From positions 1 to 52,036 of the forward strand of contig QKHT01000304.1 of the NCBI GenBank assembly GCA_003249935.1: a stretch of 52,036 nucleotides of DNA, in the 5' to 3' direction. Every line of letters starts with the position of its first letter. Within the stretch, counting starts at the first letter, position 1. A program made the position numbers and the translations under genes. The DNA comes from Bacteroidota bacterium (GTDB lineage: Bacteria > Bacteroidota > Bacteroidia > Bacteroidales > UBA5342). Under the pieces are notes generated by a model, which was not told where the DNA came from, searched no databases, and was given only the letters and a program-made list of their open reading frames with translations. This document shows positions 1-52,036 of this stretch, piece by piece.

Positions 1-4
1 TTTG

Positions 5-1126
5 CTATTCTTCGTGTGGTACGGTAAACCAGAAAGTCGATCCCTTTCCTTCTTCACTTTCTACACCAATGGTTCCGCCATTTTTTTCGGCAAAATCCTT
101 ACAAAGGTTCAACCCTAAGCCCGAACCTTTTTCATTGGAGGTGCCATAAGTCGAAAAGTGCTCGGTCTCTTTAAAAAGTTTGCCTATATTTTCGCTGCTT
201 ATTCCCAAACCTGTGTCAATCACTTTTATTGTGGCTACCATTTCGCCTGGTGAAGCCTGAACTTCGATAAATCCTGTTGGTGTAAATTTTACAGAGTTAC
301 TGATGAGGTTTCGAAGTGTGGTTGTAAATAGATTTTTATCGGCATATACATTAAAATCTTCGGCGATTGTGATTTTTAATTCGAGTCCTTTACGTTTTAA
401 TGGTTCCTCAAAAAGGTTGGTGACTTCGGTAATTGCCATTTTTACACTAAAAGGTGCCGGATTGTGGTTAATGGTTCCCCGTTGACTACGTGCCCATTCA
501 AGCAAATTTTCGAGCATTGAGTAGGTTTCATCCACGCTTTTGCTGAAAAGCATCATCATTCGTTCCGATTTTTCGGGCGACAGGTTTATTTTCGATTGTT
601 GCAGCCCGGTAATCAGCATTTTAATGTTAACCAGCGGGTTGCGTAAATCGTGTGCAATAATTGAAAATAATTTGTCGCGGGTTGCAATTATTTTTCGGAG
701 TGTTTCTGTTTGCTCTTCAATTATTTGCCGCGAGCGTCGAAGTGCCAGGTGATGTCTTACCCTGATAAGCAGTTCCAGTTTTTTAAATGGTTTTGTAATA
801 TAATCGGCCCCGCCGGCCGAAAATCCTTCAACGATGTCCTCTGCCTCGGTTTTTGCGCTCAAAAATATAATCGGCACATTTTGATACCGTTCTTCCGATT
901 TTAATATTTTAGTAGCCTGATAACCATCCATTTCCGGCATCATAATGTCCATAAGAATCATATCGGGATTCACCTTATGAGCCAATTCTACTGCCGCTTT
1001 ACCATCTTTTGCGGCAGCAATTTTAAATCCTTCTTTCTGTAGTATACTCCCTAAAACCATAAGGTTTTGAGGGTTGTCGTCTACAATTAGCATTGTAAAA
1101 TCCGACGGTTTTAATTCTTCGATCAT
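5..1126 (-). CDS. Response regulator-histidine kinase fusion (REC-HisKA-HATPase)
   Basis: This is a 373-residue cytoplasmic signalling protein with an N-terminal receiver domain (about 10-125) and a C-terminal kinase core. The receiver shows the acidic pair D16-D17, the phospho-acceptor D60 in LMDIMMPEMDG and K112 in TKPF. A coiled linker leads to HisKA with H159 in IIAHDLRNPL, followed by an HATPase_c domain with N-box LISNSVKF and G boxes DTGLGIS and GSGLGL. There are no membrane segments, so it should take its input by phosphotransfer at D60 and signal through H159. It starts 4 nt after the stop of the large hybrid kinase and is almost certainly co-transcribed with it. An obvious biochemical role is to receive phosphate from that kinase; this is inference. 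No DNA-binding output is present. Confidence 0.93.
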   Translation of the reverse strand: MIEELKPSDFTMLIVDDNPQNLMVLGSILQKEGFKIAAAKDGKAAVELAHKVNPDMILMDIMMPEMDGYQATKILKSEERYQNVPIIFLSAKTEAEDIVEGFSAGGADYITKPFKKLELLIRVRHHLALRRSRQIIEEQTETLRKIIATRDKLFSIIAHDLRNPLVNIKMLITGLQQSKINLSPEKSERMMMLFSKSVDETYSMLENLLEWARSQRGTINHNPAPFSVKMAITEVTNLFEEPLKRKGLELKITIAEDFNVYADKNLFTTTLRNLISNSVKFTPTGFIEVQASPGEMVATIKVIDTGLGISSENIGKLFKETEHFSTYGTSNEKGSGLGLNLCKDFAEKNGGTIGVESEEGKGSTFWFTVPHEE

Positions 1127-1130
1127 ATTA

Positions 1131-4100
1131 TCAGAGATAAGTTTTTAAATAATTAATCAATTCCGGAAATTGTTTCATGTGCGATTCAACGCCTTCTATA
1201 TCAAACATACTGATGTATTCATCCATTTTTATACAGTATTCTACAACTGTGTTACATTGGTGTTGTTCTGCAAAATCTTTGAGTTGGTCGTTAAATTCTT
1301 TTATCTCAAAAATAATTAGATTCTCTTTGAGCTGACTCCAAAGGGGCATTACATTATTTTCAATTTCACTAATTGCAGTTTGTAACAAAACTTTATCTGT
1401 TACCGTTAGTTGAGCGAATTTTGATTCCGGTGCCAGTTTTATAGAATGATCCTCAAATTCAATAAATTGTTTTAAGGTTTCGAGAATATCGCGTTTTTTG
1501 GCTGGTTTCAAGAGTACCGCATCGAATAGCTCACTAAACTCTTCGTATTCAGTTTTCATTGCCGAAGCTGTAAATGCAACAACTTTAATATCTTTGGTTC
1601 CATTTTGATGTCGTAATATGCTTGTGGCCTCTACTCCCGACATTCCTTTCATTCTGATATCCATTAAAATAACTTCCGGAGAATGATTGGTTGCCATCGT
1701 AACAGCCTCTTCGCCCGATTCGGCAGTAATAATGTCGAGATTCAGATTTTTAAGCATTTCGGTAATCATGTCGATATTTAATTGAAAATCGTCGACAATC
1801 AAAATCTTCTGGCCTTTAAATTTTAGTTTCGAAATTGTGGCTCGTTCGTCCTGCTCAAGCTTTTGTAACGAGTGTGCAACTTTTTCAACACCAAAGAGTT
1901 TTACTACAAATGTGCTTCCGCTACCCGGTTTGCTAATCACCGATATTTCGCCGTTCATTTTCTCAACCAGCTTTCGGGTAATTGCCAAACCGAGTCCGGT
2001 ACCGCCATATTTGCGTGTAATATTGCCATCTTGTTGCCTGAAAGCCTCAAATACCTCTTCAATTTGCTCCGGAGCAATGCCAATGCCGGTGTCCTGAATC
2101 TCTATGGTCAGGTCTATTTTGCCCGAATGATTGGTAGGCAATGCTTTGGCTGAGATTTTGACAAATCCGCTGTGCGTAAATTTTACGGCATTGCCTGCCA
2201 GATTAAACAGCACCTGCCTGATACGGATATCATCAATCAACAGTGTTTGTGGTACCGATGCATCTACATCCACATGAAATGCAATACCTTGTGTTGCAGC
2301 TTTGCTCCCAAATAGTTGTTGCATGTCGAATATCAACGCCGAAATATCGGTTGGCATTGGTTCAATATCCAGCTTTCCGGCCTCAATTTTCGATAAGTCG
2401 AGTACGTCGTTTATTAATGCAAGCAAGGTGCGTCCGCTGGAAAGTATTGTACTCAAATGCTTTACAAACTTAGGGTCTGTGGTCGATTCCAAAAGTATTT
2501 CGCTAAACCCCAAAATTGCGTTCATGGGTGTTCGAATTTCGTGGCTCATATTAGCCAAAAATTGACTTTTTGCAATGGATGCTTGTTCGGCTCGCTCCTT
2601 ACTTACTGACAAAATTTTCTCAGACTTTTTTCGTTCGGTTATGTCACGTACCAAAGCAATAAGTTCATTGTCATTGATTTTAGTGAACCTTGCTTCAAAA
2701 TCGAGAATTTGACCCGCTCGTTCGTACTCAAATTCAAAAATATGCTGGTAAGTGTCGAAGGTCGTTTCGATACTAAAGAGAATCTCTTGTCCCAGAGAAC
2801 GCGAATCTGTTTCGAAAATTCTTTTGTTTTTTTTAACAATATCTTCAAAAGGTGAAACCTGATTCGTCTGGTTGTGATTTAAAATAAATCCTTGCTTATT
2901 AATGTGGAGCAGTAAATCGGGGAGCGAATTTATAATGGCTTTTGTTTCAAGGTCATTGGTTTTTCTCTCGACTGCATTGCTCAAAATGTTTGTTAATGTT
3001 TTGAGTAGTTCTATTTCCGATTTAGACCATTTTCTTTCAGTAATGCATTCGTCAAATCCCACAAATCCTTTAATCTGGTTTTCGACAAATAACGGAAATA
3101 CGATAATTGATTTAATACTTTGTTGCTTAAGTATTTTGCTAATATCCGCCGGCAGAAGTGAAATATCTTCGGAATATACAATACCACTGTTTTCAAGCAT
3201 TCTCTTCCACGAAGAAATTTCGGTATACGGTATATTTACTAATTTGTCTTTCTTATTCGAAATCCCAACATTGCACCACTCATGGGTATTTGTTGTTGTT
3301 TCTCCATTTGCCGAATCCTGAAAAATATACACACGGCTTACATTTACATGTTCTCCAATAATAGCCAGCGCATCGTTGATGTTTGTGTCAAAATCCTCCA
3401 GCGAATTGAGTGTCATGGAAATTTGAGACAGAATTTCTTGTTGTTTAAGGTTGCGTTGTATTTCCAAATCTGCTTTTTTCCGTTCTGTAATGTCGGTTAT
3501 CATAAATAACTGATACTGATCTGATCTTATTGTAATTTCTTCGGCAGATACCAAAACAATTAATGAGGTATTATTGCTGTTTTTGATAGTAAATTCCTGA
3601 TTTGTAACTGATTCAATTGCTAATAAATCCGATATTTTTCGTCCTGCATCTGTCAAATCGTCAATATAATCGAGCTGAGTAATTACACTTGGAATAAACC
3701 CGAGAGCTTTTTGTGTCGTTTGATTGACTTCGATTATTGAACCATCTGCCTTTCGAACGATCAGCATCATGGCTACCGACGAGTTGAATGTTTTTAAAAA
3801 TCGCTCTTCTGCCTGTTTTTGAGAGGTAATATCTACAAAAGATTGCAAACAGACTTTTTCTCCATCAATTAAAATTGGTGTTACCGAGCGTATTAAATAT
3901 TTTGTTTCTCCTTTGTTATCAATAAATGATTTTTCGTCTACTATTTTTGAACCGATATCGAGTGTAGCGCAAATTTCGCGATCGGAGCAAATTTCTGTCG
4001 GACAAGTTTGCCCGACTAATTCATCTCGCTTTCGGTTTAAAATTTCGAGGCCTGCTGCATTGGTATTGATTATTCTTCGTGTTTTGTCTATAATAAGTAC

Positions 4101-5600
4101 GCCAAAGGGAATGCCTTCAAGCATCATCTGATTTGTAGCCAGTGCTTTTTCGAGAAATTGTTCGTTCTTTTTTCTTTCTGTGATATCAATCATTACACCT
4201 CTCATCCCAACGACCTTCGATTGAGATACAATTGGGGTAACGTAAACAATAACCGGAAATTCAGTGCCGGTTTTGGTTATTGCCATATATTCAACCGGAG
4301 TGGGGTCTCCCGATTTTAGCCTGGTTTTCAACGAGTCATACGCGCGTAATCTGTCCGATTCGGCAAAAATTTGGAATACGTTAAATGTTTCTGCGTATAC
4401 CTCTTGCTTGGTATATCCAAATTTCGATATGGCATATTGATTTACATACAAAATTTTTCCATTAAGGTCTATTTCGCAAATTAGTTCAGGCAGATTCTCG
4501 ATAAATTCAAGGTATCGTTTTTCACTTTCCCTTAGTTTTATCTCCAATTGTTTCATTTCGGTAATGTCAATATCAAAATCGAAAGTACCGGTAAGTTCAC
4601 CATTATTATCGTACCATGGCGAAGTGTGCATCAAAAAATACTTCGACTCTCCAAGCTCATTATGAATTTCTACTTCCGATTTGTGTAATTGATTGTCGGT
4701 AAGAACTTTAGCTTCTAACTGCCTGATCTCTTTGGCAATATTTGCATCAAAAAGTTCTTCAGGTGTTTTATATAATATTTCCGATTTTTTTAACCCTATT
4801 TCCTTTATTTCATTTTCGTTCAGTTCGATATATCGTCCATTTAAATCTTTAAAACTGATATGAGATGGCATGAAGTTTAGAATAGATTGCGCTATAGATT
4901 GATTGAGGTTTAATAATCTTTCCTGAGCTGCTTCATGGGTTCTGTTTGTAATGGTCAAAATAAAATAAGTTTCATCTCCAAGTACAATGTAGTCTGAGGT
5001 TATCCAAAGATTCAGTATCGATTGGTTCGGTCGTTTGTATTCTATTTCAGTTCGTTTCGAGTTATTCGCAGCCACATTTTCCCATAATGTATTACTGGCT
5101 GAACCAAATAGTTCTGAAAAAGATGGCCGATCCGACAAATTATCTGTCACGAGTAGTTCCTTTGCTTTCTTGTTAATAAGCAAAATTTTTTCATCCTTAA
5201 TATTTCCGATTATCAATGCCGACGAATAAATCTCAAAAAATGTATTTAATAAGCTTTCCGAGTCAAGTTTCACATGGTCCAATGGTAAAAGCAGAACCAA
5301 CTTATGTTCTATTATATGTGTTAGAATACAGTAAACTGTTTTGTCGTTGTTTTTAATCCACAAGCTAATGGGAAATCTGTTTTTGGAAAAGTGCTCAATG
5401 GTCGAATTTTCAATGTAAACGGTATCGCCTTGTGCTACAAATTTCGGGTTCGGTTTCGAAACTGTTTCTATCACAAATTGTTGGGTTGTTTCATTGGTGC
5501 CAATAGCCTTGGTTATCGGTGCAGCAATCAAGTATGGTAGTCCACCCGAGGTTGTACCTTTTTGTTCATTGTTTTCCTGTGTCCAGTTCATCTGCTGCAA
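1131..5600 (-). CDS. Multi-PAS/GAF hybrid sensor histidine kinase
   Basis: This 1489-residue kinase has no evident signal peptide or membrane helix. Reading from the N terminus, it has a poorly conserved region (1-110), about five PAS-like modules (roughly 115-720, several ending in the DITERKK signature), a GAF-like domain (about 735-890) and another PAS module (about 895-1010). HisKA follows with H1020 in NMSHEIRTPMNAILGF, then HATPase_c with GGTGLGLAI, a receiver with D1314 in LMDIRMKGMSG, and about 90 helical residues. That tail sits where an HPt domain would be but shows no HxxKG phospho-histidine motif. One PAS module (near 530-560) has a cysteine cluster, CPTEIC followed by another C. 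The start could be M1 or M4. It is expected to sense several soluble or redox cues; the ligand is unknown. Confidence 0.92.
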   Translation of the reverse strand: MQQMNWTQENNEQKGTTSGGLPYLIAAPITKAIGTNETTQQFVIETVSKPNPKFVAQGDTVYIENSTIEHFSKNRFPISLWIKNNDKTVYCILTHIIEHKLVLLLPLDHVKLDSESLLNTFFEIYSSALIIGNIKDEKILLINKKAKELLVTDNLSDRPSFSELFGSASNTLWENVAANNSKRTEIEYKRPNQSILNLWITSDYIVLGDETYFILTITNRTHEAAQERLLNLNQSIAQSILNFMPSHISFKDLNGRYIELNENEIKEIGLKKSEILYKTPEELFDANIAKEIRQLEAKVLTDNQLHKSEVEIHNELGESKYFLMHTSPWYDNNGELTGTFDFDIDITEMKQLEIKLRESEKRYLEFIENLPELICEIDLNGKILYVNQYAISKFGYTKQEVYAETFNVFQIFAESDRLRAYDSLKTRLKSGDPTPVEYMAITKTGTEFPVIVYVTPIVSQSKVVGMRGVMIDITERKKNEQFLEKALATNQMMLEGIPFGVLIIDKTRRIINTNAAGLEILNRKRDELVGQTCPTEICSDREICATLDIGSKIVDEKSFIDNKGETKYLIRSVTPILIDGEKVCLQSFVDITSQKQAEERFLKTFNSSVAMMLIVRKADGSIIEVNQTTQKALGFIPSVITQLDYIDDLTDAGRKISDLLAIESVTNQEFTIKNSNNTSLIVLVSAEEITIRSDQYQLFMITDITERKKADLEIQRNLKQQEILSQISMTLNSLEDFDTNINDALAIIGEHVNVSRVYIFQDSANGETTTNTHEWCNVGISNKKDKLVNIPYTEISSWKRMLENSGIVYSEDISLLPADISKILKQQSIKSIIVFPLFVENQIKGFVGFDECITERKWSKSEIELLKTLTNILSNAVERKTNDLETKAIINSLPDLLLHINKQGFILNHNQTNQVSPFEDIVKKNKRIFETDSRSLGQEILFSIETTFDTYQHIFEFEYERAGQILDFEARFTKINDNELIALVRDITERKKSEKILSVSKERAEQASIAKSQFLANMSHEIRTPMNAILGFSEILLESTTDPKFVKHLSTILSSGRTLLALINDVLDLSKIEAGKLDIEPMPTDISALIFDMQQLFGSKAATQGIAFHVDVDASVPQTLLIDDIRIRQVLFNLAGNAVKFTHSGFVKISAKALPTNHSGKIDLTIEIQDTGIGIAPEQIEEVFEAFRQQDGNITRKYGGTGLGLAITRKLVEKMNGEISVISKPGSGSTFVVKLFGVEKVAHSLQKLEQDERATISKLKFKGQKILIVDDFQLNIDMITEMLKNLNLDIITAESGEEAVTMATNHSPEVILMDIRMKGMSGVEATSILRHQNGTKDIKVVAFTASAMKTEYEEFSELFDAVLLKPAKKRDILETLKQFIEFEDHSIKLAPESKFAQLTVTDKVLLQTAISEIENNVMPLWSQLKENLIIFEIKEFNDQLKDFAEQHQCNTVVEYCIKMDEYISMFDIEGVESHMKQFPELINYLKTYL

Positions 5601-5828
5601 TTTTCCAAATTATTTGCTGCAAGTTAAATATTTGTTATTAAATAATGAAAATAAATTGTTTTTTTTTACTTACGAAATGCTTTTTTTAATTTCGGAGTAA
5701 TTGTTACTTTTATTGCAATTAAACAAAGATGGTTATCAACATATATTTAAGTTTTTATTTCCGCAATAGCTTTCTGGTTAAAGTTAAATTGTTTTAATTC
5801 GGTTCTCAATTTCATTGATTTAGAAATT

Positions 5829-7961
5829 ATGCTACGTATTTCTCTTGTTACTGTTCTGGTGCTTTTTTCTGTAAATGGTTTTTGTCAAAACCGTTTTATC
5901 CCTTTCGATGCCTGTATTCCCGGTAGTAAAACATACAATCGTTATTCTGCCAAATATTTTAGTTTAGTAAAGCCTTTTGGTGTGAACCAGTGGATCGGCA
6001 AGTTCGATGAGAAATTGGTGAAGATTGGCACCGATGGAACTATGACTACACTGTTTAATCTTAACGGAAAAGTTGATTTTGTTGGTGATAGTTTGGATTT
6101 TAAGAACTTGGTTGATTACTACCCGGATGGCAATGGTTCGCTCAAACTTTTATTCAAATCTGCAGTTGTTTATAACGCATTAAATATAGATGCTTCGGTA
6201 ATGCCAATTTCGGCAGAGGCAGATATTCGGAATTTAAACCCGATAACAGGTGGCGTAGCATTTGTGACAAACGATAATTTATTTTTTCTGAAACCAAATA
6301 ATGAACCCATACAGATCACAACCGATGGTTCAAGTCATATCGTTTATGGTCAAAGTGTTCATCGTAACGAGTTTGGAATAGAAAACGGCATATTTTGGTC
6401 GCCCAATGGTTTATCGTTTGCCTTTTACCGGATGGATCAGTCCATGGTTACCGATTATCCTTTGGTCGATATTTCCGCTACTCCGGCAGTGGTTCAAGAA
6501 ATAAAATATCCTATGGCCGGGCAAATATCCCACCAAGTTACAATAGGTGTTTTCGATACGGGTTCAGGTCAAACTATTTTTCTTAATACGGGTGAACCGG
6601 TCGACCGGTACTTTACAAATATTTCGTGGACACCCGATTCAAAGCATATTTACGTTGCAGAAATTAATCGCGGACAAGACACCATGTGGTTTAATTCCTA
6701 TAATTCACAATCAGGTTCATTCGAAAAAACGCTTTTTACCGAAACATCCAATACTTATGTCGAACCTCAAAATCCGGCCCTGTTTTTGCCGGGTCAGCCC
6801 GATAAATTTGTTTGGCAAAGCAGGCGTAACGGGTTCAACCACTTGTATTTGTATAATACGAACGGCGATTTGCTCCGGCAAATTACGTCCGGCGATTTCG
6901 AAATTACCGGCATTCTGGGGTTCAGTCCAAAAAATAGTGAAGTTTTTGTTGAATCGACTGAATCATCGCCATTAGACCGACACATTTACAAGGTAAATAT
7001 AGCCAATGGTAAACGGCAGAAACTCACCAAAAAGCCGGGAACGCATTCTGCGGTTCTTGCAAAAAACGGAACGGCAATATTCGATAATTGGACCTCGGAA
7101 ACCGTTCCGTCTCAGGCCGATATAATACCGGTTAAAGCACCGGATAAAATAAAGTCAGTGTACGTTAATGAGAACCCGCTTAAAGATTTTGTTTTGCCCG
7201 AGGTGCGCAATATGATTATTAAATCTGCCGATAAAAGAACCGATTTGTTCGGAAGAATGATGTTGCCGTTTCAATTCGATTCAACAAAAAAGTATCCTGT
7301 AATTGTATATGTTTATGGTGGTCCGCACGCACAGTTGGTTACAAACAGATGGGAGTGGTCTGTTAAGCGTTGGCAGCAATATATGGCTTATAGGGGCTTT
7401 ATAACGTTTACGGTCGATAATCGTGGTTCAGCCAATCGCGGGCAAACGTTCGAAGCTGTTATACACCGGCAATTGGGAAAGTGTGAAATGGAAGATCAGA
7501 TGGAAGGCGTAAAATATCTTGCCGGCCTTGGTTACGCCGATACAGCAAGAATGGCACTGCATGGTTGGAGCTATGGCGGATATATGACCATTTCGATGCT
7601 CACCCATTACCCCGGAGTATTTAAAGTTGGTGTTGCCGGTGGCCCGGTTATCGACTGGAAGTATTACGAAATAATGTATGGCGAGCGATACATGGATAAG
7701 CCATCCGAAAACCGCGAAGGCTACGCCAATTGTTCGTTACTTTCGAGGGCCGGGTTATTACAAGATCGCCTGATGATAATCCATGGCACAGTAGATCCGA
7801 CTGTGGTTTGGCAGAATAGCCTGGCTTTTGTAAAGAGCTGTGTCGATAATCATATTCTTATTGATTATATGGTTTATCCGGGACATCCGCATAATGTTAT
7901 TGGCCCCGACAGGGTTCATCTAATGGAAACAATAACCCGTTATATCACCGAAAAATTGTAG
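5829..7961 (+). CDS. Exported dipeptidyl-peptidase IV-like S9 peptidase
   Basis: This 710-residue protein has a signal peptide (hydrophobic residues 3-16, ending near GFCQ) and so acts in the periplasm or at the surface. The N-terminal two thirds resemble the DPPIV beta-propeller (WSPNGLSFAFYRMD, WTPDSKHIYV). The C-terminal alpha/beta-hydrolase domain has nucleophile S581 in HGWSYGGYM, acid D656 in HGTVDPTV and histidine H688 in PGHPHNV. The upstream YVYGGPHAQ motif is typical of subfamily S9B. It should release dipeptides, usually X-Pro, from the N terminus of peptides. It is the first gene of a tight unit, with the WbuC-like gene starting 5 nt downstream. The neighbours do not explain a shared pathway. 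Length is normal for the family. Confidence 0.93.
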   Translation: MLRISLVTVLVLFSVNGFCQNRFIPFDACIPGSKTYNRYSAKYFSLVKPFGVNQWIGKFDEKLVKIGTDGTMTTLFNLNGKVDFVGDSLDFKNLVDYYPDGNGSLKLLFKSAVVYNALNIDASVMPISAEADIRNLNPITGGVAFVTNDNLFFLKPNNEPIQITTDGSSHIVYGQSVHRNEFGIENGIFWSPNGLSFAFYRMDQSMVTDYPLVDISATPAVVQEIKYPMAGQISHQVTIGVFDTGSGQTIFLNTGEPVDRYFTNISWTPDSKHIYVAEINRGQDTMWFNSYNSQSGSFEKTLFTETSNTYVEPQNPALFLPGQPDKFVWQSRRNGFNHLYLYNTNGDLLRQITSGDFEITGILGFSPKNSEVFVESTESSPLDRHIYKVNIANGKRQKLTKKPGTHSAVLAKNGTAIFDNWTSETVPSQADIIPVKAPDKIKSVYVNENPLKDFVLPEVRNMIIKSADKRTDLFGRMMLPFQFDSTKKYPVIVYVYGGPHAQLVTNRWEWSVKRWQQYMAYRGFITFTVDNRGSANRGQTFEAVIHRQLGKCEMEDQMEGVKYLAGLGYADTARMALHGWSYGGYMTISMLTHYPGVFKVGVAGGPVIDWKYYEIMYGERYMDKPSENREGYANCSLLSRAGLLQDRLMIIHGTVDPTVVWQNSLAFVKSCVDNHILIDYMVYPGHPHNVIGPDRVHLMETITRYITEKL

Positions 7962-7965
7962 TAAA

Positions 7966-8445
7966 ATGATAAAGATAATAGACAACGCTATTTTAGATGG
8001 GCTTTCGCAGCAGGCATCCCAAAGTCTCAGGTTACGTAAAAATCTGAATTACCATACCGAGCTAAGCGACCCGATAAACCGGATGCTTAATGCCTTCGAA
8101 CCAGGTACATACACAGCACCGCATTGCCACCGAAGTCCCGAAAAACGGGAGGTTTTTATCGTTTTAAGAGGCAAAGTGGCCCTTTTTGAATATAGCGATG
8201 ACGGTGAAATAGTGCATTGTCATATAATTTCGCCCGAAATGGGTGTGTATGCAGGCGAAGTTCCGCCCGGTGTCTTTCATAATGTGGTCTCACTTCAAAC
8301 CGGTACGGTAGTATACGAAATTAAAGATGGTCCGTATGTTCCCGAAACCGATAAACAGTTTGCGCTATGGGCACCAAACGAAGGCGACGAAAAATCAATC
8401 GAATATCTTCAAAAACTAATAAATTATATTAATGAATTGCAGTGA
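7966..8445 (+). CDS. WbuC-family cupin-fold metalloprotein
   Basis: This 159-residue cytoplasmic protein has a cupin barrel. The metal-binding motif is visible around residues 45-65 as HCHRSPEKREVFIVLRG, in which the His residues and Glu are the likely ligands. A second cupin motif includes PPGVFHNVVSL. The arrangement HxHxxPxKxE followed by a WxP-like ending matches the small WbuC family, found next to surface-polysaccharide genes in many bacteria, whose reaction is not established. It starts 5 nt after the peptidase stop and its end overlaps the next gene by 14 nt, so translation is probably coupled. No polysaccharide genes adjoin it here. Confidence 0.85.
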   Translation: MIKIIDNAILDGLSQQASQSLRLRKNLNYHTELSDPINRMLNAFEPGTYTAPHCHRSPEKREVFIVLRGKVALFEYSDDGEIVHCHIISPEMGVYAGEVPPGVFHNVVSLQTGTVVYEIKDGPYVPETDKQFALWAPNEGDEKSIEYLQKLINYINELQ

Positions 8446-9106
8446 TTCTTTTATCGATATCCACAACCACTGCCCAAACGAAATTTTACCAGGTATCGTT
8501 ACCGTTCAATCCTACAATGTCGACGAATTGTTCGAAATACCGAAAGAAACATTTTATACCATTGGTATTCATCCATGGCATGCAGATATTGCCGATGGAA
8601 TTGAACTTCTGGCTTCCAAAATTACCGAATTTAACCCCATAGCTATCGGCGAATGCGGTTTCGATAAACTGCGTGGACCCGATGCAGCCACACAAGAACG
8701 AACTTTTGTACAACAGGTCTTTCTCTCCGAAAAACTTCAATTACCCATTATTCTGCACAGTGTAAAGAGCCTCGACCGCATTCTTGCAATACGAATTAAG
8801 GCCGAGTGCCGAATGCCCTGGGTTCTGCATGGTTTTCGTGGCAATTTTACCACAGCCCAAATGCTTGCTAAGCACGGTATTGCTGTATCATTTGGCCGGG
8901 CAGTTATTACTACCCCACAATTGGCCGAAGTAGTGGTTCAAATGCCTTCGGGCACGTTTTTCCTCGAAACCGACGATGCAAATATCCCTATTAACGACAT
9001 GTACAATTATGTGGCAGAATTGAAAAATATGCCGGTCGACACTCTTAAGACCGACATTTGTAAATTATTCTCAAAACTATTATTAAGAGATATTAGCGAT
9101 ATTTAA
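8432..9106 (+). CDS. TatD-family metal-dependent hydrolase
   Basis: This 224-residue protein carries the TatD-like amidohydrolase signature in order: FIDIHNHCP (metal-binding H-x-H), IGIHPWHA, GECGFDKLRG (metal-binding Glu), PIILHSVKS (His), LHGFRGNF (His) and FLETDD (catalytic Asp). It is shorter than E. coli TatD (about 260 residues) but keeps every metal ligand. Relatives are Mg-dependent deoxyribonucleases or D-aminoacyl-tRNA deacylases. It overlaps the upstream cupin gene by 14 nt and is the last gene of the unit; the next intrinsic terminator is at 9223-9250. I infer a cytoplasmic housekeeping nuclease or deacylase role. Confidence 0.87.
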   Translation: MNCSDSFIDIHNHCPNEILPGIVTVQSYNVDELFEIPKETFYTIGIHPWHADIADGIELLASKITEFNPIAIGECGFDKLRGPDAATQERTFVQQVFLSEKLQLPIILHSVKSLDRILAIRIKAECRMPWVLHGFRGNFTTAQMLAKHGIAVSFGRAVITTPQLAEVVVQMPSGTFFLETDDANIPINDMYNYVAELKNMPVDTLKTDICKLFSKLLLRDISDI

Positions 9107-9120
9107 TGTTGTAATATGTA

Positions 9121-9148
9121 TTTGGTCTAAATAAAAGTTGTAACTTTA
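9121..9148 (+). promoter_or_regulatory. Candidate promoter for the small RNA
   Basis: TTTG at 9121-9124 and TAACTTTA at 9141-9148 resemble the Bacteroidota -33 (TTTG) and -7 (TAnnTTTG) elements. The -7 box matches 7 of 8 positions, but the 16-bp spacing is shorter than the usual 17-23. The predicted +1 falls at about 9155, the first base of a perfect hairpin. Confidence 0.4.
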
Positions 9149-9154
9149 CCATGT

Positions 9155-9250
9155 TGGAACTCAAAACATTATTGCAAGCATGAGTTCCACTCATTGATTA
9201 GTTATTTCCCTTTATAGTTTTTAAAGCCGCCTTCCCCGGGCGGCTTTTTT
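9155..9250 (+). ncRNA. Candidate ~96-nt small RNA with 5' hairpin and intrinsic terminator
   Basis: Between tatD and the convergent aminotransferase lies a non-coding segment with three ordered parts. First is a perfect 9-bp stem, TGGAACTCA (9155-9163) with TGAGTTCCA (9181-9189), around a 17-nt loop. Next is an unpaired U-rich linker (9190-9222). Last is a GC-rich terminator hairpin with a T run (9223-9250). A promoter-like pair of boxes places transcription start at the base of the first stem. I do not recognise the class. It could instead be the structured 3' UTR of the tatD mRNA. Confidence 0.45.
9223..9250 (+). terminator. Intrinsic terminator
   Basis: AAAGCCGCC (9223-9231) pairs with GGCGGCTTT (9239-9247) across a 7-nt loop and runs into TTTTTT. 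It ends the tatD unit and/or the candidate small RNA. Confidence 0.85.
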
Positions 9251-9262
9251 CATAATATGTTT

Positions 9263-9370
9263 TGGGCGTATCCCTCGCCCGGGCTCGGGCCGGGCATTCC
9301 GCTTGTAGTCCTCACCTCGCAGGCTCGGTTGCGGGCTACCGCTTCATTCCCTTACGCGCTACGCAACGCC
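9263..9370 (-). repeat. Two-module dispersed GC-rich repeat, compact copy
   Basis: Read on the minus strand, this segment contains a module with AGCGGTAGCCC preceded by GCGTAGCGCGTAAGGGA (9331-9370). After 17 nt comes a module beginning GAGGACTACAAGCGGAA and ending near ACGCCCA (9263-9313). Both modules recur in the same order at 21956-21985 and 22104-22159. The GC content is well above the flanks. It looks like a mobile REP/BIME-type palindromic element; no transposase is nearby. Confidence 0.65.
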
Positions 9371-9400
9371 AATTTACCGGGCAGTAGTATTTGTTAATGA

Positions 9401-10246
9401 TTAATTTGCAGTAAGTAACTGCGATGCTATGAGTTTGGTTACAGTGTTAAAGAATCTTTTACGTCCATAGCCCAACACCCACTGTATGCCTTTAACGCCG
9501 TTCGTAAGAAACATTTCGTCGGCATTGTTTATTTGGTGCGGATATACAGGCTGACTGTCGATAACCTCGAAACCGACCTCCGAAGCAATTTTTATAACAA
9601 TACCACGCATTACGCCTTCAATGCAACCTGATGAAAGTGGTGGCGTAATAATGGTTTTGCCAAATACCAAAAATAGGTTAGATGAAGTAGATTCAACTAA
9701 TTCGCCCCGGTGGTTGAGCAGTATCGCATCATCCAGATTGTTGCGTTTTGCCCAATCGGCTGCAAGAACATAATTGATGGAACTAAGTGTTTTAAACCTG
9801 CTGAAAACCGAAGGTTCTTTTCCAATTTGGGTGCAGAGGTCGGTAAGCATCCCGTTATGGTTTAATTCAAATGGTTTGCCTTCAATTGGTTCGGCCAAAG
9901 CCATATACATAATGCCATTATCGGTTGGTGCAAATTTACCGCCCGGATTGCGCCAAACAGTAAGTCGAATTCGATTGAGCGTAAAATTTCGTTGTTTGTT
10001 AAGCAGTTGAGTAATCTGGCGGAATAGCTTTTCTTTCGAAAAATCGGTAGTTGGTTCAAACCCAAGTGCTTCCAAGCCATTGGAGAGCCTGGCAAAATGA
10101 CGATCAAAAAAATAGATATTCGAACCGGTGGCACACATGCTCTCATACAGGCCATCGCCATACAGAAACCCGCGATTGGGGTGGGGAAGTACAAATGTAG
10201 CTTCTTGTGATAGTTTCCCATTGAATAAAATGTACCGGTTAGTCAT
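9401..10246 (-). CDS. Class IV PLP aminotransferase / aminodeoxychorismate lyase-like (PabC-like)
   Basis: This 281-residue protein has the fold-type IV PLP enzyme features. It begins with RYILFNGK and GFLYGDGLYESM, then has FDRHFARLSNGL (phosphate and substrate side). The Schiff-base lysine is in RFKTLSSINYVLAA, followed by DAILLNHRGELVESTSSNLF and the C-terminal PLSSGCIEGVMR. These distinguish the family shared by branched-chain aminotransferase, D-amino acid aminotransferase and 4-amino-4-deoxychorismate lyase. The KTLxxxNYVLA form and length favour a PabC-like lyase of folate synthesis, but a D-amino acid aminotransferase cannot be excluded. It follows the HAD phosphatase gene by 24 nt in the same direction. 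Confidence 0.8.
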   Translation of the reverse strand: MTNRYILFNGKLSQEATFVLPHPNRGFLYGDGLYESMCATGSNIYFFDRHFARLSNGLEALGFEPTTDFSKEKLFRQITQLLNKQRNFTLNRIRLTVWRNPGGKFAPTDNGIMYMALAEPIEGKPFELNHNGMLTDLCTQIGKEPSVFSRFKTLSSINYVLAADWAKRNNLDDAILLNHRGELVESTSSNLFLVFGKTIITPPLSSGCIEGVMRGIVIKIASEVGFEVIDSQPVYPHQINNADEMFLTNGVKGIQWVLGYGRKRFFNTVTKLIASQLLTAN

Positions 10247-10270
10247 TATTTTGTTTTGATTATGAGATAA

Positions 10271-10774
10271 TTATGCTTTTTTCATATCTTTTACAATCTG
10301 TACGCTGGTTGGTAAAAAATTGTCGTTGGTTTTTACTTTATAACAGTGCAATCCCGATTTTTTACCAGCTTCAATATCGCGGTTATGGTCGCCAATCATT
10401 ACCGATAAGTTGCGGTCGATATTGTAGATGGCTATTGCTTTTTCTATATTCTGGTTGCCTGGTTTTCTGCACAAACATTTCTCTACCTCATCGTGATGCG
10501 GGCAGTAGAATATGTCGGTAAGAACCACCCCGAAATTTTTTAGTAGTTGAGCCATTTTTTCATGTACGTTGGCTACATCTTCATGGGTGTACACGCCCTT
10601 AGCGATTCCGCCCTGATTGGTTATTACAATGAGTAAAAATCCATCGTCCTGTAGTAATTTTAATCCTTCGCCTACACCTTGGTTCAAAGCAAAATGCTCT
10701 TTTTTATAAATATAGTAATGGCCTTCGTCACTGTTTATAACACCGTCGCGATCGAGAAATACGGCTTTGTTCAT
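10271..10774 (-). CDS. GmhB-like HAD-IIIA phosphatase
   Basis: This 167-residue HAD enzyme has the catalytic pair D8/D10 in FLDRDGVIN, motif II in VITNQGG, the zinc-finger-like loop CPHHDEVEKCLCRKP (Cys/His ligands) and motif IV in MIGDHNRDIEAG. These fit D-glycero-D-manno-heptose-1,7-bisphosphate 7-phosphatase or the histidinol-phosphatase half of HisB. Without heptose genes nearby, substrate assignment stays open. It starts with an ATGA overlap on the rhomboid stop, so translation is probably coupled, and it is followed closely by the PabC-like gene. Length is close to GmhB (about 190) but slightly short. Confidence 0.82.
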   Translation of the reverse strand: MNKAVFLDRDGVINSDEGHYYIYKKEHFALNQGVGEGLKLLQDDGFLLIVITNQGGIAKGVYTHEDVANVHEKMAQLLKNFGVVLTDIFYCPHHDEVEKCLCRKPGNQNIEKAIAIYNIDRNLSVMIGDHNRDIEAGKKSGLHCYKVKTNDNFLPTSVQIVKDMKKA

Positions 10775-11385
10775 AAATGTACTGATGTTAAGTTTGCTAA
10801 AAATAGAAATATAGACTCTGGTTTAATTAAAACCGGAAATATCAATCCGAAAATTGCACCAAAAAGATGTGCATCGTGTCCTGTATTATCGTTGTTTTTT
10901 TTATTCATGGTGTACGAATAGTAGAGATAACCTGCACCAAACAGTATCCCCGGAATCGGAATGATTCCAAAGAAGTAAAGCATGGTCCATGGCTCAAAGA
11001 AAATATTTGCAAAAACCACTGCCGAAACCGCCCCTGATGCACCCAATGCATTGTAATAGTAGTTGTTGCTGTGTTTTTTTAATGCGTATAGCGACGATAC
11101 AGGTAGGGCTGCAAAATACATTACAATGAAGAGCATGGTTGGGTAGGGCGTTAAAAAATCGCCAAAATTGCGAATAATAGCGTGTCCAAACGAGAATAAT
11201 ACAAGCATATTAACAAGCAAATGCGACCAATCGGCATGGATAAATCCATGCGTAAACATACGCGAATACTCTTTTTTATGAACCACATTGTATGGATTGA
11301 AAATGAGCTTGTTGATTACCGAATTGTCATTAAACCCTTTGTAGCTTATTATAACTGTAAATACGATAAGTGTAAGTAAAAACAT
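10771..11385 (-). CDS. Rhomboid-family intramembrane serine protease
   Basis: From the ATG at 11385 this is a 204-residue polytopic membrane protein with about six hydrophobic segments. It has the rhomboid motifs HADWSHLLVNM (oxyanion-side HxxxN), the catalytic Ser in LGASGAVSA and the catalytic His in HDAHLFGAIFG. It should cleave transmembrane segments of unknown client proteins within the inner membrane. I chose 11385 over the longer reading at 11436. The latter overlaps the upstream gene by 46 nt and adds a basic, non-family stretch, while 11385 starts 5 nt after the upstream stop behind an A-rich leader. It overlaps the HAD phosphatase start by 4 nt. Confidence 0.87.
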   Translation of the reverse strand: MFLLTLIVFTVIISYKGFNDNSVINKLIFNPYNVVHKKEYSRMFTHGFIHADWSHLLVNMLVLFSFGHAIIRNFGDFLTPYPTMLFIVMYFAALPVSSLYALKKHSNNYYYNALGASGAVSAVVFANIFFEPWTMLYFFGIIPIPGILFGAGYLYYSYTMNKKNNDNTGHDAHLFGAIFGLIFPVLIKPESIFLFLANLTSVHL

Positions 11386-11390
11386 TCTTT

Positions 11391-12260
11391 TTAATTTGTA
11401 ATGATACCCTTTTCGGAAAACGGACATTGAATCCATTGGTTGTTAATAAACTCAGTGACAGATGTTAATCCTGCTTCGTTTAGTAATCGTGCTGCACGTT
11501 GCATCCCTAATACCATAAGTCCACTGTCGTGCGTGTCTGAATTTATGGTTATTCTGGCTCTATTGTTCTTTAAAGTTTTGAAAAATTGTTTATGAGGATA
11601 TAATATTCCAAGTTTATCGATCGATTTTGTGTTAATCTCGATAATATAATCTTTTTCAATGGCATAATGAATTACTTCATTCATTAAACTTGTATACCAT
11701 GGTTCGTTAATATCGAAATATCGTTTGCCATGCTGATATATTTTGTCTATGTGACCAACTATTTCGAAACCACCAAGTTCAAGCATTTTAAGCGATGTAT
11801 TGCAATAGGTTTTAACTAATTTCCTAATATCGTTTCCGAAAATTTCTTTAACACCTTTATCGAACGATTCGTCGGGGCCGTCAATGGCCCAAATTTCTCC
11901 ATCTTCGAATTTTGCCAGATAATGGATTGATCCAATAATGTAATCCGTTGGGGCACTTGATATAATTTCGGAATGGGCACTCCAGCTATTTTCAATAAAA
12001 TCGGCTTCGAGACCACAATATATTTTAATTTTACCAGCGTAGGTCTCTTTTACCCTGTTCACTTCGGTAAAATACCGGTTCAATACTTCGGGGTCTATGT
12101 TCCAGCGCGACTTAAAAGGTGCCGGTGCATGACCCGAGAAACCCAATATACTTACATTATTGTCAATAGCTTCATTTACAAAAGCTTCTACAGTACTTCT
12201 TGCATCACAAAACTCAGTATGACAGTGATAGTTTGTCCAACTCATATTACTTTCATTCAT
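11391..12260 (-). CDS. PHP-family histidinol-phosphatase-like phosphoesterase
   Basis: This protein of about 284-289 residues shows PHP metal-binding motifs. These are NYHCHTEFCDA at the N terminus, LGFSGHAP, GLEADFI, IIGSIHYL, IVGHIDKI and a C-terminal NSDTHD. They match the HisK-type histidinol-phosphatase, which dephosphorylates L-histidinol phosphate in histidine synthesis. Because PHP enzymes vary, other phosphoesters are possible, and no other his gene is present here. M1 (12260) and M6 (12245) are both possible starts. A TAnnTTTG box on the minus strand at 12270-12263 predicts transcription start near 12256, which favours M6. It heads a four-gene unit with rhomboid, HAD phosphatase and PabC-like genes. 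Confidence 0.83.
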   Translation of the reverse strand: MNESNMSWTNYHCHTEFCDARSTVEAFVNEAIDNNVSILGFSGHAPAPFKSRWNIDPEVLNRYFTEVNRVKETYAGKIKIYCGLEADFIENSWSAHSEIISSAPTDYIIGSIHYLAKFEDGEIWAIDGPDESFDKGVKEIFGNDIRKLVKTYCNTSLKMLELGGFEIVGHIDKIYQHGKRYFDINEPWYTSLMNEVIHYAIEKDYIIEINTKSIDKLGILYPHKQFFKTLKNNRARITINSDTHDSGLMVLGMQRAARLLNEAGLTSVTEFINNQWIQCPFSEKGIITN

Positions 12261-12262
12261 TA

Positions 12263-12270
12263 CAAAAATA
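12263..12270 (-). promoter_or_regulatory. Candidate -7 element for the PHP operon
   Basis: The minus strand reads TATTTTTG, an exact TAnnTTTG match, 17 nt before the M6 start codon at 12245. I see no clear TTG at -33. Confidence 0.35.
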
Positions 12271-12314
12271 GTTTATTTATTGCATTTGGCGTGTAATGGT
12301 GTTAAAAGTTCGCG

Positions 12315-12348
12315 TAAAAAAAGCGTTACCGAATATTGGTAACGCTTT
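12315..12348 (-). terminator. Intrinsic terminator of the class I aminotransferase gene
   Basis: AAAGCGTTACC (12320-12330) and GGTAACGCTTT (12338-12348) form a perfect 11-bp stem with a 7-nt loop. On the minus strand it is followed by a T run (A run 12316-12322). It lies just after the stop at 12370. Confidence 0.88.
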
Positions 12349-12369
12349 ATGTTTCTGATACTATGTGAA

Positions 12370-13665
12370 TTAGTTTTTTGAAAGTTCTTTACACGCTTCC
12401 AATATTCCGTCGAATAGTGGTTTTATGTTCTTTACAGATACCGAAGAATAGGCAATACGTAAAAGATTCCCAAAACAGATTACACCAATTCCGTATTTTT
12501 TTATCAAAAGCTGGCGGGTTTCTTCTCCATCCAGACCATTGGCTAATTCAATACACATAAAATACCCTGAATTGTAAGGTAATGCGTTGAAATATTGTTT
12601 GTAGCTCTCGTTTTCGAGTACGGCTTTTACCTCGTTGTAGCGCGATTGCATAATTTCGAATTTTTCCTTCTTTTCGCCGGCATATTCGGTCGATGTAAAT
12701 GCTTCCATCAACAGCGATTGAGACAGGTTGGAGGCGTTGCTGATATTTCCACGAACTGCACCTGCGGTTTTACTTTCGAGTGCACCGTAAAGTGCTGCAT
12801 TTCCGCCCTTTATGGCATACGTCATGAATCCAACCCTGAAACCCCAAACATAGTCTTCTTTTGTCGGACCATCGCATTTAACAACCAAAACATTTTCGCT
12901 CAGTTCGGCCATGTATGAAAGAGCCGATTCCAACTCCACACCATGTTCGTAAACCAATCCAAAATATGCATCGTCAAGCACTGCAATTACCTTATTCCCC
13001 TTGTCGGCCGAGGCTTTAATTGCTTCAACAATATCCTGCATTTCCGATACTGTTGGGGTATAGCCGCTTGGGTTATTCGGGAAATTGAGAACGACTATTT
13101 TTTTTCCAATAGGACCTTCGAGCAGAGTTTCGCGCAAAGCCCGGGTGTCGTGCTTCCCGTTTTTAAAGAGGTTGTATTGTTTTAAGTTGGCACCGTATCC
13201 ATTACCCAATACCAAATCGTAATTATCCCAGTAAAAACTTGGAATAATTACTTCATCGCCGTCATTTACAAACATGAATCCAACCATGCTGATGCCATGG
13301 GTTAGGGCATTTGTAACTACAGGCAACGAAATCTCTTTATTGGCAAGCGATGGGTTTTTTTCGTAAATCATTTCCTTCCAGCGTTTGCGTATGTCGGGGC
13401 GGCCAAAACTTGGTGCATATGGAAATACTTTGCCTGCATCGAGATTTACCTTCGACGCAATTGATTTCAACCGCATTGGTGTGCCATCATCGTCAACAGC
13501 TGTTCCGATGGTTGCGTTAATTTTTGCACTGGCCGCTTCGGCCGATTGGCCCAGAATACCTTTTTTGGGGAAGTAGATTTCCTGACCTCTTGTTGAGAGC
13601 ATTTCAAATACGCCCGGATTGTTTGCCAAAATGGCATCGTTTAATTCTTTTGCTTGTGAATTCAT
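12370..13665 (-). CDS. PLP-dependent class I/II aminotransferase
   Basis: This 431-residue cytoplasmic enzyme has fold-type I features: LPVVTNALTHGISMVG, VIIPSFYWDNYDL, the NFPNNPSGYTP substrate/PLP loop, VLDDAYFGL and the PLP-lysine segment VKCDGPTKEDYVWGFRVGF. The conserved arginine near the C terminus is in LLRIAYSSV. It looks like an aspartate/aromatic-type aminotransferase of about 430 residues, common in Bacteroidota, but the amino-acid substrate cannot be read from sequence. It is monocistronic: a near-perfect promoter lies at 13706-13736 and a terminator immediately after the stop. Confidence 0.88.
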   Translation of the reverse strand: MNSQAKELNDAILANNPGVFEMLSTRGQEIYFPKKGILGQSAEAASAKINATIGTAVDDDGTPMRLKSIASKVNLDAGKVFPYAPSFGRPDIRKRWKEMIYEKNPSLANKEISLPVVTNALTHGISMVGFMFVNDGDEVIIPSFYWDNYDLVLGNGYGANLKQYNLFKNGKHDTRALRETLLEGPIGKKIVVLNFPNNPSGYTPTVSEMQDIVEAIKASADKGNKVIAVLDDAYFGLVYEHGVELESALSYMAELSENVLVVKCDGPTKEDYVWGFRVGFMTYAIKGGNAALYGALESKTAGAVRGNISNASNLSQSLLMEAFTSTEYAGEKKEKFEIMQSRYNEVKAVLENESYKQYFNALPYNSGYFMCIELANGLDGEETRQLLIKKYGIGVICFGNLLRIAYSSVSVKNIKPLFDGILEACKELSKN

Positions 13666-13705
13666 ATATTATTTTACTTTATCCCAATGTAATACTGTCC
13701 GATTG

Positions 13706-13736
13706 CAAAATTATGACACCAATCAATAGGAACAAA
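13706..13736 (-). promoter_or_regulatory. Bacteroidota promoter of the class I aminotransferase
   Basis: On the minus strand TTTG (13736-13733) is followed after exactly 19 bp by TAATTTTG (13713-13706), an exact match to TTTG-N19-TAnnTTTG. Transcription should begin near 13699, about 34 nt before the start codon. Confidence 0.75.
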
Positions 13737-13836
13737 ACAAATTCGCGTCTAATGTTAATATTTATTGTTATTTAATGGATTTCTGTATAAGAATATTGTT
13801 TCTACAATTGATTCAGGATTTCAATCTGATTTTTAA

Positions 13837-13844
13837 TACTTTTG
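13837..13844 (+). promoter_or_regulatory. -7 element of gldA
   Basis: TACTTTTG is an exact TAnnTTTG match. Predicted +1 is near 13851, so the in-frame ATG at 13842 would lie inside the promoter; this supports the start at 13869. A -33 TTG at the usual distance is not evident. Confidence 0.5.
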
Positions 13845-13868
13845 TTTCGGGTTAAAATAGTTAGATTA

Positions 13869-14768
13869 ATGATTGAAATTAATGCAGTTTCGAAACGGTT
13901 TGGATCAACCGAGGCACTAAAAAATGTGTCGTTTAATGTTGGTGCTGGTGAAATTGTAGGGTTTCTTGGTCCTAATGGAGCCGGAAAGTCGACGATGATG
14001 AAAATTATTACCGGTTTTTTGTCGGCCGATAGTGGCACTGTTAATATTAACGGTGTTACTGTTGCTCAAGGTAAAACCAAGCATCTGCTCTCTGTTGGAT
14101 ATCTGCCCGAAAACAACCCGTTGTATCCGGATATGATAGTTAGGGAATACCTCGAATATGCAGTTGGCTTTTATCCGGCACAAACCATAAACCCCGGTCG
14201 GATTGACGAAATAATTTCCATAACAGGTCTTGAGCGTGTGGTTTCAAAGCTTTCCGGTTCACTTTCAAAAGGTTATCGGCAACGACTCGGGCTGGCTCAG
14301 GCAATACTTCATAACCCCGATGTTCTTATTTTGGATGAACCAACAACAGGTTTGGATCCGAACCAAATTTTGGAGGTTAGGCGGCTCATTTTGGAATTAG
14401 GACAATCGAAAACAATATTGCTATCGACTCATATTATGCAGGAAGTAAAGGCATTATGCAGTAGAACGATTATAATGCATAATGGCATATTGGTTGCCGA
14501 TAGCTCTGCCGGTGAAACTTTCGAAAATCCAATAACCGAAATAGAATTGCAATTGCTGCATCCTGCTTCGGTTGGCGATTTGCAAAAAATTAAAGGCGTT
14601 ACCGCAGTTGAGCCGATGCCCCAAAACCGGTTTGTTATAAAAACGAGAGAGCCGGAATTGAGGCCTGCTATTTTTGAAGCGTGCGTTGCGATGCAAAATC
14701 CTATTTTATTGTTAAATAAAAAAGAACAATCGCTCGAAGCTGTATTTCGTGAACTTACAACTTCTTAA
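13869..14768 (+). CDS. gldA: Gliding-motility ABC transporter ATPase GldA
   Basis: This 299-residue ABC ATPase has Walker A GPNGAGKST, signature LSKGYRQRLGLAQA and Walker B VLILDEPTTGLDPNQ. It has a C-terminal extension ending in SLEAVFRELT, as in GldA-type CcmA-family ATPases. In Flavobacterium GldA works with the membrane proteins GldF and GldG in gliding and secretion-linked functions. Many Bacteroidota use homologues as general ABC-2 exporters, and neither gldF nor gldG is adjacent here. I started the gene at the second ATG (MIEINAVSKRFG) because the first one overlaps the -7 box. It converges on the response regulator gene with 7 nt between the stops. Confidence 0.82.
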   Translation: MIEINAVSKRFGSTEALKNVSFNVGAGEIVGFLGPNGAGKSTMMKIITGFLSADSGTVNINGVTVAQGKTKHLLSVGYLPENNPLYPDMIVREYLEYAVGFYPAQTINPGRIDEIISITGLERVVSKLSGSLSKGYRQRLGLAQAILHNPDVLILDEPTTGLDPNQILEVRRLILELGQSKTILLSTHIMQEVKALCSRTIIMHNGILVADSSAGETFENPITEIELQLLHPASVGDLQKIKGVTAVEPMPQNRFVIKTREPELRPAIFEACVAMQNPILLLNKKEQSLEAVFRELTTS

Positions 14769-14775
14769 TACCACG

Positions 14776-15432
14776 TTAAATTTCAACATATCCTTTTTGA
14801 ATGCCGAAACGTATCAGGCCGGCAATATTTTTAACATCACACTTCAGAAACAGGTTTCGGCGATGTGTTTCAATCGTATTCAGACTTTTGTGTATCTTTT
14901 CAGATATTTCTTTTGTCGAATAGCCTTCGTATATCAGTTGCATTACTTGAATCTCGCGGTTTGTAAGAACCAGATTTTCAGGTTCGCCTTCAATTCGATT
15001 TATATCAGACTGGTTAGTTTCATTTCCAACTTGTTCGCTAATAATAGAATCCATAAAAAAGTCGCCTTTTTTTAGTGATTCGAGCGCAAGTCCGAATTCG
15101 GTTTCTTTTGCCGATTTTGAAAGAATTGCCGATACCCGTCTGCGCATAAGCCTTTTGATAAGCCATGCCTCATTATGCATGGATAATACGATGATACGCA
15201 CAAATGGATGTGTTTGGTTCACTCGTTCGATGAGTTCCTGTCCGTTCATATGCGGCATTTCGAAATCGGTGACAAGAATATCGACTTTGTTGTCTTTAAT
15301 CAATTGATATGCTTCAACGCCGCTTGCGGCTTTACCAATCACTTCAAGCTCTTCAAATTGTTCGATTAATGTACAAATGCCGTTCAGTACATAAGGGTGA
15401 TCGTCGGCAACTACTACTTTTAGCTTATTCAT
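14776..15432 (-). CDS. NarL/FixJ-type response regulator
   Basis: This 218-residue regulator has an N-terminal receiver domain (D10-D11, phospho-acceptor D56 in VTDFEMPHMNG, the conserved S/T region around IIVLSMHNE, K near SKSAKE). The C-terminal LuxR/GerE helix-turn-helix reads LTNREIQVMQLIYEGYSTKEISEKIHKSLNTIETH. Its start overlaps the stop of the TPR histidine kinase gene by 8 nt, making the two a coupled two-component system. DNA targets are unknown. The pair lies downstream of dapF in the same direction. Confidence 0.93.
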   Translation of the reverse strand: MNKLKVVVADDHPYVLNGICTLIEQFEELEVIGKAASGVEAYQLIKDNKVDILVTDFEMPHMNGQELIERVNQTHPFVRIIVLSMHNEAWLIKRLMRRRVSAILSKSAKETEFGLALESLKKGDFFMDSIISEQVGNETNQSDINRIEGEPENLVLTNREIQVMQLIYEGYSTKEISEKIHKSLNTIETHRRNLFLKCDVKNIAGLIRFGIQKGYVEI

Positions 15433-17374
15433 TTGCGTCGATTATTTTGGATTTTAATGGGATTTCGATACTTATAAATGTGCCTTTGAGAGGCATAGAA
15501 TCGAACGATAATTTTGCATCGAGAAAATCGGTTCGCGACTGAATGTTTTTAATGCCAATTCCGTTTCTCTTTGCTTCGGTAATGTCGAACCCAACTCCGT
15601 TGTCTTCGATGGTTATGATGAGTGATTCATTATTTTTTACAATCTGAATTTCTACTTCCGATGCTTTTGCATGCTTATAGATATTTGTAAATATTTCCTG
15701 AATAACTCTGTAAAGTTGAATTCGGTAAATGTTGGACTGATATATATCCCAGTTTTTGGTTGGATAAACCGAATACGATACTTTGATGCCATTTTTAATC
15801 AGAATGTCTTCAAAAAGGTCTTCGACATTATCTTCCAGCGTTGCATTGTGAAAACTTGGCAGTACAAGATTGTGCGAAATTAATCGTACTTCCTGTGTTG
15901 TTTTATGAATCATCGATTTTATCATATTCACAAAATCTTGCGTTACAGATGTATAAGGTGTTGCTTCAAGTGTAAGTTTTATTCCTGCCAATGCGCCACC
16001 AACACCGTCATGTAACTCTTTCCCGATTCGATCACGCTCGAGTTCCTGACCTGTAAGCTGGGCTTTTGTGGCTCTTAATTGCGACTGGTTAATGTTGGTA
16101 ATCAATTTTTCCCTTGCTATTTCTTCCCGTTGTTGCAATATCGTCAGCTGATTCTTTGTTTTTGTTTTTCTGTTTCTATAGGCCAATCCAAACGCCACTG
16201 CGATGAATGCAATTATTATAACAAAAAAGTATTGTAAAAGTCTTATTTTCAGTTGTTTTTGTGTTTCAATAAAGCTGTTCAATTTTAAGATTTCGATCTC
16301 TTTTTCTTTTTGTTGAATTTCGAATTGTCTTGAAATATTTTCTGATACAAGACTCCTTTGAAATGTGCGTTCTGTGTTCATTTGTTGTATTGCACTGTTG
16401 AGGCACTGGGTGGCAGATTTTAAGTCGCCATTTTTTTCGTAAAATCTCGATTTTGTTAATTCCCAGTTAAATTTTTGAATATTTGAAACCTTATGCCAAT
16501 TTACAGTTGTATTTACCAATGCTATTACAGACTTAATCTCAGTTGTTCGGTTTAATTCATTGTAACTGCTTATAAGAGAGATGTAGCTTTCGAGTAAATT
16601 ATTGGTTTGCCCGGTTCGTTGCGCATAATGGATTGATTGAAATGCATAATTTATTGCTCTGATATATTCTGAGTTTGCGAAATTTATCACAGACAGACGT
16701 AATGCGGCTTTACCTTTTAAAAATATATACAAATTCGAATCGGGATATTTCATTATTTCTTTGAGGTAAAGTTGTGCCGAATCGGTGTTTTGCATGCTTG
16801 CATAGTACATCGCTTTGGTGTAATAGAGGTTAGCTGTTTTCTCAGGTTTAGCGATTTTTTTACCTATGGAATCGGCCGTTGTCAAATATTTCCAGGCTAA
16901 TTCAAATTGGTTATTGGCACTATATGTATTCGAAATATTGCAATAAATATCGAATTTGTTTTCGTTGTAGGTGGTAATTCGTTCGAGATTGTCAATAGCA
17001 GAAAAATAATTTTTAATCGCCAAATCATTATCCCCTAAATTGGTAAGTGCACGCCCCCTGAGATAGTAAACCTGAGCAAGTTGTGCTTTGGGTAACTCAT
17101 TCAATGATACGTTATTGGCAGTTTGTCCGGAGATAATGTTCTGCAACGCCATCTCTGCATATTTCAAAGATTTTTCCGGTGCTTCCTCGGTAAGCACTCT
17201 GGAAATTGTTATAGCGAGTTTTGTTTGGATATATTTTGGAAGATACTCAAGTCGTTTTTCGGCATCCTCAATAGCCACATTCTTTCCTCCAATAATAAGC
17301 GAGTCACCAACAGCACTATAAACTAATTGCTGAACAAAAAAGATAAACAGCAGAGTAAACGCTTTTTTTATCAC
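15425..17374 (-). CDS. TPR-containing sensor histidine kinase (NarX-like HisKA_3)
   Basis: This exported-sensor kinase has a signal or membrane-entry segment (IKKAFTLLFIFFVQQL), a periplasmic region of tetratricopeptide-like helical repeats (for example QVYYLRGRALTNLGDNDLAIKN) and one transmembrane helix (LLQYFFVIIIAFIAVAFGLAY). A cytoplasmic coiled coil, HisKA_3 with the histidine in RIGKELHDGVGGALAG, and HATPase_c with EDNGVGFDI complete it. An ATG-initiated reading from 17455 exists but overlaps dapF by 77 nt and puts 27 charged residues ahead of the signal sequence. The GTG at 17374, 4 nt after the dapF stop, gives a normal signal sequence, so I prefer it (649 residues). Its partner is the downstream NarL-type regulator. 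Confidence 0.85.
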   Translation of the reverse strand: MIKKAFTLLFIFFVQQLVYSAVGDSLIIGGKNVAIEDAEKRLEYLPKYIQTKLAITISRVLTEEAPEKSLKYAEMALQNIISGQTANNVSLNELPKAQLAQVYYLRGRALTNLGDNDLAIKNYFSAIDNLERITTYNENKFDIYCNISNTYSANNQFELAWKYLTTADSIGKKIAKPEKTANLYYTKAMYYASMQNTDSAQLYLKEIMKYPDSNLYIFLKGKAALRLSVINFANSEYIRAINYAFQSIHYAQRTGQTNNLLESYISLISSYNELNRTTEIKSVIALVNTTVNWHKVSNIQKFNWELTKSRFYEKNGDLKSATQCLNSAIQQMNTERTFQRSLVSENISRQFEIQQKEKEIEILKLNSFIETQKQLKIRLLQYFFVIIIAFIAVAFGLAYRNRKTKTKNQLTILQQREEIAREKLITNINQSQLRATKAQLTGQELERDRIGKELHDGVGGALAGIKLTLEATPYTSVTQDFVNMIKSMIHKTTQEVRLISHNLVLPSFHNATLEDNVEDLFEDILIKNGIKVSYSVYPTKNWDIYQSNIYRIQLYRVIQEIFTNIYKHAKASEVEIQIVKNNESLIITIEDNGVGFDITEAKRNGIGIKNIQSRTDFLDAKLSFDSMPLKGTFISIEIPLKSKIIDANE

Positions 17375-17378
17375 CTGA

Positions 17379-18164
17379 TTAGATTTCAATTTTGCCTTCA
17401 AAAACAAATTGGGCCGGCCCCTGTAGCCATACGTCGAAAAATTTTTCGGCATCATTCCTAAAAAATACCGAAATCCGGCCTCCTTTTGCCTGCAATTTTA
17501 CAGGAGAAATTACATTTTCGAAGAGCGTAGAATAAACAAGTGCTGTAGCCACACAACCGGTTCCACAAGCCAATGTTTCATCTTCAACACCGCGTTCATA
17601 GGTGCGGATATTAAGGTTGCCAGCGGAGTTCTCCTTGATAAAATTAATGTTTGCACCTTCCGGACCGAACCGATTATCCCACCTTTTTTTTCTCCCTTCT
17701 ACCTTAATATCGATGTTGTCGATATGATCCATGAATTGAACGAAATGAGGTACACCGGTATTTATTAACATGCCGTCCTCAAACCGGATCCCCGATTCGA
17801 TGTCGATCATTTTTATTCGTATATCGTCTTGCAAAACAATCGCTTCGTGGGAGCCATCAGCTGCAATAAAGTGAATCTGTTTGTCGGCTGTACATAATTT
17901 TTCGTCTATGGCAAATCGAACAATGCAGCGGCCTCCATTGCCGCACATCTCTGCTTCACCTCCATCACTGTTAAAGTAACGCATCCCAAAATCGTATCCC
18001 TCAGCCTTATTCAAAAGCATTAGCCCATCGGCTCCAACGCCAAAATTTCTATGACAAATGAAAGCAATCTGCTCCTTCGATAATGTATTGTATTCACCAT
18101 CAAGGTTATTTATCATTACAAAATCATTACCTGCACCGTGGTATTTTTTAAATGAAATCTGCAT
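17379..18164 (-). CDS. dapF: Diaminopimelate epimerase
   Basis: From the ATG at 18164 this is a 261-residue enzyme converting LL- to meso-diaminopimelate for lysine and peptidoglycan synthesis. The start KYHGAGNDFVM, the first catalytic cysteine C74 in MCGNGGRC and the second C200 in LACGTGCVA are all present. So are GVGADGLM and FNSDGGEAEMCGNG. A longer in-frame reading to 18251 adds 29 non-family residues and is rejected. The stop lies 4 nt before the preferred start of the TPR kinase, so the three minus-strand genes probably form one unit. Such linkage of a cell-wall precursor gene to a two-component system may be incidental. Confidence 0.95.
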   Translation of the reverse strand: MQISFKKYHGAGNDFVMINNLDGEYNTLSKEQIAFICHRNFGVGADGLMLLNKAEGYDFGMRYFNSDGGEAEMCGNGGRCIVRFAIDEKLCTADKQIHFIAADGSHEAIVLQDDIRIKMIDIESGIRFEDGMLINTGVPHFVQFMDHIDNIDIKVEGRKKRWDNRFGPEGANINFIKENSAGNLNIRTYERGVEDETLACGTGCVATALVYSTLFENVISPVKLQAKGGRISVFFRNDAEKFFDVWLQGPAQFVFEGKIEI

Positions 18165-18337
18165 TTTCGTTTTTATTTTTGAGCGTTTAAATCTATTAAA
18201 AAAAGTGATACAAACTTTCTTTTGAGAATAATAAAAAACCGTTAATACCAATTAATAAGAATTAAATAGAATAATTTGATTTAATCTTGTGGAACGTTTT
18301 TTGATCTCAGCCGTATAGTATAACGTAAAATAATTAA

Positions 18338-19816
18338 ATGATAGAAACTATGAATTACGAATTTAAAAATGGTTTAAAAACTATTGGAATTGCATTGGGA
18401 GTGTCATTTTTTTCGATTTTTGTTTACAGTAAGTTCGAGAATGGACCTAAAAATATGGTGGTTCAGACTCAGAAACCTATTGCTAAATATGCAAATATGG
18501 CTGCCGTACCTGCCATTTCGACAGATTTTACAGAAGCTGCAGAACGATCGATAAGTGCGGTTGTACATGTGAAGGTTAAAGTGAATGTACAGAATAACCT
18601 GAATAGTGGGAATCCATTTTTTGATTTCTTTTTTGGCGAAGGGCAAATGGAGCCGCAGCCGGTAGAAGGTTCGGGCTCGGGTGTGATTATTTCGGCCGAC
18701 GGGTATATTGTAACCAATAATCATGTGGTGGAGAAATCGAAAAATATTGAAGTGGTGCTGAACGATAAACGTTCATTTAAGGCCAATGTGGTTGGGGTTG
18801 ATCCAACAACAGACTTGGCATTGATTAAAATTGATGCGAAAGATTTACCAATACTATCATTTGGAAATTCGGATGATTTAAGGGTTGGAGAATGGGTTTT
18901 GGCGGTAGGAAATCCGTTTAATCTTTCAACAACAGTAACTGCGGGTATTGTTAGTGCAAAGGCTCGTGGTATTGGTATTATAAACAGTAATCAGCGGTCG
19001 AAACTTGGCATCGAGTCGTTTATTCAAACAGATGCCGCAGTGAACCCCGGCAACAGCGGGGGGGCCTTGGTGAATACGCGTGGAGAATTAGTCGGTATTA
19101 ATACAGCCATTGCCAGCCCTACCGGTGCTTATGCCGGTTATTCGTTTGCGGTGCCGGTAAGCATTGTAAAAAAAGTAGTTGGCGACATTATTGAATTTGG
19201 AGAGGTACAGCGCGCTGTACTTGGTGTTCAAATTGCCGATATTACTTCGGAATTGGCCAAAGAAAAAGACCTTAAACAACTTGATGGGGCTTATATTGCC
19301 GAAGTCTTAGAAGGCGGATCGGCCGCACAAGCCGGATTGAAGAAAGGAGATATTATTACTTCTATTGAAAATACCGATGTGAAGTCTGTGTCTGAGTTGC
19401 AGGAGCAAATAAGCCAATTCAGGCCTGGTGCAAAAATAAATGTAATATATGTGCGCGATGGTAAAACCAAAAACGTTGTAGTTACATTAAAGAATCGATT
19501 AGGGAATACAGAAGTTGTGAAAAAAGGGAGTAAATCGGGTTTAGAACTTCTGGGGGCTGAATTTAAGCCGGTTGGGAATGATATAAAAAGCCGTTTGGGA
19601 ATCGGATATGGCTTACAGGTTACGTCGCTTTCCGAAGGTAAACTTCAGGATGCAGGCGTGCGACCGGGATATATTATTGTAAAAATTAATGATTACAAAA
19701 TAACTTCCATCGACGATTTGAAAAAAGCATTACAAAACATAGATGGTGGTTTGTTTATATCGGGAATTTATCCCAACGGAAGAACCGGTTATTTAGCCAT
19801 TGATCCGGAAGAGTAG
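18338..19816 (+). CDS. Do/DegP-family periplasmic serine protease (HtrA)
   Basis: This 492-residue envelope protease has an N-terminal membrane/signal segment (IGIALGVSFFSIFVYSKF), a trypsin-like domain and two PDZ domains (about 300-385 and 395-485). The catalytic triad is visible as H129 in NNHVVE, D159 in TTDLALIKI and S240 in NPGNSGGAL. It degrades or refolds misfolded envelope proteins. M1 and M5 are both plausible starts. It is likely monocistronic: a strong terminator follows at 19868-19916, before rpoD. There is a short linker between protease and PDZ1, as in DegQ/DegP. The name degP versus degQ cannot be decided. Confidence 0.94.
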   Translation: MIETMNYEFKNGLKTIGIALGVSFFSIFVYSKFENGPKNMVVQTQKPIAKYANMAAVPAISTDFTEAAERSISAVVHVKVKVNVQNNLNSGNPFFDFFFGEGQMEPQPVEGSGSGVIISADGYIVTNNHVVEKSKNIEVVLNDKRSFKANVVGVDPTTDLALIKIDAKDLPILSFGNSDDLRVGEWVLAVGNPFNLSTTVTAGIVSAKARGIGIINSNQRSKLGIESFIQTDAAVNPGNSGGALVNTRGELVGINTAIASPTGAYAGYSFAVPVSIVKKVVGDIIEFGEVQRAVLGVQIADITSELAKEKDLKQLDGAYIAEVLEGGSAAQAGLKKGDIITSIENTDVKSVSELQEQISQFRPGAKINVIYVRDGKTKNVVVTLKNRLGNTEVVKKGSKSGLELLGAEFKPVGNDIKSRLGIGYGLQVTSLSEGKLQDAGVRPGYIIVKINDYKITSIDDLKKALQNIDGGLFISGIYPNGRTGYLAIDPEE

Positions 19817-19867
19817 GATTTGAAATACTTTTTATCGTAATGTTTCAATTATATTAAAAAAAAACAT

Positions 19868-19916
19868 CCCACTCAAATAGCTGTTATTCAGGTGTTTGAG
19901 TGGGTTTTGTGTTTTT
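19868..19916 (+). terminator. Intrinsic terminator of htrA
   Basis: CCCACTCAAA (19868-19877) and TTTGAGTGGG (19895-19904) form a perfect 10-bp stem with a 17-nt loop, followed by TTTTGTGTTTTT. Confidence 0.85.
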
Positions 19917-19940
19917 GTAGTCGTATTTTAAGTTTTTTTA

Positions 19941-19972
19941 ATTGACTTTTCCCTATCCCCGTCGTAATTTTG
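19941..19972 (+). promoter_or_regulatory. Promoter of rpoD
   Basis: ATTG at 19941-19944 and TAATTTTG at 19965-19972, separated by 20 bp, match the Bacteroidota vegetative promoter (TTG/TTTG-N17-23-TAnnTTTG). Predicted +1 is near 19979, giving a leader of about 80 nt. Confidence 0.65.
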
Positions 19973-19989
19973 TTGCCTGAGATGAAAAC

Positions 19990-20003
19990 ATGTTATATAA
20001 CAT
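19990..20003 (+). promoter_or_regulatory. Perfect palindrome in the rpoD leader
   Basis: ATGTTATATAACAT is a perfect 14-bp palindrome about 11 bp after the predicted start of rpoD transcription. Its core ATGTT-N4-AACAT recurs in both duplicated small-protein promoters (37057-37072 and 38266-38281). The half-site spacing fits a dimeric helix-turn-helix regulator binding as a roadblock; this is inference. Confidence 0.45.
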
Positions 20004-20059
20004 TTTTGTTATAATCTTATCAGATGGTTAGGAAATACACGCAACAATCATAATATTAT

Positions 20060-20920
20060 ATGAGACAGCTTAAGATTACGAAATCAATCACAAACAGAGA
20101 GAGTGCATCGCTTGATAAGTACCTTCAGGAAATTGGCCGGGAGGAGCTTATATCGGTAGAAGAGGAAGTTGAACTGGCGCAACGCATCAAAAAGGGCGAC
20201 CGTATTGCTCTCGAAAAACTTACAAGGGCAAATCTGCGATTTGTAGTATCTGTTGCAAAACAATACCAGAATCAAGGGCTTAGTTTACCGGATCTTATTA
20301 ACGAAGGTAACCTTGGGTTAATTAAAGCAGCGGAAAAATTTGATGAGACCCGTGGTTTTAAATTCATTTCGTATGCTGTGTGGTGGATTCGCCAGTCCAT
20401 TCTTCAGGCATTGGCCGAGCAGTCGCGTATTGTCCGTTTGCCATTAAATCAGGTAGGTTCATTAAATAAAATCAACAAAGCATTTTCAAAATTCGAACAG
20501 GAAAATGAGCGTAAGCCATCGCCCGAAGAGTTGGCCGATGAACTTGACTTACCTTCGGATAAAGTTGCCGATACCCTAAAGGTATCCGGCCGTCATATTT
20601 CGGTTGATGCGCCTTTTGTAGAAGGTGAAGACAATAGTCTTTTGGATGTGTTGGTGAATGGCGATTCGCCAAATGCAGACAGAGCACTGATTTATGAGTC
20701 GCTGGCTCGTGAAATCGAACGTTCGCTCTCTACACTCACAGAACGCGAGGCTGACATTATTCGCATGTTTTTTGGTATCACGGTTCAGGAGATGACTTTG
20801 GAAGAAATTGGCGATAAATTTGGGTTGACACGTGAGCGCGTTCGTCAGATTAAAGAGAAAGCGATTCGTCGATTGCGGCATAATTCGCGAAGCAAATTGT
20901 TAAAAGCATATTTAGGATAA
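20060..20920 (+). CDS. rpoD: Primary sigma factor RpoD
   Basis: This 286-residue protein is the short Bacteroidota housekeeping sigma factor. It has region 1.2 ([14 protein letters not shown]), region 2 ([52 protein letters not shown]), region 3 ([13 protein letters not shown]) and region 4 ([22 protein letters not shown]). It lacks region 1.1, which is normal for the phylum, and directs RNA polymerase to TTTG/TAnnTTTG promoters. It sits alone between two terminators, with its own consensus promoter and a palindrome in the leader. The ECF sigma gene follows on the same strand. Confidence 0.97.
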
Positions 20921-20921
20921 T

Positions 20922-20949
20922 AAAAAAACCGCCGAAAGGCGGTTTTTTT
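20922..20949 (+). terminator. Intrinsic terminator of rpoD
   Basis: A run of seven As, CCGCC (20929-20933), GAAA tetraloop, GGCGG (20938-20942) and seven Ts form a stable bidirectional-looking hairpin 2 nt after the rpoD stop. Confidence 0.9.
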
Positions 20950-21056
20950 ATTGCTGACTATTGACATATTGTAAAAAAATGCTTTAATTAGCAACATAAT
21001 TTTAAAACGTTTTGCTTATTGATTGTACGGCTACCTCGAATATGTAACTAAAAATT

Positions 21057-21647
21057 ATGGACAATATTGCAGCAATGTGCGACAACGATTTGTTGAGTCG
21101 CTTTGCAAAAGGGCATAACGAGGCAATGCAAGTGTTAGTCGAAAGGTATAAGGCAAAACTTTTCTCCTACATTTATTATACGGTTAAAGACAGGGTTATT
21201 GCGGAGGACATTTTTCAGGATGTCTTCTTTAAGGTTATTGTGTCGTTAAAACACGGACGATACGAAGAAAACGGCAAGTTTTTTCCATGGCTGACACGTA
21301 TCGCACATAACCTTATAATAGACTATTTCCGACGACAAAAAGCACAAAACACCATATCGAATGATGATTACGAATTTGATTTGTTTTCGAACCTGAATTT
21401 GTGTGAAAGCAATATCGAGGATGAAATTGTTAGGGAACAGATTTTGAAACAGGTTGGTTCGTTGGTGTACGAATTGCCTGAAGAGCAACGGGAGGTTGTT
21501 TTGATGCGTTATTACTACGATATGAGTTTTAAGGAAATATCGGAACAAACTGGTGTGAGTATTAATACTTCGCTTGGAAGGATGCGATATGCTGTGCTGA
21601 ATTTGAGAAAAATTATCGAAAATAAAAAAATATCGCTTGTAGTTTAA
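21057..21647 (+). CDS. ECF-type RNA polymerase sigma factor
   Basis: This 196-residue protein has sigma region 2 (LLSRFAKGHNEAMQVLVERY, AEDIFQDVFFKVI, FFPWLTRIAHNLIIDYFR) and region 4 (LPEEQREVVLMRYYYDMSFKEISEQTGVSINTSLGRM). Regions 1 and 3 are absent, as in the ECF group. The target regulon is unknown. No FecR or ZAS-type anti-sigma gene adjoins it. The only downstream gene before a terminator is a 56-residue small protein, so if a partner is encoded in cis it would be that one. The upstream 136 nt after the rpoD terminator show no confident consensus promoter. Confidence 0.95.
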   Translation: MDNIAAMCDNDLLSRFAKGHNEAMQVLVERYKAKLFSYIYYTVKDRVIAEDIFQDVFFKVIVSLKHGRYEENGKFFPWLTRIAHNLIIDYFRRQKAQNTISNDDYEFDLFSNLNLCESNIEDEIVREQILKQVGSLVYELPEEQREVVLMRYYYDMSFKEISEQTGVSINTSLGRMRYAVLNLRKIIENKKISLVV

Positions 21648-21711
21648 TTCAACACAATAATTGACTTTTGTGTGCGTTATAGTACTAATAATTAATAATT
21701 TTAGTTTGCCT

Positions 21712-21882
21712 ATGGCGCGAATTTCTACACAAAAACAGTTCAGTCAGAATAAAAACAATAAGAAAAAGGAAGCAGAAATGGTTCCGGGAAAGCAAACAAT
21801 CGATAATATTCTGGCTTTTGCAAAAAGTTATACACCTACTGGTTTAAAACAGTTGCCTGATAAGGGAATGATTTTGAACTGA
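21712..21882 (+). CDS. Small protein downstream of the ECF sigma factor
   Basis: From the ATG at 21712 this is a 56-residue basic protein with a Lys/Asn-rich N-terminal half and a C-terminal helix (PGKQTIDNILAFAKSY) followed by a short tail. A longer reading from 21661 adds a hydrophobic stretch but seems less likely. It lies 64 nt after the sigma gene stop and ends 8 nt before a terminator, so it is part of the same transcript. The pattern of PxKxTIxxILxFAKxY resembles small conserved Bacteroidota proteins found after regulators; I recall this only loosely. Function is unknown. Confidence 0.6.
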   Translation: MARISTQKQFSQNKNNKKKEAEMVPGKQTIDNILAFAKSYTPTGLKQLPDKGMILN

Positions 21883-21890
21883 GAACATTT

Positions 21891-21917
21891 AAAAACCGGC
21901 CTTTTGCCGGTTTTTTT
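21891..21917 (+). terminator. Intrinsic terminator of the ECF sigma unit
   Basis: AAAAACCGGC (21891-21900) pairs with GCCGGTTTTT across CTTTT and continues in seven Ts. Confidence 0.88.
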
Positions 21918-21955
21918 GTATCTTCACCTCGTAAGAGGTCCGTTAATTGTGGTAT

Positions 21956-21985
21956 GCGCAGCGTGAGGGATTGCAGCGGTAGCCC
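21956..21985 (+). repeat. Dispersed repeat, module 1
   Basis: This module holds GCGCAGCGTGAGGGA followed by AGCGGTAGCCC. It matches, in the same orientation relative to module 2, the reverse-strand element at 9331-9370. In this copy module 1 is 118 nt away from module 2, not 17 nt. Confidence 0.6.
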
Positions 21986-22103
21986 ACAGGGCCAATTAGT
22001 TATATTCAGTAAAATAAGTGTTGCAATTTTAAGGGGTTAAATTTAATCATGCGATTTGTGAAAAGAGATAAAGCTGTACAATGGAATTTTTTTAATAAAT
22101 TGA

Positions 22104-22159
22104 TAGCCCGAGGACTACAAGCGGAAAGCCCGACCCGAACTTGTGAGGGGCACGCCCAC
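22104..22159 (+). repeat. Dispersed repeat, module 2, overlapping the 5' end of a reading frame
   Basis: GAGGACTACAAGCGGAA, then GCCCGACCCGA, and an ending in ACGCCCA match the module at 9263-9313 (minus strand) with few changes. It falls inside the longest reading frame of the beta-propeller gene, which argues that the true start is at 22172, just after it. Confidence 0.65.
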
Positions 22160-22171
22160 ACCATTATAGCG

Positions 22172-23254
22172 ATGTGTTTATTGTTAATGATAGCGATGCC
22201 GGGGAAGGGTCAGATGATTCATTTTCGGGGGTCGGCTGTTTTGGATGGCTCTTGGGCTGGTAATTTGCCAATTAAACCTCAAATGTTATGGCACTTTTTT
22301 GCTGCTGATGGTTTTAAGTGTGCACCCATAATCGGAAACAAACACATTGTAGCGGGCAGTGTTGATGGCACTGTGTATGCGCTTAATATGGATGGCAAAC
22401 TGGCGTGGAAACTGGCCACCGGAAATAGTATTGAGGGATCTTGTACTATTTTAAACGGAAAAGTGTTTGTTGGAAACCTTGATGGCAAAATGTTTTGTAT
22501 TGATGAAACCAATGGTAAAATTTTGTGGACTTTTGCTTCGGGTGGACAGATTATGGCGGCTCCAAACATTTGGCAAAATGGCAAAAGTAATCTGTTGATT
22601 TTTGGAAGTTACGACTTTTGCATTTATGCATTGAATGCATCGACAGGGAAGTTAGTTTGGAAGCTTGAAACTGAAAATTATATAAATGGTACACCAGCCA
22701 TTTGGTCGGATTTGGTTGTGTGTGGTGGCTGTGATGGTTTTTTGCATGTAATTAATGTAAAAACCGGAAGGGAAACTACCAGAATAAATATAGGGACCTA
22801 TGTTGCCGGATCGACACCGATTAGCAAAGGTAAGGCTTGGGTTGGTGATTATGAGGGCGGGTTGCATAATGTGGATATAAAAACCGGAAAGATGGTTTGG
22901 ACCGGAAAGAAATCGGAAAACAATCAGCCGTTTATAGCGTCGCCGTCTGTTGTTGAAAATTTATTGATTGTTGGCTGTCGCGATAAAAATCTGTATGCTT
23001 TTGATTGCTACACGGGTAACAAATTGTGGACGTTTAATACTGGTATGCGAGTTGATGCATCGGCTACGATTGCAGGGAATAGTGCTATTGTTGGAAACAT
23101 GAAAGGTGATATTTTTATTATTGATGTAAAAACAGGGCGTGTTAATTGGCAATATGCCCTTGGAACGCCGGTTAATAATGCAATTGCAGTAGCAAACGGC
23201 CGTTTTGTTGTTGCCGGTGAGGATGGTGGTTTGTATTGTTTTGGGAATAAATAA
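22172..23254 (+). CDS. Exported PQQ-type beta-propeller repeat protein
   Basis: From the ATG at 22172 this is a 360-residue protein with a short hydrophobic leader (MCLLLMIAMPGKGQ) that may serve as signal sequence, so it is probably periplasmic or secreted. The rest is seven or so PQQ/YncE-like beta-propeller repeats with recurring GxVYALNxxTGKxxWKxxT units, for example FCIDETNGKILWTF, YALNASTGKLVWKL and YAFDCYTGNKLWTF. No quinone-enzyme residues stand out, so a binding or scaffold role is more likely than catalysis. An in-frame start at 22049 would encode 41 extra residues derived partly from a dispersed repeat. It is the first gene of a coupled unit with a glycosyltransferase and an ABC system. 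Confidence 0.85.
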   Translation: MCLLLMIAMPGKGQMIHFRGSAVLDGSWAGNLPIKPQMLWHFFAADGFKCAPIIGNKHIVAGSVDGTVYALNMDGKLAWKLATGNSIEGSCTILNGKVFVGNLDGKMFCIDETNGKILWTFASGGQIMAAPNIWQNGKSNLLIFGSYDFCIYALNASTGKLVWKLETENYINGTPAIWSDLVVCGGCDGFLHVINVKTGRETTRINIGTYVAGSTPISKGKAWVGDYEGGLHNVDIKTGKMVWTGKKSENNQPFIASPSVVENLLIVGCRDKNLYAFDCYTGNKLWTFNTGMRVDASATIAGNSAIVGNMKGDIFIIDVKTGRVNWQYALGTPVNNAIAVANGRFVVAGEDGGLYCFGNK

Positions 23255-23272
23255 TTTGGAGAAACAGGTAGT

Positions 23273-24559
23273 GTGAAAATAGTTCAGATAATTCCGGGAT
23301 CGGGTGGTAGTTTTTATTGCGGAAATTGTTTGCGCGACAGCAAAATAGTGGAGGCTATGCGTGCCGGAGGGCATGATGTTGTAAAAATTCCGATGTATTT
23401 GCCTTTGTTTGCTCATGAAGCGATACACGAGGATGTCCCTGTGTTTTATGGAGCAGTGAGTTTATATTTAAAGCAGATGATACCGGCTTTTAGAAAAATG
23501 CCTGACAAGATTATGCGGGTATTCGATTCGGCTCCAATGTTAAAACTTGCGGCCGAAATGTCGGGATCTACGGATGCAAAGGGTCTTGAAGCACTAACAA
23601 TATCGATGCTCGAGGGCGAAAACGGACAACAGGCTGACGAACTCGATCGAATGGTTAGTTGGCTTGAGGAGCACCATAAACCTGATGTAATACATATAAG
23701 TAATGCCTTACTGCTGGGGTTGGTTAGAACCATTAAAACCCGATTGAAGGTACCGGTTGTGTGTTCGTTACAGGACGAAGATGTTTGGGTAGATGCTATG
23801 GATTGTGAATATGCTGATAAAGTGTGGCAATTAATGGCCGAACGAGGTGCCGATGTGGATGCTTTTGTTGCGGTTTCGGACTATTTTGCACAAAAAATGA
23901 AAACTAAACTGCTGATTAGCAGCGAAAAATTGCATGTGGTCCATTTGGGTATCGACAGCGATAATTATCATCATAGAAGGCTGAACCGGGGATTGAAAAA
24001 CGTGGGTTATATTTCGCGAATGTGTGTCGAAAATGGGTTCGATATGGTGATTGATGCATTTATTTTGTTAAAGCAAAATCCTGAAATGGAAATTGTTAAA
24101 CTCATTGTCACAGGTGGTTCGACTAAAGCCGATAAAAAATTTATTAAACAACAGATTAATAAAATATCCGAGGCAAATCTTTTGCATTCGGTAGAATTTA
24201 TATCCGATTTTGAAACCGAAGGACGCAAAGTGTTTTTCGATAAAGTGTCACTTATTTCGGTACCGGTGCGTGGTGGAGAGGCTTTTGGTTTGTATCTGTT
24301 AGAAGCCATGGCTTCGGGGGTTGCTGTTGTGCAGCCCGATGAAGGGGCTTTTGGCGAAATTATTGCCAAAGCTGGTGGCGGAATGGTCTATTCTCCAAAT
24401 AGTTCAGAGGCATTGTGCAGTGCCTGGACCGAGATATTGCTCGATAACAGCCGTTTGTCGGTTTATCAGGAAGCCGCAATTGTTGGCGTTCACGAAAAAT
24501 TTGAAGTAAAAGACAAGGTACGTGAAATGGTATCCATTTATAAAAAATTGATATGCTAA
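23273..24559 (+). CDS. GT4-type glycosyltransferase
   Basis: This 428-residue protein starts with GTG 18 nt after the propeller gene. It has the GT-B fold of family GT4: an N-terminal acceptor domain with GSGGSFYCGNCLRD and a C-terminal nucleotide-sugar domain. The latter contains NVGYISRMCVENGFD, IVTGGSTKADKKF and the EX7E-like motif GEAFGLYLLEAMASGVAVVQPDEGAFGEI. It should transfer a sugar from an activated donor, but donor and acceptor are unknown. The GSGGxFYCxNCxRD start with two cysteines is distinctive. Its last 7 nt overlap the ABC ATPase gene, so the two are translationally coupled. Confidence 0.86.
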   Translation: MKIVQIIPGSGGSFYCGNCLRDSKIVEAMRAGGHDVVKIPMYLPLFAHEAIHEDVPVFYGAVSLYLKQMIPAFRKMPDKIMRVFDSAPMLKLAAEMSGSTDAKGLEALTISMLEGENGQQADELDRMVSWLEEHHKPDVIHISNALLLGLVRTIKTRLKVPVVCSLQDEDVWVDAMDCEYADKVWQLMAERGADVDAFVAVSDYFAQKMKTKLLISSEKLHVVHLGIDSDNYHHRRLNRGLKNVGYISRMCVENGFDMVIDAFILLKQNPEMEIVKLIVTGGSTKADKKFIKQQINKISEANLLHSVEFISDFETEGRKVFFDKVSLISVPVRGGEAFGLYLLEAMASGVAVVQPDEGAFGEIIAKAGGGMVYSPNSSEALCSAWTEILLDNSRLSVYQEAAIVGVHEKFEVKDKVREMVSIYKKLIC

Positions 24560-25221
24560 CATTCGAAAATGTATGCAAATCGTTCGAAAATGGCGCGGCA
24601 ACTGCGTCCAGAATGGTTTTGAACAATGTTTCGTTTACATTAAAACCCGGATTGTCGGCCGCTATTGTCGGGCCGTCGGGTGTTGGGAAATCGACGTTGC
24701 TTAATCTGGCAAGTGCCTTATTAAAGCCCGACGCGGGTAAAATCTGCTTCGAAGGCAAAGATATTTTTTCGTTTAGTGAGCATGAATTGAATAACTATCG
24801 AAACCGCTCAATTGGTATTGTTTTTCAACAGCATTTACTTTTTCCGCAACTAACGCTGCTCGATAATGTGCTTCTGCCTGTTTTGGCTCAGCAAAAAATA
24901 ACACAGGTCCATCGAAATCGCGCAATTGAACTGATCGATTTAGTGGGACTTAGCCTGGTAATAAATAATTATCCAACCACGTTGTCGGGTGGGGAATGTC
25001 AGCGTGCGGCTTTAGCTCGTGCGGTAATTAATAACCCAAAGCTCATTCTTGCCGATGAACCAACAGGTGCACTTGATGAGATGAATGCCGGGATTGTGTC
25101 GAACCTTTTGCTCGAGGTGCAACGAACCGATGGTGCTGCCTTACTCGTTGTTACTCATAATCAGCAATTAGCCGCCAAAATGAGCCGGCAGTTGGTGCTT
25201 TCGCACGGATGTATAAAATAA
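24553..25221 (+). CDS. ABC transporter ATPase (LolD/MacB-type)
   Basis: This 222-residue ATPase has Walker A GPSGVGKSTLL, Q-loop VFQQHLLFPQL, signature LSGGECQRAALARA and Walker [14 protein letters not shown]. The class matches ATPases that power FtsX-type permeases (LolD, MacB, FtsE). It starts 7 nt before the glycosyltransferase stop, and the permease gene starts 13 nt before its own stop. It thus forms a dedicated ATPase-permease pair. The C-terminal region lacks the extension typical of substrate-specific sugar importers. Confidence 0.92.
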   Translation: MLTFENVCKSFENGAATASRMVLNNVSFTLKPGLSAAIVGPSGVGKSTLLNLASALLKPDAGKICFEGKDIFSFSEHELNNYRNRSIGIVFQQHLLFPQLTLLDNVLLPVLAQQKITQVHRNRAIELIDLVGLSLVINNYPTTLSGGECQRAALARAVINNPKLILADEPTGALDEMNAGIVSNLLLEVQRTDGAALLVVTHNQQLAAKMSRQLVLSHGCIK

Positions 25222-28200
25222 ACTATATGTGGCGATTCTTTTGGCAGAATATTCGTTTTTCGTATCGTTCGCATTTGATTATTATATCGGGTGTGGCTTT
25301 GGCCACTGCTGTGGTGATAGGCGCACTGATTATTGGCAATTCGGTGCGCTCCGGATTAGTTAACGGTGTTTCGGAAAGTATTGGAAACACCCGGATTGCC
25401 GTAAAATCCGGCGATCGTTTTTTCGATCGAACGCTAAGTTCACGTTTATCGGCCGCTTTGAATGTTCCTGTTGCACCTGTTTTGCAAATGAGGGGTTCGG
25501 TAAGGAATTTACAGAAACAGGCTGAAATTCCCAAATGTAATGTGTATGCAGTAGATAGTACATTTAAGTATATTTCGGCTGAACCAATACTATGGCCATC
25601 TGATCATGGGGTTCTCATTTCCGAAAATATTTCAACAAAGTTAAACGTTCTGGTTGGCGATTTAATACAGCTTTCGTTCGAAAGGGCTACTAATTTGCCC
25701 GTAAACACCCCTTTTGTTGCCGGTTCAGAACAAACGATTACGATTAATGTAACGGTTCAGGCCATTTTAACCGATAAATTTCCGGAAAAGTTTAATTTGG
25801 CCAATTCGCAACTTCAATCATACAATGTGTTTGTTTCAACAGACCTTACCGATCGCTTTTTAAAACCGGAAAAGCCTGCCAATATTGCACTCATTGCATC
25901 AGAAAGCGTTAATCGTGAAGATGTGGATAATGAATTGTGTAAAATAATGTTGCCGTCCGATGTGGGTTTACTGTTGAGTCAGCGAGGTCATAGTGGTACA
26001 GTAATTCATTCGAACAGGGTTTTTATCGACAGCACTTTGCCTGAGCGGCTTAGGGCAGACGAGAAAAAGCTCAGCTATTTTGCCAACAGTTTTTCAAATA
26101 AAGGCGATACCGCATGGTATGGTTTTGTATCTTCTTTGCCCGATTCGGCATGCGGTTCATCCCAAACCATTATAAACCAATGGCTTGCTGAAAAGCTGAA
26201 TCTTACGGTCGGCGATTCGTTGCGGTTGGGTTATTATGTAATTGGGCCATACAAAAAGCTTGAAGAAAGAACGGCATCATTTGTGGTTAAATCGGTTGTT
26301 GAAATGGATGATCCTATTGAAAATAAGGATCTTATGCCACATATTCCGGGGTTAACAGATGTTGGAAACTGTCGCGATTGGCGTACCGGTGTGCCAATCG
26401 AACTGAATCGAATAGAGAAAGCCGATGAGATTTATTGGAAACAGTATAAAGGAACTCCAAAAGCTTTTATTAATAATAAAACGGCCAATCTATTGTGGTC
26501 CAATCGTTTCGGAAGTTATACATCATTGGTTTTTAATGCCGATTCGGCTGCTGTGGGTAAAATGCTCGAGGGCCGATTGCGCCCCGATTGGTTTGGAATT
26601 TCGGTTGAAAATATTCGCGAAAAGCGACTTTTTGCAGCCACGCATGGGGTCGATTTTTCTCAATTGTTTCTTGGTCTTAGCTTCTTTCTTATTTTGTCGG
26701 CAATTATTTTGTCGGTTCTGTTGCTTCGAAGGTACGTCGAAAAACGAAAAACTTCCGATGCCGTTCTTTCAGCGTTAGGGTTCTCCAATAAACAAATAAT
26801 ATTTTTGTTTATGACCGAAATTATGCTGGTAGTGTTTATAGGGACCTTGTTTGGGGTATTACTGGCTTTGGGGTTTGCAAAAATTGTATTATGGTCGATG
26901 AACCATTTTTGGACAAGTATCGTGGGGACGACCATTGCTTCGGTTAAGCCCGATCTTGTTTCTGTTTTGTCCGGAATCGGTTTTGTATCGATTACCATCG
27001 GAACATTAGCCCTGTTGTATTTGTTGAAAAGTTCCGCAATTGCTGTGCACAACCGAATTCGAAGGGTAATTTACTCAAACGGACAAAAATACCAAAAGCG
27101 TGGACGTTGGTATTTTGTATTATTGGTTGTTGCGTGTTTAATTGTAGTATATTTTTGGTTTACCGGTCGAACCGGTTCTGTTGCTATCGTTTTTTTTGTG
27201 GGCACATTGTTTCTGATCTCTGCCTGTGGCATGCTGAAACACCCGAAGCGCAATTCGCAAAAGGAATTAGGCATAAATTCCGTAATGGATTTGTTGGCTT
27301 TTAATCAACGTTCGGCCAAACTCGGCTCATTTCTACTGTTTGCATTGGGTTCATTTCTCACTTTTATTGTAGGGTTGAACCATAAATCGGTGTCGGATGA
27401 TTATACTTTGCGCAGTAGTAGTACTGGCGGTTTTGCATTTTGGGCCGAGACCTCGAAAACTATAATATCTGTTCCCGAAACTTACCTTAAACCTGCAATG
27501 TTTATTCGAAAAGATGGAGACGATGCCAGTTGTTTAAATATAAACGGCATATTACAACCCGCATTGCTTGGCGTTCCGGTTGAAATGCTGCAAAAAAGGT
27601 TTACGATTTCGGGGAATAAAACATGGTTCGATCTTAAAAAACGAAAAGATTCGACTGTTTTTCCTGCATTTGCAGATGCAACAGTGCTTCAATGGAGCCT
27701 TTACAAACACATTGGCGATACGCTGTTTTATACCTCTGAAAACGGCGTTAAAATTGGTTTCGAAATTATTGGAACGATAAATAATTCCATCTTTCAAGGG
27801 TATTTGTTAGTCGACAGGGAAATGCTGCAAAACCTTTATCCATCATTATCGGGTGCTAACATTATGCTTTTTGATGCTTTGCCTGAACAAAAAGACATGG
27901 TACGGCACAACATTGAGCGGTTGTTTGCCGGTTATGGTTTAGAACTAATAAGTACAACCCAAAAACTCGAACAATTTCTATCGGTCGAAAATAGTTACCT
28001 TTCGGTATTTATTGTGCTTGGATTTTGGGCGCTTTTGTTTGGTACTGTGGGTTTTGGTGTATTTATTGTCAATGATATTCGTTCCGGATTATGGCAATTT
28101 CAGCAATTAAAAACCCTTGGTTATGCCCTGCGTCATATAAAAACAGCACTGTTCAGAACTTACTTTTATCTGCTCTTAAAAGCATTGTTTGGCGGTGTCT

Positions 28201-28376
28201 GTTCAGCCATCCTGGCCTTGTCGGTTCAGCAACATTTTGTGATAGCCGATTCGTTATTTGCAATTGTCTTAATTTTGGTCATTGGGTTATTCGGAGGAGT
28301 AGTTATTTATTTGGTATCATCTAAAATGTTGCATAAATCATTTAATCTTACCACATACAACGAGAACCGGTTTTAA
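25209..28376 (+). CDS. Large FtsX-type ABC permease (1055 residues)
   Basis: This inner-membrane permease has an N-terminal helix (LIIISGVALATAVVIGALIIGNSVRSGL) followed by a large periplasmic domain (about 40-480). Then come FtsX transmembrane bundles (about 485-620, LSFFLILSAIILSVLLL and later helices), central helices (640-720), a second periplasmic domain and a final three-helix bundle (about 930-1045). It thus has two FtsX halves in one chain, the MacB/LolC-like layout doubled. The GALxxGNSVRSGL start recalls long permeases common in Planctomycetes and related phyla. It overlaps the ATPase gene by 13 nt. M1 and M7 (25227) are both possible. The substrate is unknown; export of a lipid-linked or glycosylated molecule is inference. 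Confidence 0.85.
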   Translation: MYKINYMWRFFWQNIRFSYRSHLIIISGVALATAVVIGALIIGNSVRSGLVNGVSESIGNTRIAVKSGDRFFDRTLSSRLSAALNVPVAPVLQMRGSVRNLQKQAEIPKCNVYAVDSTFKYISAEPILWPSDHGVLISENISTKLNVLVGDLIQLSFERATNLPVNTPFVAGSEQTITINVTVQAILTDKFPEKFNLANSQLQSYNVFVSTDLTDRFLKPEKPANIALIASESVNREDVDNELCKIMLPSDVGLLLSQRGHSGTVIHSNRVFIDSTLPERLRADEKKLSYFANSFSNKGDTAWYGFVSSLPDSACGSSQTIINQWLAEKLNLTVGDSLRLGYYVIGPYKKLEERTASFVVKSVVEMDDPIENKDLMPHIPGLTDVGNCRDWRTGVPIELNRIEKADEIYWKQYKGTPKAFINNKTANLLWSNRFGSYTSLVFNADSAAVGKMLEGRLRPDWFGISVENIREKRLFAATHGVDFSQLFLGLSFFLILSAIILSVLLLRRYVEKRKTSDAVLSALGFSNKQIIFLFMTEIMLVVFIGTLFGVLLALGFAKIVLWSMNHFWTSIVGTTIASVKPDLVSVLSGIGFVSITIGTLALLYLLKSSAIAVHNRIRRVIYSNGQKYQKRGRWYFVLLVVACLIVVYFWFTGRTGSVAIVFFVGTLFLISACGMLKHPKRNSQKELGINSVMDLLAFNQRSAKLGSFLLFALGSFLTFIVGLNHKSVSDDYTLRSSSTGGFAFWAETSKTIISVPETYLKPAMFIRKDGDDASCLNINGILQPALLGVPVEMLQKRFTISGNKTWFDLKKRKDSTVFPAFADATVLQWSLYKHIGDTLFYTSENGVKIGFEIIGTINNSIFQGYLLVDREMLQNLYPSLSGANIMLFDALPEQKDMVRHNIERLFAGYGLELISTTQKLEQFLSVENSYLSVFIVLGFWALLFGTVGFGVFIVNDIRSGLWQFQQLKTLGYALRHIKTALFRTYFYLLLKALFGGVCSAILALSVQQHFVIADSLFAIVLILVIGLFGGVVIYLVSSKMLHKSFNLTTYNENRF

Positions 28377-28572
28377 AAAGTTGTTTTCTTTCATCTGTGT
28401 AAAGTCCCCATTCACCGACGTTTTTTGGCTGTTGGTAGAAAATGTCATATTCTGCATTGTTTCTAATCATTACATTTGGGTATATTTTTATTATATCTGG
28501 TAACATTATTGGTTAAACAACGTTAAGTATTAGTTATACATTTTTACAATAACAAATTTTTTGAAAGATTTT

Positions 28573-28588
28573 TTCGGGTTAACCCGAA
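28573..28588 (+). promoter_or_regulatory. Perfect 16-bp palindrome before the efflux operon
   Basis: TTCGGGTTAACCCGAA is a perfect palindrome 34 nt upstream of the MacB-like ATPase start in a 245-nt intergenic gap. It is a plausible operator for a dimeric repressor such as a TetR or MarR type; no regulator gene is adjacent. I found no confident -33/-7 pair around it. Confidence 0.5.
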
Positions 28589-28621
28589 CATTAAAAGATA
28601 AACAACAAAAAAACGCAAAAT

Positions 28622-29314
28622 ATGGTCGATATTAATGAACTACATAAATCATACATCAATGGCAAAAACAAACTACATGTTTTAAAGGGTGTTAATTTAC
28701 ATATTGAAGCAGGCGAAATGGTTTCGATTATGGGATCGTCGGGTTCCGGAAAATCCACACTACTTAATATACTCGGCATACTGGATAATTACGATAAGGG
28801 AACCTATTCGCTTGGTGGAAAACTTATTCAAAATATGTCCGAAACTAAGGCTGCACGTTACCGCAATGAAATGATTGGTTTTGTTTTTCAGTCGTTTAAC
28901 CTTATATCGTTTAAAACGGCATTAGAAAATGTGGCATTACCTCTCTATTATAAGGGTATGGGTCGTAAAAAGCGAAATCTTGTGGCCATGAGTTATCTCG
29001 AAAAAGTCGGGCTTGAACCATGGGCAAACCATTTGCCGAGTGAAATGAGTGGCGGACAAAAGCAACGTGTGGCCATTGCACGGGCTTTAATTGCCAACCC
29101 ACAGCTAATTTTGGCCGATGAACCTACCGGTGCACTCGATACACATACCAGTTACGAAGTAATGAATTTGCTGAGAGAGATTAATGAAGCTGGCAAAACC
29201 CTGATAATTGTAACTCACGAGCACGATATTTCGCAAATGACCGATCGAATAATCCGTTTGCGCGATGGGGTAATAGAACGTGAGGAATTTCCGGTAAAAG
29301 CAGCAACTGTATAA
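28622..29314 (+). CDS. MacB-like ABC transporter ATPase
   Basis: This 230-residue ATPase has Walker [13 protein letters not shown]-loop VFQSFNLI, signature [15 protein letters not shown] and Walker [16 protein letters not shown]. It is the first gene of a five-gene unit whose next members are two FtsX-type permeases, a periplasmic adaptor and a TolC-like channel. In this system the ATPase and permease are separate polypeptides, unlike E. coli MacB where they are fused. It should drive tripartite efflux across both membranes. The substrate (macrolide, peptide, lipid) cannot be told from sequence. A palindrome at 28573-28588 may control it. Confidence 0.93.
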
Positions 29315-29323
29315 ACTACTATT

Positions 29324-30589
29324 ATGTTCGATCTCAATATTTGGCAGGAAATTGGCAGTACCATTCGTAAGAACCGGCTGCGAACCCTTCTTACAGGTTT
29401 TAGTGTGGCATGGGGTATTTTTATGCTTATTGTGCTGCTTGGTGCCGGCAACGGCCTAACGCATGGCATGCAGGAAAATTTTGCCGACGATGCGGTTAAC
29501 TCCATTTGGTTCAATAATGGCACAACTTCCAAAGCATGGATGGGCTTAAAACCGGGACGTGATATCGTTTTCGATAATGATGATCTGACATACATAAAAG
29601 CAAATTTTCCTGAAGTCGATTTAATATCGGGCCGGTTTTGGCTTCCCTGGAATAATGTTACCGTATCGCACAATACAGAATATAGTTCTTATCAGGTTCT
29701 GGCGTGTGGTTCAGCCTATGCCGAAATTGAAAATGCCACAGTAACTAAAGGGCGGTTTATTAGCGATTTAGATGATAACGAAAATCGTAAAGTGGCAGTG
29801 GTTGGCCAGGAAGTAATTGATAAATTGTTTAAGCCCGAAGAACAGGCCCTTGGTGATTATATCAAAATCAACAATGTAATGTTTCGTGTAGTAGGAATTT
29901 ATCAGGATAATACAGGGTGGGATAATAAACGTGTTTATATTCCAATGCATACTGCTCAATCGTTGTTTAATGGTGGTAATCGGGTTCATAACATAGCCAT
30001 TACCACAAAAATAGATCCGAAGGAAGCTCCGTTACTCGAGGCAAAAATAAAAGCCTACCTCATGCATAAGTACAAAATTCACCCCGAAGATAAAAAGGCC
30101 ATTTTTGTATGGAACCGTTTAGACGACTATTCGCGTACAATGAACGTGTTCAGCAGTATAACCCTTTTTGTGGCCATTATTGGTATTATGACTATTATAT
30201 CGGGTGTTGTAGGGGTGAGTAATATTATGCTGATAACTGTTAAGGAACGAACCCGCGAGTTTGGGGTTAGAAAAGCACTCGGTGCCACACCGGGCAGTAT
30301 TGTAAAAATGGTGATTTTCGAGGCTGTTATTATTACGGCCATTGCCGGATATGTTGGCCTTTTGGGTGGTATCGGTTTAACCGAAGCTATTAGTGCGGTG
30401 ATAGAGCAAGGCATTCAACAAGGGCCGCGACAACCCGGTCAGGCCACAATGTTTCGAAACCCAACTGTTGATATTACGTTGGCAACCGGAGCTACAATAC
30501 TTTTAGTTATATCCGGAACTTTGGCCGGATTAATTCCAGCCATGCGTGCGGCCAAAATACGTCCAATCGAGGCACTTCGCGACGAATAA
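29324..30589 (+). CDS. MacB-like ABC permease 1
   Basis: This 421-residue permease has an N-terminal transmembrane helix (TLLTGFSVAWGIFMLIVLLGAG), a periplasmic MacB_PCD domain (about 45-270) and a C-terminal FtsX bundle of three helices. The bundle has the family motif VGVSNIMLITVKERTREFGVRKALGATP, and the protein ends in IRPIEALRDE. It starts 9 nt after the ATPase stop. The protein is closely similar in layout and ending to the following gene, so the two probably form a heterodimeric channel. Length is normal for unfused MacB-type permeases. Confidence 0.92.
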   Translation: MFDLNIWQEIGSTIRKNRLRTLLTGFSVAWGIFMLIVLLGAGNGLTHGMQENFADDAVNSIWFNNGTTSKAWMGLKPGRDIVFDNDDLTYIKANFPEVDLISGRFWLPWNNVTVSHNTEYSSYQVLACGSAYAEIENATVTKGRFISDLDDNENRKVAVVGQEVIDKLFKPEEQALGDYIKINNVMFRVVGIYQDNTGWDNKRVYIPMHTAQSLFNGGNRVHNIAITTKIDPKEAPLLEAKIKAYLMHKYKIHPEDKKAIFVWNRLDDYSRTMNVFSSITLFVAIIGIMTIISGVVGVSNIMLITVKERTREFGVRKALGATPGSIVKMVIFEAVIITAIAGYVGLLGGIGLTEAISAVIEQGIQQGPRQPGQATMFRNPTVDITLATGATILLVISGTLAGLIPAMRAAKIRPIEALRDE

Positions 30590-30611
30590 TTAATTTGTAA
30601 TAAACGCAACT

Positions 30612-31895
30612 ATGTATATATCGTTTTTCGACCCCGACTTTTGGCAGGAAATTTGGAGTTCGTTGAAAAAGAATAAGATACGAACTTTTTTAACGGCATT
30701 TGGTGTATTTTGGGGCATATTTATGCTGGTGATAATGGCCGGTGCAGGCAAAGCACTTAATAATGGTGTGAGCGAAGGGTTTAAAAATTTTGCATCGAAC
30801 AGTGCTTTTATTTGGGCCAATAAAACTGGTGAACCATACAAGGGGTTTAAGCGTGGGCGAATTTGGAATATTCGTAACAGCGATATAGCTTATCTGCGCG
30901 ACAATGTGCCCGAAATAGAATACCTTGCCCCAAGGCTACAGGGCTGGCGCGAGAGCAAAGGCGATAATGTGGTTCGGGGAATTCGAAGTGGTTCGTTTGC
31001 CATCAATGGCGATTATCCCGAATATCGGAAAATTGACCCATTTACTATGGTTTATGGTCGGTTTATTAATGAAATCGATATTATCAATCGCAGAAAGGTC
31101 TGTATTATTGGCGAACGTGTATACGATGTTCTGTTTCAGCCTAAAGAAAACCCAATTGGTAAAGTGATAAGGGTCAATGGTGTCTATTTTACTGTTGTTG
31201 GAGTATTTATTCCCGATACCAAAATCAATTTTGGCAGCGATAAGAAGGAAACGATATTCATGCCATTTACTACTTTGCAACAGACATTTAATTATGGCGA
31301 TGTGGTTCATTTTTTCTCTTTTACCGCAAAAAACGGGATACCTGTTAGCGATATTGAGCCCAAGGTGATAAAAATGTTAAAAGAAAGGAATAGTATTGCT
31401 CCAAACGATAGCGAAGGGGTGGGGCATGTTAATGTAGAAGCACAGTTTAAGCAGATGAGTTATCTGTTTATTGGAATCGCAGTATTGACATGGATTGTTG
31501 GTCTGGGAACCCTTCTTGCCGGGGTAATTGGTGTGTCAAATATCATGCTCATTATCGTTAAAGAACGAACCCATGAAATCGGCATTCAAAGGGCTTTGGG
31601 GGCTACCCCACGAAAAATTATTACGCAAATTATAACCGAATCGGTATTTCTGACCACATTGTCGGGCTATTTGGGATTGTTGCTGGGCATTTTGGTATTG
31701 CAAGGTGCGGGGAAGGTAATTGAAATGTCTAAAGAAGCGGGAAATAGCGATATGATTTTGTCTGATCCATCTATCTCGCTATCCACCGGTATTATCGCAT
31801 TAATAATACTGATTGTATTTGGAGCTATTGCAGGGATGTTGCCGGCAAGCCGGGCTGTAAGAATGAAGGCTATAGATGCATTACGAGACGAATAA
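30612..31895 (+). CDS. MacB-like ABC permease 2
   Basis: This 427-residue permease has the same architecture as the upstream gene: a helix in TFLTAFGVFWGIFMLVIMAGAG, a MacB_PCD-like periplasmic domain and a C-terminal FtsX bundle with GVIGVSNIMLIIVKERTHEIGIQRALGATP. The ending KAIDALRDE is nearly identical to that of permease 1. The pair probably arose by tandem duplication, with clear divergence in the periplasmic region. Heterodimer formation is inference. It starts 22 nt after permease 1 stops. Confidence 0.92.
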   Translation: MYISFFDPDFWQEIWSSLKKNKIRTFLTAFGVFWGIFMLVIMAGAGKALNNGVSEGFKNFASNSAFIWANKTGEPYKGFKRGRIWNIRNSDIAYLRDNVPEIEYLAPRLQGWRESKGDNVVRGIRSGSFAINGDYPEYRKIDPFTMVYGRFINEIDIINRRKVCIIGERVYDVLFQPKENPIGKVIRVNGVYFTVVGVFIPDTKINFGSDKKETIFMPFTTLQQTFNYGDVVHFFSFTAKNGIPVSDIEPKVIKMLKERNSIAPNDSEGVGHVNVEAQFKQMSYLFIGIAVLTWIVGLGTLLAGVIGVSNIMLIIVKERTHEIGIQRALGATPRKIITQIITESVFLTTLSGYLGLLLGILVLQGAGKVIEMSKEAGNSDMILSDPSISLSTGIIALIILIVFGAIAGMLPASRAVRMKAIDALRDE

Positions 31896-31927
31896 AAACA
31901 ATTTACAAAATAAAACAGCATAAAAAA

Positions 31928-33073
31928 ATGAAGAAGGTATTACGTATCGTGTTAATTGTTGTAGGTGTTGCAGTGGTTATCGCTACATTTGTTTTTCTCT
32001 ATAACAAATCGAAAAAAGAACCGGTAAAGTACGAAATAAAGAAAGCGCGCATTGATAATGTAAGCAGTAAAACTGTAGCAACCGGAAGCGTTGTGCCACG
32101 GAAAGAAGTTGAGGTAAAACCGCAGGTTTCGGGTATTGTAGATGAACTTTATGTAGAGGCAGGAAATATCGTAAAAAAAGATCAGGTCTTAGCCCGGATA
32201 AAAATAATACCGGATATGGTAAACCTCAATGGTGCCGAATCGAGGTTGAACCAAGCTAAAATCAGAATGGAGGATGCCCGTCAGGATTACGACCGTCAGA
32301 AAGAACTTTTCGATCGTAAAGTAATTTCGCAAAGCGAATTTCAAAAAACGGTAACGGCTTACAACGAAGCGCGGGAAGAAATGGATGGAGCCGAAAACAA
32401 CCTTCAGTTAATTAAAGAAGGTGTAACACGTAAATCGCAAAAAACAACAAATACACTTATTCGCTCAACAATCGATGGCATGGTACTCGATGTGCCGATT
32501 AAAGTTGGAAACTCGGTTATCCAGGCTAATACATTTAATGCCGGAACAACCATTGCTACAATTGCCGATATGCGCGATATGATTTTTCTTGGCAAAATCG
32601 ATGAAACAGAAGTTGGGAAGTTAAAAGCCGAAATGCCGCTTCAGATTTCGATTGGGGCAATTCCCGATGAAAAATTTCCTGCATTTTTAGAATATGTTTC
32701 GCCTAAAGGCGTAGAACAAAATGGTGCCATTCAGTTTGAAATAAAAGCCAATGTCCAGCTTAAAGAGAGTCGTTTTATCCGTTCTGGTTACAGTGCCAAT
32801 GCCGATATTGTCCTCGATAGGAAGGACAGTGTGTTGGTTGTGGACGAAAGTATTGTTCAATTTTCGGGTGATTCGGCTTTTGTTGAGGTACTTACAACAA
32901 AGGATCCTCAAACATTCAAAAAACAATATGTAAAAACAGGGTTGTCCGATGGGTTAAAGATTGAAATTCTTGAAGGTGTAACACTCAACGACGAATTGAA
33001 AGGTGAGAAAATAGATCCTAAGAAAAAATTGGAGAGTAGCACAGATAAACAGAAAGAAAGCACAAAAAAATAG
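31928..33073 (+). CDS. Periplasmic adaptor (MacA/HlyD family)
   Basis: This 381-residue membrane-fusion protein has an N-terminal anchor helix (VLRIVLIVVGVAVVIATFVFLY), a lipoyl half-motif near residue 60-85 (KPQVSGIVDELYVEAGN) and a coiled-coil hairpin with KEL-type heptads (about 100-165). The second lipoyl half reads IDGMVLDVPIKVGNSV, followed by a beta-barrel and a membrane-proximal domain. A basic/acidic low-complexity tail ends it (KKKLESSTDKQKESTKK). It joins the inner-membrane ABC complex to the outer-membrane channel. It starts 32 nt after permease 2. Confidence 0.94.
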   Translation: MKKVLRIVLIVVGVAVVIATFVFLYNKSKKEPVKYEIKKARIDNVSSKTVATGSVVPRKEVEVKPQVSGIVDELYVEAGNIVKKDQVLARIKIIPDMVNLNGAESRLNQAKIRMEDARQDYDRQKELFDRKVISQSEFQKTVTAYNEAREEMDGAENNLQLIKEGVTRKSQKTTNTLIRSTIDGMVLDVPIKVGNSVIQANTFNAGTTIATIADMRDMIFLGKIDETEVGKLKAEMPLQISIGAIPDEKFPAFLEYVSPKGVEQNGAIQFEIKANVQLKESRFIRSGYSANADIVLDRKDSVLVVDESIVQFSGDSAFVEVLTTKDPQTFKKQYVKTGLSDGLKIEILEGVTLNDELKGEKIDPKKKLESSTDKQKESTKK

Positions 33074-33079
33074 TTGGGA

Positions 33080-34384
33080 ATGAAAAAGTATTTAATAATA
33101 TTCGCTCTTATGCCGCTTTTTGCATCGGGTCAGGCCGAACAGGAAAAATGGACATTAGAACAATGTATTAGTTATGGTTTACAGCACAATATTACAGTTA
33201 AAAAGCAGGCACTTTCAATGCAAACAAGTAGTATTGAGCGAAGTAAGGCACAGCATAGTCGATTGTTTGATGTTTCTGCCGATGCCAATACATATAAATA
33301 TTATGGTCGTTCGCTCAATTACGAAAATCAGTATGTAAATGTTAACTCCACAGCAGCCGATGTTCGAATTAGTGCTTCTGTGCCAATATTTAGTGGGTTT
33401 AGAATAAGTAATAGTATAAAAAAAGCTGAACTCGACTATAAAGCAGAGGGTGAGGTGCTCAATTCTATTTCGAAAGATGTGGCTCTTTCCATTTCGCTCG
33501 ATTTTCTGAATACTTTATTAGCGAAAGAATTATATAATGTATCGTTGAACCAGCAGAAGTTGTCTGAAGAACAATTGCAAAAGGTTCAAATCAAATACAA
33601 TGCCGGGGCTGTATCAAAAGATATATTACTTGAGTCGATGGCACAACTTTCGGCCGATGAAGCGACCCTCACCGAACGAAAGGCCATAGTGACCAATAAC
33701 TTGCTGGCACTTGCCCAAAAACTCAATGTGGAAAATCCATGGATATTTGATATCGATGTCTCGGATTTGGCTACACTTAATGCCGATTTAAGTGTTACTT
33801 CTGCGTCGGATTTATATGCGCTTGCCGCTAAATCATGGCCTACTTTAGCCTACTCAAATCTGAAATATAAAAGCAACGAATATGCTGTGAAAATAGCCAA
33901 GGGGGCACTCTATCCCTCGTTTGGCGGTTTTGGTAGCTATAGCATTGGTTGGAATAATCAGTTTACCGCCGAGCAAAACCGAAACTCGGGACGAGAATCA
34001 GTTGGTGTTGGTATGTCTATTCCAATATTTGGTAAATTTAATGCGCGTAACGATGTAAAGCTGGCACAAATTAATCTCGAACAGAGTCGCTTAGCGATTG
34101 ATGAAGCAGAGAAAACGCTGCGCGAAAATATTCAAAAGTCGTACGCTGAAGCATTTTCTTCCAAACTCAAATACGAGGCCGCTGTTAAATCGACGGCGGC
34201 AAGCCGTGCGTCGTTCGAATTTGCTAAAGAAAAATTCGATTTGGGTGCAATGTCTGTTTACGACTTTAATCTCACTCGTAGTAACCTTGTTAAGGCCGAA
34301 AGTAATATGCTACAGCAAAAATACAACTATTTGTTCTCGGCCAAAGTCCTCGACTTTTACCAAGGTGTTCCAATCCGATTGTAG
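33080..34384 (+). CDS. TolC-family outer-membrane efflux protein
   Basis: From the ATG at 33080 this is a 434-residue exported protein with signal peptide MKKYLIIFALMPLFASGQ and OEP-family repeats. These include WTLEQCISYGLQHNITVKKQ and long coiled-coil helices such as RSNLVKAESNMLQQKYNYLF. The ending KVLDFYQGVPIRL is typical of Bacteroidota TolC homologues. A TTG start 6 nt earlier is possible, but the ATG is better placed. It closes the tripartite efflux operon and is followed by a strong terminator shared with the convergent pnp gene. Confidence 0.93.
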   Translation: MKKYLIIFALMPLFASGQAEQEKWTLEQCISYGLQHNITVKKQALSMQTSSIERSKAQHSRLFDVSADANTYKYYGRSLNYENQYVNVNSTAADVRISASVPIFSGFRISNSIKKAELDYKAEGEVLNSISKDVALSISLDFLNTLLAKELYNVSLNQQKLSEEQLQKVQIKYNAGAVSKDILLESMAQLSADEATLTERKAIVTNNLLALAQKLNVENPWIFDIDVSDLATLNADLSVTSASDLYALAAKSWPTLAYSNLKYKSNEYAVKIAKGALYPSFGGFGSYSIGWNNQFTAEQNRNSGRESVGVGMSIPIFGKFNARNDVKLAQINLEQSRLAIDEAEKTLRENIQKSYAEAFSSKLKYEAAVKSTAASRASFEFAKEKFDLGAMSVYDFNLTRSNLVKAESNMLQQKYNYLFSAKVLDFYQGVPIRL

Positions 34385-34410
34385 TTTCTCTCTCTGTTTA
34401 TATAAATGTA

Positions 34411-34446
34411 AAAAAGGCTGTTCCGAAAATTTTGGAACAGCCTTTT
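34411..34446. terminator. Bidirectional terminator between tolC-like gene and pnp
   Basis: AAAAAGGCTGTTCC (34411-34424) pairs with GGAACAGCCTTTT (34434-34446) across a 9-nt loop. T runs are available in both directions, fitting the convergent genes. Confidence 0.9.
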
Positions 34447-34467
34447 AATTATTGTGAATTTATATGA

Positions 34468-36711
34468 CTATCGTCTGTCGCGTCCGCCACGGTCTCCACC
34501 ACGATCACGTCCGCCACGGTTGTCATCGCGACGTTCAAAACGCGGACGATCCTCGCGGGGCGGACGGCTTTCTTCAACGTGTCCTTCGGGTTTCGGTAAG
34601 AGTGCCTTAGCCGAAAGTTTGAATTTGCCGGTTTTTTCGTCAATAGCGATCAGTTTTACCTCAATGGTATCACCCTCTTTTATCCCTGTTTCTTCCATTG
34701 TTTCGTAACGTTTCCATGCAATTTCCGAAATATGAAGCAAGCCTTCTTTACCCGGAATGATTTCAACAAAACAACCAAAAGGAGCTAATGCTTTTACTTT
34801 AGATGTATATACTTCTCCAACTTCGGGAATTGCCACAATCGCCTTAATGCGACGCAGGGCCGCTTCGATAGCATCTCTGCCCGAAGCCGATACATCCACA
34901 AATCCTTTGCCTTCCTTCTCTTCAATGGTGATTGTCGATTTGGTCGATTCCTGAATTTCCTGAATGATTTTTCCTCCCGGTCCGATTACCGCACCAATCA
35001 TCTCTTTAGGAATAATGATTGTTTCGATACGTGGTGCATTTGGTTTCAATTCGGTATTTGGTTTGTCGATTGTTTCCAATATTTTGCCGAGAATATGCAT
35101 ACGTCCTTGCCTGGCTTGTTCGAGTGCTTTTTCAAGAATTTCGTACGATAATCCATCAACTTTAATGTCCATTTGAGTAGCCGTAATACCCTTTTCGGTA
35201 CCACACACCTTAAAGTCCATATCACCTAAATGGTCTTCGTCGCCCAAAATATCCGAAAGTACAGCCCATTTTGCAGCACCCTTATCGGTTATAAGTCCCA
35301 TGGCAATACCCGATACCGGCCTTTTAATTTGTATCCCTGCATCCATCAAAGCCAATGTTCCTGCGCAAACGGTAGCCATACTCGACGATCCGTTCGATTC
35401 CAGAATATCGCTTACCACGCGTACCGTATACGGAATTGCATCGGGCAACATCCGTTTCAGCGCACGGTGTGCAAGGTTTCCGTGTCCGATTTCGCGGCGG
35501 CTGATGCCTCTTGCAGCTTTTGCTTCGCCGGTTGAGAAAGGTGGGAAATTATAGTGAAGCAGGAATTTTTCCTTCGAACGGTTCAATACATCGTCAACCA
35601 ATTTTTCGTCGAGTTTGGTACCCAATGTAACCGATGTGAGCGATTGGGTTTCACCGCGGGTAAATATGGCTGAACCATGTGCGCCGGGTAAGTAATCAAT
35701 TTCGCTCCATATCGGACGAATTTCGGTGGTTGTACGTCCATCGAGTCTTTTGCCTTCGTCGAGAATCGAACGACGCATGGCTTCTTTCTCTACATCGTGG
35801 TAATAACGGCCAACCAATCCTTTAATTTTTGCATATTCATCGTCGCCGATTTGTGCCTTTTTCTCTTCAGAGTATTCAGCTTCAATGGCTTTGAAAGCAT
35901 CGCCACGTGCATGTTTGTTGGCATTGCACGAGGTGGCCACCACATACGCTTTATCGTAGCATTTAGCCCAGATTTCCTTTTTAAGATCTTCGTCGTTTTC
36001 TTCGTGGCAGTATTCGCGTTTTATTACGCCCAATTCTGCTGCCAGTTCGATTTGAGCCTGACACTGAATTCTAATGGCATCGTGCGCTACACGCAAGCCT
36101 TCGAGCATTTCGGCTTCCGAAACTTCATCCATTTCGCCTTCCACCATCATGATGTTTTCCATTGTGGCAGCCACCATAATGTCGATATCGGCATCTTTAA
36201 GTTCTTCGAATGTGGGGTTTACTTTATATTCGCCACCAATGCGGGCAACCCTTACTTCAGAAATCGGCCCGTTAAATGGAATCGATGATACAGAAATTGC
36301 GGCCGAGGCGGCTAAACCTGCCAGTGCATCGGGCATATCTATCGCATCGCCGGAGATAAGTTGTACCGTTACAAATGTTTCTGCATGAAAGTCGTCGGGG
36401 AAAAGAGGTCTGAGGGCACGGTCGATAAGACGCGATACCAAAATTTCTGAATCCGATGCTCTTCCTTCGCGTTTGGTAAAACCACCCGGGAAGCGACCGA
36501 ATGCAGAGTATTTTTCTTTATATTCTACCGTAAGCGGCATAAAATCGGTGCCCGGAACGGCATCATTTGCTGCTACTACTGTGGCGAGCAACATCGTGTC
36601 GCCCATTCTTACAACTACCGAACCATCGGCTTGTTTGGCTAATTTGCCTGTCTCAATGGTGATTGTTCTTCCATCACCAAGATCAATTTTCTTTATTGTT
36701 GGCGTAATCAT
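34468..36711 (-). CDS. pnp: Polyribonucleotide nucleotidyltransferase (PNPase)
   Basis: From the ATG at 36711 this is a 747-residue enzyme for 3'-to-5' RNA phosphorolysis. It has two RNase PH domains (about 1-145 and 300-530, with [15 protein letters not shown] and [11 protein letters not shown]-like [15 protein letters not shown]), a KH domain ([16 protein letters not shown]) and an S1 domain ([24 protein letters not shown]). The C-terminal tail of about 50 residues is rich in Arg, Gly and Asp, with RGG-like units. The longer frame to 36735 is rejected because a TATCTTTG promoter box (36756-36749) puts +1 near 36742 and the ATG at 36711 matches the family start. The tail probably binds RNA. 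Confidence 0.96.
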
Positions 36712-36748
36712 TTTCTGCCAGTTTTTATATATCACTTTATTATCTCGG

Positions 36749-36756
36749 CAAAGATA
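36749..36756 (-). promoter_or_regulatory. -7 element of pnp
   Basis: The minus strand reads TATCTTTG, an exact TAnnTTTG match, about 38 nt before the pnp start codon. No convincing -33 TTG is present. Confidence 0.5.
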
Positions 36757-37056
36757 ACAGTTTATCCCATACCAGCATGGTCGTTACCCTTTATATATAA
36801 GGGGTTCATAAAAAAAATAATTATAAATGCAAATGGTAAAATTAATCTACTTATCCTTTTGTCCGATTTTATTCTTAAATGCCTTGGTTTTGATGATGTT
36901 TTAAAATGAAAGTAAAAACGGTTGTAATAATTTAAAAGTAAAGTAAAAGGCTGTGTAAATAATTAAAATGTAATATTATGCCGTGTATTGCGTAAAATAT
37001 ATTAATGATTGGTGTTTGAATTAATCATTTTTATAAGTAAAAACATGTCGAAAAAG
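36757..37056. other. AT-rich intergenic region between pnp and the small-protein unit
   Basis: This stretch is very AT-rich and carries no reading frame with recognisable coding character. It separates divergent promoters: the pnp promoter on the left and the palindrome-bearing promoter of the first small-protein unit on the right. I see no further structured element in it. Confidence 0.6.
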
Positions 37057-37088
37057 TATGTTGTAAAACATAAAAACACGTATCTTTG
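37057..37088 (+). promoter_or_regulatory. Promoter and operator-like palindrome of small-protein unit 1
   Basis: The inverted repeat TATGTT-GTAA-AACATA (37057-37072) overlaps the -33 TTG (37061-37063). An exact -7 TATCTTTG follows at 37081-37088 with 17 bp spacing. The whole block is repeated upstream of unit 2. A bound dimer here would block polymerase (inference). Confidence 0.6.
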
Positions 37089-37123
37089 CAGTGTAATTAA
37101 TAACAATTCTAATTAATTGAATT

Positions 37124-37498
37124 ATGAGAACAATTAAAAGTTTAGCAGTTTTGGCCTTATTGATTGTTTCGGGAGTGAAACTTGAAGCCAGTAGTATTGA
37201 GTCGGCTATTGCAACGCCATCAGTATCTTATGCCGTAGGGTCGGTATATAGTCGCAATTTAGCCATGTTTTACAAAAACGACTATTTTACGGTAAGTTAC
37301 GTAAATAAGAGCGGAGAACCGATGAAGTTTGAAATTCGTGCGGCCGATGGAACACGTGTTTATAAGAACGAAATGATGGAAACCGGAATTTTTCACAATC
37401 GGTTGTTGGTATCGGCATTGCCCGAAGGAAACTATTTTGCCACTATTTACATTGGTGAGAAATCGTACACTACTTCATTTTCTATTGCATTGAAATAA
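37124..37498 (+). CDS. Small exported beta-rich protein, paralogue 1 of 4
   Basis: This 124-residue protein has a signal peptide (MRTIKSLAVLALLIVSGVKLEAS) and a mature domain of about 100 residues with alternating beta-strand pattern. The core motifs shared with the three other paralogues are LAMFYKNDYFTVSYVN, FHNRLLVSALPEGNYFATIYIG and a final Y-x-T-x-F. The LPxGxYxAxI block resembles the last strands of T9SS sorting domains and of DUF3244-type secreted proteins; neither assignment is secure. It is the first gene of unit 1 and its start is well placed about 29 nt after the predicted transcription start. Function is unknown. Confidence 0.8.
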   Translation: MRTIKSLAVLALLIVSGVKLEASSIESAIATPSVSYAVGSVYSRNLAMFYKNDYFTVSYVNKSGEPMKFEIRAADGTRVYKNEMMETGIFHNRLLVSALPEGNYFATIYIGEKSYTTSFSIALK

Positions 37499-37528
37499 TG
37501 AATTAACGCATTAATTTAAGGAGTAATT

Positions 37529-37897
37529 ATGAAACGCATTAACACATTAATCGTTGTTGGGCTGTTTGCTTTTATGGGAGCAAAACCGGAAGCCCGCGAA
37601 GCGAATGCCGGGATGAATGCTTCGGCTTCGACTATTTCGGTTCAAACCAAAAACTCGAGCGATTTGGTTATGTTTGTCAAGGATGGCATTCTTACCGTAA
37701 GTTGCTTGAACAAAGAAGGAAAGTCGTTGACTTTGAGTATTATCGATGAAACGGGAATTCCGTTGTTTTCGAATGTTTCGAAAGAGGCGGGAATATTTCA
37801 TCAACGCTTGTTATTATCGTCGCTGCCCTCGGGTAAGTATTATGCAACTTTAACCACCGGGGGAGAGAAATATGAGTGTGAATTTAAAATTGATTAG
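37529..37897 (+). CDS. Small exported beta-rich protein, paralogue 2 of 4
   Basis: This 122-residue protein has a signal peptide (MKRINTLIVVGLFAFMGAKPEA) and the shared core LVMFVKDGILTVSCLNKEGK with FHQRLLLSSLPSGKYYATLTTG. It is the most diverged of the four, replacing the FTVSY block by LTVSC and adding a Cys. It is preceded by a clear AGGAG ribosome-binding site at 37520-37524, which is rare in this window. It lies 31 nt after paralogue 1 in the same unit and before the terminator at 37985-38005. Function is unknown. Confidence 0.78.
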   Translation: MKRINTLIVVGLFAFMGAKPEAREANAGMNASASTISVQTKNSSDLVMFVKDGILTVSCLNKEGKSLTLSIIDETGIPLFSNVSKEAGIFHQRLLLSSLPSGKYYATLTTGGEKYECEFKID

Positions 37898-38265
37898 TTC
37901 TGCCGAAGTTGTTCGTATTACGAACATCCTTATTTCTCTTACTGTGTAAAAATCCCAATTTTTAATTTATTTGAATTGATGCACCACCAAAATGGTGTTT
38001 TTTTTGCCTTAAACTTTCGTGTTCCTAACAAAATAAATGAAATATACAAATAGCGGTTTTATTTAACTGCGCCATCCGATGTGATATTTACCATTATTTT
38101 ATTTTTAAGTTCTTCGTAGTGTTGTTGTAATACGACTGAAATATGGAAGCTAAAAGTGTATCTAAATAGCAATAAAACAGATATATAGTATCGTGTAGTC
38201 ATAATTTGTATTAAATCAGTCTAAATAATTTAATATTTTTTACACACAAAAATATGCTGCAAAAG
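37898..38265. other. Intergenic region between small-protein units 1 and 2
   Basis: Apart from the terminator at 37985-38005 this AT-rich gap contains no recognisable gene. Its right end carries the duplicate promoter. It marks the junction of the tandem duplication, although no direct-repeat joint is visible by eye. Confidence 0.6.
37985..38005 (+). terminator. Terminator of small-protein unit 1
   Basis: CACCA (37985-37989), AAA loop and TGGTG (37993-37997) followed by eight Ts. The CACCA/TGGTG design and its flanks recur after unit 2 at 39192-39217. Confidence 0.8.
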
Positions 38266-38296
38266 TATGTTGTATAACATATATAGAGTATCTTTG
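38266..38296 (+). promoter_or_regulatory. Promoter and operator-like palindrome of small-protein unit 2
   Basis: TATGTT-GTAT-AACATA (38266-38281) overlaps the TTG at 38270-38272. TATCTTTG follows at 38289-38296 (16 bp spacing). Bases around it match unit 1 almost throughout, through GTGTAATTA downstream. Confidence 0.6.
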
Positions 38297-38331
38297 TAGT
38301 GTAATTATTAACAATTAAACGTTATAAAATT

Positions 38332-38709
38332 ATGAGAACAATTAGATTTTTAGCAGTTTTGGGTTTAGTTTTGGTTTCGGGAGTGAAACTGGATGCCCGC
38401 ACAATTAACACCAGCTTGTTTGTTCCCGATGCATACGCTTCGGTTTCGCATATTGAGATGAATAAAGCAAACAACGATTTGGTTATGTACTTTAAGAACG
38501 ACATTTTCACTGTGAGTTATTTGAATAAGGAAGGTGAAAAAGTTAAGTTCGAAATTCTGTCTGAAGATGGTGAGAAGGTGTTTGTTAGTAAATCGAAGGA
38601 GGTAGGTATTTACCACAATCGGTTGTCGTTATCTACATTGCCTTCAGGAACATACACCGCTATGATTTTGGTTGGCGATAAAGCATATACCACTACATTT
38701 AGTAAGTAA
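38332..38709 (+). CDS. Small exported beta-rich protein, paralogue 3 of 4
   Basis: This 125-residue protein has a signal peptide (MRTIRFLAVLGLVLVSGVKLDA) nearly identical to that of paralogue 1. Its mature core LVMYFKNDIFTVSYLNKEGE, then YHNRLSLSTLPSGTYTAMI, closely matches paralogues 1 and 4. It begins unit 2, again soon after the palindrome-bearing promoter. The likely compartment is the periplasm or outer surface. Function is unknown. The similarity of signal peptide to paralogue 1 and of core to paralogue 4 fits duplication of a two-gene unit, as seen in the flanking DNA. Confidence 0.8.
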   Translation: MRTIRFLAVLGLVLVSGVKLDARTINTSLFVPDAYASVSHIEMNKANNDLVMYFKNDIFTVSYLNKEGEKVKFEILSEDGEKVFVSKSKEVGIYHNRLSLSTLPSGTYTAMILVGDKAYTTTFSK

Positions 38710-38734
38710 TAAAGATAAAATTAATTAATAAAAG

Positions 38735-39115
38735 ATGAAAGCAATTAGGAAATTGGCCGTTTTGGGCCTTATTATGGCATCGGCAGTACAGCTTAATGCC
38801 CGCAATATGAATACGAGTTTGTTTGAACCGGTTGCTGCAATGTCGGTTTCTAATGTTGTTGCTGCGAGTTTTTCGAACGATTTGGTAATGTATTACAAGA
38901 ACGACATTTTTACTGTAAGTTACTTAAATAATACAGGAGAAAAAGTGAAGTTTGTGATACAAACAATGGATGGGGAAAAGATATATCAAAACATTTCAAA
39001 GAAAGGTTCTATATATCATAACCGTTTATTATTGAGTTCGTTGCCTTCGGGTAGTTATTTGGCTATGTTATATGTTGGAGATAAAGAATATGCGACACGA
39101 TTTGTTATCGACTAA
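38735..39115 (+). CDS. Small exported beta-rich protein, paralogue 4 of 4
   Basis: This 126-residue protein has a signal peptide (MKAIRKLAVLGLIMASAVQLNA) and the core LVMYYKNDIFTVSYLN with KVKFVIQTMDGEK and YHNRLLLSSLPSGSYLAMLYVG. It lies 25 nt after paralogue 3. A terminator follows at 39192-39217 with the same CACCA/TGGTG layout as in unit 1. Length and strand pattern are constant across all four paralogues. Function is unknown. Confidence 0.8.
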   Translation: MKAIRKLAVLGLIMASAVQLNARNMNTSLFEPVAAMSVSNVVAASFSNDLVMYYKNDIFTVSYLNNTGEKVKFVIQTMDGEKIYQNISKKGSIYHNRLLLSSLPSGSYLAMLYVGDKEYATRFVID

Positions 39116-39191
39116 TCGTGTGGTTCATATAGCCAACATAGTCTGCCAGTCTTTTACTATTTAAAAAATCCCACCTTTTTACCTTATTGCA

Positions 39192-39217
39192 ACACCATCT
39201 CCATGGTGTTTTTTTTT
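39192..39217 (+). terminator. Terminator of small-protein unit 2
   Basis: ACACCAT (39192-39198), CTCC loop, ATGGTGT (39203-39209) and a run of Ts to 39217. Confidence 0.85.
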
Positions 39218-39319
39218 GTCTTAATTTCTTATATATTCCTATTAAAAATCACGTAATCAATGAGATATAGATATAATGCTATTCTAATATTTTGCGGGAT
39301 AGTGGTACCGTGGATCGAT

Positions 39320-39327
39320 TACCTTTG
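39320..39327 (+). promoter_or_regulatory. -7 element of kup
   Basis: TACCTTTG matches TAnnTTTG exactly, 22 nt before the kup ATG. A TTTG at 39291-39294 is 25 bp upstream, longer than usual. Confidence 0.45.
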
Positions 39328-39349
39328 CGTGTTATTTTAAAAAAGGGAT

Positions 39350-41293
39350 ATGTTTGAAAAAAAAGGAAAAACAGCCTTAACCTTTACCGGATTAATTGTT
39401 GCACTTGGTATAATTTACGGCGACATTGGTACATCGCCGCTTTATGTTTTTAAAGCAATAATAGGTTCGGGCCTTGGCATTGACCGAATGCATGTACTTG
39501 GAGCGATTTCGTGTATTATTTGGACCCTGACTTTACAAACCACTATTAAATATGTAGTCATTATTCTTAGAGCCGATAATAAAGGGGAGGGAGGTATTTT
39601 TTCGTTATTTGCCTTATTGAGGAAGAAAAAAGGTTCGTTTTACCTTATCGCTATTTTAGGTGGAAGTACATTATTAGCCGATGGTATTATAACACCTTCG
39701 ATTACGGTACTTTCTGCAACCGAAGGTTTGAGACAAATTAATTCGGAAGTACCGGTCATTTCAATAGCACTTATTATTTTGTCGATTTTGTTTTTTATTC
39801 AACAATTTGGAACTCAGGTTATTGGTAAGTCGTTTGGTCCCATTATGTTTGTTTGGTTTTTTATGTTAGGCATTTTGGGTCTTCTTCAAACCATTACCGC
39901 GCCGGTCGTTTTGGCTGCATTCAATCCTTGGTATGCGGTACAACTCATATCTACGCATCCAAAATCGTTAATGCTGCTGGGGGCCGTATTTTTGTGTACC
40001 ACCGGAGCCGAGGCTCTCTACACCGACTTAGGCCATTGTGGTATTCGAAACATACGCATTAGTTGGATTTTTGTAAAGTCGATGCTGGTATTAACCTATT
40101 TGGGGCAGGGGGCTTGGGTGTTAAATAATATTGAATTGGCAAATAGCGGAATGAACCCGTTTTTTGGCATAATGCCACAATGGTTTTTGGTTTATGGAAT
40201 TGTAATAGCCACTGCGGCGGCAATTATTGCCAGTCAGGCATTGATAAGTGGCTCATTTACATTAATCAGCGAAGCCATTTCGCTTAACTTTTGGCCAAAG
40301 CTTAAAGTAAAATATCCATCATCGGCCAAGGGACAAATGTATATTCCGTTTATAAATCTCACATTATTTTTATCCTGTATTGCGGCTGTGGTTTGGTTTG
40401 GATCGTCGGAGGCCATGGAGGCGGCATATGGTTTGTCGATAACGATAACAATGTTAATGACGACTATTTTGATGGTTAAGTTTATGCAAATCAGAAATGT
40501 TAAAAAAGGATTCATTTATACTTTTGCGGCCGTATACTTTGTTTTGGAAGGTGGTTTTTTATTTGCGAATCTTACAAAATTTTTTCATGGCGGATACTTT
40601 ACGATCATCATTGCATCATTTCTGTCGTTTGTTATGATTATGATGTATCAGGGGCGCAAAGTACGTAACCGGTTCATTACCTTTGAAAAGATACAAAAAT
40701 ATTTGCCGGTATTGTCCGATTTGTCGAAGGATACCGACGTGCCCAAATATGCATCAAATTTGGTATATCTTACACATGCCGATCGCAAAACGGATATTGA
40801 GGCAAAAACGATTTTTTCTTTATTGAACCGAAAGCCAAAGCGTGCCGATGTTTATTGGTTTTTGCATGTGGATATTTTGGATGAACCATTTACAGCAGAG
40901 TATTTGGTGCGCGAATTATCTCCAAATGTTTTTAGAATAGATTTTTATCTTGGGTTTAAGGTTCAGCCAAAAATTGATACTTTTTTCAAGCAGGTTGTAA
41001 AAACAATGGAGTCGGAAAACAAAATTGTTACAATAAGTCCGTTTAAATCGTTGAATAAGTACGATATAGCAACCGATTTCAGATTTGTACATATCGACCG
41101 GCGGGTTTCGCATGGCATTGATTTGCCATTTTTTGAAAAGTTAACGATTAATTTTTATTTTTTATTGCGCAGTATTGGGTGGAGTGATGTGCGGGCTTTT
41201 GGGCTTGATGCCGGCTTGGTTTCGGTTGAAAAAATACCACTTACGATACCCGAACGAAGCAAGATTGTGGTTTTAACCCAAAGACAAAACTAA
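39350..41293 (+). CDS. kup: KUP-family potassium uptake protein
   Basis: This 647-residue inner-membrane transporter has the family signature GDIGTSPLYVFKAI near the N terminus. About twelve transmembrane helices (residues 10-435) follow, including ALYTDLGHCGIRNIRISWIF, and a soluble C-terminal domain of about 200 residues completes it. KUP proteins take up K+, usually with protons. Length is normal for the family. Its stop codon overlaps the stop codon of the convergent DUF721 gene by sharing bases 41290-41293. The leader carries a TACCTTTG -7 box. No other potassium or osmotic-stress genes are adjacent. Confidence 0.95.
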   Translation: MFEKKGKTALTFTGLIVALGIIYGDIGTSPLYVFKAIIGSGLGIDRMHVLGAISCIIWTLTLQTTIKYVVIILRADNKGEGGIFSLFALLRKKKGSFYLIAILGGSTLLADGIITPSITVLSATEGLRQINSEVPVISIALIILSILFFIQQFGTQVIGKSFGPIMFVWFFMLGILGLLQTITAPVVLAAFNPWYAVQLISTHPKSLMLLGAVFLCTTGAEALYTDLGHCGIRNIRISWIFVKSMLVLTYLGQGAWVLNNIELANSGMNPFFGIMPQWFLVYGIVIATAAAIIASQALISGSFTLISEAISLNFWPKLKVKYPSSAKGQMYIPFINLTLFLSCIAAVVWFGSSEAMEAAYGLSITITMLMTTILMVKFMQIRNVKKGFIYTFAAVYFVLEGGFLFANLTKFFHGGYFTIIIASFLSFVMIMMYQGRKVRNRFITFEKIQKYLPVLSDLSKDTDVPKYASNLVYLTHADRKTDIEAKTIFSLLNRKPKRADVYWFLHVDILDEPFTAEYLVRELSPNVFRIDFYLGFKVQPKIDTFFKQVVKTMESENKIVTISPFKSLNKYDIATDFRFVHIDRRVSHGIDLPFFEKLTINFYFLLRSIGWSDVRAFGLDAGLVSVEKIPLTIPERSKIVVLTQRQN

Positions 41294-41580
41294 CGAAATA
41301 CGATATCTTTCACCTCGTTATAGCCCAGAGTTGTGTTTAGCGATTGAACAAAACGGTTCTTATTCATAAGGAGTTCATTTCGCATAGTTCCGGATTTTAA
41401 GGCCACATAAAGTGTTTGATTTCTGAATTCTATACTGGTAACATACCGCATAATCATCGGCCCGGCCACTTCAGGCCATGCCTCAAGTACCTCTTGTTCA
41501 ACGAGTTTATGTTCGAGCCCCATGGTTTTAAAGTAGGCGTGCAAAATATCCCGGAGTGTTTGGGTGTTATCTTTACGCAT
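41290..41580 (-). CDS. DUF721 (DciA-like) protein
   Basis: This 96-residue cytoplasmic protein belongs to the DUF721 family by its EAWPEVAGPMIMRYVTSIEFRNQTLYV core. That family includes DciA, which recruits the replicative helicase in bacteria without DnaC or DnaI. Placement next to recF is usual for the family. It starts 8 nt before the recF stop, so it is coupled to recF. Its stop shares bases with the kup stop. Function in this organism is inferred from the family only. Confidence 0.85.
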   Translation of the reverse strand: MRKDNTQTLRDILHAYFKTMGLEHKLVEQEVLEAWPEVAGPMIMRYVTSIEFRNQTLYVALKSGTMRNELLMNKNRFVQSLNTTLGYNEVKDIVFR

Positions 41581-42691
41581 TGCTTTTTACCTGATTAATG
41601 TTGTTTCCGTTATGAACCTCGAATATGGCATATGAAGTTTGCATTTCGCTTAGTATGGCATCGAGATGTTCGCGATTGGTATCGGTAATGAATTTTTGTC
41701 CAAAGCTTTCGATCGAAACAAGTTGTATAATTCTTTCCACTCTTTTTGAATCGAGTTTATCAAAAATATCGTCCATTAACAAAATGGGTTTTATGCCATT
41801 TTGTTGTAACATAAACTCGTATTGTGCTAATTTTAAGGCTACTGTGAAAGTCTTTTGCTGGCCTTGCGAGGCCACACGTTTGAGCGGGAACGCGTCGAGT
41901 GTAAATTCCAGATCATCTTTATGAATGCCTTTAGTGGTATAGCCCAGAATGCGATCCTTAGCAAAGGTATCGCTCCATTGCTTAATCATATCGCCTTCTA
42001 ATGTATGCGAGCAATAAGTTAAGCCAACTTGTTCTTTTTCGCCCGAAATAGCGGCATAATATTTACTGAATACCGGTAGAAGCCGTTGGAAAAAACCGGT
42101 ACGGTCTGCGGCAATTTTATCGCCTTCGAATGATAGTTGACTGTCAATGATCTCTACTAAGTCGTAATCGGCTGAATTGCGTTCTTGCAGTTGTTTTAGT
42201 AATGTATTGCGCTGGAGCAGCAGCCGGTTGTATTTAATTAGTGTATCGAGATAGCTGTGATTATATTGCGAAATTACACCATCTACAAATTTGCGGCGTT
42301 CGTCGCTGCCATCTGTAATCAGGCGGTTATCGGCCGGTGATATTTGAACTAATGGAAGCAAACCGATATGTTCCGATAATTTTGAATATTCTTTTTTGTT
42401 TCGTTTAAACTGTTTTTTTTGAGCCCTTTTTAATCCGCAATAAATATTTTCCACGTTTTCATTTCTGAGATATTCGCCCTGAATAACGAAGAATTCGGCC
42501 TCGTGCCTGATGTTAAGTGTATCTGTTGGGTTGAGATGACTTTTGCAAAACGACAAGTAATAGATGGCATCGAGAAGGTTTGTTTTTCCAACGCCATTGG
42601 GCCCCAGAAAACAATTCACACCATCGCTGAACGCGAGGTCGGCTTGTTCGATATTGCGGTAATTGATAACCGACAAGTTTTGTAGTACCAT
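41573..42691 (-). CDS. recF: DNA replication and repair protein RecF
   Basis: This 372-residue SMC-like ATPase has Walker A GPNGVGKTNLLDAIYYL near residue 30, a signature-like QGQQKTFTVALKLAQ and Walker B ILLMDDIFDKLD. RecF loads RecA at gaps and stalled forks together with RecO and RecR. The gene overlaps the DUF721 start by 8 nt and is the first gene of that unit. Length is normal (about 360-370). The upstream 458-nt gap separates it from the GH86-like gene and includes a weak TATCTTCG box at 42726-42719. Confidence 0.95.
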   Translation of the reverse strand: MVLQNLSVINYRNIEQADLAFSDGVNCFLGPNGVGKTNLLDAIYYLSFCKSHLNPTDTLNIRHEAEFFVIQGEYLRNENVENIYCGLKRAQKKQFKRNKKEYSKLSEHIGLLPLVQISPADNRLITDGSDERRKFVDGVISQYNHSYLDTLIKYNRLLLQRNTLLKQLQERNSADYDLVEIIDSQLSFEGDKIAADRTGFFQRLLPVFSKYYAAISGEKEQVGLTYCSHTLEGDMIKQWSDTFAKDRILGYTTKGIHKDDLEFTLDAFPLKRVASQGQQKTFTVALKLAQYEFMLQQNGIKPILLMDDIFDKLDSKRVERIIQLVSIESFGQKFITDTNREHLDAILSEMQTSYAIFEVHNGNNINQVKSNA

Positions 42692-42803
42692 CTTTTTATT
42701 GATTTGTTGAAGATGTGGCGAAGATAGTAAAAAACAAAGAGGTAATTAATGTAATATGCTATTTTGCTATTGGCAAACACAACCGGTTACTTATAACGAT
42801 TTA

Positions 42804-42818
42804 AACATATAATATGTT
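42804..42818 (+). promoter_or_regulatory. AT-rich palindrome in the recF/GH86 gap
   Basis: AACATAT-A-ATATGTT is a perfect inverted repeat. Its half-sites are oriented opposite to the ATGTT-N4-AACAT sites elsewhere, so I do not equate them. Low confidence in any regulatory role. Confidence 0.25.
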
Positions 42819-43033
42819 AAAAGTATTTATGCTTATGTGGGGGCGATTAATGTATTTGTGTTTTATAGAAGAGGTGATTTTATTGGTGATTTTCATTGTA
42901 AGTAATAGTTATTATGATACTTGCAGTGTGTTCGATTAGTTTAGGTTATCAGTTGCCTACATGTACGTTCCTAGTTATCGAATGCAACAGTATTTGAGTA
43001 CAATTCACATTATTTAAATTATTATTGTTGCCA

Positions 43034-43041
43034 TACTTTTG
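43034..43041 (+). promoter_or_regulatory. -7 element of the GH86-like gene
   Basis: TACTTTTG matches TAnnTTTG exactly about 142 nt upstream of the likely start. No -33 TTG at normal spacing is visible. Confidence 0.4.
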
Positions 43042-43182
43042 ACCATGAACAATAAAATGAAAGCAGATTTTTGTGTGCCGAAATTCCAATTGGTTTTAAA
43101 CTTGGATTTTTAAAATGATGGTACAATATATAATCTCCTTTCAGGTCTATTGCCATTAAAAGTATTCTTTAGAATTTGTATT

Positions 43183-46100
43183 ATGATGAAAATGACATTC
43201 AAACAATTAAAATCACCAATTCCTTTATGTTGTGTGCTGTTAGCTGGTTTTAACGTTACTGCACAGAATATGAACGTGGATATTAACCTTAATATGAAAC
43301 ACTCGGTGGATGGGGTGTCGGACTTTGGGCGGAATAGACACATGACGATTCATTCTAATTGCACCGAATCGGATTGGAACGGCGAAGAGGCAAAATTGGA
43401 TTATTTAATCAATGATCTTGGTGTTTATTTTGGCAGGGAGACAGGAAATGCCACATGGAAGAATTTAGGCGTAGAAGAGGACCCGAACCATCGCGGTTGG
43501 CCAAACGAAGCTCAGATGATCGAATATTCGAATGGCCTTAAAAAGTGGAGCGAAGGCCCGGAATTTGATTCGCGCGATCAGTACCGGGTAAAGTCTGCCA
43601 ATATGATAATGGGTGTTAATGATTTCAGTCCGATGTATGCAAACCTCTCGTGGTTCGATACGTTTGGCAAAGGAAAAGGTGGATGGTTTGTAAAAGATGT
43701 GGATGCATCGGCGGAATGGACGGCCTTATATCTCGATCATTTTTATGCCAAATCGCCACAGGACATTGGCGAACCACTCCCCAGATATTGGGAGTGTTAT
43801 AACGAACCGGACATGAATTTCATGAATCCGTCCTTTGGAATGATTATATCGAGCCTTGAAAAAAACTGGCAATACCACAAATTAACAGCCCAAGCGGTTC
43901 GTGCTAAATTAGGCGATAAAGCACCAAAAATTGGAGGAATGACTTGGGGACAACACGATTTTTATAAGCCCGATGGTGTGCCGTCGCGTGCGAAATTGTC
44001 TTATTGGACACAATATCTGGCCGCCGATAACCCCATGATTCCGGTGTACGAAAATATGCTTTCGGGTGTTAACGATTGGCCAAAAGCATGGGATCGGCGT
44101 ACAGACAAATGGTGGCAATGGGATTACCTCTGGCAAGGCTTTATTGATTATTGCGGTGCTGATATGGATTTTTACGGTGTGCATATTTACGATTGGCCAA
44201 GTGCGACCAAGGGGCAAGCGACCATTCGTTCGGGCGGACATACCGAAGCCATGTTGGATCAATTAGAGTGGTACGACAATTTCAAATTCGGGAAGAAGAA
44301 AGATATTGTGATTTCAGAATTTGGTGCAGTAGGTACATCATACATCAATTCGTTGCCGGCTCGCCGACGCGACTGGGAATTTTTGAAGCCTTTTAACCAA
44401 ATGTTTATGGAGTTTTTGGAACGTCCGTCGCAAGTGGTAATGAGCATTCCTTTTGCGCCAACAAAGGCCATTTGGGGGGCCTATGTAAAACCCGATGGCA
44501 ACGTACAGCGTTACGATGGTGCCACTCTGTTCGATCCGATTGGGACCTGGCAGGGAAACAAAACCACATCGGTGTTGGGAACACCTTCGGGCGGATGGGA
44601 TTGGAGTGCCATAATCTACTATTTTCAATTGTGGAAAGATGTGGATGGCACTCGTATCGATACCAAATCAAATAATTTGGATGTACAGGCAGATGCTTAT
44701 GTTAAAGACAATCATGTATATGTTATTTTAAACAACTGTGAGGAAGATACTAAAACGGTTAACCTCAACACCTTTAATTCTGCTACTGCCAATGTAGTGC
44801 GTAGAGTAAATATGCGGCATCTGTATTTCGATGCAACATTGGGTACGCAAGGTGAGCCCGCCCTTTCGGTGGTGGATTTAGAAACAGCACCTGCCCAAGT
44901 TACTTTAAAACCAAATTCCACCATTGTTTTGGATTATACCTATGCGAGCAATGTGGTGATAAACAAAGAGTCGAAAGAGAAAAAGTATATGTCTGAACCA
45001 CTTACCACGGCTAAAAATTCGAGGGGAACTCAATTGTGTCGTTTAGAGGGTAAAAGCAGTTTTACTACAACTGTTAAAAATGTGGTTAAACCTCAAAACG
45101 GAGAGGCTATGATACGAATTGGTGGTTTTTTCTACAACCCGGTAGATGGCGGCAATGGGAAAATTAAAGTTGTATCATTAAAAGTAAATGGTAATGAGGT
45201 GGTAACCACCAGCCCAATGTTGGTTAATCCCCGAGGATATGTAGCAGGTGGATATGCCGGTGGATGGTTTGGCGTGTTAGAAATAGAATGTCCGATACAG
45301 TACTTAAAAGACGGAGAAAATACCATTTACTTTCAACGTCAGCAAAGTGCCGATTTTACCACTTGCATGATTCAGGTTTGGGATATGGATGAGGTCCCGG
45401 GTCGTTCAGCGAATACAACGGTTCAACTTACTTCGTTGTCGTTGGGTAGTTCTACCGAGTCGTTAATGTACGGCAATAAATTGGGCATTGAACCCATTTT
45501 TACGCCTTCAAATGCCAGTAATAAAGGGCTTGTCTGGTCGTCGTCGAATACCAGTGTGGCCAAGGTAGATGAAAATGGCGTGGTTACAGCTGTTGCAAGT
45601 TCCGGAAGTGCAATAATTACTGCGACTAGTTTACAAACAGGTTCAATAATTGCTACAAAAACAATAGAAGCGATTCCTTACAGTCGAACTGTAGCCACGG
45701 CATTAAGTATCAATCAAGGTGAGGCAATTACAGTTGATTATTACGTAAATACGCCATTAACCGTAGATATGCTGCCAATTGGTGTAATTGAACAGGATAT
45801 TGAATGGTCCTCGAATAATGAAAAGGTGGTTAGTGTACTTTCTACGGGAAAAGTAATTGGCAAAGTGATAGGCGGTTCGGCCATTATTACAGCTAAAGTA
45901 AAAGGTACAAATATCTCTGATGCCATTACTGTTAATGTTCGCATTGCAGGACCCGAGAGTGTATTTACGCGCGAAATGCCTTCATTTTTGCGACCGTTTC
46001 AACAATTTACAGTGGATGTACCGGTAAGATCCATGGGCGAAAGGCGTGTTGATGTGGAATTGAGTAAAAATGGCACGATATTGGGAAGTGGAACTACCGC

Positions 46101-48111
46101 ATTTTCTTGTTTTGGTGATACTACGATTAAGGTTACTTATACATTGGCCGATGTACCGGCAATTGGTACTGGTTATTTGCTTACAGCTAAATTAAAGCAT
46201 GGTTCAGCCACCATTGCAACTGCGGATAAAGAGTTGGAAATGAAAGATCATATTCGGGTTTTGTCTGTAAAAATTGTCGATGGATTGCCTTCAATTTCAG
46301 TTGGCAGCACGTTAACTCGTAGTGTGGAAGTGCTTCCGTCCAATGCTTTTAACAAAAATATTGTATGGCGTTCGAGTTCGCCTGATATTGCAATGGTAGA
46401 TGCCTCAACAGGCGTAATAACGGGGGTTAGTGCTGGTATGGCCACAATTACTGCTGCATCGGCCGATAACAGTGATATTAAAAGTACCATAGAAATTACC
46501 GTTCAAAATGGGGATGTAACCATACCGGTTACCAACATAAGTTTGCCCGCAAACATGGTGCTATTTCCTGGTGCCTCGCGTACGATCGAACCTGCGTTTG
46601 TGCCTTATTATACCACGCAAAAGGGGTTACAATGGAGTAGCAGTAACCAGAATGTAGCCACTGTTGATGGAAACGGTATTGTTACCGCAAAACAATCGGA
46701 AGGAAGCGTAAACATTACAGCAACATCCACCGCCAATAGCCGGGTTTTGGGTTCAACCATTATTCTTGTATCAAAAACCATAACCATTGAAGCCGAAGAT
46801 TTTGTACAAACAGGTGGTGCTTCTAATGGTGTGGTAAAATCCACAATTGGGTTCAATAATAATACTGCCGGTGATTGGGCCGATTACAGCGTTGATTTTC
46901 CTGTGGGAGGCGACTTTAAAATAACCTACAAAATTGGTTCGCCACAAACATCGGGACTTGGGGTAAAAATGTATGTAGATGGTGCATTAATCTCTACCGC
47001 CACACTCGCCGGTACCGGAAGCTGGGAAACTTATACCGAGCAAGTGGTTTCGGCACTTGTGAATATCACGCAGGGAAAACATACCGTACGAATAGAATCG
47101 ACCGGTACGCAGGAATGGCAATGGAATTGTGATAAAATTATGCTCACCTTTCAAGGGTCAACGCTTCCTGTGAGTGTCGACGGAGTGGCCATAGTGCCGG
47201 GAAGTGTCTCTGTAGGGTTGAACGGAACAACCCAACTCACCGCCAATGTTTCGCCATTAAATGCTTCGAATAAGAATGTGGTGTGGCACTCTTCTGATGA
47301 TGGTATTGCTACCGTTAATACCAGTGGATTGGTGTCGGGTATTAAAATTGGTACTGTTGAAATTAGTGTTACAACTTCTGATGGAAGCTTTAAGTCAAAA
47401 TGTACGGTTACCGTAACCGATAAACCCATCGTAACCAACACTCTGAAAGTTGAGGCTGAGTCATATGTTTCAACTGGAGGCATGCTTACAAATGCTGGTG
47501 GCAATGGCAAACAAGGGTTTCAGAAAACCGCTACCGGAATTAACTGGAATCAGGCTGGTGATTGGGCGGACTATACTGTGGATTTTGTTCAGACTGGTGA
47601 CTATTCTGTCTCTTATTTTATAGGCTCACCGTCAACAACCGGCATAGGCGTTAAGTTGTATGTCGATGGCGTGTTGAAACTTACAACTGCACTTTCAGGT
47701 ACCGGTAATTGGGAGGTTTATTCGGAACAATTTGCTCAAGGACTTGTGTCGGTAATGCAAGGCATTCATACCGTTAGAATTGAATCTTTTGGTGCCACAG
47801 AATGGCAATGGAATTGCGATTGGTTTAAGCTGAACCTCCAACCTAATGGTTTTTCATTGGCCAAATTGCCAAGTGTAAATGTATATCCCTCACCTGCCAC
47901 CGATTTTGTTACGGTAGAAGGTGATGGTATTGAATCGGTAATAATGTTCAACGCAATGGGGCATAAGGTAATATCCTCCCAAGCAAACATCAATCAACCC
48001 ATTAAACTGTCGTTAACCGAATTAGCAAATGGGATGTACATTCTGCTTGTTCGTACGCGGGATGCACAAACGGTTGAAAAAAAGATAATTGTAAATCATT
48101 GCAGGCCATAA
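43183..48111 (+). CDS. Secreted GH86-like agarase/porphyranase with BIG2, CBM6 and T9SS sorting domain
   Basis: From the ATG at 43183 this is a 1642-residue multidomain protein with a signal peptide ending near LLAGFNVTAQ. The catalytic module (about 30-600) has acid/base candidate E208 in YNEPDMN and nucleophile candidate E379 in VISEFGAV, as in clan-A family GH86 (beta-agarase, beta-porphyranase). A beta-sandwich (600-745) follows. Next are BIG2 Ig-like domains (about 746-825, 846-920, 1023-1106, 1113-1196), CBM6 (1198-1322), another BIG2 (1326-1412), CBM6 (1419-1552) and the T9SS domain (1560-1642, VYPSPATDFV). It should cut red-algal galactans outside the cell. The family call rests on motif reading. 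No SusC/SusD or sulfatase gene is near. The ORF to 43150 is rejected. Confidence 0.8.
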   Translation: MMKMTFKQLKSPIPLCCVLLAGFNVTAQNMNVDINLNMKHSVDGVSDFGRNRHMTIHSNCTESDWNGEEAKLDYLINDLGVYFGRETGNATWKNLGVEEDPNHRGWPNEAQMIEYSNGLKKWSEGPEFDSRDQYRVKSANMIMGVNDFSPMYANLSWFDTFGKGKGGWFVKDVDASAEWTALYLDHFYAKSPQDIGEPLPRYWECYNEPDMNFMNPSFGMIISSLEKNWQYHKLTAQAVRAKLGDKAPKIGGMTWGQHDFYKPDGVPSRAKLSYWTQYLAADNPMIPVYENMLSGVNDWPKAWDRRTDKWWQWDYLWQGFIDYCGADMDFYGVHIYDWPSATKGQATIRSGGHTEAMLDQLEWYDNFKFGKKKDIVISEFGAVGTSYINSLPARRRDWEFLKPFNQMFMEFLERPSQVVMSIPFAPTKAIWGAYVKPDGNVQRYDGATLFDPIGTWQGNKTTSVLGTPSGGWDWSAIIYYFQLWKDVDGTRIDTKSNNLDVQADAYVKDNHVYVILNNCEEDTKTVNLNTFNSATANVVRRVNMRHLYFDATLGTQGEPALSVVDLETAPAQVTLKPNSTIVLDYTYASNVVINKESKEKKYMSEPLTTAKNSRGTQLCRLEGKSSFTTTVKNVVKPQNGEAMIRIGGFFYNPVDGGNGKIKVVSLKVNGNEVVTTSPMLVNPRGYVAGGYAGGWFGVLEIECPIQYLKDGENTIYFQRQQSADFTTCMIQVWDMDEVPGRSANTTVQLTSLSLGSSTESLMYGNKLGIEPIFTPSNASNKGLVWSSSNTSVAKVDENGVVTAVASSGSAIITATSLQTGSIIATKTIEAIPYSRTVATALSINQGEAITVDYYVNTPLTVDMLPIGVIEQDIEWSSNNEKVVSVLSTGKVIGKVIGGSAIITAKVKGTNISDAITVNVRIAGPESVFTREMPSFLRPFQQFTVDVPVRSMGERRVDVELSKNGTILGSGTTAFSCFGDTTIKVTYTLADVPAIGTGYLLTAKLKHGSATIATADKELEMKDHIRVLSVKIVDGLPSISVGSTLTRSVEVLPSNAFNKNIVWRSSSPDIAMVDASTGVITGVSAGMATITAASADNSDIKSTIEITVQNGDVTIPVTNISLPANMVLFPGASRTIEPAFVPYYTTQKGLQWSSSNQNVATVDGNGIVTAKQSEGSVNITATSTANSRVLGSTIILVSKTITIEAEDFVQTGGASNGVVKSTIGFNNNTAGDWADYSVDFPVGGDFKITYKIGSPQTSGLGVKMYVDGALISTATLAGTGSWETYTEQVVSALVNITQGKHTVRIESTGTQEWQWNCDKIMLTFQGSTLPVSVDGVAIVPGSVSVGLNGTTQLTANVSPLNASNKNVVWHSSDDGIATVNTSGLVSGIKIGTVEISVTTSDGSFKSKCTVTVTDKPIVTNTLKVEAESYVSTGGMLTNAGGNGKQGFQKTATGINWNQAGDWADYTVDFVQTGDYSVSYFIGSPSTTGIGVKLYVDGVLKLTTALSGTGNWEVYSEQFAQGLVSVMQGIHTVRIESFGATEWQWNCDWFKLNLQPNGFSLAKLPSVNVYPSPATDFVTVEGDGIESVIMFNAMGHKVISSQANINQPIKLSLTELANGMYILLVRTRDAQTVEKKIIVNHCRP

Positions 48112-48120
48112 AGAAAACAG

Positions 48121-48157
48121 AGACTGTTGTAATACGTGTATTACGGCAGTCTTTTTT
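48121..48157 (+). terminator. Terminator of the GH86-like gene
   Basis: AGACTG and CAGTCT flank an inner GTAATAC/GTATTAC stem with one tt/gg mismatch (48121-48152), followed by a T run. Confidence 0.88.
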
Positions 48158-48268
48158 ACAATACAAATTTTATGTGATCTTCCGAAAGGCATTTAAAAAC
48201 AGGTGTGACCACCGGTTCAAACATAAAATAGCACATACTTTTTATTAAATTTTATAATTCTACTTTTT

Positions 48269-51200
48269 ATGAAAACTATTAAATCTTTTCGAACATTTCT
48301 ATTAGCCATTTTCATGGCACTACTAAGTGTTGGTGCTTCGGCCCAAATGGCACTTTCTCTTAAAGCGGGCACCAATTACAACGGCAATTTTACTGCGGGC
48401 ACAGCCATGCAAATCTCCACCGACTTTAATGCCGGTCCGGGTGATGTGATTAATTCATCAGGCGTGTTTTATTCGTTAAAACTGATTAATACGACCGATT
48501 GGGTTACCATTACCCGCCAAATTGATGCTTACGATGCAGCCTCAGCCGGTTTGGCCAGCGGGTCGTCTGCGGTAACCATTAATTTGCCCGCCGATCTTAC
48601 GCCTTCGGCAAGTCTTGTAGCACCGTATAAATACTTTCTTTTTGTCACGTTTACCACTGAAAGCGGTGCAAATGCCAATGCCATCAATTGTTATGCATTT
48701 CCGGTTATTCTGGCGGCACCTGCTATTACCGTTACCAATGTCACCAATAATGCCATTGCTTTTGGAAATGTAAATGTGGGTGGAACCAGTCAACAAACTT
48801 TTAATGTAAGTGGCGTAGGGCTAACCGGTAATGTCTCATTAGCCAAAACCTTGTCGCAATATACGGTATCGCCAACGACACTTACCCCTACCAATGGTAC
48901 TCTGGCATCGACACAGGTTACGGTAACTTTTGCACCTACTGCCGAACAACTCTATAGTGATGCAATTTCGTTCACTGGAGGTGGTATCACCCCCTCTTCG
49001 GTAAGTCTTTCGGGAACCGGCATTCCGGCTGCTACCTATACCGTTACGTTTAATAAGGGAACCGGTACATGCTCCACCGCATCGCTCACCGAAAGTGTGG
49101 GCAACGCAGGCGTAGTGCTTCCAACAGCAACTGCTCCATCGGTGCCCTCGGGTTGGACTTTTGCCGGTTGGACAAGTGCCAATGTTTCGGAAACCACTTC
49201 GGCCCCTACAATTTACACTGCAGGAAGTACATATCATCCAGTGGCAAATGTTACCCTGTATGCGGTATATACCAAAACAACAAGCAGTGGATCGGGCTCG
49301 GCCACCGTTACCGTAGATTGTACGTCGGCATATGCTCCGGGCAATACAAGTAGTACGCTTGGTGCCGCATATGTACAGGGAGGAATCACTTTTAAGGCAA
49401 ATAACATTGCTTTAGGCAACATGGGCAGCGGATACAATCCTGCATTCAGACTCAATAAACTTACCACAACCTGCCGCTTTTGGAATACGCAGGCTTTTGC
49501 AGGAACCATCACTTCCATTGCTATTAAAGCCACCATTGCCCCACGGTTATATGTTGGAGATGCCACGTTGGTGGGTTCAACCGATAGTCAGGCATCGAGT
49601 GCCGCCATTACCGGTTTTGCCACACCATTAACGAACCCAACACCGGTTAGTAGCGTGTATACTTACGATGTAACCGGCGTTTCGGGAACAAAAACACATT
49701 TTGCTCTGGTAGGCGGAACCAGTAATAACTTGACGGATGTTAAGTCGATTGTAATCACATACAGTGCTGTGGTAAATGTAGTTACCTACAATTCAAATCC
49801 ATCGCTGCCATTAACAACATGGAATGGTACTTCGTGGAGTACACCACCCACCACCGATTATGATGCCAAAATAAGTGGCAATTTTAGTGATGTGGGTTTT
49901 AGTTGTCATCATTTAACGATTGACGCTGGTAAAAACGTGACCATCACTTCGGGCACACTTACTGTTTCCGGAAATCTTACTCTGAAAAGCGATCATACAG
50001 GTACTGCATCGTTGGTAAACAATGGCGCACTAACATTAAGTGGCATTGCCTACATTGAACGATATATGACCAAAGGCGGAGCAAATGGCACCGGTTGGCA
50101 TCTGGTTGCTCCACCTGTAAGCGGAAATGGGATAAATACCTTTATTACATTAAACAGCAACATTTCGGATAATGGTGCGGGTGGTTATGGGATTTTCGAT
50201 TATAACAACAGCGGAGGCGTAAGCGGCATTGGCGCATGGAATAGTCCGTTTACCGCTGCAACCTGGGGCGACCTTACACTTGCCAAGGGCTATTCGGTTC
50301 GGTTGAAGAGTTCGGGAGTTGATGGTGCGGTTACCTTTATGGGAACTCCTGTTACCGGCAATCAAACGGTTACCGTAACCGATGCCGGAGCAAACTGGAA
50401 TTGCATCGGAAACCCTTTCACTTCGGCTATTGCCATAAATAGTGCTGCCGGTTCAACCAACTTTATAAGTGCAAACAGTGCAAATCTGGATGATACCTAT
50501 CCTGGTATTTACCTGTGGGATGAAACCATGAGTAATACCGCTTATACTCCGGTTGTAAGCAACTCTCCTGCAACTTATGCGCAAGTGGCTCAAGCCTATT
50601 TTGTGAAGGTGAAAGACGGTGTTACCTCGCTTTCAATGCCTGCAGCCATGCAACAGCATCAACCAACCGCTGCATTCAAATCGGCCAAATTAATTTCGCC
50701 TTGGTACTCAATGAATGTGTCTGTTGCTTTAGATAGTAAGTTGGGAACCACGCAATTGGCTTTCAATGAAGGCATGACAACGGGTGCCGATCAGGGAGCC
50801 GAGGCCGGATTGTTTAGCTCTGATCCCGATTTTGCGATATATTCTAAACTGGTATCGGGCGATGTTGGCGTAAAATATTCGGTGCAGGCACTGCCTACCT
50901 CGGGTTATAATACCACCATTGTGCCCATTGGCCTCGAAAGTGCCAATGCAGGATCGGTTACTTTCTCTGCAAAATCATTAAATCTGCCAAGTGGCATGAT
51001 GCCTGTATTTGCCGATCTCGAACTCTATACGTTTACCGATTTTAGTATCGAAAATGCATCGTACACCACAACCATCGATGCAAACACGTCGGGTTCAGGT
51101 CGTTTTGCCATTCTTACTTCACCCGATGTTATTACGCGATTAAAAGCACAAAAGGCGAGTGCCTTTACCGTGTTTGCATCCGAAAAACAGTTGAAAATAG

Positions 51201-51379
51201 TTGGCAATATCGTTCCCGGTTCGGTGGTTACCGTTTTCGATATGGCAGGCCGCAAAGCACTTACAGCCAAAATTTCAAACGACCATTCGAATATTATCGA
51301 TGGTGGTTCACTCACAAAAGGCCTCTATTTTGTAAAGGTTGAAGGGTTTGAACCGGTATATAAAGTGATTGTGAAATAA
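48269..51379 (+). CDS. Large T9SS-secreted protein with Ig-like and InlB-type repeats
   Basis: This 1036-residue protein has a signal peptide (TFLLAIFMALLSVGASAQ) and a first beta domain (about 25-150). An ASPM/choice-of-anchor-like domain (155-250, AFGNVNVGGTSQQTFNVSG) follows, then one InlB/Listeria-Bacteroides repeat (254-335, YTVTFNKGTG and WTFAGWTS). A long beta-rich region of repeats common in Bacteroidota surface proteins (ERYMTKGG, GWHLVAPPVSG, WNCIGNPFTSAI) precedes a T9SS sorting domain (964-1036, GLYFVKVEGFEPVYKVIV). No enzyme motif is evident, so adhesion or surface structure is likely. The gene is followed by a frameshifted small peptide gene. A weak TACTTTTT box lies at 48236. 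Confidence 0.85.
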   Translation: MKTIKSFRTFLLAIFMALLSVGASAQMALSLKAGTNYNGNFTAGTAMQISTDFNAGPGDVINSSGVFYSLKLINTTDWVTITRQIDAYDAASAGLASGSSAVTINLPADLTPSASLVAPYKYFLFVTFTTESGANANAINCYAFPVILAAPAITVTNVTNNAIAFGNVNVGGTSQQTFNVSGVGLTGNVSLAKTLSQYTVSPTTLTPTNGTLASTQVTVTFAPTAEQLYSDAISFTGGGITPSSVSLSGTGIPAATYTVTFNKGTGTCSTASLTESVGNAGVVLPTATAPSVPSGWTFAGWTSANVSETTSAPTIYTAGSTYHPVANVTLYAVYTKTTSSGSGSATVTVDCTSAYAPGNTSSTLGAAYVQGGITFKANNIALGNMGSGYNPAFRLNKLTTTCRFWNTQAFAGTITSIAIKATIAPRLYVGDATLVGSTDSQASSAAITGFATPLTNPTPVSSVYTYDVTGVSGTKTHFALVGGTSNNLTDVKSIVITYSAVVNVVTYNSNPSLPLTTWNGTSWSTPPTTDYDAKISGNFSDVGFSCHHLTIDAGKNVTITSGTLTVSGNLTLKSDHTGTASLVNNGALTLSGIAYIERYMTKGGANGTGWHLVAPPVSGNGINTFITLNSNISDNGAGGYGIFDYNNSGGVSGIGAWNSPFTAATWGDLTLAKGYSVRLKSSGVDGAVTFMGTPVTGNQTVTVTDAGANWNCIGNPFTSAIAINSAAGSTNFISANSANLDDTYPGIYLWDETMSNTAYTPVVSNSPATYAQVAQAYFVKVKDGVTSLSMPAAMQQHQPTAAFKSAKLISPWYSMNVSVALDSKLGTTQLAFNEGMTTGADQGAEAGLFSSDPDFAIYSKLVSGDVGVKYSVQALPTSGYNTTIVPIGLESANAGSVTFSAKSLNLPSGMMPVFADLELYTFTDFSIENASYTTTIDANTSGSGRFAILTSPDVITRLKAQKASAFTVFASEKQLKIVGNIVPGSVVTVFDMAGRKALTAKISNDHSNIIDGGSLTKGLYFVKVEGFEPVYKVIVK

Positions 51380-51404
51380 GGTCTCATCAAAAAAAATTGA
51401 GGTT

Positions 51405-51604
51405 ATGAATAAAAAAAATCCAATTCGTCTCTATCGCATGGGATAACACGAAAACAAGCACTGAAAAAAATGGGTTTTATCGCACTTAGTTCCGCAACAT
51501 TTATGGCTGTTCTTAATTCGCCACGTACTGCGGCCGCCACTTCGGCCTCGCCCGAAGCACCTCCCCCGCCAACTCCTACCGGTGGAAGCACACCGTGGAA
51601 TTAA
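51405..51604 (+). pseudogene. Small proline-rich exported peptide gene with a one-base frameshift
   Basis: ATG at 51405 begins a frame that stops at 51446. The other frame, open from 51413 to 51604, encodes a Tat-like or lipoprotein-like leader (ITRKQALKKMGFIALSS) and a mature part of about 21 residues rich in Pro with PPPPTPTGGSTPWN at its end. The frames join if the run of eight As (51411-51418) has nine, giving a 66-residue protein. An internal ATG at 51470 could also give 44 residues. The broken reading may be a sequencing error, a real mutation or slippage-dependent expression. It lies 25 nt after the large T9SS protein gene and is likely on its transcript. Confidence 0.55.
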
Positions 51605-51727
51605 GGTGTTGAAGTAATTTCGCACACCGCAAGGTTGTTATCGGAAAATGATGTAAAAAGGTGAAGTGTATGAAAATTAATTGGACGCATCGGTCTTGAT
51701 GCAATCTTGCTACGGTGGTTCAACCCA

Positions 51728-51771
51728 AAGCCCCTTAAATCGATTTACAGGTTTAAGGGGCTTCTTCTTTT
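51728..51771 (+). terminator. Intrinsic terminator
   Basis: AAGCCCCTTAAA (51728-51739) pairs perfectly with TTTAAGGGGCTT (51752-51763), followed by a T-rich CTTCTTTT. It probably ends the T9SS protein/peptide transcript. Confidence 0.8.
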
Positions 51772-51891
51772 GGTATAGCTACCGAGATTTTTTTTGTTTT
51801 CGGCTGAACCACATGCCGAGAATTGATGTGGTTGATGTAATGAACATACTTGACTATTGGTTTAAAATGTATGTTAGTGCACTTTAATTGC

Positions 51892-51933
51892 AAAAAAAAA
51901 GGTGTATCACCATGGGGTAATACACCTTTTTTT
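51892..51933. terminator. Bidirectional terminator at the right edge
   Basis: GGTGTAT (51901-51907) and ATACACC (51920-51926), flanked by nine As and seven Ts, form a terminator usable from both sides. It suits the minus-strand gene that ends at 51948. Confidence 0.8.
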
Positions 51934-51947
51934 ATGTTATCGTCAGA

Positions 51948-52036
51948 TTACTTCCTAGCCGAACTTTCGCCCTTTGCCGAGTGAAACGTTTTACGCCAGG
52001 TTTTAAATCTGAGGATGCTCTGGTAGTCCGGCGTGT
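51948..52036 (-). CDS. C-terminal end of an unidentified protein (partial)
   Basis: On the minus strand an open frame enters from the right edge and stops at 51950-51948. Its last 28 residues include TPDYQSILRFKTWRKTFHSA and end KGESSARK. It is basic and ends just before a terminator, as a real gene would. I do not recognise the family; the rest is outside the window. Confidence 0.5.
   Translation of the reverse strand, partial: TPDYQSILRFKTWRKTFHSAKGESSARK

Follow-up and report, generated by a model that had tools for sequence, protein, structure and literature searches.

The 52,036-nt stretch of Bacteroidota DNA analyzed here (the window) carries four successive ORFs of 122-126 aa each on its plus strand, between genes that we take, by their sequences, to be pnp (34468-36735, minus strand) and kup (39350-41293). 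This locus raises the question of what these small exported proteins are, and of how they came to be encoded in two look-alike pairs. Our answer, in which we place slightly better than even confidence, is that a promoter–operator, two genes and a terminator are present in two copies, and that the products are exported Ig-like proteins of the DUF3244/T9SS-tail superfamily that probably serve as non-enzymatic extracytoplasmic binding modules.

The two units and their palindrome

The first-pass annotation had proposed that promoter, operator-like palindrome, both genes and a CACCA/TGGTG terminator are each present twice, and all of them were located in both units (Table 1). Each unit is ~1.05 kb long (36960-38019 and 38169-39229). 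In each, a promoter of the Bacteroidota type, its -33 element overlapped by a 16-bp palindrome, is followed by two exported-protein genes, spaced by 30 nt (unit 1) or 25 nt (unit 2), and by a terminator. The broader description of two complete transcription units that encode exported, beta-rich proteins and have retained their regulation is thus supported.

Table 1. Coordinates of the genes and putative signals of the two units within the window
Feature	Position	Strand	Description
Palindrome, unit 1	37057..37072	+	TATGTT-N4-AACATA; overlaps the -33 element
Predicted promoter, unit 1	37061..37088	+	TTG 37061-37063, TATCTTTG 37081-37088; 20 nt start to start
Gene 1	37124..37498	+	124 aa; signal peptide, linker and one Ig-like domain (by homology)
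Gene 2	37529..37897	+	122 aa; the copy diverging most; Cys59 and Cys117, without counterpart in the other three
Terminator, unit 1	37981..38005	+	CACCA/TGGTG stem and T run
Palindrome, unit 2	38266..38281	+	TATGTTGTAWAACATA; same palindrome type as unit 1
Predicted promoter, unit 2	38270..38296	+	TTG 38270-38272, TATCTTTG 38289-38296; 19 nt start to start
Gene 3	38332..38709	+	125 aa; layout as gene 1 (signal peptide, linker, Ig-like domain)
Gene 4	38735..39115	+	126 aa; layout as gene 1 (signal peptide, linker, Ig-like domain)
Terminator, unit 2	39191..39217	+	CACCA/TGGTG hairpin and T run

The promoter consensus of Bacteroidota is TTG / TAnnTTTG, and the -33 TTG of each unit is itself part of the palindrome TATGTTGTAWAACATA. 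A sigma-70 scan found 3 sites in the sequence versus 13 in shuffles. The terminator hairpin of unit 2 (39191-39210) has a folding energy of -8.5 kcal/mol (z -3.5 vs shuffles), and that of unit 1 (37981-37998) is weak (-6.9 kcal/mol, z -0.9). An Rfam match to GcvB at the 3′ end of unit 1 was below threshold (18.5 of 42 bits, E 0.41) and was taken as chance.

The pattern TATGTTNTANAACATA has six exact sites in the 4.27-Mb genome (0 in the reversed control, 0.07 expected from the window's dinucleotides): two in the window, three before genes that are presumably recJ-like, for a LacI-type regulator and for a SusC-like receptor (these names, like galM-, araD- and MarR-like below, are assigned from sequence), and one without a close ORF. 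We judge it improbable that a single conserved regulator controls this protein family throughout the order with the palindrome as its operator. Such a regulator would account for the sites at both window units, for the only exact site in genome G074, which lies ~88 nt upstream of its stand-alone homologue, for that in G334, which precedes one of the two homologues there by ~280 nt, and for a one-mismatch site at -71 of a homologue in G268, from the genus of G074. However, 26 homologues inspected over 450 nt gave two exact sites and one with a single mismatch, all in family f73, to which the window's genome does not belong, and 23 without; the one exact site of G268 lies away from both homologue loci fetched; and the pattern occurs in 126 of the 393 genomes of the order (the window's own included) before varied genes, which at the 30 loci fetched with a site include galM-like, araD-like and MarR-like ones. 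One regulon for the palindrome is unsupported beyond family f73.

Three further stretches may be recorded here. On contig C166 of the same genome, L024 (347-470) carries a palindrome of the same type with TAGGTTTG 21 nt after the TTG and, by eye, a hairpin-plus-T-like stretch with no ORF close behind; it is possibly a small RNA or an orphan leader. On contig C134, a stretch with repeating translations (L023, 55-373) lies upstream of a SusC-like gene. Upstream of the stand-alone homologues L037 and L051 of G334 lie TGGCAC-like / TGGCA-like elements that look by eye like sigma-54 promoters, and a presumably NtrC-like ORF lies ahead of the L037 gene.

Age and origin of the copies

Over ungapped columns the two blocks are 69% identical, and the repeats between them are offset by ~1210 nt. 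In 60-column windows, identity reaches 83-85% at the promoter (palindrome and -7 element) and 81-82% at the terminator, versus 55-78% in the genes. The upstream repeats (37021-37072 vs 38230-38281 in the promoter region, 79%; 37080-37198 vs 38288-38406, 80%) cover promoter, leader and signal peptide, and a third repeat (37975-38005 vs 39186-39216, 77%) covers the terminator. The score is 99 for the upstream pair and 50 for the one at the 3′ end, where 500 dinucleotide shuffles gave at most 47 and 28, respectively; the gene–gene spacers of the two units (score 14, shuffle mean 13.2) show no excess over shuffles.

The four genes are old paralogues that have diverged under purifying selection: because dS among them is saturated (1.3-3.1) with dN at 0.32-0.59 (dN/dS <1), we take the copies to be both old and constrained. 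Retention of whole regulatory units had been read as a sign of dosage or diversification; since the four proteins are only 37-61% identical in pairs, plain dosage is not favored.

The proposed tandem duplication of the whole unit holds in that both units are complete; as to whether the pair was duplicated jointly, four-sequence AU tests kept all three topologies, both for nucleotides (p 0.286 for (12)(34), 0.788 for (13)(24) and 0.120 for (14)(23)) and for protein (0.505, 0.549 and 0.388, respectively), so that the independent pairings (1,2),(3,4), which the first-pass annotation had named as grounds for refutation, are neither established nor rejected. We favor a joint duplication of the two-gene pair, short of proof, as suggested by two features: the promoter and terminator ends are both alike in register and spacing, for which one duplication is the simpler account, and the nucleotide likelihood weakly prefers ((1,3),(2,4)), the best unrooted four-sequence tree (RELL share 0.73). 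The units may instead have arisen separately, old single-gene paralogues each having gained a tandem partner and the promoter/signal-peptide and terminator segments having been copied later. We consider this unlikely but far from negligible, given that the (1,2),(3,4) topology is not rejected, that no two of the proteins are closer than 3 and 4 (61%), and that codon identity between genes 1 and 3 falls sharply past the signal peptide: where the two share a residue, the codon is the same at 15 of 16 positions within the signal peptide and at 23 of 48 in the remainder (p 0.001 by Fisher's test). For the signal peptides of the other five gene pairs the corresponding count is 33 of 50 (p 0.05 against 15/16). 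The likeness from promoter to signal peptide may be due in part to later conversion or constraint.

Fold and relatives of the four proteins

By eye, all four proteins have a basic start and then a hydrophobic stretch ending in LEA, PEA, LDA or LNA; no cysteine is found near the signal peptide in any of them, implying that there is no lipobox. Ahead of the domain there is nothing but this signal peptide and a linker spanning ~24 alignment columns. The first-pass annotation called the signal peptides near-identical, which fits genes 1 and 3 (16 of 22 residues in common) but not the other five pairs (8 to 13 of 22). Of its core motifs, only LPxGxY is common to the four; protein 2 departs from FTVSY and HNRL (LTVSC, HQRL), which the other three have, and YKND is limited to 1 and 4 (FKND in 3, VKDG in 2). 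Protein 2 is alone in having two cysteines, both of which fall in predicted strands, where a disulfide would be possible.

Structure prediction had been proposed for all four proteins and was carried out for 4 and 2, with AlphaFold2 models built from the four sequences themselves. In both models the first 40 residues have low confidence and a single domain follows, an Ig-like sandwich whose core has a pLDDT of about 90. The sandwich matches that of solved DUF3244 members: the top three PDB entries for both models are all titled DUF3244, namely 3d33 (Z 11.5, rmsd 2.3 over 87 residues for protein 4; Z 10.7, 2.8 over 87 for protein 2), 3sd2 (11.1, 1.9 over 78; 10.7, 1.9 over 78) and 4g5a (9.3, 2.5 over 78; 9.1, 2.7 over 79). 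For T9SS tails (8glk, 8qb1, 8gl6, 8gl8 and 5ag8), Z is 8.2-8.5 against protein 4 and 7.4-8.2 against protein 2, and many other Ig-like domains, e.g. from GH2 enzymes, score like them; 3d33 and 3sd2 thus stand 2 to 3 Z above the best tail, whereas 4g5a, within 1 Z, is a tie. Based on these two models and on the domain tree described below, each mature protein consists of a linker with low model confidence, probably flexible, and a single Ig-like beta-sandwich of seven strands that belongs to the DUF3244 / T9SS-tail superfamily.

No further copies were found in the genome itself at E<=0.01: it has only these four. At E<=1e-3, a profile of the four matched 12 of the 60 genomes in a first set and 100 of 393 in the order (its own genome counted in both), with no match in two genomes of the same family; a widened profile at E<=3e-5 matched 263 of 393, largely in long frames among the matches listed. 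Many profile matches are T9SS tails on long proteins, and others are stand-alone secreted proteins of ~200 aa with two domains or of 110-140 aa with one. We examined 26 of the stand-alone homologues, 15 with two domains (L006, L025, L027, L034, L036, L041, L046, L056, L059, L194-L196, L204-L206) and 11 with one, leaving out L052, L054, L055, L058, L060 and L207-L211 as tail-like, open-ended or unmatched. Because none of the 26 has a second homologue beside it (among ATG-started ORFs of at least 70 aa in flanks of up to ~1.5 kb, shorter at contig ends), tandem pairs look particular to this window within the homologues sampled. In a comparison of synteny, 3 of 20 relatives yielded kup and 13 of 16 yielded pnp, with an rpsO-like gene upstream in 9 of the 13 pnp loci and little upstream sequence or no ORF in 2, and no homologue of up to 260 aa was found at the kup and pnp loci of relatives. 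Scans of named genomes, led by protein 1 and then by protein 4, each gave 91 pattern stretches, none of them confirmed, from a search that may have excluded very close records.

A phylogeny with homologues, another step that had been proposed, placed the four together. In a domain tree of 57 rows, built on few columns and taking in 12 of 41 tails, they form one clade (support 99/92) inside a group (96/82) that holds 13 of 15 second domains and two single-domain rows; the first domains fall elsewhere, as do the tails and a separate family with a single domain. In this tree the four thus lie nearest to the second domains of secreted two-domain proteins from the same order. We reject an origin by the splitting of one such protein into two genes, since all four group with second domains.

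Two other sets of sequences came to light alongside these. L053, L057 and L197-L203 make up the separate exported single-domain family (110-140 aa, clade 100/99), which spans several families of the order and lies near T9SS tails in the tree, but on a long branch. The window itself also encodes a 1653-aa secreted glycosidase-like protein (43150-48111), in which segments recur and positions 47881-48096 encode a T9SS tail, and a further T9SS tail at 51197-51376.

Family models place the four less sharply. They miss the DUF3244 (PF11589) gathering score of 25 bits (19.3 for protein 2 and 13.8 for protein 3; no match at E<=1 for 1 and 4) and the cut-offs for T9SS tails, Por_Secre_tail (PF18962, 18.3-24.8 of 27 bits) and TIGR04183 (17.9-21.5 of 23 bits). 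Sub-threshold as they are, Por_Secre_tail is the best Pfam match of each, ahead of DUF3244, and TIGR04183 the sole NCBIfam match; a search of the PDB by sequence gave a best E of 0.084. The DUF3244 and T9SS-tail models overlap, since of the 14 two-domain relatives scanned (L036 was outside the scan) 8 pass the DUF3244 cut-off (4/6 and 4/8 in two batches) and 5 that of Por_Secre_tail. Two T9SS tails of the own genome, C175 (32.3 bits) and C61 (25.8), also exceed the DUF3244 cut-off. Profiles built from tails and from second domains score 45.1 vs 41.1 with protein 1 and 45.7 vs 41.5 with protein 4, the reverse holding for 2 and 3, and profile comparison hardly separates the two groups (E 2.6e-18 against 1e-17; maximum probability 3.7% in 30 column-shuffled controls).

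Possible roles and comparison with known systems

Most likely, small extracytoplasmic Ig-fold binding modules have multiplied in this lineage. The four copies stem from old duplication in this lineage and have diverged under purifying selection. Their promoter would be of the housekeeping type, with a dimeric regulator gating expression by way of the palindrome that overlaps the -33 element. The proteins probably work outside the cytoplasm, where they would bind rather than catalyze and where each copy would have come to differ in partner or ligand. We infer the binding role from the fold, from export and from the lack of any enzyme-family match, and it leans on the fold because no function is known for DUF3244. 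To call this an unknown system, as the first-pass annotation did, is too strong: fold and family neighbors are known, although the neighbors' function is still lacking. BT genes labelled DUF3244 do appear in iron-response lists in the accessible part of one report (PMC10434189).

A different possibility is that the four are cargo-less T9SS C-terminal domains that are exported to the periplasm, where the T9SS would treat them as cargo, decoy or regulator, much like PorA in Porphyromonas gingivalis. The genome has SprA and at least 145 TIGR04183 matches over the cut-off (of 150 listed; 150 of 169 candidates were scored), a scan in which protein 4 reaches 22.0 of 23 bits, and both the sub-threshold family matches and the structural matches to tails given above speak for it. 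We nevertheless regard this as doubtful: 3d33 and 3sd2 score well above the best tail, the tree places the four beside second domains rather than tails, none has a YPNP-type entry by eye, and proteins 1, 3 and 4 appear by eye to be without the mid-strand lysine that cargo tails carry in their last strand according to the accessible part of PMC11285876. (The last residue itself is of little use, only 12 of 41 T9SS tails in our sample ending in lysine.) A bolder version, kept alive by the same SprA and tail complement, has the four as free-standing tail mimics acting in trans, delivered to the periplasm under control of the palindrome and competing with the tail-bearing proteins or tuning their handling, each for its own subset; we hold this to be very improbable. 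Fold and tree favor the DUF3244 side. To our knowledge Bacteroides thetaiotaomicron lacks a T9SS, and the occurrence of DUF3244 proteins there speaks for the same side. Our literature search on T9SS together with DUF3244 found no T9SS paper mentioning DUF3244 or PF11589.

The tandem arrangement is real, and the four proteins make up a new sub-branch next to a family that is known but whose function is unexplained. Duplication alone is an ordinary kind of event; the locus matters because it touches on three subjects that are usually separate: the functionally uncharacterized DUF3244 proteins, the sorting tails of the T9SS, and small orphan proteins that are exported. With four copies in a small space and two-domain relatives elsewhere, it offers a tractable setting in which to ask what such Ig-like modules bind.

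Among known systems, PorA resembles the four in being small and exported, in its CTD-like domain and in its narrow distribution, but, as described in the part of the literature available to us, it has 246 aa and an extra FimH-like N-terminal domain, of which the 122-126-aa window proteins have no equivalent. T9SS type A sorting domains (RgpB CTD 5ag8, mirolase CTD 8qb1, NucA CTD 8glk) share the general Ig-like sandwich and, by eye, both the strand with LPxGxY and a glycine close to where strand 4 begins; unlike them, the four are not C-terminal to a larger cargo, have no YPNP by eye and score below the cut-offs. The two-domain ~200-aa secreted proteins of the same order have the domain in common with the window proteins, which group with their second domain, yet they carry both domains in one chain, with no adjacent second homologue in the flanks. 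The best fold match is to DUF3244 (3d33 BVU_0276, 3sd2 BT_3571, 4g5a BT_1867), with which the four share a ~100-residue Ig-like sandwich; they differ from those structures in their low identity in structural alignments (10-17%), in missing the family cut-off, and in being encoded here by a duplicated two-gene unit.
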